DNA of 64,000 nucleotides, from positions 114,493,195 to 114,557,194 of the forward strand of contig CP136065.1 of the NCBI GenBank assembly GCA_032622095.1, read 5' to 3'. The first letter of the stretch is position 1; every line of letters starts with the position of its first letter. Source of the DNA: Siphonodentalium dalli. Lineage: Eukaryota; Mollusca; Scaphopoda; Gadilida; Siphonodentaliidae. Below the pieces are notes generated by a model. The model was not told the DNA's origin, did not search any database, and saw only the letters and a program-made list of their open reading frames with translations. Below, piece after piece: positions 1 to 64,000 of the stretch. A program made the position numbers and the translations under genes.

Positions 1-420
1 TTGGACACATTTCTGTATATATGTTCTCGAAAGTTTGCCTCTGTTCATTGCTTTTTGTATGTCAGTTTGGTATAGTAGTGTGCTATATTTAGCAAGTTAT
101 AGCAGGATACTATAAAAGTATAGTTGTGTGATAAATGTAACACAACATACAGAATATAGGACACAGCTCTCGACCAATCAGAAGGCGCCATTTCTGAGTG
201 AGGTGAAATATTAGAAAATAACGATATATTTATTAAAGCAGAAGACATGGGATCTCTGAAACTATATTAGAAAATCCAGTTGTAGTTGCATTGGCAACAA
301 GTGATGTTGACAGAAACACAGCCTATAAAGTAGGCCACATAAGAATTGATGTGAAAAAAATTATTTTTTGTAGAACATTTTTTCTTTGTAGGTTAATTGG
401 TTCAATCTTAAAAGATTAGA

Positions 421-900
421 AAAATGAAAGTGTCAATGACACTGTAGCTCAATTTTAAGCGAGGACAATTTGGAAAAGGATATGTATTCTAGTTAATGAG
501 AAGATTAAGAATTGGGAAAGTTAAAAACAAAATGTAATACAAGAAATGGATGGAGCTGGTAATGCCAAAACAAAAGCAAAAACAAGAGCATCGCCAGGGA
601 ATGGCAAAATACACCCGGAGTAATTTCAACAAAGGGTCATAACTCTGGTTAAAATTGGCGAGCGGAACCCTAGTATGTACACTAAGATACCAAATTTCAT
701 TTCATTCAGTTCAGACTTTACTAAAGTTATCACACGGAAACGAAAATTGAGTGAAATTCCAACAAAAAGAGCTAAACTGGAGTGAAAATTGGCAGGTGGA
801 ACCCAAATTCGAACTTGATCAGTATTTTGTGCCAGTAAACTTACATACCAAATTTAATTCCCGTTCGGGCATATAAAAACAAAAGAAAACCCCCAAAATA
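421..900. repeat. fragments of two dispersed repeat families
   Basis: Positions 428-450 carry the palindromic start GTGTCAATGACAC followed by TGTAGCTCAA, which also opens the long arrays at 40550 and 46963; here only about 110 bp of that element remain. From 581 an element starting AACAAGAGCATCGCCAGGG runs to about 900 and contains a block (about 690-750) that reappears at 18840-18885. No coding capacity is visible. Confidence 0.6.
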
Positions 901-1535
901 AAAGAGTAAGGAGACAGGGGCTGGTGACACATACAAGGTATAACTATATTTCTGTCAAAACTCGAATTTTGGCTGGCAATTCATTATACAAATCACTTGA
1001 AGAGTCAACTTAAGGAATTGTCAGTGAATTACATTTCTGGACGTGCAATGTGCTTCAAGAATAATTACTTTCACAATTCCCAATTGATTTTCTCATTAAT
1101 ACAATTTTTACCCATTGTTCAAAACAGGTTTACCCATGTTAAACCTAAGTGACCTCCACTGGACCATTCGAATGAGCGATCAGGATAATAGGCTACCTAC
1201 TTATACATCCTTTGGGTATAAAAATCAATGATTGATTTTTTTAGCTTCACGCAAGTGTTGAAACAATACCGATTGAACAGGCACCTCTCAAACTGATCCG
1301 TTACACAGAAAACAATAAGCCAGTCGATAATCTAACCTTACAAGAGATTGAACCATATATAAAGTAAAAGTATCAACGTAAAGAGCCAAAGTACATGTAC
1401 AAGTATAATAACTTTCTTCTTGGCCATTTATACATGAAGGGTTGCTACTTTTACTCAGTCTATAGTAAAATCCAGTCAACATGATTTTTTTTTTTTGCCA
1501 CAGAATTTGAACTATCTGAATCTACAAAGACTATA

Positions 1536-1712
1536 CTCTCAGGTGCCTAATAAATGTAATGGCCTAATAATAGTGATGGGTGGGGATTTAGGCTGAAATT
1601 AATAATAGTGATGGCAGTTTCACTCTATGTCTCAATGTCAAAAAATAGTGATCATTGGGAATTTTCTCCAAAATTAATAATTGTGCTGACACTATTGTTA
1701 GGCACCTGAGAG
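1536..1712. mobile_element. TA-flanked MITE, family 'CTCT', copy 1
   Basis: A 177-bp element with terminal inverted repeats (CTCTCAGGTGCCTAATAAA at the left, mirrored at the right) and TA on both sides, consistent with a TA target duplication. The interior repeats short blocks like AATAATAGTGATGG. Copies 2 (19401-19852) and 3 (28444-28867) share the CTCT...AATAAA terminus and interior CACTATTATTAATTTT-like blocks. Non-coding and non-autonomous. The TA duplication suggests a Tc1/mariner-type mobiliser, which is inference. Confidence 0.75.
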
Positions 1713-2082
1713 TAGCTTATATGTTCACATGTAGCTGATACTGTCAAGTTTGAAGGAGTACTATCTATATGCAGCTGATCATCCAACAGTCTGTCAGGAA
1801 AACTTGCCAATAAAATTTATTCCATGAAACCGATAATGTTACTACTGTACTTATTATTAGTTGCCGACCAAATTTGAGTGGAAACAAGAAGACGATAAAA
1901 TCTGGAAAGTGAGATATGAAACTCATACCATATACAGTGAATGGATCAACTGAGCATGGATGACATAATATTGCTAGATCTTTCAAACATGAATGTATTA
2001 AAGGCCAAAAAGGGAAAGCAATTATACTCATTTCTATATGTAGAGACTGGATCTTTCTGCGTGTAATGGTCAAATTTCCAGA

Positions 2083-2328
2083 TCCTAACCCTTTCATGAC
2101 GGGAGCTGGACTGGTGCAGATTTAAAGATCCTGTGCCAGTGCATTCTCTTTTTTTATGCGAGTCTCCCATACGGAACCTCGCATATATAAGAAAATGCAC
2201 TCGCTTACAAGGTCAAGGTAAATATTGTTAGGCCAATGTATTCTCTTATATATGGTAGACTAGCATATATAAAAGCACATAGTTTTAACAAAATTTCAGG
2301 AAGCTCCTGTCATGGAAGGGTTAAATAA
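2083..2328. mobile_element. short TIR element, family 'AACCCTTYCATGAC', copy 1
   Basis: The ends are inverted copies of AACCCTTTCATGAC plus a shared GGAGCT, separated by about 200 bp without coding capacity. A second copy, in inverse orientation, is at 15664-15870 and matches most of the interior, including a block with CAAGGTCAAGGTAAATATTG. Fragments of one end are at 2967-3021 and about 16620-16690. Confidence 0.7.
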
Positions 2329-2966
2329 CATATCGGTTATGTAAATCAACTAACAACCAACTTTTAATCACACATTGGACTTTCTTATTACAGGAGATAC
2401 CGAACAAGTAAATTACTTGAAGTAATATATATTTATGAAATGTATGCTGTATACATATTGAAATAGTAATTAGATTTACAAGATATGTGGATCCAGCAGC
2501 TAGTACATATTATTGATTTATGAGATGCTAATGAGAGAACCTACCATATAACACCATGTGTTATGCCTCTATAGAAACAACTGCAATAGAAGCCAATGTT
2601 ATGTCTCATGAGACATTTAGAATAACTCATTGAGGCCAAGTTTATGCAACTTTATCAGTCAGACCCAGAAAATGGCCTAGGTAATGTTTTACCAAGGTGG
2701 ATAAACTGATATATAGGGCCCAAGGCTTGGGCAAAAACTGATATTATCTAGTCAATTTTGAAACTATATTTCTCTAATACTTAAGCGAAAAAGAATTTGT
2801 TCTCTTGAAAGAACTTTCCACTACTTCACAAATAGTATCCCTGGATGCCTATAGTGCCATGGATGTCATTTTAGAATGAAAGAGATTTAAAAAAGAAAAA
2901 GAAACAACCATTCTATTCCCAACTGACAAAATGAGAATATGTAAACCCGATACACTAAATTTTATG

Positions 2967-3021
2967 CAGACACAGGGTTTTCGCAAAATTTCAGGAAGCT
3001 GTAGTCATGGAATGGTTAAAT
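2967..3021 (+). repeat. solo terminus of the 'AACCCTTYCATGAC' element
   Basis: The sequence AAAATTTCAGGAAGCT followed by GTCATGGAATGGTTAA matches the right end of the element at 2083-2328, with no partner end nearby. Confidence 0.55.
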
Positions 3022-3029
3022 ACGATGTT

Positions 3030-5430
3030 GTAAATATTTGTGTATGACCATGCATGTTATATGTTCGAGTAGATATTCACGATTTTCCATTTAAAGGTGA
3101 CATGCAATGATTTTCATCATTGATTAAAAATGAATTAATTGGTCCGCGGTTTGGTCAGAAGACATACCGGTATCCTGCAAATGTGATATTTTACCGACAC
3201 GTCACAGTTTGTGACGTCACGGATTGACAAGAGAAAGTAGAGTTTATGGCCTGTCTCAAAATTGCTTAAAAAATCTGATAATATCCATAATATCTGATAA
3301 AATGAAGCTAAATATATTGCTCATGCATTATATGTCACAGTTTCAAGAATACACATCATTTCACTTCATCTTTCACCAAAAAAAAACATGACAAACTCTG
3401 ACTCAAATAATTTAGTATAAAAACACAATGTCATACATATGCAGGTCTTTGATTAACATTTGTCAACATGCTCATTTCCTAAACGACTATTCTCTGTTCA
3501 TGGTCAAATGTCACTTATCCTGGGAATGAGCATCATACTATTATATAAATGAGCACTGATGAAATTCCAAATGAGAACACTTGTTCTCCTAATGAAATTT
3601 AGTTAATTAAGACGGCAGTTTAATAATCCGTGCTCCCACAATTAGACCTGTAAATTCCTGAGTAATATTGTGTTTGCAATCGAAGCAACATACATGTACC
3701 ATGATTGAGATATATACTTCTATTGTGGTCATGTATGCAAGAATTCAACATGAATTATATGCATCTTCCGGAAATGTTGCGATGAACTGAAAAAAATAAT
3801 AAAAGTTCCAGCCAATTAGATCTTTGTTTTCTGCAACAAACAAACCAGTTGAATCATAATATTTTATATATCTCTGCACGAAGTCAAATTTACACATCAA
3901 ATTATTGCCACGTATTGGAGTCTTGGCTTTGAAGCAACCATCAATCATTCATCTTTAAATGAAAAGAGACAATGTGCATGCGACAATGTAGTAATTCCAG
4001 TCGGATTGTCACTGTGTGTGTTTCTAAGCATGCCGTAAAACATTGTGGTCGCGATTATGTAAACGATGCACACATCTTAGGAAATACACACACAGTATCA
4101 CTAAATTGACCATTACAAGGGCAGTCAAATTACTGCTATTCTGGTAGGTAAATGGACTACTGCTGTGTTTACCTGTAGATGTCCTGCCTACTTTACTGGC
4201 GAACGTTGCAATATTATCGATATAAAGCCACAGAGAAAGTCATAGGCAGGCCCCCTGATTTTACCACTATGAGGTTAACCCCATGAGGTTAATGCCAAAA
4301 TAAGTTATAGTTCCATTTTATAATTTTATTTATGTTCGTGCCTATATGTGAATATGCAGAGTGTGAAATAGTATTCTTTGAACCATCGTTATATAAGATG
4401 GAATCTCGACTCACTGACAAGTTACATAGTTACATGTACATACATAACGTATACTATAATAACTCCATGACATCTGGACAGAAGCCAGGGTTTCCGCTAC
4501 TACGGCAGGCCGGCCGTCCAGCAGCCTCATTCCCCTCCCCAACCTTGACATAACATTGGTCACAAAATAGCCACAGACCAACTCAGCCCCCTTTTTACTC
4601 AGAACGAGCGATCACTGACACTGATGATTAACAGATTGCAAGGAATCCTGCACTTGGTGCCTGAATAAGACATGATCAATAGCGCGGACCACGTGCATAG
4701 TTGTCTGCACCATCCTGTGAGGCTGGGTAACGCTTTGTTGTCGAATGTTTAGTAGTAATCTAATTTGGGAGAACAAAAATAGCGCTCCTCACACCGTCCT
4801 GTAAAAGCCAGCTAGGACATAACAACTACAGATACAGATACAGAAATCAGCCTCTCGCATTTTAATTTACAGTAGATTTCTGTCTAGAAGTCCCAACTTT
4901 CTGACCAACTATTCCCCCTCAAAATGCGCAATATACATCGATTAATCATAACAGGAGGGGGGTGGTGGGGGCTGAATATTGAGCTACAACTATGAACACA
5001 GGTGAGTTTTTGCAGTCCCTGCGACGAGTAGTGCGGACCTTTTACCTCAAAACAAGGTCTGTATCAAAGAAATGTTTAATCAAAACTAAATTATTTTAAA
5101 TATTAATAGGTATTATCAGTGTATTTATTCCCTAACCAATGAATGCAAAATTATCCGTTATACGAATCCAGCATGTGGTCATCTCCATCTGAGGAATGGC
5201 TTTTGAGTTTACACCAACTTGTTTTTTGATCGGTACTGTATAAAATACAAAGAAAGCAGGTATGCATGCAGAACATGTGCAAACCATGTGACATGAGCTC
5301 TGACGTAACACTTATTACTGCCAGAGTACGCTTGACACTGAGTGTGACAATGTGTCTTTCCAACCCCAGTAATTTCTTTGATGTCGGCTTTTAATATTGA
5401 TACTGTTATAACAAGGGGTACGCATCTAAG
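3030..5430. other. intronic or intergenic stretch without recognised features
   Basis: AT-rich sequence with no exon-like block, no protein similarity I can recognise and no clear repeat. If CDKL5 continues to the left as inferred, this is inside one of its introns. Confidence 0.5.
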
Positions 5431-5438
5431 ATGCTTTT

Positions 5439-7405
5439 GTCGAGTTTTTTGGCAGTCAAACCAAACTTCTGCCAATAAGGTGCACAACCCCCGGGAAAAA
5501 AAGTTGGACAGTGGTATATTGCAATAGACCTATATACCAAATATCAATTGAATCCGTTAATATTTCATTGAGTTATCGCACGAACGGTGATCAAATTGTG
5601 ATTAAATTAGACAAACTAAGACCCATAACTCCGGAAAAAAAATTCGGACAAACCAGGTTTTCGAACTCGTCAAAGATATTGTTGCAATAGACTTATATAC
5701 CAAATATTGTTTAAATCGGTTAATATTTCATCGAGTTATCACGCTAACAGTGATAAAATTGCTAAAAATAGACAAACTAATACCCATAACCCCGCGAAAA
5801 ATTTTGGACAAACCTGGTTTTCGAACTCGTAAGAAATATTGTTGCAGGACACTCATACACCAAATATTGTTGAGATCGGTTAATATTTCATCAAGTTATC
5901 GCGCTAACGGTGATAACATTGCTAAAAATAGACAAACTAAGACCCATAATTCCGCATAAACAACTCGGACAAACCTGGTTTTCGAACTCGTCCGAGATAT
6001 TGTTGCAGGAGACTCACATACCAAATATTGTTGAAATCAGTTAATATTTCATCGAGTTATCGTGCTAACGGTGATAAAATTGCTAAAAATAGACAAACTA
6101 AGACCCATAACTCCACGAAAACAACTCGGACAAACCTGGTTTTCGAACTCGTCCGAGATATTGTTGCAGGAGACTCACATACCAAATATTGTTGAAATCA
6201 GATAATATTTCATCGAGTTATCGCGCTATCGGTGATAAAATTGCTAAAAATAGACAAACTAAGACCCATAACTCCGCGGAAAAAAATTGGACAAACCTGG
6301 TTTTCGAACTCGTCCGAGATATTGTTGCAGGAGACTCATATACCAAATATTGTTAAAATTGGTAATATTTCATCGAGTTATCGCGCTATCGGTAATAAAA
6401 TTGCTAAAAATAGACAAACTAAGACCCATAACTCCTCGAAAAATATTTGGACAAACCTGGTTTTCGAACTCGTCCGAGATATTGTTGCAGGAGACTCATA
6501 TACCAAATATTGTTGAAATCAGTTAATATTTCATCGAGTTATCGCGCTATCGGTGATAAAATTGCTAAAAATAGACAAACTAAGACCCATAACTCCTCGA
6601 AAAATATTTGGACAAACCTGGTTTTCGAACTCGTCCGAGATATTGTTGCAGGAGACTCATATACCAAATATTGTTGAAATCGGTTAATATTTCATCGAGT
6701 TATCGCGCTATCGGTGATAAAATTGCTAAAAATAGACAAACTAAGACCCATAACTCCGGGAAAAAAAATTGGACAAACCTGGTTTTCGAACTCGTCCGAG
6801 ATATTGTTGCAGGAGACTCATATACCAAATATTGTTAAAATTGGTAATATTTCATCGAGTTATCACACTATCGGTGATAAAATTGCTAAAAAATAGACAA
6901 ACTAAGACCCATAACTCCTCGAAATATATTTGGACAAACCTGGTTTTCGAACTCGTCCGAGATATTGTTGAAATCGGTTAATATTTCATCGAGTTATCGC
7001 GCTATCGGTGATAAAATTGCTAAAAATAGACAAACTAAGACCCATAACTCCGCGAAAATAATTTGGACAAACCTGGTTTTCGAACTCGTCCGAGATATTG
7101 TTGCAAGAGTCTCATATACCAAATATTGTTGAAATTGGTTAATATTTGCATGAGTTATCGCGCTATCGGCGAAAAACTTAACTAAAAACCATCTAAGATG
7201 GATAACTCTTGTAAAAAAGTTCGGACATGACCCATTTTCTACAGGCAGTAAATAGTCATTGGGAGCAACTGCCATACCAATTTTTTTTTTAATCCGTTCA
7301 CAAATGTCAAAGTTATAAGGCATTCTTTAGGTCCGCCCGCCAGCCGCCTGCCCGCCAACCGTCCCTCGCCAAACCATAAGTCGAGTTTTTGAAAAACTCG
7401 ACTAA
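5439..7405 (+). mobile_element. pearl/Helitron-like element with ten 161-bp tandem monomers
   Basis: Monomers starting GACAAACTAAGACCC begin at 5608, 5770, 5931, 6092, 6253, 6413, 6574, 6735, 6896 and 7028, so the period is 160-162 bp. The ninth monomer lacks about 29 bp. The left end starts GTCGAGTTTTTT (5439). The right end has a purine/pyrimidine-rich unique part, then a perfect hairpin GTCGAGTTTTT/AAAAACTCGAC (7380-7402) closed by CTAA (7402-7405). A 3' hairpin plus CTRR terminus and a left-end copy of the hairpin stem fit non-autonomous Helitron/Helentron elements with tandem cores, such as oyster pearl elements. Reading frames across the array come from the repeat and are not genes. Confidence 0.8.
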
Positions 7406-7691
7406 AAAGTCGTGGTATCCATTGTATGTTGTGGTGCTTACATGCTTTTAGTTCATTAACTTGAGATCAAAGAAAGATGATCTATTTTAATTTGGTTTCT
7501 ATACCAAGCTTCTATGTTCCTGCATGTTGTCTCAAGTGTAAGGAAATGGCTACTTTTCAGTGATAAACATCAAAATTTTCTCCCAACAAGACACCGGGTA
7601 TGTGCTTCCCAAATACGGCCACATTCCCTCAACCCCTAGCAGAAACCTTGCAGAAGCTAATGGTGTACTGTAACACAGGGCGCTCATTTAT

Positions 7692-8074
7692 GCTGAATAG
7701 GTCACTCTCACCGGTTTTCTGTGATAAAGTTACCCAGGTTCCTGAAATTGTGATAAAGTTACCCAGGTTGGAGAGGATTGTGATAAAGTTACCCAGGTTA
7801 ATAAAATATCATGTTTAGCAACAAATTATTGATTTTTGCGATCAAAATGACGAACTACAGTACTAATATGTCTTAATTTTATGCTTAATAAGGGCTATTA
7901 CTTGCCAAACTGAACAATATTTCTCTATGTCACTTTTAAATCGAGTTGATATTGTGAGATTCGCTTAACCTGGGTAACTTTATCACAATTCTCTCCAACC
8001 TGGGTAACTTTATCACAAATTTAAGAACCTGGGTAACTTTATCACAGAAAACCGGTGAGAGTGACCTATTCAGC
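7692..8074. mobile_element. MULE-like foldback MITE with 9-bp target duplication
   Basis: Left end GCTGAATAGGTCACTCTCAC is mirrored at the right end, and both sides are flanked by CTCATTTAT (7683-7691 and 8075-8083). Each arm is about 120 bp and contains three direct copies of TGTGATAAAGTTACCCAGG, in opposite orientation in the two arms; a loop of about 150 bp separates them. Nine-base duplications are typical of Mutator-like elements. No transposase is encoded. It lies about 290 bp from the 161-bp array, in the inferred CDKL5 intron. Confidence 0.85.
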
Positions 8075-8109
8075 CTCATTTATGGAGGATATTACTGTTA
8101 CATCAATCT

Positions 8110-11100
8110 GTGACATCACAATGGGAGAGAAGACATGACATTTTGTTTGTGGGGAGTTGGCGTAACAGCGATTTCTAGGCTTCCCGGCTGTCTAGAGACT
8201 TCGCGATTCCACGTGTTGGGACCAGGACCAATCATGGAACATTGATATGAGGGCATAGACCAATCTAAAAACCGTTGCATGTCACCTTTAAATTATGGAG
8301 TAAATACCAGTTTGAAATGACATGAAACACACCATGAAAAGGCCATTACTTCAAGTCCATTATGAAATGTTGTTATATCGGCCTAGAACTGTGACTGCAT
8401 CCCAGAATGGCTGTTACGTTGGATGTAAACAATACGCTTTGCTCGGTGACGTCACAACTGATATCAGTCGAGTTTAGTGGGTTATCAGCCGAGTTTAGTG
8501 GTTATCAGTTTAGAGTGATATCAGCTGAGGCTGATAATAGGTCACTCAAGGCATAAATGTGATATCTAATTAATAATACATGTAACTCGACAATTTCAAT
8601 CAATCCTTATAATGAAAATTATAAGAAAGACTGAAGACTAATCACTATAAATAAATATTGCCAAACCTCTAAAACCCCCAAAAAAATTTAAATAACACAA
8701 CAGAAATATACAGCTCGATGGATAAACAGACAGACAATGATTTCAGTATACATCCGCTATAAAATTACTCTGGGGGATAATGACAGAGACAATACAAATG
8801 TGAACGTTTGGCACCTAAAATATCTCATACATTCAAGAAGGCCAAATAAATCTTCCATTTTGACATTAACATTCAAATATAATACAGAAATTACATATAG
8901 CCTAGCAACGGTACAAATATTAGTTTGCCATTGACACCATGTAATCAAATAGACAGAAATATAACTCCTTGTTGGAGAAACTCGGACAAGAGTATAATAA
9001 AGCAAACATGTTTGAAGAGGTGAGACAATATAGTGTATTTGATTCGAGCAAACAACTTTTACCAATATCTCTTCAATATTTGCGAAACAGTAGGCCATTA
9101 TTTTCTGTACAAAGGCATCAAGAGAACATGGCACCGCCCTGTTTGTAGTTTTATTACAGTATCTGCTATATATTTTTTTCAGCCTGGGTGACTAAAGACA
9201 TATTTATATGGACTTGTTCGGGTGCGTGAAACTTATAAGTTAGTACTCAGGCGCTATGCCAACCTGGGGAATGTAGCATTCTACTAACATCACCGAAAAT
9301 TTCAAAGAGATCGACCATACCAATCCATAGAAAACATCTTCTGAACTACGCCCAAATGTACATATTAACATCTTGATACGCTATCAGCGATAAACAATTT
9401 AAGCAAATGATTTCGCCATCAATAGTCATTGCATTTAATTAATATATAAGAATGACGATGTGTGTCGTCAATATGGATTAATATTCGTAAAAATAACTAC
9501 TTTGAGCAAAATTATTCCCCATTTCTATTTAATCATCCTGTTTGTTTCAAATCACTTTAATATAATTATAAGAATGACATGAAACACACATGGTTCATTT
9601 CCAGCTTCCTGTAAACACCTAAAAAAAAGTAAGCCCCCCCCTCATAATTCGAGTGAATTCTCCAAATATATGTGGTCCATTGTTATGAAATAAGTTTAAT
9701 CACTAACTCGCAGCTATATTGTATCCATCCAGCACCAATTCCATGGTTTTACTGCAACAGTATAAAGTTCTGGAGTAGCATTTCCATATATGGAGCTTTT
9801 GAATATTCATAACTTCCATTTATGGAAATGCTGCTTTGACCTGTAGCACTAAAACCATGGAATAGGGCTGGGTGGATCCCATATGGCAGTGACTCAGTGA
9901 CAAGGCATTTTAGGCACAAGTATTTCTCTCTGAAAACTAATCCACACTGTGGATGATGACCATGAGGGTAGAATTGCATTTGAATTAGTGTCACATACCA
10001 ATCACAGTCCTATATAAAGTGCATGGTAGCAACACTTTTCATGGTAAGTGTGTTAATATAGCCTTCCAGTTTTTGTTTTCATTAAAAAAAACATTGCCAG
10101 ACCCATGCAAATTCCAGGAATATAAGTTTATGAGTGATACATGTATGGACACTCAATAAGCACATTGGCAATGCAACAATAGGGCTAATGATCAAAGTTG
10201 CTGATGATCGAATTTGCTAATGATCAAATTTTGAGATTTGAAATCTCAATTTTGACTTACATTTGACATTCAAGCATAACTCCAATAAAAATGTATAATT
10301 AGTGTTGACACAGTTAATCTAACTTTTGATTATATCTGCAAAATATCTTAGCACCCTAATCTATTTCTCGGGATATACATGTATGGGCCAATGTATTACA
10401 GGGAACTGACTTTGAGGAGTTTATATGACTATACATGTACATGAAAATAGGCAGAACAAAATATCAAAACATAAATATGGTGAGTTATCAACTGATGTTA
10501 TCGATACTTTTCTGCATATTGTTTTAATTATAACTTTTATTTTGTTACTCTCTGGAGACATCGCTGTGTCAACTCCAAAGTTTTGATCCACCCTTCATTC
10601 AGTTTAAAAATTTAAGTATCTAATCAGGTGTTCAGGGAGATAAAAACTTGTCTTCAGATGTTAAATTTATCATTGCTGTATTTGTGTTGTCTATCCCCGG
10701 AATCCATAGAGATGTCGATTGAGTCAAATTCTAGATATTTTTGCAATATTTGAATTCAAATTAGTACTAGTACTACGGTAAGCTTGTGTATACAAGTTAT
10801 ACATGTACATCCCTTTGATATCCTAGAGTATCTATAGTTCAGAAAATAAATGTAAATCAGAGGAATAAAGTCTTTCAAATTTTCAGTTGTGAATAAGTGA
10901 TATTTCAGAGAGGATGGAAAACAAATATGGATGAAACAAATGCGGCATTAACAGGTGTAAATTCTTCAAGAATTTAACTATGTACACACTCAATTCTATT
11001 GTTGACAAGGTTATCATGCCAAACACCTTGTCCAAATAGTAAGGTCCTGTGTTGTTATGTTAAGATATAGCCCTGATATACTGTGGGTTTTTTATAACAT

Positions 11101-12190
11101 AACTTAGCCATAGATAAGTTTGTCAATATACTTGAACAAGTCAATAAAAACCATTCCACTTGAGTGTAATGTGTGAAGAATCTGAGGAGGGCAAAACTGT
11201 ATGCTAACTTAGAGATAACATTGAAAACCTTTTAGATGAAAAAGAGCTTCGTACCACCTAGGATTGTGATACTGCTAGAGATAAGTCTGAATTGATTCAC
11301 TCCTGTCATGTTATAAGACCTATACCACATGGGGTGGCAGGGCGTCCCAATAATCAATCAAACAAAATAGACTAACTTTCAATTATTCATTGACAACAGA
11401 TAAGCTGTTTTGCCTACAAGTGAATAGCTCAGAATGTATTATTACGAATAAATAGAATGTGTTTTCACAAAGAATGTTTTACTCATTGAAGAACATGCTA
11501 ATTTTTTATTTTAAATTACTTAGCAGACAGGGATCCACCCATCATTTACATGTACCGTACAACAAAATGGCCAATGTGGGTGATTGCTCTGAATGTAGGT
11601 TGACATATGGGGCCTTCAAATCACTGTTCAAACGGCAAGACGCAACAGCCTGTAGAAAGGCATTTCTCTTATTAATAAATGGTCCTACATTATACAGACT
11701 AGATGTTTTAATACAGAAAGAACCACACCCTCTGCTACCGGCCCCTTTACGAGTACTCCTCTGAAAAAACATTAATAGCAATGTGAAACAGACTCGAATC
11801 AATTTTTGTTTACCCCTGAAGCCAAATAAATAGTAATTGAGGGGCGTTTAATCAGATTATGCATCTTTAAATATGTAATATTGGTATATTGAAAGAAGAT
11901 AATATTTTTTCAGCATCATATTCCTTTAAGACCCGAACACAAATCTTTATTTTCCAGTATTTTTTTTATCTCATCTAGCTAATGTCAGTGTTAATATTTC
12001 GAAGGTTGGTAACATAGATTGGTTTACATATCCCTTCCCCAGGCTCCCCAACAAGAAAACATCATGGCTATATACATGTATATAAAAATTTAAAAATCAA
12101 GACATCCATGATTTTTTATTGATATATTCATTTTACCATGGCTAATTTTTAGGGCTCAGCAATATGAACAAAATAAAATGATACCTGGTA
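8110..12190. other. repeat-poor intronic stretch, no recognised gene
   Basis: No exon-like sequence recognised. The reading frames at 8757-9134 (minus) and 11459-11764 (plus, with an overlapping minus frame) have no recognisable motif and no splice-site context that would support them. A small direct repeat with TGCTAATGATCAAA-like words occurs at about 10180-10240. Confidence 0.5.
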
Positions 12191-12199
12191 CTTTTAGAT

Positions 12200-12960
12200 C
12201 AGAAAATGAGAACGTCATTGGGCCCACCTTTGAAAAACTTTTCATGTCAAACATCCACACCAAATTTCATTCAGATCTGTTAACCAATTTCTGAGATATA
12301 TAGTTTAATCATATTGATTAAGCCCAAAATCAACTTAAGGGATTGGGGCATATGTTATGAAACTTACAATAGCCCCTATCCCCAAAAAAATATCGGCACA
12401 GATAATAGAACAGAACATTACAAATATGCACATACAAAAATTAAATTAAATTGAGACATAACACAAATGTCTCCCATGGTCAATCGGGTGACTGGAAAGG
12501 ACTCACTGCTACCTAAACAAATACATTAACCTGAGATATATATGTGGAGAGATGGATGGATCGACAGACAGGTGACAAAAGTTAATCCAGTATACCCCCA
12601 CTTTACTAGTATGCAGGTTATCATGTGTCAAATTATGTGAATACAATAATCAAACCAACAAGTGCACTGCACCGAGTAACCTAAGTAAAAGTAGTTTCCG
12701 ATGAGGTTTATTAATTTCCTGATGTGGCTGCTTCATGAGCATACTAAAGATCATTCAAACATGACCTACGATGACTATCATACAGAGATCCAAAGTTGGC
12801 ATAGATGAATGTTCACTTTTCACAATATCATTCCCCCATGGTGGTACATCATCATACCAAAGATCATTCCAATCTGACCACCGATGACTCAGATATATAG
12901 TTTGGACAGATGGACGGAACGACTGGCGGATGGACGAAACCCATTACTATATGCCCCACA
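12200..12960 (+). repeat. dispersed repeat ending in GGAC/GGATGG tracts
   Basis: Two related blocks each contain an 'accaaatttcattcagatc'-type sentence, then AGATATATAG, then GGACAGATGGACGGA and a block ending in ATTACTATATGCCCC or similar (12550-12600 and 12895-12955). The same word order recurs at 18700-18790. This is the tail type of pearl-like repeats. Confidence 0.5.
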
Positions 12961-13370
12961 GATAACTGATATCATTGACACCAAGCTTCAGATTGAAGCA
13001 CACTAATGCAAAAGTGATGTGTATATTTGACTTGATGAATTTCGTCTTGCTTTTATAAATGATCAGGTACACAGTAAACACACAGCTGAACAGTAAGTAC
13101 TGGTAGACACTGACAGACACAAGGCAAATAGAACTTTTCATGTACTGAATAATTGATATGTTCAGTAACGAGATGTGATCAAATTATCAAGTCAGGTTCA
13201 ACATGTTAGATCTCACAATGTTTGTTATTCATAGCAACAAGGTGTGGGTGCTGCCATTATGAGCAGCCTTGTCAAATATTTAAAGGGTAGGTATGGCTCT
13301 TAATAGACAATAGAACCACTTCAATTCTATAAAAAACTCAAAACAAATCCATCTATGATACCTTCCTTAC

Positions 13371-13416
13371 CCTCACTGTCCTTGAACTTTTTAACAGCCA
13401 CAACCTCGCCAGTTTC
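13371..13416 (-). CDS. CDKL5: CDKL5-type kinase, coding exon 3 (46 nt)
   Basis: This exon encodes ETGEVVAVKKFKDSE plus one base of the next codon. VAVKK carries the kinase subdomain II lysine that binds ATP phosphates; the KKFKDSE sequence is typical of CDKL kinases. On the minus strand it is preceded by TTCTAG and followed by GTAAGG. Its entry phase (0) and exit phase (1) match the exon at 19267-19301 and the expected continuation with E/D. The following exon, expected to start with the ENEEVxxTTLRE region, was searched for to the left edge and not found, so the next intron is at least 13.3 kb or the exon was missed. Confidence 0.93.
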
Positions 13417-13505
13417 CTAGAATGAAAAAGTGGCATATTTATAGGGCATGTTATAGTACTGTAGGTTTCCTTATTACCATATCTATTATATATTTTGGAA
13501 GATCT

Positions 13506-13506
<1 letters not shown>

Positions 13507-13537
<31 letters not shown>
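13507..13537 (+). repeat. (GT)n microsatellite
   Basis: Run of GT dinucleotides interrupted near its start, directly before the repeat whose consensus begins ATCGATGAACTCGAAAACGG. It lies about 90 bp upstream of CDKL5 exon 3 on the minus strand, within the intron. Confidence 0.9.
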
Positions 13538-13538
<1 letters not shown>

Positions 13539-14285
13539 ATCGATGAACTCGAAAACGGCCGACCAGATTTCGATGAAACTTGGTATGTGGGGGTATTTTC
13601 GACCGGGGGGTGACATACATTGTAGGCCTATTGATTTTCAGATCAGGGTCAACTTTTCACGTGCCGAGGTCAAATCTGTTTTTACGCTGTGCTACGGGAC
13701 TTTCATTTGAGTTCGGTGCTTACAAATCGATTCGAAACAGCGCGAATAATAAAATGCCAGTCATAATAATGACACTGTGAGAATCTTTCGTGTTTCCTCT
13801 TTCCAACGATATATAATACGTATGTATCCGTTTTAGTTATCTGCCTCAATTATCAAGAAGAAGTGGTACTATCTTCCATCAGGATAAAAACAATGCGTAA
13901 CTTCTATGACGTCGTTAGAGGTCATAACGTTTAATAGATCACGTTAACACTTAACCGGCCAATGCATTTGACTGTTTCAGACGTCTTGGCGATATCTCGG
14001 GCACCGATGGTAATTTATCTTTACGTTGAAACTTGATAATTAATGAGCGTGTGTATATGAGGCGCGTTTATATATACTTGAGTGGAAATCAAACCGGGTT
14101 AAACTGGCAGATTTTTACGGACGAAATTTGATGCATAGGGTATCTCGCTGGGCCGATTTCCCGGTATCCGCTGGGCCGATTTCCACCATTTTTGGGGTGT
14201 TGGTGTTTGACCCCACTTGACCTTGACCTTCAAAATGGTCAATTCAAGGTCAAAGCCCGGACGAAGTCGGGTCACCTTCTAGTGT
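13538..14285 (+). repeat. dispersed repeat following a microsatellite
   Basis: Begins with a block that reads like 'ctcgaaaacggccgaccagatttcgatgaaacttggta' in sense and ends CGAAGTCGGGTCACCTTCTAGT, with two copies of CGCTGGGCCGATTTCC near the end and a TGACCTTGACCTTCAAAATGG segment. A shorter relative follows the GT run at 50791 (50810-50880). It is CpG-richer than its surroundings. Non-coding; class unknown. Confidence 0.55.
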
Positions 14286-14289
14286 ATAT

Positions 14290-15400
14290 ATATAATGTGC
14301 TATAATTTGGAAGTACATGTATGTATCACATTCACAATACTTGATATCTAGAGTTTCAGTTCAATATGCATATTTTTTTATTAATTCAAAGAAAAGGGGA
14401 CTTAAGGCATCCCACACCCAGGATCTGATAAGCACTTTTATTGGTATGTGTACACAGTAATCATAATGGAAATCTATGATAACAATAGGTTGGCCAGATA
14501 TATCAGACACATTTTCAAATTGGTTCAATCAGGGCGCAGGTAAGAACAGTAACAGATACTAATATGTCCCAAAATAACTATTTCTCAAACAATAGCTCAA
14601 TCTCATATCCCAGCCACAAAAGCACAATACTAATACTTCTTAATAAATGATCACTCCTCAGTATTCTATGAATGTGTACACACCCTGAAATGACAGACCA
14701 ACTCTGTACTTCAGTACAAAAGTCCACTGCAATGAACGCAAATCAGCCAATTCAATTATCAAAATAACGGGGAACACACAATTGTGGTTGATGTCTCCAA
14801 CATGGTTATATTCAGTTCAATTTCAGGCAGCCTTTTGAAAACTAATTAGGATCAGCTATTTTAAGACCATATCATGATTGATAAAAAAATATAAAAGTAG
14901 ACATGAAATGTAGTGAGTACAAGTGACGTGTTGACAAGTTTCCAAGTCGGCCAATGTTTGCATGGCGAATATTTCCATGCAAACTTATTGAATAACAACT
15001 AACGTGCATTATAATTAGTAGCTGTGTGTAGTCGAGAAGAATAAATGCAGACATATTGTGGGTCTTGTCAATAGGAATATAGCAGAACATTATAGATTGA
15101 AGACCAACAACTGAGAAGAATAATACAAGCTCCACATGTAGTCAGGTCTGTGCGCTATCTTGGCAAATAGATTCTCCATATACATGTATATAGTCTTCAT
15201 TCTTAGTCAATACACTGACCACTGATAATATATTGAAGTTCTAAAACTTCAATGATCATTAAACAAAAAATATTTCTTTAATTGAAAGTGTAGTATGACA
15301 ATGAAGCTATTTAAAGATAAAATTGACAAGATAGAGCGAGTTTGTATTTATTGATGAATATAACATACTATAACATGTAAATAAATCTAGTATGCCCTTT
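14290..15400. other. no recognised features
   Basis: AT-rich intronic sequence. The short minus-strand frame at 14872-15135 shows no recognisable motif. Confidence 0.5.
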
Positions 15401-15404
15401 CTAT

Positions 15405-16425
15405 ACTGAATGGATTCTCCCATTCAGTTATAAAAGCATACATTAGAACAGTCTTTTATTCAATTAGAGGGGTGTTCACGTAATAAAAGCAGACGGCAGA
15501 CAGAAAACAAATAACACAAGAACAGAATGATTCATATTCATTGGTGGGAAATGTTCAGATAATAAACTCAACAAACAAGATTGTCTGTTGTTGAACTTAT
15601 TATCTGACATTCCCTGAACGATAAATAAATGTCAATGAGTATTTAGTATAGAAAGGTACAAGGGTTAACCCTTCCATGACTGGAGCTTTCTGAAATTTTT
15701 GCGAAAACCCTGTGCCAGTGCATTTTCTTATATATGCGAGTCTCACATAGGGAGCTTCGATATATAACAGAATACATTGGTCTCACAATATTTACCTTGA
15801 CCTTGTAAGCCAGTGCTTCTGTAACACTGTCACGAGAAGCACTGGCACACCTCTGCAATGAAAAGGGTTAATAGGTCACATTTTAAGGTAAGGTCAGGGA
15901 TATTCACTTACAACAGCCTTATTATCATAATAGCCCTTCAAATGCAGGAATGAAAATAAATGTGTTTACATGTGATTTGTCTGCTTATATTGTCAAAACA
16001 TCCCAATTGAGAATAGACCATGCATTCCAATTATACTTTTAGAGCTGAATGCAAAACTTAATTTGTTAATGAAAAGGCTATGCAATGTCTTGATGAAGTC
16101 CCACACACGTGTAGAATGGATATTAATAAGAACCAACCATTTGACGGTGGGAATGTGAAATAGGCTGGTGACCACATTTTTTGGTGAATAAATCTTTCTA
16201 TAGTAAATACTCATTGATGAGTAGCTATCCTTATGAAATGTTCAAATAACAATTTCAACAAATGACCAAAACTTATTATCTGAACATTTCCCCGCCATAG
16301 AATATGCACTTGTTATTGTCTGCCGGCTGCTCATATTTTCTGATCATCCCTCCAGATGAATAATAGATCCTTCCTATGTACACTTTTATAACTAAGTGGG
16401 AGAATCCATTTAGTAAGGAAATGGT
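15405..16425. mobile_element. TIR element, family 'AATGGATTCTCCCA', with long diverged arms
   Basis: The left end (AATGGATTCTCCCATTCAGT, then TATAAAAGCATACATTAGAA) is mirrored at 16290-16425 (ATAACTAAGTGGGAGAATCC, then ATTTAGTAAGG). Inner segments around 15540-15610 and 16235-16300 are also mirrored (AACTTATTATCTGA and related). The element contains a second TIR element at 15664-15870. A related copy occupies 22360-22640, and a fragment occurs at 30590-30670. Confidence 0.55.
15664..15870 (-). mobile_element. short TIR element, family 'AACCCTTYCATGAC', copy 2
   Basis: Starts AACCCTTCCATGACTGGAGC and ends AAAAGGGTTAA. The reverse complement aligns with 2083-2328 through most of its length, including the CAAGGTCAAGGTAAATATTG block. 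It is nested within the larger TIR element at 15405-16425. Confidence 0.65.
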
Positions 16426-16429
16426 TAAG

Positions 16430-17680
16430 AATCATTTATAGCCCCAACTAGATGTGTAAGTTTCTTAGCACTTCAGACTTGAAGATCTCCTGTAGATCTT
16501 GGACTGATTAAAACTAGAGAATGTTTCTGAGGCGGCCATCTAATAGAATTTGTAGCTCTGAGGTTGGCATAACAATAGCGTATGATGACTGACCATTTTT
16601 TGAGCTAGTATGGAAGAATTGCATGTATATAAGAGAATGTACTGGCACAGGATCTTTAATGCTGCACCAGCGTTGCTCTCGTCTTGAAAGAATTACATTG
16701 AGAATCACACCAAGTGCTGCATGGTTTATTCATGTTTATTCTTGATTTAGCCATTGTCAGTTGATTTACAGGTGCAGTAAAGATTGAACAGGGAAAATAC
16801 TTCACGGCACTTAGAAACTACCGACCCCAGATAAGTAGCTGACAAACTTGCCCAGATACACAAATTAGGTTATCTTTCATTTGCGTGGATCACAAGCCCA
16901 TGGATGCTTATTGGGATTAAAACCAGCTTCGCCGAGGGCCCCTTCACATCGAATCCACAGACCCTGGCAAATTTGTTCAGTCTAATATGCTTTGAAACAT
17001 CCCTTTATACAGATGCCTATTTAATCGTAAACCACGAACACTGGTCTCCAAGCAATAAGCCAATTACATAACCTCAATACATCCATAAAAGTCACCTATT
17101 AAACAAAATATTAGGAAGCGTGTGTTCTAGGGTAAACAGATCTTTATCATCATAAAGGCTTTATGATATTTGTACAAGCATTATCCTGGGGTATTGTTAT
17201 TGTTATCTAAAGTGCATTAGCAACGACAATGGAATTCCTGTGGGCTCCACTGACTGTCAATAACTGTGTTAATGTATGACTTGGTTCCATTTCGTTCCAT
17301 ATCATAATCGCTATTATTGCTGTGGTCTATCTAAGTGTTTTACCTTGGATATTTATGAAACAACCTAAGATGATATTGAACCAATATTGTTTGATGTTCC
17401 ATATCTCTCTATTTACAAAGAGCAATTTCCATAGCCCAGATCTGCTGCGGAGATACTGGTATGTGTATACCTGTAATTTATGTATGAGAATAGTAAAAAT
17501 AATATTGACAATGAGTCTGGTTATATTTTTATTGCATTTAATGTAATTTTATTGACAGCAACTTTAGAACCATTTATGGACATCTGGCAACGGAACATAC
17601 TACTAGTAATTAATGAGTCAAAGTTACACATTTTTGTTTAGAAAAAAACAAATATTGCAATATTTGTAACTATGATAAAA
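16430..17680. other. no gene recognised; one repeat fragment
   Basis: Around 16620-16690 there is a diverged fragment of the 'AACCCTTYCATGAC' element (GGCACAGGATCTTTAA and CACCAGCGTTGC). The rest has no recognisable coding or repeat signal. Confidence 0.45.
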
Positions 17681-17684
17681 CAAG

Positions 17685-18900
17685 AGCATCACTAGGGCAT
17701 GGCAAAATATGCCTGTGGTAATTTCCAATAAAGGGCCATAACTATGTTTAACAAGCAGTCGCAGACGACGGTATCCCCGCCAAATTGTGCAGTTGGGGAA
17801 GTTCTTTCTCAATAATGTTTGCGTTCTCAGTATGTGCTAAACAAGAGGTGGGATTTTGTCAAAAAGCCTGGCTTGCGAACTCATTTCAGGACTGTCATTT
17901 GTGGAAATTAGCCATGTGACGTTAGTCCAATAACTCTGCTGAAACTATCCAGCCGGACCTGGTTTGCGAACACGTTCTAGATACTGGTCATGTGAACTCA
18001 TATACCGAAAATCTTTTAAATCCGTTGACATATGTGGAAATGAGCCCTGTGACGTCATCCATTTGCACACAAAAAAATAAACAAAGTCCAATAACTGCTG
18101 AAAATATCCGGCCGGACCTGGTTTGCAAACTCATTCTAGATACTGGTCATGTGAACTCATATACCAAAAGTCTTTGAAATCCGTTGACATTTGTGGAAAT
18201 GAGCCCTGTGACGTCGTCCATTTGCACACAAAAAAATAAACAAAGTCCAATAACTGCTGAAAATATCCGGCCAGACCTGGTTTGCAAACTCGTTCTAGAT
18301 ACTGGTCATGTGAACTCATATACCAAAAATCTTTGAAATCCATTGAGATTTGTGGAAATGAGCCCTGTGACGTCGTTATATTTGCTAAATTCGACAAAAA
18401 TAATAAACAAAGTCCAATAAATCGGGAAAAATATCCGGCCGGACCTGGCTTGCGAACTCATTCTAGGTAATGGTCAGGTGAACTAATATACCAAATATCT
18501 TTGAAATCCGTTGAGATTTATGGAAATGAGCCCTGTGACGTCATCTATTTGCTATTTGGTAAATTCAACAAAAATAATAAACAAAGTCCAATAACTCCGG
18601 TAAAAATAACCGGCCGGACCTGGCTCGCGACCTCATTCTAGGTAATGGTCAGGTGATCTCATATACCACAAATCGTTGAAATCCGTTGACATTTGTTCAA
18701 GTTATGACTCTTACAAATTCGGGACAGACGGACGGACGGTACGATGGACAGACGGACGGACGGAACCCATTCCTATATCCCCCGCAAAACCCAAATTTGA
18801 AGTTGACCTGAATTTTGGGCAAATAAACTCACATACATGTAGCAAATTTCATTCTTTTCAGACTTACTAAAGTTATCATCAGAAACAAAAAATGGACATA
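17685..18900 (+). mobile_element. second pearl-like array, about 180-bp monomers
   Basis: Begins AACAAGAGCATCACTAGGG, as at 581. About five monomers follow, each with ACAAAGTCCAATAACT, a GGCCGGACCTGG core, CTCATATACC and GTGGAAATGAGCCCTGTGAC. It ends in GACGGACGGACGG tracts, CCCATTCCTATATCCCCC, and a tail shared with 690-750. The word order of the monomer matches that of the 161-bp monomers at 5608-7150 (ATAACTCCG..., CCTGGTTTTCGAACTC, AGATAYTG, CTCATATACCAAA, GAAATCSGTT), so the two cores look homologous although diverged. Non-coding. Confidence 0.7.
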
Positions 18901-19266
18901 CATACAGATGAACAGACCAATAAGATCGTAGGTCCAGTTTTTTCAAAACAGGCAGATAAAAAAGTATTAAACCCTTTGGCAGTTTTGATCTATGGCAGTT
19001 TTCACTCACACTTCTGATGAAAACCATGCACTGTATCAGTGCCAGTGGTAATACATGCAGTTTTGGTAGAGTATGGTTTTCATCAGAAGAGTGAGTTTTA
19101 ATCCAAAATCACAAGTGGAGTGGGTGGCACTAAGCATAAATTGAAGATCAAATAAGCATAATTTTCATTATCTCACCCCATTTGATATAAGCTACTGATT
19201 TCTGAGGGATACTTCATCTAATAATAAATAACGATATATATGCATACATGTACATAAGGAACTTAC

Positions 19267-19301
19267 TTTATGTTTACATTTTAGCACAACGCCGTAGGCT
19301 C
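19267..19301 (-). CDS. CDKL5: CDKL5-type kinase, coding exon 2 (35 nt)
   Basis: Encodes the end of the glycine-rich loop: [G]AYGVVLKCKHK. With the preceding exon it forms GEGAYGVV, the GxGxYGxV nucleotide-binding loop; VVLKC followed by HK is the CDKL5 version, whereas CDKL1-4 differ in this stretch. Preceded by TTTCAG and followed by the perfect donor GTAAGT. Entry phase 1 and exit phase 0 agree with both neighbouring exons. Exons this small are missed by ORF-length methods. Confidence 0.94.
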
Positions 19302-19400
19302 CTGAAACAGAAAACAAAAATTATAGAAGTTTGGATGAAAATCACTCCAATGAAAACACATAACAAATTACACATCACACAGACTAGATGCGTTATAATA

Positions 19401-19852
19401 CTCTTGTATGCCAAATAAACATACATGTACCTTTATTAATTTTATGATAAAAATTCACTCTGCACACAGCTGCACGATGCTTATTCAGGTCTGCACAATT
19501 TTTGGCAAATTGATGACTCGATAGTGGAAGTCCATAATGGCTGGCGGTGCAAATAAAATACCCAAATATTGGTTCTCAAAGTGGCGGTTGCAAGACAAAC
19601 ATCTTAGTATTCTTACAAGAACATGTGGAATTGTTGTTATTAATACGTTGTTGCATTTCCGGGCATTTGAATAATTATTTTATTTTTGTGAGAATTTCTA
19701 CCCAGAATTTCTATTCTGCCCTGCACTATTATTAATTTTGTTGTAAGTTTCCACCATTTACTTATATTCCGACCTGCACTATTATTAATTTTGTTGTAAG
19801 TTTCCACCCTGTATTTATATTCCGCCCTGCACTTCTATTTGGCACATGAGAG
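19401..19852. mobile_element. MITE, family 'CTCT', copy 2
   Basis: 452 bp, ends CTCTTGTATGCCAAATAAA and the mirror of CTCTCATGTGCCAAATAGA. The interior has repeated CCTGCACTATTATTAATTTT blocks, as in copies 1 and 3. The left flank is TA; the right flank is AA, so the target duplication is altered or the end has drifted. It starts 100 bp upstream of CDKL5 exon 2 on the coding strand. Confidence 0.7.
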
Positions 19853-20279
19853 AATATGCACAATATCATGAGACTCGCAACAAACATCTTAATAATAAAA
19901 TAATAATGGGTGCCCAAAAAGATTATTGGAATCAAATGTTTACGAAAAAAGACAATTCATTTGAATATACATGTACATGACACACATGCATGTACATGTA
20001 TAAATGGATATTCATAATGATCATTTCTACACGAAACCCAACAAACCAGAGAATAAGTCATGTGGAATTTACTCTGAATAAACTTAATTTTCATACATAA
20101 TATTAATTTTGACGGATCCAGAACTCTCAATCTGGGATTACTGTTTTAACTCATTTAGGACAGGAAACGGATATATCTGTTTCCCAAAACATTACCTACT
20201 GGACTTCATGCACTTGTTATCAGCGAATGATTCTTTTATAATTAAATGTTTGTGCATAGTAACATGTATTCAATATAGG

Positions 20280-20372
20280 CCGATCACTCAGTGAGGGGTC
20301 CAGGAAGACGTAACATATTTTTGGCATCACGTGGGGGTCGCGTGTTGTGATTCGCGACGTCATTGTTCCAAA
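20280..20372 (+). promoter_or_regulatory. CpG-rich segment upstream of the small ORF
   Basis: Contains CACGTGGGGGTCGCGTG (E-box CACGTG) and GCGACGTCATTG (a CRE-like GACGTCA) within 60 bp of the ATG at 20373. CpG density stands out against the AT-rich surroundings. Promoter function is inference; no TATA box is evident. Confidence 0.35.
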
Positions 20373-20516
20373 ATGGCAGCACGCAGTAGCCTAAGCCGTA
20401 GACAAGTTTTCGGTTGGCAATCACCATGGCAGGTGAATCTTGACCCCTTCAGCGGAAGGAACAAGAAGCGTGGGCAATTTAAGGATATCCCTGGATCCTA
20501 TTTCTTTGGAAATTAA
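20373..20516 (+). CDS. 47-residue ORF of unknown function
   Basis: The ATG at 20373 has a good initiation context (CCAAAATGG). An in-frame upstream ATG at 20331 would add 14 residues but has a poor context. The product starts MAARSSLSRRQVFGWQSPW, then has a basic stretch GRNKKRGQFKD and ends IPGSYFFGN. The Arg/Ser-rich, acid-free N-terminus resembles a mitochondrial targeting sequence; this is inference. No family recognised. It lies on the plus strand in the CDKL5 intron between exons 1 and 2. The downstream sequence is a duplicated repeat segment (20525-20760, 20835-21010), so the ORF could also be a retrocopy or a first exon. Confidence 0.4.
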   Translation: MAARSSLSRRQVFGWQSPWQVNLDPFSGRNKKRGQFKDIPGSYFFGN

Positions 20517-20524
20517 TTACATTT

Positions 20525-21010
20525 GATTCAAAGTGTCGCATGCAGAAAACATATAGCGAAATTACAGCACCCAAACGCATAATTTTCCGAAAATCGGTTG
20601 CCATGTCAACCGGTCGCAATTTGGTGAAAGATTTATAAACCATACGGATGATCACCCATATATATTATGAGTTGTCACATGGAGAATTCTGTCATGACAA
20701 ATGGTCTGACCCAGCATAAAATTATATAAAAGTAAGCATTTTAAAGTTAGAAAATGGGGCTTTGGCAGCGATTTTGAATGGCGCCCTCTATCGGTGTTGG
20801 TTGATTATCGAGCAAGGCTAGTTCCAGATGGTGGCAAAATATTCCTTTATATTTTATTCAAAATGTCGCAAACATATCGTCATATAGCAAAATTACAGCC
20901 CCCAAACGCATAAATTTCCGAAAATAGGTTGCTATGGCAACCAGTCGCAATTTGTTGGTATCTACCCAAAATTTATAGAAGATTTATAGGCTACGGATTA
21001 TCACCCATAT
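20525..21010 (+). repeat. tandem duplication interrupted by a LINE
   Basis: A segment starting ATTCAAAGTGTCGCA, passing CCCAAACGCATAA and ending AAAGTAAGCATTT (20525-20745) is repeated from 20856. The second copy is split at about 21015 by the LINE fragment and resumes at 22186 (AGTATGAGTTGTTACG...), ending near 22290. The first copy shows the uninterrupted order (CACCCATATATATTATGAG), so it serves as the empty site. Confidence 0.65.
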
Positions 21011-21014
21011 AGTA

Positions 21015-22185
21015 TTAGTACTATTATTATTATTTATTATTTAATACATTTATAACGCGCAAATTCCATATACATGTTCACATGCGCAACAAAGTTATAG
21101 TTTACACGAGTCTGAAAAAAGTTGTCGAGAAATAGAAATTACAATATCAGTAGCTGCATGTTAGTCAGTTTCAAAAGCTAATTTAAAGAAATGAGTCTTT
21201 AACAGATGACGAAACTCCATTAAGTCCCAACAGCCTCGAATTTCACCAGACAGAGAGTTTCACAATGATGGAGCGCAAACACTGAAAGCACGATCTCCAG
21301 AGTGACTGTAACTTCTGCGCTCTTCTAATAAGTTCATCCCGTTCGAGCGCAGTTCCCTACCATCAGTTGTTTTCTCTATAACAAGTTCCTGCAGGTATAC
21401 GGGGGCAAAATTGTATTTCGCCTTGAAAGTCAACACCAAGATTTTGAATTTAATTCGATATTTCACAGGCAGCCAATGCAGATCTTTCAAGATAGGTGTA
21501 ATATGATCATGCTTGGATGTGCGAGTAACAATTCTGGCCGCTGTGTTTTGGATTCTCTGAAATTTTTACATGAGTGAATCAGCAATGTCGAATAAACATG
21601 CGTTCATAAAGTCCAGCTTAGAACTTACAAGGGCCTGAACTAATGTCCTAGTAGCTGAGAGGGTCAGGTACTTACGAATCCTTCCGATATTTCTCAGGTG
21701 AAAGTTGCACGCCCGGCACACATTATTCACATGCGCGTCCATGTTCATGCTTGAATCAAAAACAGCACCCAAATCTATGACAACATCACTTGAAGCGATA
21801 GTACTGGAATCAATTTTTAAAACCAATGGAGATTTCAGGAGATTGAGCTGCTGTCTTACCCTCATTCAATTTGAGTTTGTTGGAAAACATCCATTTTCGA
21901 ATGTCAGCGATGGATGACTCCAAAACATTAGTTGTATCGTCCACGCTGGCTGTATCAGATGACGAGAAAGTTGCATAAATCTGGCAATCATCTGCATAGA
22001 GGTGAAACATAAGTCCATGTCTCCGTAGTATGTCGCCAAGCGGAAGAACATAGCAAAGGAACAACACCGGTCCGAGAACAAATCCCTGTGGGACTCCACA
22101 GTCAAGGTGAACTTTCTGACTCTACCTCCCCGATTTTAACAGATTGTGTCCTACTACTGAGGTAAGACTGCAACCACCGTAGTAT
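21015..22185 (-). pseudogene. 5'-truncated CR1/L2-type LINE, reverse transcriptase C-terminal part
   Basis: Read on the minus strand it has the reverse-transcriptase signature CGVPQG..VLGPVLF followed by YADD (about 22100-21985), then LESSIADIRKWMFSNKLKLN, and further down HWLPVKYRIKFKILVLTFKA and LWNSLSGEIR near 21270, which is the usual C-terminus of this clade. The frame is broken near 22125, 21865 and 21490, so it is not functional. The 3' end carries AT-rich TTATTATTATTTATTA repeats, as in L2/CR1 tails. Flanks AGTATTA and AGTATGA may be an altered target duplication. The 5' part, including the endonuclease, is missing. Confidence 0.85.
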
Positions 22186-22359
22186 GAGTTGTTACGCAGA
22201 GAATTCTACCATGGCAAATGGTCTGACCCAACATTGAACCAACATTGAATAAACGCATTTAAATTGCTATAAAATTATATAAAAGTAAGCATTTCTGCTA
22301 ACAATCACGTCTGTGAGTAATGACTAATGTTTTCTCAAAAGAATTACGTCCCAAACGAG

Positions 22360-22640
22360 TTAACTCTCTCTTTACTAAATGGATTCTTCCATCAGTTATA
22401 AAAGTATACATTGGAATGGTTCTAATCTGGAGGGAAATTCAGCCTTCAACTTCAGGAAATATACGCTGACAACAGAAATATTAACAGATAATACAAATGC
22501 AGAAGGATTCCATATAATTCGGGAAATTTGGGAAATGTTTGGATGATACCGGTAAGTTCAAAAGGCCTGGTCATTTTGTTGAACTAAATTATATGAACAT
22601 TTCCGAAGGGAACAACTTGTCCTACTAGTACTTGTACTTG
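22360..22640. repeat. shorter copy of the 'AATGGATTCTCCCA' TIR family
   Basis: Starts AAATGGATTCTTCCATCAGT, then AAAAGTATACATTGGAATGG, and includes GGGAAATGTTTGGATGATA and AACTAAATTATATGAACATT near its end; it aligns with the ends of the element at 15405-16425. Non-coding. Confidence 0.45.
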
Positions 22641-22649
22641 TCAATAAGT

Positions 22650-24180
22650 ATTCAGTATAGACAACGTCAGCAACTGGAAACATTTTGGGCACTTTACAAA
22701 TATTTTGTTTATATTGTGCCCCACTTTCATGTGACTTTGGTGGTTTGTGAGAAAAGAGAAGTTGTATGTATACATGCATGTGGCCACATTCTTGCCAAAA
22801 CTAACATTCACAACAAATAGTCTGCCTATTCTAATGCTTTATAGAAATCTATATAAACAACTCAGTATGGGATCCACTATAACTGAGGTTAAAATCAAAT
22901 CAATAAAATACATGAATAATATATAACCTGTTAGACAGACTAGTAAGGTGCAAACCTACTAATTAATCAAGAATGAGATAGGTCAGATAAGGTGCAAGGA
23001 TAAACAAAACAGACCGTCTCCACAACGAACAAATTCTTTGACACCCAGATAGTGATTTATCTTGTTAGTCTCTCAAAGAAAACATGTTGTATTATAATGA
23101 ATACTGCATGAGGCAAACTGAATAGATAAAATATACATTGAAACTAGTCTGATACCTCCTGTACTTTCTTCATGTATTAACTAACTCACATTCTGGGGGG
23201 TGGTGGGCGTAGAATACGCAAACCGATGAAGAGAGCTGCACGTGTCCCGGTTTGAAACACATAAATGTACGGAACCGCACATACATATAACTTTCTTGTC
23301 AGTTTTCATTTTCGGTCATGTAGGTACAAATTGAGTAATTGTCTCCTTTTATTGTGTTCCGGTGTCGGCCGAAACTATAGCATGTAACAATAAAGAGGTT
23401 CATATACTTTACTAACAAACGCCATGAAAAAATATATTTTTTCCAGTCGTTTTAAAATTTTCACCCATACCATATACAATGTATTAAAATAAACCAACAA
23501 TAATTATAAAATAAACACAATTTGTTGTTTATGCTCAAGAATAGCAGGACTTTAATTAGCCTTTCATCAGCATAATTATATACGTGCATAAAGTTTGTAA
23601 AATATTATTCAGAGATTGGTGCCCTGTTGACTAATTTGCATGAAAAACCAGAACTTCCACATTGTGAATCTGTTTTACCACAAGCTCGCATTGCGACATT
23701 GTCTCGTCTTTTGAAGTTATTATTAAATTTAGGTTAAAAGGCCGTTCTGCATCCGCAGCTTTCTGGGTCAAGATATTATATTAGTGTAGCAATTTGATGA
23801 AGATGACTCCTCCCACCAAAGTTCTTGTCTTCTGTATTGATTAACAGTATAGCCAATTTGGTTTGAATGTTCAATCTCTGTTGCATTCTGCGCACACGTG
23901 GGCATCTCGCAAATAGATTGACGTTCCAAATTTCTTCCTAACAATGCACAGGTGTGTCTTCCTTTGATAGCATATGTCAAGACATTTAATTAGGTTGGTG
24001 ATGCTAATATGTTGTTGTCTGTCATGTCTGGGCATTCCAATTGATGCTTCCTCATAAGTATTTATATATCATCAACCGGGAACAGGATGATTTATTTTTG
24101 CTTAAAGGGCTTATTTATTATGTCTTCCAGGAGTTGGAAAATAACACTGAATTATTCAAATGTGAACATAAATAAAATAA
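22650..24180. other. no recognised features
   Basis: AT-rich intronic stretch within the CDKL5 intron 1; no exon-like block or repeat family recognised. Confidence 0.45.
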
Positions 24181-24199
24181 AATTAAAAGATATTAAAAA

Positions 24200-24420
24200 T
24201 AGGCTAACGCAATTCAGCGCTGACATTACATGACCTCGTTGACTCCCAAGCAACGCGTTAAACTTCAACCCGGTCTGATTAAAACTTCAACGGGGTCCGC
24301 GTTAAACTTCAACGCTGTCCTAATGTACACTCAATGCGTTATCAACGCCACAACCGCGTTGCGTTGACATTACGACAGTGTTGTTAACGACTGAGGACCG
24401 CGTTAAAAGGGACACTTATT
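24200..24420. repeat. CpG-rich block with repeated GCGTTAAACTTCAAC
   Basis: Three imperfect copies of a unit built around TTAAACTTCAAC (about 24256-24325), then inverted GCGTT/AACGC words down to 24415. CpG density is locally high in otherwise AT-rich sequence. Probably an element end or unusual spacer; no coding sense. Confidence 0.4.
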
Positions 24421-24429
24421 TTGAGAATA

Positions 24430-24562
24430 TGTGTATCATGGTACCTAGAATCCTAGAATAAATTAATATTGGTTTTCTCCTCTTGCACACACATCTGTAA
24501 TTATATGATCAATGGTTGTAACATCAAATTGTAAACTTTTCAAATATTCACCCTTATATATG
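24430..24562 (-). mobile_element. fragment of the central 35-37 kb element
   Basis: On the minus strand this reads GGTGAATATTTGAAAAGTTT, then ACAATTTGATGTTA, ATAATTACAGA and GTGTGTGCAA..AGGAGAAAACCAA, matching 35039-35165. It is one terminus of that element with about 130 bp of interior. No second end was found nearby. Confidence 0.7.
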
Positions 24563-24644
24563 CAAGGCACAAATGACCAAATTTATGGAAATGACAAAAT
24601 ATCATCAGCAAGCAAACTTAGACAAAATCTGTGTTTATAAGTAC

Positions 24645-24746
24645 CTTCGCCAACGACTCCCAGAATCTCGTACTTGTTCATCACATAGCAATTCTTCTTT
24701 ACGCCCATCAAAGTCAAGTAATATTCACAAAATTGAAAATCATCAG
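24645..24746 (-). CDS. CDKL5: CDKL5-type kinase, first coding exon
   Basis: Encodes MNKYEILGVVGEG, the CDKL5 kinase start and first half of the ATP-binding glycine-rich loop; CDKL1-4 begin differently (for example MEKYEKIGKIGEG). The donor is G|GTACTT at 24645/24644, leaving phase 1, which the 35-nt exon completes to GGA. Two in-frame starts exist: ATG at 24681 (MNKYE) and an upstream ATG at 24708 that adds nine residues ending in V (MGVKKNCYV). Vertebrate CDKL5 also has nine residues before MNKFE, so I favour 24708 (coding part 24645-24708). The exon begins after CTCTTTCAG at 24747; 5' leader exons should lie to the right. CDKL5 is a cytoplasmic, nuclear and ciliary Ser/Thr kinase; only about 42 residues are in this window. 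Confidence 0.94.
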
Positions 24747-24919
24747 CTGAAAGAGACAAAAATTATATTGGAAAAAAAATAAATGTGCAAGGGTTTGGTA
24801 TGATACATTTATTTTTTGTTGGAATCGGATGGTTGTAAACAGGTCACCTATCTTCGCACATTTCATTCCTTGTGTTTTCCTATAAGACTGGGCCAAAAAA
24901 TTGCTAATCAGCCTAATTA

Positions 24920-25380
24920 AGGCAGTTATTGATCAAGTTCCAAGCTCCTGGTCGAGTCCTCGGTCCTACTAAACAACAAACACAAACGAACAGAAGTCCA
25001 AAAAGCAGAAAAGAAGGGTGAAATTGGGTTTGTGGGTGCGTGAATGTCTATATGTGGTATTATTTCCAACTTTGATGACTTATTTTATGAGTTATTAGCA
25101 TTATTTTAATACAAAGCTACTAAACAAGATACACAAATGTATTGGCCGTATAGCACTATATAAGGCGTTAATCAAGGTGTTAATTAACTACCACTTACTC
25201 TATACGGATTACTCTGACTCCTTGTTAATTATACATCTCTGAGTTGTTTTGACTTTTATTTCATTCACTATAAGACTTTGTTTAACTCCCCTCAGCCTTT
25301 ATCTGGGCTTGTGACCAGCAGACTTCATAGAAATCAGGCGGATTTAAAAAAAAATAATGTTCAGTTTAGTTTACAATCAG
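24920..25380. other. upstream region of CDKL5, no exon recognised
   Basis: This is where leader exons or a promoter could lie, but I see no clear core promoter element. AT-rich with no known repeat. Confidence 0.3.
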
Positions 25381-25385
25381 CTTAA

Positions 25386-25778
25386 AGGTAGTCAATCCGT
25401 AAAGAGGGTCCCCATCTCAACAGATTCCAACAACAACAATCCGATCAGAGGGTCCTATATTACTATTTCTTTGGCTTTGGGGGTAAAAAATATTTGATTC
25501 GAGTCAAGGAACCCATCAAACAAAGCTCAGAGTTATTAGATATTGATTTTTGAAATTTGTTATGTTCTCGAGATGAGTACTAATAACTGCCGTAATCTGC
25601 TCTGGATGTGTACTCCAAATCTATTCAAACAGACAAGGATGGATAACTCTAAAATCAAGTGGTAATTTTAACGCAATTTTGACTGAGTTCTGGGCCAGAT
25701 AGTATTCCCGATAATGAAAAATAATAGATTTCTAAAATCGATATCTAACAAATCTGAGTTTTATCGGATTGAGTACCT
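25386..25778 (-). mobile_element. TTAA-flanked MITE, copy A
   Basis: 393 bp with ends AGGTAGTCAATCCG and CGGATTGAGTACCT, flanked on both sides by TTAA (25382-25385, 25779-25782). The interior aligns in inverse orientation with copy B (47484-47966), including ATTCGAGTC, ATGTTCTCGAGATGAGTACT and GATGGATAACTCTAAAATCA. TTAA duplications are made by piggyBac- and Kolobok-type transposases; which one is not decidable here. No coding capacity. Confidence 0.85.
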
Positions 25779-26139
25779 TTAAAAATCCCAATATTTTAAG
25801 GAAATCTAATTCCATGAAGTGCCTATTCTTCATGCTTGGACCTCTATATCTGCACTGGGATCGTACAAGTTTTCAATACTAGAAAGCAAAATTCATCAAT
25901 TCAGAAATGTTGGATGAATAACAATTGTGAAAGTCTTAACAAAAATAATATATTTCAAAACAATTGGAAGGCAAAATACATTTACGTAATAAATCGCAAC
26001 AGCGACCTGAGCCCGTGCCTACTTAATTTTTTCAACAAATATAACTTTAAATCTGCCTGACTTCTACGAAGTCTTCTGGTCCCAAGCCCAGATTTGATGT
26101 ATACAGCCAATGTTATGTTAATAAACTTGACTGATGAAT

Positions 26140-26965
26140 GTAATATAGTCCAACTTTCCCCACTGCTGGCAACAGAGCTTTTGCTTCAAGTCCGGGAAGG
26201 AAGAATATGACACAAGACACGACCAATCCATGACGTTCCCCCAGACAATACATACCGGTATACTATTGTCACCCTGACATGCCATTTACCTTCCTTTTCC
26301 AAAAAAAGAGACATTTATCAAACATTTTCGGGGACCAGACGAACGATCTGGAAAGATTCGGGTTTGTTCGATCCAACTTCCGGTCAGTATCATGGGGCAA
26401 ATAATTTTTGTCAATGACAATGTAGCATGAAATTATTTAGATGTCTCATTAACGTGTACATTCAGTTTCTCATCTAATAACTTGGCTTATCTTTTTCAGT
26501 GGGATTCAACGTACTTTGAAAACCACAGTGATCTCTTGGACGTAAAAGAAACAGAAGTAGAACACAAACATGCCTATACCGGTATATACAAATTAAATTA
26601 AATAAGCTGTTTTCAATCGTCTTACTCCCTCAGGATGCGCCATCCAATTTCTCATCTAATAACATTATAAATACAGGGATTTTCCACCCTTTTTTGGGAA
26701 ATGGTCCTGGGTCTTTACCATTGGGAAAAAATTGCGTCATAGGCTCATCATAGCAGTTTACACTTGACCGATAAGGATTATAGTATGGAGAGCTGTCAGT
26801 GTGAAAATAGTGTAATCGAATACTTTGATGTATATTATATTTGCCAACAAAAAAAAAAACATCAAAACAATAATACATATGACAAACCAACAAAAATAAT
26901 ACATGTATCGATAATTTCAGAGTCACCACAGGCTCACTCATTTACATGTACCATCGCACTTGCAT
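26140..26965. repeat. inverted duplication, left arm
   Basis: The reverse complement of this arm aligns with 28012-29330. Shared landmarks include TCACCACAGGCTCACTCATT, GGTCCTGGGTCTTTACCATT, CAGTGATCTCTTGGACGT and TTCGGGTTTGTTCGATCC. The two arms flank the RecQ-like helicase relic at 27275-27922. This arm lacks the MITE found in the right arm, so it preserves the empty site near 26558. Confidence 0.8.
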
Positions 26966-27274
26966 TCGCAAACAGAGACAAAGGGAAGAAAGTGTTGATA
27001 TACATGTATGGGAGGTAGGAAAAAAAGATACAACAACTTTTTAATAAGTTCTGTTGTTAAAACTACATATAACTATACCAATAGCATATCAGCTATCATG
27101 ACAAATGGAAACTATATAAACATTTATGACATAGCATTTTAATAAATTTTTTAGCCATTTCATCTTCTAATTCTAAATATGGGTTAATTTGCTTCAAATC
27201 ATTCTTTCTCAAGCACTATAAATACGGTTTCTGGCATCTGTCTGGATTTGTGTGATGTCCTCTTGAGCGCAGGT

Positions 27275-27922
27275 ATGGATCCACCAGTTGAGGAATACCA
27301 TGCAGGTTTTCTGTTAAAAGGATCGGGGGACAATAGCAGAGGTAAAACAGTTAAAAAATTATTTCTTTACTTAGCGCCAACTGTGAACAAATTACTTTAG
27401 ACTATCGGAAGTCTCAGATCTATATAATCATAATGATAAAATATGCACCCTATATACCGGTAATTAGTAATTCATGTTTCATCATTCAATCATGCATGAC
27501 CACCATGCCTCAGGTAAAATCACGATTAAGCAAAACAGCTTGTTCTCAATTGCTTCGTCTTATATTAGTGTTTAAATACAAAAGTCATTCAAAACAATTG
27601 TGGCAACAAACATCACTTTAATATACATGTTAATTTATTCCATGTTCATTTCATAATTTCAGAGATGGGACTACTCGAGTTCTGGTCGTGACCATAGCGT
27701 TTGGAATGGTGATGGACATCCGTGACGTCGACCTTGTTGTCCACTTGGGTGCCCCAGGAAGAGCAATATTGAAATTAGCAGGAGGTAGGCCATGCAGGGC
27801 GTGATGGCAGAAAAAGCTCTGCAGTTGTATTGAGACACAGTGGTTGCCCTGACAAGATATATTTTCAGGAACACAGTGCTATCAAGCGGCAGTCCTCGAA
27901 CAATTTATGGTTGAGGGAATGA
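27275..27922 (+). pseudogene. RecQ-like DNA helicase fragment, two exons, frameshifted
   Basis: First block (27275-27341): MDPPVEEYHAGFLLKG, where YHAG is the conserved RecQ helicase-C signature; it ends at a GTAAAA donor. Second block (27665-27922), after TTTCAGAG: DGTTRVLVVTIAFGM (motif V), then VDLVVHLGAP, a one-base frameshift in the GGAGGTAGG region, and GHAGRDGRKSSAVVL (motif VI; the usual GRAGRDG has Arg changed to His). Joining G|AT between blocks keeps frame. The AFGMG(I/V)D motif is altered to AFGMVMD. Walker A and DEAH parts are absent. Non-functional relic; RecQ-like helicases are 3'-5' DNA unwinders, and such fragments often belong to repeat-amplified gene families in invertebrates. 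Confidence 0.75.
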
Positions 27923-28011
27923 GCCCTTTGATTGTTTCAGACACCAAGTATAACTTTCAGTGTAATATAGGTCTGTAATTATGCTCGCTGCAACTGCTGC
28001 AGTTTTTGTTC

Positions 28012-29330
28012 ACGCGAAAGCAAGTGCGATGGTAAATGAGTGAGCCTGTGGCGACTCTGAAATTATCAATATACCGGTACATATTATTTTTGTTGGTTTG
28101 TCATACATGTATGTATTATTGTTTTGATGTTTTTGTTTGTTTTGGCAAATATAATATACATCAAAGTATTTCATTACACTATTTTCACACTGATAACTCT
28201 CCATACTATAATCCCTCGGTCATAGACATTACTAAGTGTATAAAACCTCTGACGCAATTTTTTCCCAATGGTAAAGACCCAGGACCTACTCCCCAATAAA
28301 GGGTGGAAAATTCCCTGTATTTCTAATGTTATTAGATGAGAAACTGGAGGGCGCATCATGAGGGAGTACGACGATTGAAAACAGGTACCGTACGTATGTT
28401 TATTTTATTTAATTTGTATATACTAAGGCATGTTTCTGTTCTACTCTTGGGCTCCAAATAAACATGCATGCACGTTTATTATTTTCTTGGGAAATTTCCC
28501 CCCTGCACAGTGCTTATTTGGGTCTGCACGTTTATTAACTTTGAGGCTATGAAAATTTAAATCAGCACAAACTCAACATTTCAATATGATTCTGATACCA
28601 AAATGATGAGCTTATACATGTAACTTTATGCATGTACATATTCAAATATATGGCATACAAATGTTGAAAAAAAACACCACATGACACATACTATGTTGAT
28701 TCCTATACTTGACCTACATGTACTATAAAAATAATTTGTTTAACAACAGTTTGTTTTGCTCAGAGTTCCCCCTGCACTATTATTTTGGTCTTCACTTTTA
28801 TTAACTTTCAATGGAATTCCCCCCTACACTAATATTTGGGCCTGCACTTTTATTTGGAGCCCGAGAGTAATTCTGTATTTTTTACATCCAAGAGATCACT
28901 GTGGTTTTCATAGTATGTTGATTCCCCCTTGAAAAATAAGATAATAAATTTTTTTAGATGATAAACTGAACATACAAGTTTAATGAGACATCTACATGTA
29001 AATAGTTTCGCGCTACATTTCATTGACAGAAATGATTTGCACCACGATACTGAGTGCAGTGTGACTGGAAATCGGATCGAACACACCCGAATCTTTGCAG
29101 ATCGTTGGTCTGGTCCCCAAAATGCTTGTTCAAGTTGTTGTTAAATGACACCTTTTTTTTTTTTAAAGGAAGGTAAATGGGTTGTCAGATTAGTATATAT
29201 GAATTGTCCCGGGAACATCACGGTTTGGTCATGTCGTGTCATATTTTTCCTTTCCGAACTTGAAGCAAAAGCTCCCATTACAGGTCTATAGACTATAGTG
29301 GAAATTTCCTGTACTTGGCTGCACATATTC
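28012..29330. repeat. inverted duplication, right arm (with MITE insertion)
   Basis: Mirror of 26140-26965. It is about 424 bp longer because of the MITE at 28444-28867; both sides of the insertion align with a continuous sequence in the left arm. The arm ends near 29330. Confidence 0.8.
28444..28867. mobile_element. MITE, family 'CTCT', copy 3, with empty site preserved
   Basis: Ends CTCTTGGGCTCCAAATAAA and its mirror; TA on both sides (28442-28443, 28868-28869). The interior has CCTGCACTATTATTTT and related blocks. The homologous position in the other arm (around 26558, TA within TTCTACTTCTG in reverse complement) has a single TA and no element, which confirms both the boundaries and the TA duplication. 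Confidence 0.88.
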
Positions 29331-29430
29331 GACTACTTTGTATTAATTTTTTTTTTATAATACTAATAACTAAAAAAATAAGTCATCAAAGCTGGAAATA
29401 ACACCAGTCACACTGACCACATAGTGACAT

Positions 29431-32400
29431 GGGCTCTTTCACGTTAAAGGTTGACTAGAAGTGGCCAAGTAGGGTGAAAAAAAAGTGTTTTTCAAATTAC
29501 TTTTTATTCATTAATTCATGTTAGGAACATCATACTGGATCATGAACTAAAGTTTCAGAGCAGGAGCAAGTGTATTTTGATTTCTCAGGCTTGGTCTATG
29601 CAGGATTTCCTCAAAATTGAAAATTCTGAATAACTAATTTCTAATGTCTGAATTTTAATTATTATGCATCTGTTTCTGGAACGATATCACATGACATTGA
29701 GCATTGAACAATCAGAGAAAATATATGTGAAAATTACTTGAAAATTCTTTGAATTTTCATATTTTTAAAATTTATATGTAAATTATGAACTTTAATATTC
29801 ATATTCCCTATTCTCCCTATTCTCGGAGAGGACACACTTTTTTAACATTTGTTCACTGTAGATATCAGAGTCTTGTAACTCAATAATAGAAAGATTGCCG
29901 ATTTTCATTGTCTTGTTATATATTTTAGACAACTTGAATAGATCTGTCAAACTGAAAAATGAGAAAATAAACATATTAAGACTTTTGGAAACACGACTCG
30001 ACAAATGATTGGGGCAAAATCTGTTGTCCCATAACCGTTTTTATTTGTACCCATACCATAGTATGGTATACGTAATGTTGACGTTCAGATTGACCACTAA
30101 TCGCCCATCCGTCTCTATCCGTAGGTAGACATTTTACGCATGGTGCGATAACTCAAACATTTTCTAACCAATCGGAACCAAATTTTGTACGAGTTTCTCA
30201 TCCCAAAATGCAGGATGAGTTTGAAAATGGGTTTGATCCGATTGTTAAATAGAGGTATGGGCCTTTTTCGACTTAGAATTCGCACATGCTGCGATGACAC
30301 AATCATGTTTTTATCTGATTAGAACCAAATCTGGTATTTTGGTTTGTGATTTCGCAGCCCAAAATACAGATCATTGCAAGTTCGAATATGGGTTTGATCC
30401 AATTTTTTTTCAGGAGTTATGGTCCTTTTTCGACTTACAATTATTCAGATGTGAGGTTTACTGATTAATACAAGCTTTACTGTATAAGAGACAAGAGACA
30501 CCTGCAGACAAGGCAAATTTTTTAAATAGAGTTATTTTTAGCTGTCATATGTTAGCCCTATTATAATCTGTAACTCATTGGCATTCATAAATGAATGGAC
30601 TCTCCCATTTCATTCTAAAAGTAAAAATTGGAATAGTCCATTGTCCATTTGTATGGATGTTTTCAGAATATGAGCAGACAGAGCGAACCCACATTTAATG
30701 TAGTAGTGCACTATCTAAAATTCAAAATTATTTGCAGTCTCACTGGGCCGATTTCCATAATACATGGTATGCAGACATAGTTTATAATTTGTTCATAGGG
30801 TCATGGTTGAGTGGATTTTAGGGGACAATAATGGGTGAGAAGATTAATATTGATTGAGAGCTATGGGGTTGTCATGGATTTCATGTTGAGAACAGAAATC
30901 AATGCTTTCCTATGTATGAAACAAATTTATTGAGGGCTATAGAGCATTTGGAAAAGGGGCTATCTTCAGTGTATCGTGTCAGGGGCTTCATCAGTCCTAG
31001 TCAGGAGGCATTAAAAGAGTCAGATAACACTAAATAAAATAAGAACTTAAAAAAAATGTTCTCCAGTCCAAAAAGGCAGATAAACAGCGCATTGTTAATT
31101 AATACTTGGTGTGGATTATTGCTATGAACCATAATTTCCTATTTGTTCATCCTGTCATGGTTGATTGAAATTTAGGGGCCATGGAGCGCTTAGAAGATTA
31201 ACATTGATTATTAGTTATTTTAGCGTCCAAGCTACTTGTAAAACATTGTAATGTGTGAAATCATTCTATTCGGGGTTATTAACTGTTTTCACATGTATAC
31301 GGGTCAAAATGTAAAAAGTGACAATTTTCACGTAACACCCCTAATCATTGGTAGAAAATTAAAACAGTGCTTAGCTGTGGTTATATTTCTATTTTTATTG
31401 ATAGCTGAGGTTACATTGAGATTTTAAAATGCACGCGTTTTATTATAATCATTATATTATTCTTGCTCCAGCCTTCCAAACATTGCAATACCTGTAAAAA
31501 TGCCATGTAACAGATGGGATTTCCAAACTTTGAGTATGATTTCTTTAAAAACTACCAAATGTAATTGATATAATTTTCTCTAAAAAGTATACATAAAACT
31601 AGATAATTATTCTGAATGTGTAATTATATCCAGTATGTAAAAGGTGTTTCTGAATTTAAGCTGTTTCTGCGTGTAACACTTTTTATGTCATTCCTGTTAC
31701 CATATAACAAAAACTGCAGTTAGCAGTTATGAGGATGCGGACATAGATGGCTATTTGAGCCTAAGTGATAGGACATGTGATGGCAATGTATGTGAAAGTA
31801 AACATGTATGCATTTAAGAAGCTGTTTTTCGATGCTGAAGCGATTAAGTTGTTACTTTTAGGGAGTATGTTAATTCAGTGTCATTCCTGTTACCATGATA
31901 TAGCAAGAAAATATAATTAAATCAGTATCCGCTTTATTTTTTTAGTTTACTTTACAAAAGTTCTTTAAAACTAAAATAAAATGGATTTATCTCTCTGGTT
32001 ATTTCAAACTGAAAAATCTCATCAAAAATAAAAATGTCATTCCTGTTGCTGTCATCCCTGTTACTTGAACCAATAAAAAGTAACAGATATGACTAATAGT
32101 AACAGGAATGACAAACATATATCAGTTGATAGGATTTCTAAAATAAGAACAGCAAACATTATCAAACCTGTATTTTCTGTTGTGGTGTGTACACAATTTA
32201 CGTTGTCAGGTAGGATATCTGTGTTGGGTTGCAATCTTGGGATTGGGTGTTGCCCGAGTTTTCGTACCTACATTATATCTTGCAGGTGGGTTAATATGGG
32301 GTAGGGAAGGGTGGCATTGCGAACGGACCTTGTGATATTGATGCAAGTTCATTCAACATTAATTTTCATAACTTCCGAACATTTAGCTGGACAAGTGGGC

Positions 32401-34672
32401 TACTAGTACTTAGTATATTTGTCTAAGGTTGGATGGATAGCCAAAGTTAAATATTTTCAAGGAACGGTTTGGGTGCTGTGCACATTACTTGGACCGAATA
32501 AGTGGGTACATTGGTTGGGTTAAATGGATAGGACACAAAATCTTGCTTGCACCTATCACCACTACATGTAGCATATTGTCATTGGAAACAAAATTTTCGC
32601 CATCAATCTTCATCAGCATATTTGTTATTTATGGTGTAATGGAATTAATTCTGCTATTCTTGCTGTAGTGTAATGCTAGCTGCTTAGAATATATTAAACA
32701 TACATATACTGAATCTAGAGTGTCATTACTGTTACCATTGTGTCATTCATGTTACCGGCAAGTCATTCCAGTTACCATGTACATATAGTTTTGCAAAAAA
32801 TATCTACAAAAATAGTTCAAAAACAATACTGATCATGTTGTTTAGTCTGGACACAGCAAACATTCTAACATATCATTAATAAATGAGGTATCATTTTTTT
32901 AGAATCTACAGGAGGAAGCAAGCAATATTTTTGGGGGTTTTACATGGAATGAGCATTAGAATGATGTAAAAGTTATTTATATGTTGGGATATTCCATTGT
33001 ATGCTTTATATTATGTTTGGGTAATTTTGTTTATGCAGTGGTCATAATATGGGCTTCAATAGTATGTATTTGATAGTTAACTGGATCTATTTTTGTTAGT
33101 AACAGGAATGACAAGCAGAAAAGCACCAAAGAGAAACAATGCATTGCTATGGCAACGGGATCTTGAATCCAGCTCTGCTGAGACACGTAGGATGTCCCCT
33201 GTGGACTCACCTTCCATATTAAATGAATAAACACTCTCCCTATGAATGTTCTAAATTTCACAAAATGGAACCCCAAAATGTGCACTTTTGAGATTTTGAC
33301 CCGTATATGAACTGTGGTAATCTGTATTGAGTGTATCGAGGGTCATTGGGGCAGAATCCTCATCATGTTATGACTGTACAAATATATGGATAATATTTTT
33401 GTATAGTCTAAACTATTTTATTGAGATCTATACAGACCACCAGGGTATGAACTGTGTTCATTTATCTCAGGTTACGGGTCCTATGGTATTCCAATGGTAT
33501 TATATGTGCACACACATGGAGTATTCCTTTAATATTGTAAGTAAGTGCAGATACTCTGCAATCTGTTAAAAAATGTGTCCTCTCCGATAATTCAAGACAA
33601 TTATATTTAACTATTGAGAAACACATATTTACGAACAACACTTCCATCAAACCACTTTTAATCACTGACATGATTATTAATAATCAAGAAATTCTTCAGA
33701 TTGACAATTTACTCAGGCAATTTCAGTTGAGCAGACATGAATTGCCTCAATGGAAATAAATGAAATAACACATTAGTAGCTCAAATTGGACACGGCATGT
33801 TGCATAAACTGTATTTTAATATAGTATATTATTACTACACCCTGTTCTCATTAACAGAATGGTTATAGTTTAATATAAACCAATGTCTTCCAGAAAATCT
33901 CTGAGTTCTATGCTTGAATTCTCGGAGAGGACATTTTTTTAACATTTAATGAGCTGCTGTACCAAATTGGGATGGTTCAGCCCACCAATTAAAGTTTATA
34001 CACCCTCAATACCAATGACAGTTTACCCACAATACAAAATGATTTTCTCATTTCATTAATATTTGCAGTTGACAACGATTCTCGGAGAGGACAGATTTTA
34101 ACGGAATTTCTGTGCACATATTTTGGAGAAGTGAATATAATTTAAATAGACTAATACACAGAAAACAAATTTTAGCATTAATCTTCTATATCATGAAATG
34201 TCCAACTGAACTATATTCCTGATCCATGGTTATTGTAAATTGTGTTTATGAAAAGGTTTATTTTAGATTCACATGCTATAAATCATTTAACGGAATATCT
34301 CAATAATCTTCAAATTCAAATATAATCAAACTGAATGCACGAAATCACTCAAAATATTCACCACAAGATCAACCAGACATAAGCTAAAGGCTAAATGAGG
34401 ACATTTTTGGCAAACCCATAAATTAAAATAAATATAAGGAAAACAAAATCATCACAGCAATGATTGGCCACTCAAAATATGCCAAAATTGGTACCCATCG
34501 CCCTATAATTTTGTTATTTTTTCCAATGTAGTAGTGAAATTTTGTCTGCAGGTTGGGCTGTGCGTCAGTGCTATAGAAATATTATTAAGACACTCCTAAC
34601 ACAATGAAAAATTCATAATTTTCCGTCCTATCCAAAAGATTCATTTTGTCAACCTTTAACGTGAAAGAGCCC
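29431..34672 (+). mobile_element. unit L: TIR element with 25-bp ends
   Basis: Bounded by inverted 25-bp ends beginning GGGCTCTTTCACGTTAAAGG. The flanks ACAT and ACGT are compatible with a 4-bp duplication with one change. Almost the whole unit, minus an insertion at about 31296-33311, aligns in inverse orientation with unit R (37222-45379). It has four copies of TTCTCGGAGAGGACA-like sequence (29819, 33576 inverted, 33918, 34078). I see no transposase; short frames carry no motif. Superfamily unassigned. Confidence 0.8.
31296..33311. mobile_element. 2-kb insertion in unit L with ATACGGGTCAAAAT ends
   Basis: Starts near ATACGGGTCAAAAT and ends near ATTTTGACCCGTATATG, an inverted pair. Unit R has continuous sequence here (around 39120), so this is an insertion. 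It contains nine copies of a 16-bp motif close to TGTCATTCCTGTTACC in both orientations (31686, 31879, 32035, 32053, 32098, 32721, 32741, 32761, 33100). No coding capacity recognised. Confidence 0.75.
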
Positions 34673-35030
34673 ACGTATACACATAGAATGGACCCACTTG
34701 CACCCACAAGCACCCTTCTATTCCGATTTTGGGTTGTGTTCATTTATTTTTGTTGTTTAGTATGATCCCCCCCCCCCAGTCCTGCATGCAATACCTGTGC
34801 TCTCAGAAATCGGAGTCAGCTACCCATTAGATTAGATTTTATTTTGATAGTTCAGGTTATAAATACATGTGTACATGAATACATATTATGGGTATGTTTA
34901 CAAGTTGAATCAATGTAATACACAACAGTATATATGTACATATTATAATTATAATAGTTAATATTAAATATAAATATGTTATATGTTGGGTTCTGAAGAG
35001 ACAGTTAGAGTTCAGACTGTGTAAATAATT

Positions 35031-37207
35031 GATATATGGGTGAATATTTGAAAAGTGTACAATTTGATGTTATGACCATTGGTCCTATAATTACAGAAGT
35101 GTGTGCAACAGGAGAAAACCAAATAATAATTTTTTCTAGGTACCATGATAATTAGGATGATATTCAGGCAAAAAAACTGAACCAAAGTCTGAGCTGTTGG
35201 ATTTTTACAGAGCCAACATGAGTCCATGTCATCAATTTCTGAATGTTACTTTTCTACATTGAACAGAATAGACTATATTTTTTCCCCGAAGAGATCAGAT
35301 AAATCTCACATATTCAATCCTATTTGAGTCCATGAAACTTGAACAAAACGACTATAACTGGAAGATGGACTTTCTTCATTCAAACTTGAAAATATAGATC
35401 TCATTGCTCCTGTTATCAATTTCTATGTCACTCCTGTTACCAAGAGTATAACAAGGAATTATATGAGTGTGTACAGTAGCTTTTTCGAGAAACCTGCCAC
35501 CAGAGGGAAGGTCACCAAATAGGTAATCCAAACAAAAGTCAAAATAGCGGTGGTTTGAAATCTTTTATGCATACCGGAGCACATTAATGAACAAATGAGG
35601 CAAGTAGGTTAATTGTAAGTCACTCCTGTTACTGCAATATCATTTCTTTCATCATGTTCGATGTTTCAGAAATATGTTTTTCATATTCTAGAATGAGTCT
35701 TTTATGCAAATCATAAGTGTTTAGTTTTCAAATCCAGATACATTTTTAGAAATTTGTCATTAACTGCCATATCTGTCACTCCTGTTACTTTTTTGGTAAC
35801 AGGAGTGACAGTAACAGGTGCAATAGATATGTGCAATGCACATTTATTGCCAACAACCCTTTGATTAGGCAGTTCTTGTCAATGAAGATGACCACAAGTC
35901 AGTAGTCATCACTTTTCATCACAAGAAGGAAATTCAATATAATCCATTTGAAAAAAAATGAAGTAATAAATATATGTTTTATATTTGTTGTTTGATATCA
36001 TGCAACTCCCCCACCTCCATTAAGGCAATGGTCAACTTCATTAAATTTGCCACATATAAAATACCAGAAATTTATAGCACAGTTCTGTTCAAAATAAAGA
36101 CCATAAATTGAAGTCTTGTGTTATACAGCTTCTAACTATGTCTTAATTAAATAAAAAAAGTCACATGTGACCTACTAGTATTGAAGAGTCAAATGGATAT
36201 GAATGATTTGGTATTCCGGTTTGATTTTATACTATATTTCCAACAAGAGTCACATCAGAGATGCAGGGACTAGTCTTGGTGGCTACAGCAAAATCTTTTG
36301 ATATTTATTCCAAGTTATCCCACACCAACAAGCAAAACAGTTGCATACCTTTTCTTAACTCTCAATATAAACCACAGACAGATCAATTTATACAGGGTGA
36401 ATTGTGAAAACCCAAACCTATTCTTTATCTGAATCAGCCTATGAGTTGTATCCATCTGTTGATGCCCTCCAGTCGAGTGCCAGCCAGAGTGTTGACCTGG
36501 CCAAACATAGTTAGAGTTTTTACTGAAGATGATCACATACAAAATCAAGATTCTTGAGTGATATAACATTATTGTGTACCAAAATTCACCGTATATGGCA
36601 ACATTGTGAAAACCAGGAGGGTCATTCCTGTTACCAAAATGTCACTCCTGTTACCAATGTCACTCCTGTTACCAGTGCATATCTATATTTTATTAAAAAA
36701 AAAACTCATCCAAAGAAAACAGTTATTATTATATTGGGATTGGTACAAAGTGCCGTTACTTATGCAAATTTGATAAACTTGGAACTCTTAAGTTCATGGC
36801 CTACAGAGTAATCAGTTTTGTACTTTTATGCAATAAATGTGTGAGTTGACCCATGCTTATAGAGATTTTAAACATATTCACTATGATGAGCTTATTCAAG
36901 CTCAATTATTTCCAAGAAGTAACAAAAGGTAATAACCATAAATATATTTTAGTCGTATGAAATGACTGCTATTGGTGTAAGCTGATTGTTGTTTGTTAGT
37001 AACAGGAGTGACATATTTTACTACTTTGCTTGATTAAGTCATGTTGCCATGGCAATAGGAATAAAATTCCAGCATGCCGAACCAAACCCTAATTCATGGT
37101 GAGTCGTCAGGTTCGACATGGAAATGTTTTTTTGTGTGAATTCGAACTTTGAATTTCGCATAATGCAATCTTCCAAATTGTACAGTTTTCAAATATTCAC
37201 CCATATA
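35031..37207. mobile_element. central element between the two units, with motif-rich interior
   Basis: Inverted ends TATATGGGTGAATATTTGAA (35034 onwards; mirror near 37190), continuing into GTGTACAATTTG. The interior has eight copies of TGTCACTCCTGTTACC in both orientations (35426, 35620, 35773, 35797, 36620, 36639, 36658, 36998). A fragment of this element sits at 24430-24562. Ends and motif resemble those of the insertion at 31296-33311, so the two appear to be related subfamilies. No transposase seen. Confidence 0.7.
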
Positions 37208-38510
37208 CCGTAAGAGGATATGGGCTCTTTCACGTTAAAGGTTGACAAAATGAATTTTTCGGATAGGCGGGAAAATGATGCATTTGTCATTGTGTTAGGA
37301 GTGTCATAATAATATTTCTGTAGTGCTGACACCCAGCCCAACCTGCAGGCAAAATTTCACTGCTACATTTGAAAAATTAACAAAATTATAGGGTGATGGG
37401 TTAATTATATTCAATTCTCCAAAATATGTGCACAGAAATTTTGGCATATTTTGAGTGGCCAACCATTGCTGTGATGATATTGTTTTCCTTATATTTATTT
37501 GTAGTTATGGGTTTGCCAAAAATGTCCTCATTTAACCTTTAGCTTATGTCTGGTTGATCGTGTGGTGAAATTTTTAGGGATTTCGTGCATTCAGTTTGAT
37601 GATATTTGAATTTAAAGGTTATTGAGAAATTCCGTTAAATGATTTACAGAATGTGAATCTAAAATAAAGCATTTCATTAACGCAATTCACAATAGCCATG
37701 GATCGGGAATATAGTTCAGTTGGACATTTCATGGTATAGAAGATAAATGTTAAAAATCTTTTTCTGTGTATTATCCTATTTAAATTATATTCAATTCTCC
37801 AAAATATGTGCACAGAAATTCCGTTAAAATCTGTCCTCTCCGAGAATCTTTGTCAACTGCTAATACTAATGAAATGAGAAAATCATTTTGTATTGTGGGT
37901 AAACTGTCACTAGTATTGAGGGTGTATAAACTTTAATTGGTGGGCTGAACCATCCTGATTTCGTACAGCAGCTCATTAAATGTTAAAAAAAATGTCCTCT
38001 CCGAGAATTCAAGCATAGAACCCAGAGATTTTCTGGAAGACATTGGTTTATATTAAACTATAACCATTCTGTTCATGAAAATGGGGTTTACTTATAATAT
38101 ACTATATTAATATACAGTCTATGCAACATACTGTGTCCAATTTGAGCTACTAATGTGTTATTTCATTCATTTCCTTTGAGGCAATTCATGTCTGCTCAAC
38201 TGCAATAGTCTGAATAAATTGTCATTCTGGAGAATTTCTTGATTATTTATAATCATGTCAGTGATTACATGTGGTTTGATGGAAGTGTTGTTCATAAAAC
38301 ATGTGTTTCTCAATAGTTAAATATAAATGTCTTGAATTATCGGAGAGGACATATTTTTTAACAGATTACAGAGTATCTGTACTTACTTGCAATATTAAAG
38401 GAATCATCCATGTGTTATTTATGTTAATTTTCTCAGAGAAAACGACAACAAGACTAAGACATACAAAACTGAAATTAAAATTGTCTTCTCAAAGTATACT
38501 ATAAGTTGTT

Positions 38511-38578
38511 ACTTTTTAACTGGATAAATTTAGCATTGTAAACAACTTTTTAACTGGATAAATTTAGCATTGTAAACA
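38511..38578 (+). repeat. perfect 34-bp tandem duplication
   Basis: A 34-bp unit starting ACTTTTTAACTGGATAAATT occurs twice head to tail with no difference, in the part of unit R that has no counterpart in unit L. Likely a recent slippage or repair product. Confidence 0.9.
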
Positions 38579-41500
38579 AAGATATTTGTTTATAATATGG
38601 AAGTGATATTTAGTACAAGTACATATATCAAAATAATCGTATTTTCACAAATATCCGATTATTAACAAGAGGCTGATCATGATCAGCAGATGTTTAACCC
38701 ATCCCTCGGCGATAGTAAAAAGCTATGATTGGAATCATAATCTACAGTTATAATGTTGAATTATAGAGAGTTATATATTTTGTAATGTACTAATATTAGT
38801 ACAGACAAATGTACATAATAACACAAATTCTCAAATTATTGGAATTTGTTGGTCCTTGTGCCAATTTTCATTAGTAGTCTCACTTTGACAAATTGACATT
38901 GATAGGCATATAATAATATTGGAATACCCTAGGTTCAACCTGAGATATATGAACAAAGTTCATAGCCTGGTAGTCAGTATAGCTCTCAAGAAAATAGTTG
39001 AGACCATACAAGTAACAAATGTATTATCTATACTATGTTTATACACCATAATATGATGAGGATTCTGCCCCATATGACCCTTATCACACTCAGTACAGAT
39101 TACCATAGTTCATATTAAAGACAGTAAGTAGCGCCCAATAGAATTATTTCACACATCACAATGTTTTGTAATTACCTTGAACGCTAAAATCAATAATATT
39201 CAATGTTAATCTTCTGTGCTCACTCTGTGGCCCCTAAATTTCAATCAACCATGGCAAGATGAACAACTTGGAAACTATTGTTTATCACAATAATCCATAC
39301 CAAGTATTAACAATGTTCATCTGCCTTCTTGGACTGGAGAAATAGATTTTTGAAGTACTTATCTTATTTAGAGTTATCTGGCCCTTTAATGCCACCTGAC
39401 TAGAACCCCCTGAAGCTCCTGACATGATAAACTGAAGATACCGCTAGCCCCTTTTCCAAATGCTCTAATAGCACTCACTAGATTTGTTTCTTTCATAGAA
39501 AAGCATTGATTTCTGTTCTCGACATGAAATCCATGACAACCCCATAGCCCTCAATGTTAATCTTCTCACCCCATCGGTGTCCCCTAAAATCCACTCAACC
39601 ATGACCAAATGAACAAATTATAAACTATGTCTTATGGCAATGCTCAATACGAAGTACATGTATTATGGAAATCCACCCAGTGAGACTGCAAATAATTTTG
39701 AATTTTAAATAAACTACTACATTAAATGTGGGTTCGCTGTCTGCTCATATTCTGAAAAAAATCCCTACCAATGAACAATGGACTATTCTAATTTATACTT
39801 TTAGAATTAAATTGGAAACTCCATTCATTTATGAATGCCAATGCATTACAGATTATAATAGGGCTAACATATGATAGCTAAAAAATAACTCTATTTCAAA
39901 GATTCACGTTGTCTGTAGGTGTCTCTTATATAGTGAAGCCTGTATTAATCAGGAAACCTCACATCTGAATAATTCTAAGTCGAAAAAGGCCAATAACTCC
40001 AGTAAAAAAAATTGGAACCCATATTGGAACTTGGTTTGCATTCTGGGCTGAGAAATCACAAACCAATTACCAAATTTGGTTCCGATCAGATATAACATGT
40101 TTCAGTCATGCATGAATCTAAGTCGAAGAGGCCCATACCTATACCTATATGATAAAAAATTCAGATCAAACCCATTTTCAAACTCATACTGCAATTTGGG
40201 CTGAGAAACTCATTCAAAATTCAGTTCCGATTGCAAGAAAATGTTTGAGTTATTGCATCATGCGTAAAATGTCTATGTATGGATAGACAGACGGACGGAC
40301 AATGAGTAGTCAAGCTGGACCGAAACTATGTGTACCATACATAAAAACTGGTTATGGCCTTTTGGGACAACAGATTTTGCCCAACTTATCATTTGCCATG
40401 TTTCCAAGAGTCTCAATATGTTTATCTTCACTTATCTCAGTTTGACAGGCCTATTCAAGTTCTATAAAATATATTACAAGGCAATGGAAATTAGTAATCT
40501 TTCTATCATCTAGTTACAAGACTGATGTCTACAGAGAATGAATGTTAAATGAAAGTGTCAATGACACTGTAGCTCAACTTGGAAAGGGAATAATTTAATG
40601 TATTACAGTCAATGGAGCGATTAGGAATGTGGAAAGTTGAATGTCTAATACTAGTTTATAGACATGAAGAGAAAAGTAAAATCCAAGATGGCTGCTGGCG
40701 GCCATGTTTTCGGCCGAATGACCCCAAAATGATTGTATCCCATCTACATGTCATCGTTAACATCCATGACAAATTTTATGACGATCAGACTAAAGGTACG
40801 ACCTGTAGCCTATGCTAAAGGATTTAGTCATACAAAGAGTAAAATCCAAGATGGCTGCTGGCGGCCATGTTTTTTAGCCGAATGACACCAAAATGACTCG
40901 TTCCCATCTACATGTCATTATTAACATCTATGACAAATTTTATGATGATCAGACTAAAGGTACGACCTGTAGCCCATGCTAAAGAATTTAGTCATACAAA
41001 GAGTAAAATCCAATATTAACAACCATGACAAATTTCATGATGATCAGACGAACAGTACGACCTGTGGCCCATGCTAATGGATTAAATTTTGAAATCCAAG
41101 ATGGCCACTGGCGGCCATGTTTTTTGTCCGAATGACCCCAAAATGACTCGTTCCCATTTACATTCCAATTTCAACAGCCATGACACAAATGTTATGATGA
41201 TCAGACTAAATGTACGACCTGTAGCCCGTGCTAAAGGATTTAGTCATACAAAGAGTAAAATCAAAGATGGCTGCTGGCGGCCATGTTTTTCTGCCGAATG
41301 ACCCCAAAATTACTCGTTCCCATTTACATTCCAATTTCAACAGCCATGACAAATTTTATGATGATCAGACTAAAGGTACGACCTGTAGCCCGTGCTAAAG
41401 GATTTAGTCATACAAAGAGTAAAATCAAAGATGGCTGCTGGCGGCCATGTTTTTCTGCCGAATGACCCCAAAATGACTCGTTCCCATCTACATATCATTA

Positions 41501-41589
41501 TTAACATTCACGACAAATTTTATGATGATCAGACTAAAGGTACAACCTGTAGCCCGTGCTAAAGGATTTAGTCATACAAAGAGTAAAAT

Positions 41590-42227
41590 CCAAGATGGCT
41601 GCTGGCGACCATGTTTTTTGGCCGAATGACCCCAAAATTACTCGTTCCCATCTACATGTCATTGTTAACATCCATGACAAATTTTATGATGATCAGACGA
41701 ACAGTACGACCTGTGGCCCGTGCTAATGGATTAAATTTTGAAATCCAAGATGGCTACTGGCGGCCATGTTTATTGGCCGAATGACCCCAAAATTACTCGT
41801 TCCCATCTACATTCCAATTTCAACAGCCACGACAAATTTTATGATGATCAGACTAAAGGTACGGCCTGTAGCCCGTGCTAAAGGATTTAGTCATACAAAG
41901 AGTAAAATCCAAGATGGCTGCTGGCGACCATGTTTTTTGGCCGAATGACCCCAAAATTACTCGTTCCCATCTACATGTCATTGTTAACATCCATGACAAA
42001 TTTTATGATGATCAGACGAACAGTACGACCTGTGGCCCGTGCTAATGGATTAAATTTTGAAATCCAAGATGGCTACTGGCGGCCATGTTTATTGGCCGAA
42101 TGACCCCAAAATTACTCGTTCCCATCTACATTCCAATTTCAACAGCCACGACAAATTTTATGATGATCAGACTAAAGGTACGGCCTGTAGCCCGTGCTAA
42201 AGGATTTAGTCATACAAAGAGTAAAAT
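41590..42227 (+). repeat. two-monomer higher-order repeat, 319 bp x 2
   Basis: Positions 41590-41908 and 41909-42227 appear identical by eye over 319 bp. Each block holds one monomer ending AATGGATTAAATTTTGAAAT and one ending AGTCATACAAAGAGTAAAAT. Neighbouring monomers differ more. This suggests a recent duplication of a dimer within the array. Confidence 0.8.
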
Positions 42228-43175
42228 CCAAGATGGCTGCTGGCGGCCATGTTTTTTGGCCGATTGACCCCAAAATGACTCGTTTCCCATCTACATGTCA
42301 TTATTAACATTCTTGACAAATTTTATGATGATCAGACTAAAAGTACGACCTGTAGCCCGTGCTAAAGGATTTAGTCATACAAAGAGTAAAATCCAAGATG
42401 GCTGCTGGCGGCCATGTTTTTTGGCCGAATGACCCCAAAATTACTCGTTCCCATCTACATGTCAATATTAACATCCATGACAAATTTGATGATGATCAGA
42501 CTAAAGGTACGACCTGTAGCCCGTGCTAAAGAATTTAGTCATACAAAGAGTAAAATCCAAGAAGGCTGCTGGCCGCCATGTTTTTTGGCCGAATGACCCC
42601 AAAATTACTCGTTCCCATCTACATGTCAATATTAACATCCATGACAAATTTCATGATGATCAGACGAACAGTACGACCTGTGGCCCGTGCTAATGGATTG
42701 AATTTTGAAATCCAAGATGGCCGCTGGCGGCCATGTTTTTTGTCCGAATGACCCCAAAATGACTCGTTCCCATCTACATTCCAATTTCAACAGCCATGAC
42801 AAATTTTATGATGATCGGACTAAAGGTACGACCTGTAGCCCGTGCTAAAGGATTTAGTCATACAAAGAGTGAAATCAAAGATGCCTGCTGGCGGCCATGT
42901 TTTTTGGCCGAATGACCCCAAAATTACTCGTTCCCATCTACATGTCAATATTAACATCCATGACAAATTTCATGACGATCAGACAAACAGTACGCCCTGT
43001 AGCCCGTGCTAATGGATTGAATTTTGAAATGCAAGATGGCCACTGGCGGCCATGTTTTTTTACCGAATGACCCCAAAATTAATCATTCTGGTCTAAATGT
43101 TGATGTCAACAGCTATGACAAATTTCATAATGATCCGACCAAAGGTACGACCTGTAGACTGCATTGTTGACGCCT

Positions 43176-43232
43176 TACGTACACACGCACACACGCACAC
43201 ACGTACACACGTACACACGGACGACGGACGAC
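43176..43232 (+). repeat. CACACG/GTACACAC tract
   Basis: Imperfect ACACACGC/GTACACAC repeats followed by GGACGACGGACGAC, part of the right unique region of the element at 40550-43278. A shorter version occurs at 48829-48850. Confidence 0.8.
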
Positions 43233-43591
43233 AAAGCCATGGCAATAGCTCAAACTTTACAAAGTAAAGTTGAGCTAAAAAGGGTGTCCTCTCCGAGAAT
43301 AAGTCAGTGGAAATTGGCGATTTAAAAAAATGCTCTTGTTGAGTCAATTGTTGTCCGATTTTGATAATGTTTTCAACATTACAATCCTTAAAGCATGCAC
43401 TTCAACTTTAGATGTAAAATCTTTACACAACTAAATCATCTTTCTATTATCAGAGAATAGCCATTAGGGAATATGGATATTATTATTAAGAGTTCATAAT
43501 TTACATATAAATTTGAAAAATATCGAAATTTGAAGATTTATTTACTAATTTTGACATATACGTGCTCTGATTGTTCAATGCTCAACGTCGT

Positions 43592-45094
43592 TATGGCAAG
43601 CCAAACCGCTATTTAATATTAATTTTACTTAAGTAAAATAAAATTACACTTTATTTTACTTAAGTGATATAAAATGTCCTTTTATTTAACTTAAGTGAAA
43701 TAACGGTCATTTTTTATTTTACTTAAGTAAAAAACTATTTTACTTAAGTAAAATTAACCATGTTTTAACTTAAGTAGAATTCTTTTTTACTTAAGTAAAA
43801 TAAGAAATGACCTTTATTTTACTTAAGTAAAAAAGAATTCTACTTAAGTAAAATAATGCGTTAATTTTACTTAAGTAAAATAAATGACATCTATCGATGA
43901 CCGGTAGATGGCGTTTATTTCACTTAAGTGAAATAAAGCGCCCACTATGGGAGTAATCTTGCAAACTAATAATTTCTCCCTTGGCACGTACGCCGGGAGT
44001 GCTGTTCATGTTCGTGAGAAAGTTAGCTCCCGTTGTGTATTATAAATGGCGGATTTCTTCCATTTACTAATAATAGGCCTAACGTATTTACATAATTATG
44101 GCAGATTCAGTCGATACAACACTGGACTCAATTTCCAGGGTTATACGAGAGACTGATAGACTGAAGGGGGTATAGGAGATTTGCATCGCACGGAGATCAG
44201 AATACGTACCGCTGTTGTCAAAAAACTTCTAACCTGACAACTCGAGGGAACTATAACCAATACATATATTGCACCCAGTGAGATGTAATACGAGAGCACC
44301 TAGAGACTATAATAAATTCGCCCGCTGCATGTACCAGCATAATAAGCATCAAACAACGCATCACACATTTTAGCAGTTTTCTCTGATTATAGCTGTACCA
44401 GCAGTGGGTGTGGAATGTTTTAAATTTTATTGCATGATGTCGGTGCTATAAGCTGTCTGTATTGTTTTGAGAGAGAGTGTGAGTTATAGTAAATACGTCT
44501 TTAATCTATCTAAGTATTTTACAACTGCCGAGTAGCTCTGTGGCACACATGTTCTGTATCACCCGTTGGGGGAAATCATTAATAACTCTTAACACCCGGT
44601 TGCACTTTATTTTACTTAAGTAAAATAAATGACATCTATCTATGACCGGTAGATGGCGTTTATTTCACTTAAGTGAAATAAACCCAAATGTTCATTTATT
44701 TTACTTAAGTAAAAAAGAATTTTACTTAAGTTAAATAAAAACTGTGTTTTATTTCACTTAAGTGAAATTCTTTTTTACTTAAGTGAAATAAAAAAAGGGC
44801 GTAACATAATGGTAATTTTATTTCACTTAAGTAAAATTAGTGTGCGTTTTAATTTTACTTAAGTAAAATAAAATGTCATTTTATTTTACTTAAGTAAAAT
44901 AAAGTGTCATTTTATTTTACTTAAGTAAAATAAAACCATGTAGATGGCGCTTTATTTCACTTAAGTAAAATAAAATGACACTTTATTTTACTTAAGTAAA
45001 ATAAAATGTCATTTTATTTCACTTAAGTGAAATAAAGTGTCATTTTATTTTACTTAAGTAAAATTAATATTAAATAGCAGTTTGGCTTGCCATA
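43592..45094. mobile_element. 1.5-kb foldback built from CTTAAG palindromes, 6-bp target duplication
   Basis: Ends TATGGCAAGCCAAAC are mirrored, and CGTCGT flanks both sides (43586-43591, 45095-45100). Unit L at about 29690 shows the uninterrupted sequence. The element contains 25 CTTAAG-centred palindromes, mostly TTTTACTTAAGTAAAA or TTTCACTTAAGTGAAA, 11 in the left arm (43627-43925) and 14 in the right arm (44613-45057), spaced 15-60 bp. The outer 50-70 bp of the two arms are almost identical in inverse orientation. A 680-bp single-copy middle carries a short ORF. No transposase motif. Class unassigned. Confidence 0.85.
44098..44175 (+). other. 25-codon ORF in the middle of the foldback
   Basis: Starts MADSVDTTLDSISRVIRE and ends in KGV followed by TAG. 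The middle segment is less AT-rich than the arms and upstream has AAATGGCGGATTTC. A possible donor GGGG|GTATAG overlaps the end. It looks like a leader and first coding exon, possibly captured from a host gene, but there is no recognised homologue and it may be chance. Confidence 0.3.
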
Positions 45095-46271
45095 CGTCGT
45101 GTGATATCGTTCTGGAAACAGATGCATAATAATTAAAATTCAGACATTAGAAATTAGTTGTTCATTATTTTCAATTTTGAGGGAATCCTGCATAGACCAA
45201 ATCTGAAAAATCAAAATACACTTGCTACTGCTCTGAAACTTGAGTTCACGATCCAGTATGATGTTCCTAACATGAATTAACGAAGAAAAAGTAATTTGAA
45301 AAACACTTTTTTTTCACCCTGTTTGGCACTTGTGGCAAGTTGTGCCAAGTTGTGGTCAACCTTTAACGTGAAAGAGCCCATATATCAATTTTCTCAAGAA
45401 TTAATTCGTTTTATTTTATAGAGGTTGCCGTCAGAATATAAGGTAAATTATGTGGCAGAAATCTGTATAAAAATAGAAATACTCATGTGACCTGAGACCA
45501 TCAGGGATAACGCAAAAAGTTCTCTAAATGAGAACTTAATTCCATTGCGGTCCCATGGCCATGCATGATGCACTTCCCTGTAGTGTAAGTTGTAACTGTA
45601 ACTCTTACTCTACATATATGTGTGATAGAGATTTGTCATTATCAAAGTACAAACAAGAGGAGTGACAGAGGTCGCGACGTGGCTAAGAAGCCGTATATAT
45701 CGTATTCAAGTGCAACTCACCACAAGTCGGCGCAAACTAATTTTCACGTTTGACGACTTTCGAAGTGATGCGGCGAAATAAGGATAGCACTTATCGACGT
45801 CAACTCACAATAAAAGCTACGGCCGTCCTGGTTTGATAGTTATTGATTCTTTAAACAAACGAGATGCTAAACAATATTCCAACGGTATTAGCGAAATAAA
45901 TCCTCTTATAAATGTCGGAAATCGCGTCACAAATTTACATTCGATGCGTGAAAAATAAAAAAACAGTTTTTCCACCATGAGCATTTACCTTGCCAACAAC
46001 TACCCAGAATGCAAAGCGCTGACCTCAAAATAACCAGTGAGAGGTCAATCGCTAAAGCGAAAGTAGTTTAACCCATTATCCCCGATCACATTCAATAGGA
46101 ATGTGATTTCAAATCTAATGACTTTGCATGGAGTTTGCATCAATCAATTGATCCATCTGAGTAAACTATTTTATTTGTCATATTTCTTCAATAATAATGA
46201 ATGAAATGAGGTGCTTTTTCGGTATGAGATAGAGTAGAGATTTATGGCATGTTCTAGTTGCCTATTATAAT

Positions 46272-46443
46272 ATAGTCTAGACTAGTCCAACAAATTAGAC
46301 ATTCGGATTTAAGACATATTTTAATATTTGGAGATTTATGTTGCCTTAATTGCTCATTAAGGATTAAGATAATCGTAAATGTCCAAATATTAAAATATAT
46401 CTTAATCCGAATAGTCTAATTTGTTGGACTACCTATAGACTAA
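46272..46443. repeat. hairpin element, 172 bp
   Basis: Left arm TAGTCTAGACTAGTCCAACA continuing AATTAGACATTCGGATTTAA is mirrored at the right (TTAATCCGAATAGTCTAATT, TGTTGGACTA). An inner pair TTTTAATATTTGGA/TCCAAATATTAAAA extends it. The loop is short. A foldback-type MITE or hairpin relic. Confidence 0.75.
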
Positions 46444-46579
46444 TAACTTTATAGTTTCCAGTTTGCTTTCAGTCCCCTTAATTACTATTTTTATGTATTA
46501 CCGTATACATTTAAAAAAAAAAATATTTGTTTCTTTTATTTATAATATAAACAAATGAAAATAATAATTAAAAAAATTA

Positions 46580-46960
46580 TCATGCAAAGAGTAAAATAAA
46601 AAATGGCTGCCGGTGTCATTTTTTTTAACGAAATTCAGAAAAATTAGATTACTTCCATCTTTGGTAATCCTGAAGATCCATGTGAAGTTTAGTGCCGATC
46701 GGACAAGTTGGGTGTGGTCTGTAGGGTGTACCAAAGGATTTAGTCATACAAAAAGTAAAATCCAAGATGGCTGCTGGCAGCCATGTTTTTTATAGAATTT
46801 CGGATATAATCAAAAGCTCCCATCTAGGTCACCCCGAAGAACCATACGAAGTTTGGTGATGATCGGATGAGGGATGTGGTCTGTAGGGTGAGCCAAATGA
46901 TTTAGTCATACAAAGAGTAAAATCCAAGATGGCTGTCGGCAGCCATGTTTTTAATCAATG
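46580..46960 (+). repeat. truncated pearl-like monomers
   Basis: Three partial monomers with AAATGGCTGCCGGTG, GGATTTAGTCATACAAA and CAAGATGGCTGCTGGCAGCC, in the same orientation as the element starting at 46963 and adjoining it. They belong to a subfamily with CATCTAGGTCACCCCGAAGA, also seen at 48940 and 51490. Confidence 0.65.
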
Positions 46961-46962
46961 AT

Positions 46963-48895
46963 AGTGTCAATGACACTGTAGCTCAACTTGGAAAGGGAAT
47001 AATTTCATGTGTTAAAGTCAATGGAGTGATTAGGAATGTGGAAAGTGGAAAGGCCTAGTTATGCAAAGAGTAAAATCTAAGATGGCCACTGGCAGCCATG
47101 TTTTTTTGCCAAATGACCCCAAAAAGACTCGTTCCCATTTACATGTCATTATTAACATCCCGTACAAATTTCATGATGATCTGACAAATGATACGACCTG
47201 TAGCCTGTGTCAAAGGATTTAGTCATGCAAAGAGTAAAATCCAAGATGGCTGCTGGGAGCCATGTTTTTTGGCCAAATGACTCCAAAATGAATAATTCCC
47301 ATCTACATGTCATTGTTAACATCCATAAAAAATTTCATGAAGATCTGACCAAAGCTACGACCTGTAGGCCGCGCCAAAGGATTTAGTCATGCAAAGAGTT
47401 AAATCCAAGATGACTTCTGGTGGCCATTTATTTTGGCCGAATGACCCCAAAATGACTCGTTCCCATCTACATGTCAATATTAAAGGTACTCAATCCGATA
47501 AAACTCCTCTCAATTACTATTTCAATGGCTTCGGGGGTCAAAAATATTTGATTCGAGTCGAGGAAGTCACCCATCAAAGCTCAGATTTGTTAGATATCGA
47601 TTGTAGAATCTATTATTTTTCATTATCGGGAATACTTTCTGGCCCAGATCTCAGGCAAAATTGCGCTATTATTACCACTTGATTTTAGAGTTATCCATCC
47701 TTGTCTGTTTGAATAGAGTTTTGGTGTATAAATCTCGAGCAGGATACGAAATTGACGGCAATTATTAGTACTCATCTCGAGAACATAACAAATTTCACAA
47801 AAATCAATATCTAATAACTCTCGAGCTTTGTTTGATGGGTTCCTCGACTAGAATCAAATATTTTTTTACCCCCAAAGCCAAAGAAATAGTAATATAGGAC
47901 CCTCTGATCAGATTGTTGTGGTTGGAATCTGTTGAGATGGGGACCCTCTTTACGGATTGAGTACCTTTAACATCTATGACAAATTTCATGATGATCAGAC
48001 GAGCAGTATGACCTGTAGCCCGTGCCAATGGATTGAATTTTGAAATCCAAAATGGCGGCTGGTGGCCATGTTTTTTGCCGAATGACCCCAAAATAACTCG
48101 TTCCCATCAACATGACAATGTCAACATTCATGACAAATTTCATAAAGATCGGACAAAAGGTACGACCTGTAGCCGTGCTAATGGATTGAATTTTGAAATC
48201 CAAGATGGCCGCTGGCGGCCATGTTGTTTGTCCGAATGACCCAAAAATGACTCGTTCCCATCTACATTCCAATTTCAACAGCCATGACAAATTTCATGAT
48301 GATCAGACTAAAGGTACGACCTGTAGCCCGTGCTAAAGGATTTAGTCATACAAAGAGTAAAATCCAAAATGGCTGCTGGCGGCCATGTTTTTTTGCCGAA
48401 TGACCCCAAAATTACTCTTTCCCATCTACATGTCATTGTTAACATCCATGACACATTTTATGATGATCCGACCAAAGGTACGACCTGTAGGCCGTGCCAA
48501 AGAATTTAGTCATGCAAAGAGTAAAATCTAAGATGGCAGCCGGTGGCGATGTTTTTTGGCCGAACAACCCCAAAATTACTCGTTCCCATCTACATGTCAA
48601 TATTAACATCCATGACAAATTTCATGATGATCAGATGAACAGTACGACCTGTAGCCCGTGCTAATGGATTGAATATTGAAATCCAAGATGGCCACTGGCG
48701 GCCATGTTTTTTTCCCGAATGAACCCAAAATGACTCGTTCCCATCTACATGTCAACAGCTATGACAAATTTCATAATGATCCGACCAAAGGTACGACCTG
48801 TAGCCCGTGCTAAAGGAAATTGTTGACGCATCACGCACACACGGACGACAAAGCCATGGCAATAGCTCAAACTTTACAAAGTAAAGTTGAGCTAA
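46963..48895 (+). mobile_element. pearl/Helitron-like element, second long copy, split by a MITE
   Basis: The left end GTGTCAATGACAC and following TGTAGCTCAACTTGG match 40550. Monomers of the CCAAGATGGC type follow. At 47484 the TTAA MITE copy B interrupts one monomer between CAATA and CATCTATGAC. The right end has GGACGACAAAGCCATGGC, the AACTTTAC/GTAAAGTT hairpin and CTAA at 48892-48895. Non-coding. Confidence 0.8.
47484..47966 (+). mobile_element. TTAA-flanked MITE, copy B
   Basis: 483 bp, ends AGGTACTCAATCCG and CGGATTGAGTACCT, TTAA on both sides (47480-47483, 47967-47970). Removing the element and one TTAA restores CAATATTAACATC as present in other monomers (for example 42952). This fixes the boundaries exactly. 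Homologous to 25386-25778 in inverse orientation. Confidence 0.9.
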
Positions 48896-48899
48896 AAAT

Positions 48900-49090
48900 C
48901 GCTAATATTTGATAGCTCCAATGTTTTTTTTAACGAATTTCGGAAAAAATTGATGGCTCCCATCTGGAATCATCCTGAAGATCCATATGAAGTTTGGTGA
49001 TGATCGGATAAGGGATCTGTAGGTGAGCCAAAGGACATTGTTGACAATCCGACGCCAAACCACAGCAAAGTAAATTTGAGCTAAAAATGG
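48900..49090 (+). repeat. partial pearl-like element ending in GAGCTAAAAA
   Basis: One diverged monomer (GATGGCTCCCATCTGGAATC, ATATGAAGTTTGGTGATGAT) and the 3' terminus AGTAAATTTGAGCTAAAAA. It abuts the end of the preceding element, so the copies are nested or tandem. Confidence 0.65.
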
Positions 49091-49168
49091 TAAACTCAGC
49101 CTAAATTTTCCCCAGTGTATCTTAAAGGCAATAAAATTTCTTTTATTTTGATACATAACATGGCATAG

Positions 49169-49410
49169 TTAAATGCAGCGAAGTTCACCTGCCATACCGT
49201 ACTGAGAATATGCCAGTTTGGCATTTGTAATCGTAATAATTTAATTGGTATCTGTGAACCAGACACTGAAGATTACAACCACTTTTTGTTGGCATGTTTA
49301 GCTAGTTTTCGATTAGATCATGGCCATGAATCTCTACTCTGGCTAAAGCCCGTAGAGATCATATTCCACCAGTACAAAACCTGGGAACTTTTTGATGTTC
49401 TGAACTTCTG
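49169..49410 (+). pseudogene. possible LINE ORF2 C-terminal fragment
   Basis: An open frame without ATG reads ICQFGICNRNN, then EDYNHFLLAC, and ends FDVLNF with a stop. The Cys-X-Cys ... EDxxHFLLxC pattern resembles the C-terminal zinc-binding segment after the reverse transcriptase of some LINEs. Only about 80 codons, and the first Cys pair is irregular, so this is tentative. Confidence 0.35.
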
Positions 49411-49419
49411 ACCAGTTCT

Positions 49420-50750
49420 GGCAGTGAACTATAGAACATTGAACACAACAAAGCAGGGAGTTTTCGTTAGCTTATCGCAGATAGTTGCATCCCGAATCGA
49501 GAAGTAAATATTTACAATTGCGCAGAGTTCAGACGATCTTGGCTGTATGATTTGTTTGTTACAATAGGCAATTCTTACAATATTGCTCAATTTATTATCA
49601 ATAATATATTCACCTGTCAATTTGATGTCATATATGATGTACTCACTCATCAAAAGGTTAACAAAACTGAAGGAATAAACATCGATTAAAATTATGCATG
49701 TCGCAAAAAAGTCAGAACAATCTCACTCATGCAGGGGCACAAAGTCCCATGAAAGTAAACATCTGTCCCAAGTATTTAAATTGTTGACCAACAAATTATG
49801 GAATTTTCATAAAAGCATGTACCAAGTTGCATCTACAGATGGACTGATGTACAGATAAACTGATTCAAGCAAACGTCATATACTTGGGTCAGGGTATTAA
49901 AAGGACACCCCATGATAAATGGACTATGCAGGTAGGTAATTGTGCAAGGTATGTTTAATGCAAGTACAATAATAGTGATGAAACATCCTGTATCTGGTTT
50001 TCAAAGTGAAACTGGACAATTCACACTCATTTTGTTACTGATATGAGAAGTCTGTTCATTTTTTGTGATAGCGCTCAAGACTGGGATTATTGGCGGCATA
50101 TCCTGGAGAAAAAAAAAAAATGTCCAGTCCATTATGATGCAAATAGATATAATGTACGCTGTACAATTCTCTGATAACAATATATGAAAAGAAACTGGGT
50201 ATCACCTTTAACGACCTGTTAATACTTAAATCACGAGCTTCTGGCCCTTCTAGGGACCTTTCTCAAGACTTTTACCCTTGAGAAAGATCCCCATAACAAA
50301 ATATCCCTCAAAACAGAATTACCTGTACTCTTCACTATTGCCCGCAACGGGGTTTACTCAATATTTGCCCGCAGCAGGTATTATAGGATGACCAGCGTGT
50401 GTACCCTGGTTTTGTAATTTTTTGTTGATTAGGCAGTCTGTTAGATAAAATATGTAAATGCATTGTCCCATAATTGAATATAGAAGCGAGCAGTTCTTAA
50501 CTAAATGGCATGTCAGTTACGTAATGAGTCATCAACTGCCTCCGGTCTGCAAACAACAACCTGGCTTCACATCATGAAAGGTTTGAATACAATAGATATT
50601 CGACAGTTATCACCTCATGATAATAAACAACATTTTTTTTATCTTGGCGAAAATAGTGATGACAACTAACAGTTCATTACTTTATTAGTTGGCGATCATG
50701 GGGACAGTGACAAAAGAGTTATTGCACTTGGTTAAGCGAATTTATGTGAT
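49420..50750. other. no recognised features
   Basis: AT-rich, no exon-like sequence, no clear repeat family. The short minus-strand frame at 49429-49653 has no motif. Confidence 0.45.
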
Positions 50751-50790
50751 TATCTATACTATATATTTTGAGACTTCCGTATATATATAT

Positions 50791-50808
50791 GTGTGTGTGT
50801 GTGTGTGT
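50791..50808 (+). repeat. (GT)n microsatellite with following repeat
   Basis: Nine GT units after TATATATAT. The next 70 bp (GAATCGAAAACACGTTGACG, then GATCGAGCTCAAATTTCGTA) match the general form of the repeat after the GT run at 13507. Confidence 0.85.
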
Positions 50809-50879
50809 ACATCATAGAATCGAAAACACGTTGACGGATCGAGCTCAAATTTCGTATATAAGTGTAAATCCCACGGAAA

Positions 50880-51645
50880 TTTGGGAAAAAAAATGATGCC
50901 TCCCATATAGAGGTTACCCCAATGATCCATATGAAGTTTGGTGATGATCAGATGAGGGATGAGGCCTGTTGGGTGTGCCAAAGGATTTACTCATACAAAG
51001 AGTAAAATTCAAGATAGCTGCCAGTGACAATGTTCTTTTTTTTATAAAAAATCATTCAAATTTGAAAGCTGAAATATCTAGAGATGATCCTAAACATGCC
51101 TGTAAATTTAAAAAACATTTCTGTAAAAAAAATGCAGGCTGCAAGGTGTGCCGATGCCTTCAAATTTGAAATCCAAGACGGCTGCTGTCGGCCATGATTT
51201 TAACGAATTTTGGATGCTCTAACAGCAAAACGTGAGACAATAATGTAACTACTCACCAATCATGCTTCAGTATAGACATGGTTAATAGGGTAACTTTTGG
51301 GTAATTTCAAACATTCATATCATTTTCTCTTTGTAAAACCAATGTCAAACCCTTTTACATGCGAAAAAAAAAATTTCACCCAAACAAAAAAACAATTTAA
51401 TAAAATCCTTTCAAAATTTCATATTAATTGCTTCGTTTTAATGGCCCCGATGACGCCCACCCCGTCAGACCCCCACGGATTTTGGATTGTTCCCATCTGG
51501 AGGTCACCCCGAAGATCCATATGAAGTTTGGAGATGAACGGATGAGGGATGTGGCCTGTAGGGTGTTCCAAAGGAAATTGTTTATGGACAGACACACAGC
51601 CAGACGGATGCCAACCCATTGACTGTCCAAAGTTGAGCTAAAAAT
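50880..51645 (+). repeat. pearl-like element, diverged subfamily
   Basis: Contains monomers with ATATGAAGTTTGGTGATGAT, GTGTGCCAAAGGATTTACTC and TCCAAGACGGCTGCTGTCGG, a unique block at 51200-51430, another monomer with GTTCCCATCTGGAGGTCACC, then the 3' terminus GACTGTCCAAAGTTGAGC followed by TAAAAA (51640). No coding sense. Confidence 0.65.
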
Positions 51646-51727
51646 GTACCCCGTCACTGCCTATTATATATGTTTACCAGTTGTCCCAATTGAACTTTAA
51701 TTCCGCTCCTACCCCTGATACTATATG

Positions 51728-51864
51728 TTATTAATTGGTTGATTCCATGTTGGATAAGTTATGAGGCCGAGGTCTGTCGTATTGGCCTGAGGCCGCAGGC
51801 AAAAGGCTAATACGACAGACCTCGGCCTCATAACTCGATCAATGTGGAAACAACCAATTAATAA
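51728..51864. repeat. hairpin element, 137 bp
   Basis: Arms TTATTAATTGGTTG and GTTATGAGGCCGAGGTCTGT are mirrored (ACAGACCTCGGCCTCATAAC and CAACCAATTAATAA). The loop contains GAGGCCGCAGGC. One of four long hairpins in the window with a GC-rich inner palindrome. Confidence 0.85.
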
Positions 51865-52204
51865 GTATTTTATTAATTAGCAACATTGGCAATAATTGTT
51901 TCACAGGATGTATATATTAACATAGATACATGTATATACCATGTGTGCTTTATTAACTTAACAATTATTCCAGCAATTTTTATTCTTGTGAACTTTGTGA
52001 AGAACTTGCAGCGATTTCACAGTACTGTCAGTTTCCACTGGGAATGATATTGACACGCATACATGTAGTTCATCCACGTACATGTATATTTACTCTCAAA
52101 AACAGTGACTGTCCATAATTCATCCGAAATCAACTGCAATCTATCTTCCATCGACCCAATATTCTTTGCCGATAGAGTTAAATACGTATGACGTCATTTA
52201 CGTT

Positions 52205-52335
52205 ACCGTTGACTTATTGGCCGCCTTTCTACTTATTGGCCGACTTTTTTACTTATTGGCCATGTTTTCCACTTATTGGCCGACTTTTGTTACTTATGAC
52301 GCGGGCAGCTTTTTTACTTATTGCGGCCGATAACC
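52205..52335 (+). repeat. tandem 20-bp units containing ATTGG
   Basis: Five to six imperfect copies of a unit like TTACTTATTGGCCGACTTTT. ATTGG is the reverse of a CCAAT box. A CGTCATTTACG (52192) and GACGCGGGC are adjacent. Could be a promoter-like CCAAT cluster or simply a degenerate minisatellite. Confidence 0.55.
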
Positions 52336-53158
52336 TATAGCTAATTAATAACATAAGTTTATTGGCACTACATCTGTTATTATTACCACCATTAATTCCC
52401 TATTACTGCAAAATGTATTAGTTATAGTATTTTGAGAAAAAGACAGTTGGTAAGTGGAATATCTTTGTTTTGGTTTTGTTTTTCAATTTGTTTCAATCAA
52501 ATATGAAATGTTCAAATTTGCATACAAAGATGTGCAAAGTTTAAGTGCACACACAAAATATTTGACACACATACTGCCTTCTAATTTCTCTGTTGTAAAT
52601 ATTCAATGACAAATTGGGTCAGGTACTATTATATAAAGCAAGATTGAATGAATAACAGCAAATTTAATCTCATTAATTTATTCAGATAATAAGTGATCAA
52701 ACTATATCATTAAATAATCAGTTCTATAACAGACCATAATCTCAAACATTTATGATGTAGTCAAGAGAACACACTGACAATTCTGCACATCCTTGTTCAG
52801 GAATATGCAAATAATTGCACTCACATAGTATTGACATTAAATAGTTTAAAAACAACATAGCCCGAGTGATGTAATTCTGCTGGTGAGAACGCACTTTCGA
52901 ACATCAGATACATTTCAAATTTTTCCCACACAAACACCCAATTCCCTCACATCCACAAACCAGAATTGTCTAAGATGTCAAAAATATAAAGACACCAATT
53001 ATAGATGGCAGAAACAATTCAAACAAAGGCATATGTCATTTTGCTTCTCAGTGGTCACCTTCTCTGTACCTGCTACAATGAATTAAGATGACAACTGGTC
53101 AAATACGAGCCACCTCATATATTTCCTCCATTTTAATTTGAATAGATTAACTTAAAAT

Positions 53159-53951
53159 AGGGTCCTGCGAATATTCGATGTTCGATATGGTCTCAATATT
53201 CGATTCGTATTCGGTTCAAAAATATTGGTTCCAAAATGGTTGAATATCTTGACGTAAACGATATCGGCATTCGAAACGGTTTGTTCTATGGTTCTTTGTT
53301 AATGTCTCAACTAACAGTCGCCCAAAATTGATGTTGATACTGATAACAAATGGAAACCGATTGTACACTATAAACTGTGAACTAATTATGCTTGACCACC
53401 TCATAATATCTTAATTATAAAGTACTTGACTTGTCTGAAGTGAACAGTTTTATTCGACAAAATCCAGACGCCAACACAGTCAATGTTAAACGTCATTTAA
53501 GAAAAACTGCAATATTAAGTGGATCCAGTCGGGCAGACATGATTGCGCAAAAACCTGCTCTGCAATGATTTCTGTGGTCTTATTTTTGGGAAGGTTGGAA
53601 TGTCAGCATGCCACATGTGAAATAGAGCTGCAACGATTCATCGTGATTTCGATATATCACGATACGATTTCACACGATACTGGTATCGTATCGTGTGAAG
53701 TGTATTGCGATACACAAATATAACAATTTTAGGTCATCGTATGCGAAAATAACCCATATTTACTGTATTTTTTTCAGCAATTTAGGTCGGAAATCCTCGA
53801 AAAACATGGTTTTTGCATATCATGATATGAATCGTATCGTTGGGATACGTATCGTATTGTGACAAAGTGTATCGTTTCACTTCCCAACAACGAATGTTAT
53901 TTGATTCGATATTCGGTTTGAACGCAAACAAAATATTCGTAGGAGCCTAGT
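53159..53951. mobile_element. MITE with GGGTCCTGCGAATATTCG end, containing a second MITE
   Basis: Left end GGGTCCTGCGAATATTCG and right end AATATTCGTAGGAGCC form a TIR of about 17 bp. The interior repeats ATTCGATRTTCGR-type words. Inside, 53630-53890 is a separate element rich in ATCGTATCG words: CAACGATTCATCGTGATTTC at one side, GTATCGTTTCACTTCCCAAC at the other, with the inverted pair CACGATACTGGTATCGTATCGTG at the centre-left. hAT-type affinity is a guess from the TIR style. It lies in the 3' flank or UTR of the distal Tid1 terminal exon. Confidence 0.6.
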
Positions 53952-54342
53952 TTAAAATATTTTTCGAGAAGATAGCTCTTGTTTATATTATAAAAGAGGC
54001 AGTAAAAGCTTTTAGCTGTGGTTATAACAGGGAATCTATTAGATCCTTGCACTGATCTATATCACAGAAATCATCCATCAGTCACATCACATCAATGCTT
54101 GAATGTGGATTTGAAGAATGCTGCATTTGTAAATATACAAATGTGTCAGTGAGCTTTGAAGTTCAGCTTTCCAACAAACTAGTCAGTAGGTGCTATTTCC
54201 TCTCACAATTGACTTGATTCAAGTGGAAAACTTCAAATCTGTCCAAGTCATCCATAATCAGGGAGATCTGGCAATATTTCAGCCACCCTCAGAAATAGAA
54301 ACGACAAGTAACTCTGACAGCCAGAAGATGTTATGTAAAATA

Positions 54343-54458
54343 TCAGCCACTGCCTTTTGAAGAATTCTTGGTTTCTACCTCTTCCAGCTTGGTTTCTTCC
54401 TCTTCCAGTGCCTCACGTATTCGGGAAATCAATCCATCTTCGTCCACTGCCTTGACAC
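54343..54458 (-). CDS. DNAJA3: DNAJA3/Tid1 alternative terminal exon, distal (isoform 2)
   Basis: After ATTTCAG at 54459 the exon opens in phase 1 and reads GVKAVDEDGLISRIREALEE, continuing with a Glu/Lys-rich tail that ends SSKGSG and a TGA at 54343. The phase is identical to that of the proximal terminal exon, so the exon at 57318-57415 can splice to either. EDGLISRIREAL resembles EDGFLNKIKKKLF of the proximal exon, suggesting an old exon duplication, but the amphipathic, acidic tail replaces the basic end. Human DNAJA3 also has alternative C-termini that start at the same boundary glycine. Functional use needs transcript data. Confidence 0.75.
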
Positions 54459-54859
54459 CTGAAATGGTGGATAATGATTACTGACTGTACTGATTAATTT
54501 CATTAAAAAACATTTAAATAATTATTTTATTTCTTTAGCTTTAAAATCCAATTCCTAATGCAAACAATATTATATTGTCCGTATAAATTTATTCAATTGG
54601 TCAGACTCAGCAGATACTTAATAGAAAATAATAGCTTTTCAATTTTACATTGAGATCGTTTTTGCCAAGGTAAATTTAGTAACTTCATCACTGCTGGCCA
54701 ACGTTATGACGTTGCTGGAGGATTATTGATAATGAAAATAAGAACAATTCCTTCTATTTTTTCATGTTCTCCTTGGAGATAATGGTTGCTATGTGTGATA
54801 TTTCAGCTACTGCTTCTATCGTGAATGCCTCGGTAGCTTTAATTATGATGTCAATCTTA

Positions 54860-55110
54860 AGGCCCTGTGAATATCTTGACACTCGAATCAATGGCGATAT
54901 CAGCAATTTCAACAAGAATCAGTGTCATCAGCTCCGATTCAATTATTTTCACATATCCAATTTACGCCAATAAATATGGTGCCTTATAGTAACAAACTCT
55001 TGACTGAAATCTGTGGACCAACGCTATTCACCAATAGCTAGTCAATTCGAATCGGATTCGATTCAATATCGGATTTAAAATCTTTGGAAAGTGCAGATTT
55101 GCAGGGCCCT
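54860..55110. mobile_element. MITE related to the 53159 element
   Basis: AGGCCCTGTGAATATC at the left and GATTTGCAGGGCCCT at the right form a TIR; the interior has TTCGAATCGGATTCGATTC. Ends resemble GGGTCCTGCGAATATTC of the element at 53159. It lies between the two alternative Tid1 terminal exons. Confidence 0.6.
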
Positions 55111-55248
55111 AATCACGAATAATCTCTCTCATCAATCTCTGTAAGTGGTGCTACCACTACTAGTCTAATTTTTGTACCAGATATGCAACAGTTGTCAGTC
55201 ACAAAAAGTGGGTACTCACTAAAATTCAGGATAAAAGAAACAGCCTTC

Positions 55249-55361
55249 TCATCCAAACAACTTCTTTTTTATTTTATTTAGGAAACCATCTTCACTATCA
55301 TTTTTATTGGGAACAGTTTCTCCATCGACAGGTTTTTCCTTATCACTCTTATCCTTGCCAT
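55249..55361 (-). CDS. DNAJA3: DNAJA3/Tid1 terminal exon, proximal (canonical isoform)
   Basis: Begins after TTTTCAG in phase 1 and encodes DGKDKSDKEKPVDGETVPNK, then NDSEDGFLNKIKKKLFG and TGA at 55249. The final EDGFLNKIKKKLF corresponds to the conserved EEGFLSKLKKMF terminus of human Tid1, so this is the ancestral ending. A charged linker precedes it. There is no donor site before the stop, so use of this exon excludes the exon at 54343-54458. Confidence 0.9.
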
Positions 55362-55369
55362 CTGAAAAG

Positions 55370-56410
55370 GAGATGGTAGGATCATATGAAACTTTTTTAT
55401 TACATATTACTCTTCATTTAGCCACTTGTTGTGCTATTTGTAAAACATAGAAATTGTATCACTTCCAATTAATCATTGAATTGATATAATGTATGAGACC
55501 TACCTAGACAAAGTGAAGCTGGGCCTAAAAAATTAGGTAGGGATACATTTTTTTTTTTTTGGATAGATATATTGTTTAGAGGGGGGAAATGTGCCATGAC
55601 CATTGGTATAGTGGGAAGTAAATAAATAAGATTTGCCAAAACAGTCTAATTTCCAGCTCCTTCAGTCTTCCGGTTAATTTTCACAGATATTTATGAACGC
55701 TGTGTGAAAACTTTTGCGTGAGCAGTTGTCATCTGATAAAAGTTTTGGACACCCTGATAAAATTCCCCCACCCAGGGATCTCAGAGATGGTCAGTCAGGT
55801 TAGGGGCACCAATCCTCTTCTTTGTTCATAGGCCTAATCTTCAGAGAATATTAATGGTAAGGAAATCTATCGAGAAGGCTGTTTCTTTATTATTTAAATC
55901 AAATTATCTTTACTAAAATATTGATGGTTAAATCACCTAATAATGAAGTTCATGTTCTTTTAAGGTTTAACCAAGGAGTCCAATATGGCCTCCAGGGACA
56001 AATTTTCCAAATTTACAAATTGGCAGGAGAGTATCAAAAATGTCAGACAAAAAAAATCTATAAATTATTCAATGAATGCCCACCACCAAGTTTAGAATAG
56101 ACAGTCATTGTCAAATACATCTGTGTGATATCTGGTTGCATCACATGAGAATTAAATCATGTCCTGTAATGTATAGATTTCTCAACAACAGACCCTGTAT
56201 GTGCCCACAAGTCAGATTTTAGTTCGGAAGAAAGTATCACATATTTCCAATATCGATCAAAGTTGTTATTTACTATATTTAATACATGTATTGTTGTTTT
56301 AGCCTCTCATGTGAAGTTTATACAATTTTTTCTCTATTTAAAAAATGAACAAACTTGTTCCCGGAGTCCATATTGGAGTGGTTTGGTTAAGCCTTAAGAC
56401 ATCCAAATTA
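55370..56410 (-). other. Tid1 intron, no other features
   Basis: AT-rich intronic sequence up to the hAT-type MITE; no coding block recognised. Confidence 0.5.
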
Positions 56411-56419
56411 AGTAAGGAG

Positions 56420-57270
56420 CACTGTTTACTTTCCCGATTTCGGCGGCAGTCTCCCGATTTTGTGTAATTTCTCATGTGCTCCCGATCGGGAAACTAAATC
56501 TCCCGATTTCAAAAAATTAAACCCCAAATTAGCCGACGGCTGTACCAAGCGTTAAGCCATGCGCGCTATAGTGTTACAAATCAATTAGGAATATATCGCC
56601 TGCGAGTCAAACAGTGACAAAATGTTGACACAACGTTGACTCTCTTTTGTTTAACAGCGTTGGGTAAGTAAATGCGGTCTTCAATGTCCAGACAAGGATT
56701 ATAATATATCAAACAAGAAGCTTCCTTTTTTGGCCACACTTAATAAAGTGTTGGTTTCTGCTATTCCCGACCGACTGCTTTAAAATCGCCGACTCAAATT
56801 ATTATATTGCCGATTTAAACTTTTTGTTTTAGTTCCGTTTCCATCTTTGTGGTATTCCGTGTTTTATATACGCAATAACAGAACAGGAATCGAACAGACC
56901 TCAAACAATTTAAATTTACCGATGTTACCTGATGTTACTGAATATATTTGGCGACAAAATTATCCGAGAGCACCATTTTATAGTGCGCAAATATAGTTAT
57001 ATTCGAAATAAAATGTTATCCATAATCGGAAAATCGTAATTTTATTCCCAATGATTTTAGAAATTAGAGGCACTCGGTAATCTGTCAAGGCCGTTAATTG
57101 TGGCAGATGCAAACCAAATGCAACAAACAGTCTATGTGACATTTAAATGAAAAATATGAAGTTTTTTTTCGTGATACTCTTATCGAAAAAAATCTCCAGA
57201 TTTTTCACTAAATCTCCCTCTTTCTGAGGACAAATCTCCAGATTTCCAATTTTAAAAGTAAACAGGTCTG
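56420..57270. mobile_element. hAT-type MITE with 8-bp target duplication
   Basis: 851 bp flanked by GTAAGGAG on both sides (56412-56419, 57271-57278). Left end CACTGTTTACTTT, right end the mirror of CAGACCTGTTTACTTT. The 8-bp duplication and CA...TG ends fit hAT. The interior repeats CTCCCGATTT near the left and ATCTCCAGATTT near the right. No transposase. Inserted in the Tid1 intron, 48 bp from the exon at 57318. Confidence 0.88.
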
Positions 57271-57317
57271 GTAAGGAGTCCATAATAATAATTTATAAAG
57301 AAATCCCATTAAATTAC

Positions 57318-57415
57318 CTGTTTTGGTTTGAACAACTCCATTTACCGTTCCCTCAATGGCTTTCTCAGTCTCAGCAAATGAGAGCAGCAGTGCTTTCTGT
57401 TCTGGTGTAAGACGC
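57318..57415 (-). CDS. DNAJA3: DNAJA3/Tid1 penultimate exon
   Basis: Encodes RLTPEQKALLLSFAETEKAI, then EGTVNGVVQTKT plus one base. Human DNAJA3 has the corresponding RLTxxQxxLILSYAEDET..EGTVNGV. Flanked by TACAG and GTAATT; entry completes the ATG codon begun at 63595, exit is phase 1. This is the hydrophobic C-terminal region after the second beta-barrel domain. Followed by alternative terminal exons at 55361 and 54458. Confidence 0.94.
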
Positions 57416-57429
57416 CTGTAGTGTAGATA

Positions 57430-58940
57430 AAATGAATGTAAAATACTAAAATGGTAAGATGATACAGTAAAACCTCTCCAAACCGGACTCTCTATAAACC
57501 GACCAAATTGTAGTCCTGAATTATGTTGGTCTATCTTTTAATTTTAAGTAAGTAAGTGACTTGACCGAATACACAAGGACACAACCAAAGAGGACGTTCG
57601 AACTCCAAAAATAAATTTTCACATGAATGCATGGCTTATTTCTTGATTAATTTTAAAAGCCAACAAGACAGATCAAAAATCATCGTTATATGACAATATA
57701 TCTGGCCATCATACCGGTTGACAGGCATGTCGTTGGCCAAAACAGGCATGTCAGGCCGGCACAAAGACATCCCGATGTATCGCTGGTGGAACCTAAGGCA
57801 ATGTTCCCTTTACAGTCGCCTCCACTGCGTTATATTGTGTTGATTGTTATTTCCACCATGTCAAGGAACATTGCAACCGCATTGAAGCAACGTGGTAACC
57901 GCACTTTGTAAGAGTCATTTAAGGGGAGAATGTAAAACAGAAACTGTTTTTGTTAATTTGTCAAATTCTACCTGGTCATGGCAGTACTCCTTTAGTTGGT
58001 TTGCCTTTATAGTAAAATACAACATAGGTACAGATAATTTACGAAATTCAGACCCATATAACATGAAATTATCTTAACTCAACCTCGTAAGAAATGGCTA
58101 CCATTCAAATTTGAGTATACTAATCATTCACTATTTCAACTGTTTTCATTAACCCTTTACCCAATGCACATACGACCAACATCATTCCCTCCCCAACTAA
58201 CACAACGTCACCCTAATTTCTTGCAGCATCATTTTTTACACAAAAAATACACCATTTGATTATCAATTATGTGTGTTGTTAATCTTCATGTAATTTTGAG
58301 AAGTGGTGAGGGATGCTCTCAATCTCACTATTGATCCAAACATAATTTCTGAAACTTATATAGTATTCAGGATCGGAAGAGCCTGTGGCCCTTTATGTCG
58401 ATTTTGATCATTGAAACATTTGAATATAAATTTTTTTTTTTTTAAAGATGGAACTCCTTGCTCAATTTAACAACAGATTAATTTATTTCCTTTTTTAAAT
58501 AATTCATTTGATTTTAAATAATTAAATAATTCATTTGAAAATCTAACACAGATATAACATTTGCCAGGGTACCCCGAGTTACCACACCAAATTTGGTTTA
58601 AATCGGTCCAGTGGTCTGGGACAAAAATTGCAGACAGACAGGTTGTACGAGGTAAGTTATTTGATTTCTGAATCTTCCATTGCACTCACAGAAAACACAA
58701 TGAAATTGGGTGAGTTATCAATGGCTTTCAATGTATCATTTGACAATAATACTTACAAAAAATAAAAATTAACTTCATTGTTAAGTTGGTGATCTTGAGG
58801 AGTATATATATGGCTCTGATTTCCGATAAATAATATCACTAAATGTCATGCATATCCGATTACATTTACATGTTTACAAATAGGCATGTATTAGTTGATA
58901 CTGGCAGAACTTGAAGACAAAAATAATTGATAACGTCAAT
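57430..58940. other. Tid1 intron, unassigned sequence
   Basis: No exon recognised. A block at 58550-58660 (ACCAAATTTGGTTTAAATCG, GTCCAGTGGTCTGGGACAAA) has the wording of pearl-like repeat tails but is isolated. Another block at 57480-57620 has no parallel in the window. Confidence 0.4.
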
Positions 58941-58952
58941 GTTTAACTAAAC

Positions 58953-59105
58953 AATAACATGATTTTTGAGGGAGCTCCATTATTGGCCCTCCATTAGTGA
59001 TTAGCAGCCCGGCAGTCCCTTAGAGGCCACTAATGAATGTAGGGCTGCTAATCACTAATGGAGATCCGATAATGAAGCAAGACGCCCTCGAAAATCATGT
59101 TATTA
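58953..59105. repeat. hairpin element, 153 bp
   Basis: Arms AATAACATGATTTT and CTCCATTAGTGATTAGCAGC are mirrored (GCTGCTAATCACTAATGGAG, AAAATCATGTTATT). The centre contains GCCCGGCAGTCCCTTAGAGG. It is followed by (TTA)n. Confidence 0.85.
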
Positions 59106-59123
59106 TTATTATTATTATTATTA
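59098..59123 (+). repeat. (TTA)n microsatellite
   Basis: Eight TTA/ATT units directly after the hairpin. The 145-codon reading frame that begins here starts within the repeat (poly-Leu) and is therefore not taken as a gene. Confidence 0.9.
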
Positions 59124-59886
59124 TCAAGCACTGTTTTATTGACAACCAGTGATGTAGGCAGTAGGATGGGAGATTCGATTGCTGGTAGTTCGAGTACACA
59201 TGCGATTGAGGTGTACACACCAAATTCTCATGGGGATTGTGAAATTCCTTCAGTTCTGCACACTGATAATGCTACTTACAATATTGACAAACTTTATCGA
59301 GTGACAATAATCTACCAGAAAATTATTATAACATCATGTCAGGAGCAACATTTAACAATTGTCATATACATTATCAAAAGGACAAGAAGTGAAGTGAAGG
59401 TGCCACCCGGAAGGACTTTTGAGAAACAAAATTATTCTTTGTTAATTACTGTGTTAATAAAAACAATTTCAATGTTATCTTTACTGTTAGTTTCTAAATT
59501 AACAATTGGCAATTTGGCATATACAACATATTAAAGTTGAAGTGTCCTGTCTCCCAACTCCTCATTTTTATTGAAGGCAAACACTTCATCATCATCCGTA
59601 GCTGCACTAATACTGGGATCAGTGGGAACTTTGTTCAGAATGGATGCACATTTTATTACACGCTTGTTCCTAGAAGTACAGTGTTATTGCTGTTCCATAT
59701 TTACAAATCCGAATGGAACGTACGTTCCATACGCATCTCGTTGACGTAAAATGACGTTCGCCTCAACCATGAAACTGGAACTATTTAAAAAAAAGAATCA
59801 TCACACATGACAAACACGCCCTGTATGAGCCTAAATAAACCTTCTAATCATGTATTTTGAATTCACGGATTCTAGGATGCGAATAA

Positions 59887-60038
59887 ACACAGAACGACAC
59901 GATGTGTAAATGGGTTTGTCGATACGGCCCTCGCGGAACGATAGAACTCGAGGCGCAAGCGCCTCTCATTCTATCCTTCTGCGACAGCACTCGTGCCGTA
60001 TCGACAAACCCATTTACACATCGTGTCGTTCAGTGTAT
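59887..60038. repeat. hairpin element, 152 bp, inserted next to a Crypton relic
   Basis: Arms of about 45 bp (AACGACACGATGTGTAAATG, GGTTTGTCGATACGGC) are almost perfectly mirrored, with an inner palindrome GAGGCGCAAGCGCCTC. The minus-strand relic frame ends inside the right arm. Confidence 0.88.
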
Positions 60039-60681
60039 ATCTCTTCTGGTTAGTGGAAAGGTCACTGACATAATGTCCTGTTATATTCTTGATGCTCTGT
60101 CTAGAAATTCCAGCTTGATACATAATTGTAACAGTTGAAACACGCTGTGGCATGTGTATACTTAAGTAAGGCCTGCTTTGTTGAAAATAGTTTGCATCAT
60201 TTGATCTACCTTGTTTTTGCCAAATGATTCTTTTTTGTTCCATTGATTTGTTTAGTATGAATTCCAATGTTTTTTGGAACAGTCTATCTATTTCAGGATA
60301 CAGCTTACTGATAAATAATTTGAGAATGTCAACTCCAATGCCATACATTCTTTAGGTGTTGTAATCCACATCTTTCTATTTGTATCCACCCTGGTGATTT
60401 TATCTAACTTCTGTTTTGGATAGGCATGCATACTCATGTCCCTCTGAATCAAAGTTTATTTTGAAACCTTTGTCATGTCGGCCCACCTGTCTCGACCTCT
60501 TCGACCAAAGAAAAGGAAAGGAGTAACCAGCAGGATTCGAGTAATACATTTCGGTAACTGTTCCATGTACGGAAGTAATGTCCAAGTTCATATCCCCTTC
60601 CCCAATAGGTTTGTGCTGAGGCTTCCTGTTACCAGCTTTGAAATATACTTTACATCTAGGTGCAAATATGTTATTTGCCAT
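59971..60681 (-). pseudogene. Crypton-like (DUF3504) tyrosine-recombinase relic
   Basis: On the minus strand: RQVGRHDKGFKINFDSEGHE, then YACLSKTEVR and, after a frame change near 60400, DKITRVDTNRKMW; after another change near 60350, ILKLFISKLYPEIDRLFQK; then VTIMYQAGISRQSIKNITGH. This order (GREY...KTK..., CP..FK.YISKLNPE.D.LFQ, ...T...AGI....I...TGH) is that of DUF3504 Crypton-derived recombinases. The Arg-containing TNHSIRAT motif is degraded (LSIHMPQRVST). Two frameshifts and a missing start make it inactive. The final part runs into the hairpin at 59887-60038. Confidence 0.7.
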
Positions 60682-61278
60682 GGTAAATTCTCTGTTGGAA
60701 ATTATATTTGTTTGCAGGCCTTGAAATGTTCAGAATTTCTTTCCTGGTTTGGGTGACTGGTAGATTTATGTTCTACCTGTCACCTCAAAATTTCATCTGT
60801 CATTAATTTTATATATAGAGAGTATATTGCTATACTGAGATAAACCCATCAAAAAGGCAGTATAATGTCCACTTAGTTGAGCTCAACCACTCGAAGAATT
60901 ATGGTAATTTTATTTAGAATTAAGCTGGATTTTAGTAGAAAATATAAGTATGGTTTGTCTCTCGATATCACAGAAAAGACAAAATTTCATATGTTCTGAC
61001 AGAAAATGCTACCTGTCACACATGACAGGTCACCAAAAAATAATAACTGTCAGTGGCAGATAGACAGGTTTACATATCGAGCACTGGTTGTTTGGTGCAG
61101 TTGTCAACTGATGGTGGATAGCTGCTCTGAGACATGTAAGCGTACACTGCAATAACGTGGTCCCTTGTTTAACAATCTTTACCTCGCTGTAGAATTTACA
61201 AAGAAGTTTGTTAAGATAAGATGCACAAATGGTGGAAAAGTTAAACTTTATTTCGTCTGCCGAGCCATTGGGTGAATT

Positions 61279-61418
61279 TCAGTACGCCTTTGGTCTCTTT
61301 GTATTAATTGGCCTCGCATCGCTTTCCATCTGCTTTAAAGCGTCCTCATCCATTTCGGATGATTGTGGGATTTTATTCAACTTAATTCGATGTAAATATC
61401 TATAGAATTGACAGTCGT
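61279..61418 (-). CDS. unknown gene, predicted exon 2
   Basis: After TTTTTGTTGCAG it opens in phase 1: DCQFYRYLHRIKLNKIPQSS, then EMDEDALKQMESDARPINTK and RPKAY with a stop at 61279. The phase fits the donor at 62245. Basic and acidic residues alternate; no family recognised. A transmembrane segment is absent. The model would be a gene nested in a Tid1 intron on the same strand. Confidence 0.5.
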
Positions 61419-61518
61419 CTGCAACAAAAACAAACAAACCGTATGTTGAATAAATGACTTCAGAGCTCACAGGGCAACATGGCTATTTTTGTGTTTTCTA
61501 TCGAAATCTGAGACATGT

Positions 61519-61682
61519 ATATAAGGATTAACTGTCATGTGGACTGTTTTTATGGAGATGTAACGTGAGGTAAGTGGTCATAACTTGTGTAAAACCCGTC
61601 GGGTTTTACATACAAGTTATGACCACTTACCTCACGGTTACATCTCCATAAAAACAGTCCACATGACAGTTAATCCTTATAT
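61519..61682. repeat. hairpin element, 164 bp
   Basis: Near-perfect inverted arms of about 75 bp (ATAAGGATTAACTGTCATGT, GGACTGTTTTTATGGAGATG, AAGTGGTCATAACTTG) around the inner palindrome AAAACCCGTCGGGTTTT. It sits in the intron of the nested two-exon model. Confidence 0.92.
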
Positions 61683-61854
61683 TTATATACATTTAGCAAA
61701 AAAGCCACTTTTGTAAATGTATTTAAATTGAAAAGTGTATCGTGACAAAACCAGCCCAAAATATCCCATAGCACCCTTGGCAAAAGTTAACAGGAACAAT
61801 TTCTCTTTAGGCCACAGGAAGTTGATTCTCTGTTTCTCAGACACTTTTTTTCCC

Positions 61855-61965
61855 AAAGCAGGCAGGCAGGCAGATTTTTATATTTATTTTTTATGGCCAA
61901 AATTTACCGGCAGGCAGGTTTTTATTACCATATTTTATGACCAAAATTTCCCGGCAGGCAGGTTT
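61855..61965 (+). repeat. GGCAGGCAGG/TTTTTAT minisatellite
   Basis: Three imperfect copies of a unit with CCGGCAGGCAGGTTTTTAT and ATGRCCAAAATTT. Non-coding, although a chance plus-strand frame crosses it. Confidence 0.75.
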
Positions 61966-62244
61966 TTATTTGTTTATCCTAAAATTGTAAAACCAATGTT
62001 CGGACATTGAAACATGACTACTTGATTTGATTTTAATGAAATTTTATTAATACTGAAACTTGTCAGGCTTCACTAAGCCATCTTTGAATGTGTCAATACA
62101 AGACAAAAACAAAATATATTAAACTTTCATAACATAAAATAACAACAATATGCAGAATCAATTTTTTTTAATGTGTATGGGTAAATTGATTATCAGTGGT
62201 TGTTCTTAATCACCATTGCTACTGTAGTTTTAGCAAGCTTCCAC

Positions 62245-62704
62245 CTGTTGATTCTAGAAATTTTTGGGTGAGTTCATCCCTTTTATTTATGGATTTGTCC
62301 AACTTTGGAAGCTGGAAAGTCTTTTCCGTAAGAACACTGAATGCAGACTTCGTTGGTGCATCCGCACTGGTAGTTGCACGTTGACAAATACTTGAAGAAG
62401 TATTGGTGGTCACCGTGATCTTAAAATAAAAGCCAAAAATGTCTGCAACCTGTGTGGCTTTCAGTTCAGGTGAGACGAAGTCTAAGTCTGATGTTTTGTT
62501 TTTTCCAACAGAAATGGATTTGATGCTTCCGCCGTGTTGGGACATTATCAGTTCCGATAAATTCCGACATGTTTCATCGATCTCAACACTCACTATAGTC
62601 CAGGGGATAAGATATTTGTTGCCGTCCCACACGCAAACATTCAGAATTGCAACCACTGTTTTAGCGGAAGTAGATCGGGCGCGTTCGATTAAGATTGCGG
62701 ACAT
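62245..62704 (-). CDS. unknown gene, predicted exon 1 (153 codons)
   Basis: ATG at 62704. The product starts MSAILIERARSTSAKTVVAI, continues NVCVWDGNKYLIPWTIVSVE, SIKSISVGKNKTSDLDFVSP and VADIFGFYFKITV, and then a Ser/Thr/Ala-rich linker. The alternating hydrophobic pattern in the first 90 residues suggests a small beta-rich or ubiquitin-like fold (inference only). The donor ACAG|GTGGAAG at 62245 joins in frame to 61418, giving 199 residues in all. Without splicing the frame runs on to 62219 (161 codons). Codon use looks coding and no stops interrupt it. It could be host gene or the N-terminal part of a domesticated or mobile element, given the Crypton relic downstream. Confidence 0.55.
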
Positions 62705-62789
62705 CGGCTTGTTCGATCTATTAAAAGATTGGAATTATGAGATAGAGTTGCGCCTCTTTATCCACACCTGTTAACAATGGTCGATTGCG

Positions 62790-63590
62790 AACTTCACGGA
62801 TTGCGAGTGGCGGGATGAATTATACTTTTTATTTTTGGTAGGCTATAAAAAGTATCCAGCAGCGTATTTTTTCGGGGGGCGGCGGTGTCTGAGAAACAGA
62901 GAATCAACTTCCTATGGCCTTATATTGAAACCCAATGATTTATTAAGTCAATCCTGCGCGAGTCCAAATGCGCCCAAAACATTACGCGTTCGTCTTTCCA
63001 AAACCTATGACGCGTCGATGTAATTATGAGGCTGCAGTTGAGCTGTTGCGTGTTCACCGAGAAATAATTGCAACTAGCCACGTGGGCGCCGACCAATCAG
63101 AATGCTGGATTTAGTGATAATCACACTTAGTATGTAAATATATACTCTTCAATATCACAAACTAACCCAATTTCGTTGTGTTTTCTGAGACCGAAGATTC
63201 AGAAACAACTTACCTCATACACTTACCTGATCATAATATGTCATAATTAAAAACAATTAATCAATACTAAATTAGTTACAGAAATGTCTGGATCTATAGT
63301 GAATTTGAGAGTATCCCTCACCACTTCATAAAATTACACCAAGACGAACAATACACGTCATTGTAAATCAGATGGTGTTTTTTGTGCGAAAAAATGACGC
63401 TGCAAGAAATTAGGAAGTTGAGTTGGTTGGGGGGAATGACATTATGTCATATTTGCAAAAGAGTGAAGGGAAAGTGTATGTTAATCAGCCTACAACATTG
63501 TCATTGGCACTCTAAATTGTTTACATAATGTATTTTGAGATTCTACAATTACAACTCAGTTTGTATTAACCATATAGATAAATATGGAAC
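62790..63590. other. no recognised features
   Basis: Possible upstream region of the nested gene (CpG words around 62990-63090: GCGCGAGTCC, GACGCGTCGATG, ACGTGGGCGCC). Otherwise unassigned Tid1 intron. Confidence 0.35.
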
Positions 63591-63594
63591 TCAC

Positions 63595-63710
63595 ATGGGA
63601 ATCTTTATTTTAATATGTACATAATGATCACCATAGCCATAGCTGTTGATTCGGCTTATGCCTTTCCCTGATATTCGTATCCTGTCATGTGACTGAGTTC
63701 CTGCAGGTAC
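63595..63710 (-). CDS. DNAJA3: DNAJA3/Tid1 internal exon (C-terminal domain)
   Basis: Encodes VPAGTQSHDRIRISGKGISR, then INSYGYGDHYVHIKIKIP and two bases of the next codon. Human Tid1 has IPPGTQ..KIR..GKGIPRINSYGYGDHYIHIKI.VP at this place, so identification is firm. Preceded by TTCTATAG and followed by the consensus donor GTGAGT. Entry phase 0, exit phase 2; the exon at 57415 completes the codon. DNAJA3 is a mitochondrial J-domain co-chaperone of mtHsp70; the J domain and zinc-finger exons lie beyond the right edge. The intron that follows is 6.2 kb. Confidence 0.96.
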
Positions 63711-63812
63711 CTATAGAAGCAAATAACTTTGGTAAGATATGAAAACCATCAATATTAAAATGCAATTAACTCATCCAGGATGTGGTAGAATTCATAACAT
63801 CCAAAATGGAAG

Positions 63813-64000
63813 TGTCATTGACACTGTAGCCAAACTTGGATGGGGATAATTTCATCTGTAAAAGTCAATAGAGCGATTAGGAATGCGGAAAGTTTAAATG
63901 TCTAAGTAATACTTGATGTGAACATGAAGAGATATATAAAGTAAAATCCAAGATGGTTGCTGGCTGCCATGTTTTTCAAATTTGGAAAAATTTGATGGCT
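63813..64000 (+). mobile_element. pearl/Helitron-like element, left end, cut by window edge
   Basis: Starts GTGTCATTGACAC then TGTAGCCAAACTTGGA, followed by GAGCGATTAGGAATGCGGAA and the first monomer with AAAATCCAAGATGGTTGCTG. Same left end as at 40550 and 46963. Continues past the right edge. Confidence 0.75.

Follow-up and report, generated by a model that had tools for sequence, protein, structure and literature searches.

A 1,503-bp element at positions 43592 to 45094 of the window, the stretch of 64,000 nucleotides analysed here (C5:114493195-114557194, in a host assembly of 2.23 Gb in nine contigs, taken to be eukaryotic by size and repeat content), is probably a non-autonomous DNA transposon of the IS3EU type in foldback form, and the palindromes arrayed in its arms would serve to dock the transposase. 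This reading is drawn from the ends and duplications of the element, from its copies in the genome, and from a second family that has the same end and palindrome core but different symmetric flanks.

Structure and insertion of the element

The features of the element and of its target are as follows.

43586 to 43591, no strand: target-site duplication CGTCGT, left copy, from the flank sequence
43592 to 43606, plus strand: left end TATGGCAAGCCAAAC, of which the first 11 bp are common to the second family
43619 to 43936, no strand: left arm, 11 sites centred on ACTTAAGT, by site count
43937 to 44604, no strand: centre, lacking ACTTAAGT and varying between copies, unlike the arms
44098 to 44175, plus strand: open frame MADSVDTTLDSISRVIRETDRLKGV of 25 codons with its stop, within the centre
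44605 to 45067, no strand: right arm, 14 sites centred on ACTTAAGT, by site count
45080 to 45094, minus strand: right end, inverted copy of the 15-bp TATGGCAAGCCAAAC, from the end search
45095 to 45100, no strand: target-site duplication CGTCGT, right copy, from the flank sequence
29429 to 29813, minus strand: empty site, an uninterrupted relative of the target, 86% identical to the joined flanks

The first-pass annotation described a foldback element of 25 CTTAAG-centred sites with mirrored ends and a 6-bp duplication, and the counts agreed with it. The window held 25 copies of ACTTAAGT inside the element and one more at 60160, as against a mean of 1.57 and a maximum of 6 in window shuffles, and 17 of the 25 sites were perfect 16-bp palindromes. 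The outer inverted repeat measured 112 nt at 93% identity, and a search of the window for TATGGCAAGCCAAAC with up to three mismatches returned only the two termini, on opposite strands. CGTCGT was present on both sides. Long inverted arms with internal repetition, set about a centre, place it in the foldback structural class.

The annotation also held that an uninterrupted unit L proves the insertion. We took this unit to be the minus-strand stretch 29813-29429, to which the joined flanks aligned over 405 bp without a break across the junction. There the 6-bp spot occurs once, as TGTCAT, indicating that the element is an insertion, as had been claimed.

The open frame MADSVDTTLDSISRVIRETDRLKGV was identical in four more copies and extended to 57 codons in another (L049); it had no Pfam match and is possibly the remnant of a gene start. 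By inspection of the sequence, a TATAAATGG motif lies upstream of it in the centre.

The surroundings of the element are repetitive. Arrays of a 164-bp tandem repeat flank it on both sides (40675-43157 and 47056-48817), and the latter run is broken at 47484-47966 by a 483-bp stretch with ends AGGTACTCAAYCCG, a TTAA-inserting signature. A further array, of 161-bp period and also of periods 321 and 482 bp, lies at 5532-7188.

Two families of copies and their class

The annotation staked its reading on further copies with the same ends and with duplications that hold across copies, and the genome supplied both. The exact 15-bp end occurred 507 times (259 forward, 248 reverse; 126, 86, 153 and 142 when grouped by the preceding base), and its reversed control never. 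On contigs C1-C4, for which the end positions are complete, 147 and 153 ends (300) gave 106 adjacent facing pairs less than 16 kb apart. By length, 6 pairs were below 300 bp, 23 of 300-999 bp, 39 of 1,000-1,550 bp, 20 of 1,551-2,999 bp and 18 of at least 3 kb; 37 of the 106 fell at 1.25-1.55 kb, and 29 were shorter than 1 kb. In a non-random sample of 51 pairs, made up of the pairs found first and then of long ones, the 6-bp duplication was exact in 38, had one mismatch in 5 and was otherwise in 8. This sample counts some related loci separately: L004 and L005, which have mirrored flanks, are probably one duplicated insertion; L047 and L050, which lie in opposite orientation on C3, are probably a single insertion present at both loci, with an internal segment of some 1.5 kb occurring three times in the former and twice in the latter; and L003 and L010 have common flanks and no duplication. 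The number of CTTAAG sites ranged from 0 to 45 per pair over 43 pairs, some of the sites lying inside nested inserts.

A second family came to light inside one of the copies (L069), which holds a 988-bp nested insert with the duplication GAAATT, ends TATGGCAAGCCGTT and 17 CTTAAG sites of its own, mostly within TTGGACTTAAGTCCAA palindromes. A pattern for this family (TATGGCAAGCC, a next base other than A, and CTTAAG 8-38 bases further) matched the genome 612 times and its reversed control never; among the 100 matches listed, one was a first-family variant, two ends appeared twice, and the remainder had the second-family end. The 6-bp duplication was exact in 9 of 12 copies, with one mismatch in 1 and otherwise in 2, and the 47 exact duplications over both families were 47 distinct strings, so that a fixed target sequence was not seen. 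The two families are identical over the first 11 bp of the end and differ in the bases directly after. The ACTTAAGT core is common to both, and the symmetric flanks differ, TTGGACTTAAGTCCAA as against TTTTACTTAAGTAAAA and TTTCACTTAAGTGAAA, with both sides changed together (TTTT/AAAA, TTTC/GAAA, TTGG/CCAA). The second-family loci fetched held 2 to 31 CTTAAG each, and in one of them (L071) 19 of 23 sites were the palindrome TTGGACTTAAGTCCAA.

The class of the element went unrecognised in the first-pass annotation, but its ends and duplications match a published signature. In the available text of the sources, IS3EU elements are bounded by TA..TA and usually make duplications of 6 bp (PMC10045372), and those of rust fungi have 6-bp duplications, terminal inverted repeats (TIRs) of more than 30 bp and ends TAYGG..CCRTA (PMC12730594). 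The present element has ends TATGG..CCATA, the 112-nt inverted repeat and duplications of 6 bp in both families, and we therefore read it as IS3EU-type and non-autonomous. The likeness to IS3EU, grouped with GingerRoot, thus covers the duplications, both end patterns and the TIRs; the arms differ in being palindrome arrays, which the available text of the IS3EU descriptions does not mention, and no transposase was found here; the filing as IS3EU rests on the ends and duplications.

Assignment to hAT6 instead is quite improbable. Such elements likewise make 6-bp duplications according to the available text (PMC12730594), which the present copies fit, and a BED zinc-finger frame occurs inside one copy (L023). 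However, that frame sits in a separate nested insert of 1,318 bp with a 9-bp border overlap, and the ends of the element fit TAYGG..CCRTA. A relation to piggyBac or other TTAA elements was rejected, since the duplications are 6 bp long and varied rather than TTAA, and the TTAA overlaps seen in the copies belong to nested inserts.

The annotation had suggested looking for an autonomous relative with the same ends, and this search yielded none. We fetched all 18 pairs of at least 3 kb on C1-C4, together with 5 of the 10 that measured 2-3 kb and, from C5, pairs 3.4 and 10.4 kb long. All 18 long pairs proved to be the 1.3-1.5-kb element, whole or partial, with inserts that account for the extra length. 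Pfam scans of part of the frames listed from 80, 120 or 130 aa upward detected no IS3-like transposase in the 18 pairs. The domains identified were a piggyBac-type DDE_Tnp_1_7 (L048), a tyrosine-recombinase fragment (L053), BED (L023), an endonuclease/exonuclease domain (L027), and reverse transcriptase, by itself in L066 and together with a tyrosine-recombinase domain in L067/L068; frames of L054 and L056 had no Pfam match. No transposase was seen in the long second-family loci L070, L076/L077 and L078-L081. A frame in L070, L076 and L078 was not called coding because it was conserved no more than its surroundings. In L078, a frame at 1003-1569 beside second-family ends showed sub-cut-off Pfam similarity to GDSL-like lipase/acylhydrolase.

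Model searches of the genome gave the same outcome. With the IS481 model, 67 of 4,423 candidates were scored, and the matches examined were retrotransposon-like integrases, none tied to the element ends. Of 12 IS481 loci cut out, 11 were Gypsy-type pol by eye, as was a further match (L062) cut out later. The twelfth locus (L040) is an integrase with an OTU domain, and its wider surroundings showed no matching ends. Its integrase-like frames (L040:105-2454) adjoin the OTU protease domain, unlike the Gypsy-type matches, and diverged inverted repeats occur in the wider locus. With the rve_3 model, 150 of 1,408 candidates were scored and 30 matched; those examined were likewise retrotransposon-like integrases, with no IS3-like gene tied to the ends.

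Insertions nested in the copies

Many of the inserts had entered at TTAA. A 4-bp TTAA border overlap was present in 28 of 62 insert rows longer than 60 bp (24 of 53 plus 4 of 9; one repeat row from a second pairing of L023 is left out of the 62, and 3 of the 24 come from L050, probably a duplicate of L047), and the remaining rows had other overlaps or sequence missing at the border. Ends of six signatures adjoined CTTAA in 58 of 63 cases, counted without L005, L010, L050 and the last-fetched loci. One nested insert (L048) encodes the piggyBac-type transposase, and two others contain reverse-transcriptase frames.

These figures bear on whether the arrays exist as landing pads or decoys for TTAA-inserting transposons. 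The 58 of 63 ends at CTTAA would suit such a function, as against 25 of 39 TTAA that lie within CTTAAG in the window copy. The commonest nested end, AGGGGTACTGTAC, occurred 16,574 times after TTAA in the genome, tandem runs included, and 283 of these were in TTYACTTAA context; sites TTYACTTAAGTRAA numbered 3,855, as against 247 for the reversed control. In sampled genomic contexts of this family, a C preceded TTAA in 32 of 66 (kept from 100 after removal by hand of tandem-array rows and duplicate contexts, with a pattern that did not admit G at the eighth base ahead of TTAA). The excess at CTTAA is thus largely the commonest nested family's own preference, and the arrays were likely hit for their content, as a consequence and not the cause of their existence. 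On this context preference we rejected landing-pad function as the cause of the arrays, which we consider extremely improbable. The element illustrates how one transposon can be a frequent target of others, leading to large nested insertions.

At C1:7885280-7885854 and C1:13060924-13066067, AGGGGTACTGTAC runs in one orientation, with some copies 31-58 bp apart, as though a tandem repeat had arisen from a mobile element's end.

Possible role of the palindromes

The first-pass annotation suggested that each palindrome could bind a dimeric protein. The second family, with its same core and different symmetric flanks, gives this suggestion indirect support, and the binding itself is putative. A family of the same design with a different symmetric site points to docking sites rather than junk. 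The common core with jointly changed flanks, the symmetry and the low variation of the core point to a dimeric protein, and a transposase is the likeliest candidate by analogy with Galileo, for which the available text describes demonstrated binding of the transposase to sites within its repeats (PMC3688188). Most likely, then, the palindromes are docking sites for a dimeric protein, putatively the transposase.

The symmetry was examined by shuffling site halves, with counts that are not independent, as with those of spacing, because the units within an array are copies of each other. In the window copy the halves matched in 17 of 25 sites, as against 11.6 with shuffled halves (P 0.006). L071 alone showed no excess (19 as against 19.2), since its halves are nearly uniform. 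Pooling the two gave 36 matching sites as against 15.0, a value reached in 0 of 20,000 shuffles, which reflects mainly the difference between the families. Over 779 sites from 43 first-family pairs selected for CTTAAG, the match rate at distance 4 from the centre was 0.94 (0.87 with shuffled halves), at distance 5 it was 0.69 (0.53) and at distance 6 it was 0.88 (0.78); the excess was small or absent at distances 7-9 and 11, with a deficit at 13.

Across 11 uninterrupted copies, variable columns made up 7 of 200 in the core as against 36 of 390 in the spacers (Fisher P 0.011), a comparison biased by the choice of core columns from the window copy. The centres of 11 copies mismatched at 21% over 651 columns, partly because the alignment mixed centre types. 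Among these copies the arms were more alike than the centres; the arms are thus kept and the centres vary.

It is rather unlikely that the element is a real IS3EU type with passive palindromes, in which slippage or unequal exchange multiplies the units and hairpin-driven conversion keeps their symmetry. The range of 0 to 45 CTTAAG per pair (nested inserts partly included), the different internal repeat numbers of the probable duplicates L047 and L050, and the recurrence of spacings as blocks would all fit. However, the two families keep the ACTTAAGT core with symmetrically different flanks, and the core varies less than the spacers; conversion could explain the symmetry, and less easily the common core.

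The commonest first-family spacings were 31, 21, 32 and 53 bp, with a best period of 10.55-10.6 bp (8-14 bp scanned), one helical turn. Because the best period of the second family was 8.55 bp, helical phasing was rejected as a general rule; it is present in the first family alone.

Less probable again is the binding of a host dimeric factor, for example in transcription or chromatin packing, to the benefit of the element. The TATAAATGG motif ahead of the short open frame is compatible with this, and related factors would fit the two types of flank, but the arrays sit in both arms.

Under the docking reading, a transposase made elsewhere would recognise the ends (TATGGCAAGCC...) and excise the element, which would insert by a 6-bp staggered cut. 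The arm palindromes would most likely load a dimeric DNA-binding protein many times, probably the transposase itself, and repeated loading would raise binding and family specificity. More tentatively, a group of IS3EU-type transposons may be addressed family by family through their arrays of palindromic operators, with many dimers assembling on each arm: the ACTTAAGT core would be shared, the symmetric flanks would have changed together with the binding protein, and the palindromes would keep apart families that share the cleavage end TATGGCAAGCC.

Both foldback elements and IS3EU have been described before. Foldback and TU elements have long repeat arms around a centre, as here, and so does Tetris in the available description. 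To our knowledge, the repeats of Foldback, TU and Tetris are not palindromes built on a fixed core. Similar to the present case are bacterial REP palindromes with TnpA-REP, in that, in the available text, palindromes are linked to a transposase; that system is bacterial, has other chemistry and is not known to make a 6-bp duplication. Galileo, of the P superfamily in Drosophila, is described in the available text as having long, internally repetitive TIRs with several shown transposase binding sites; it differs in superfamily and in having long direct repeats in place of short palindromes. Among the titles and abstract openings listed from the open-licence literature, we saw no description of palindrome arms with a common core and family-specific symmetric flanks, nor of arrays of palindromes in the arms of IS3EU elements.

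On the question of why some transposons have long repetitive arms, Galileo offers direct binding evidence in the available text. Sharing an end and a core but differing in their symmetric flanks, the two families of this one genome constitute a natural experiment on specificity.
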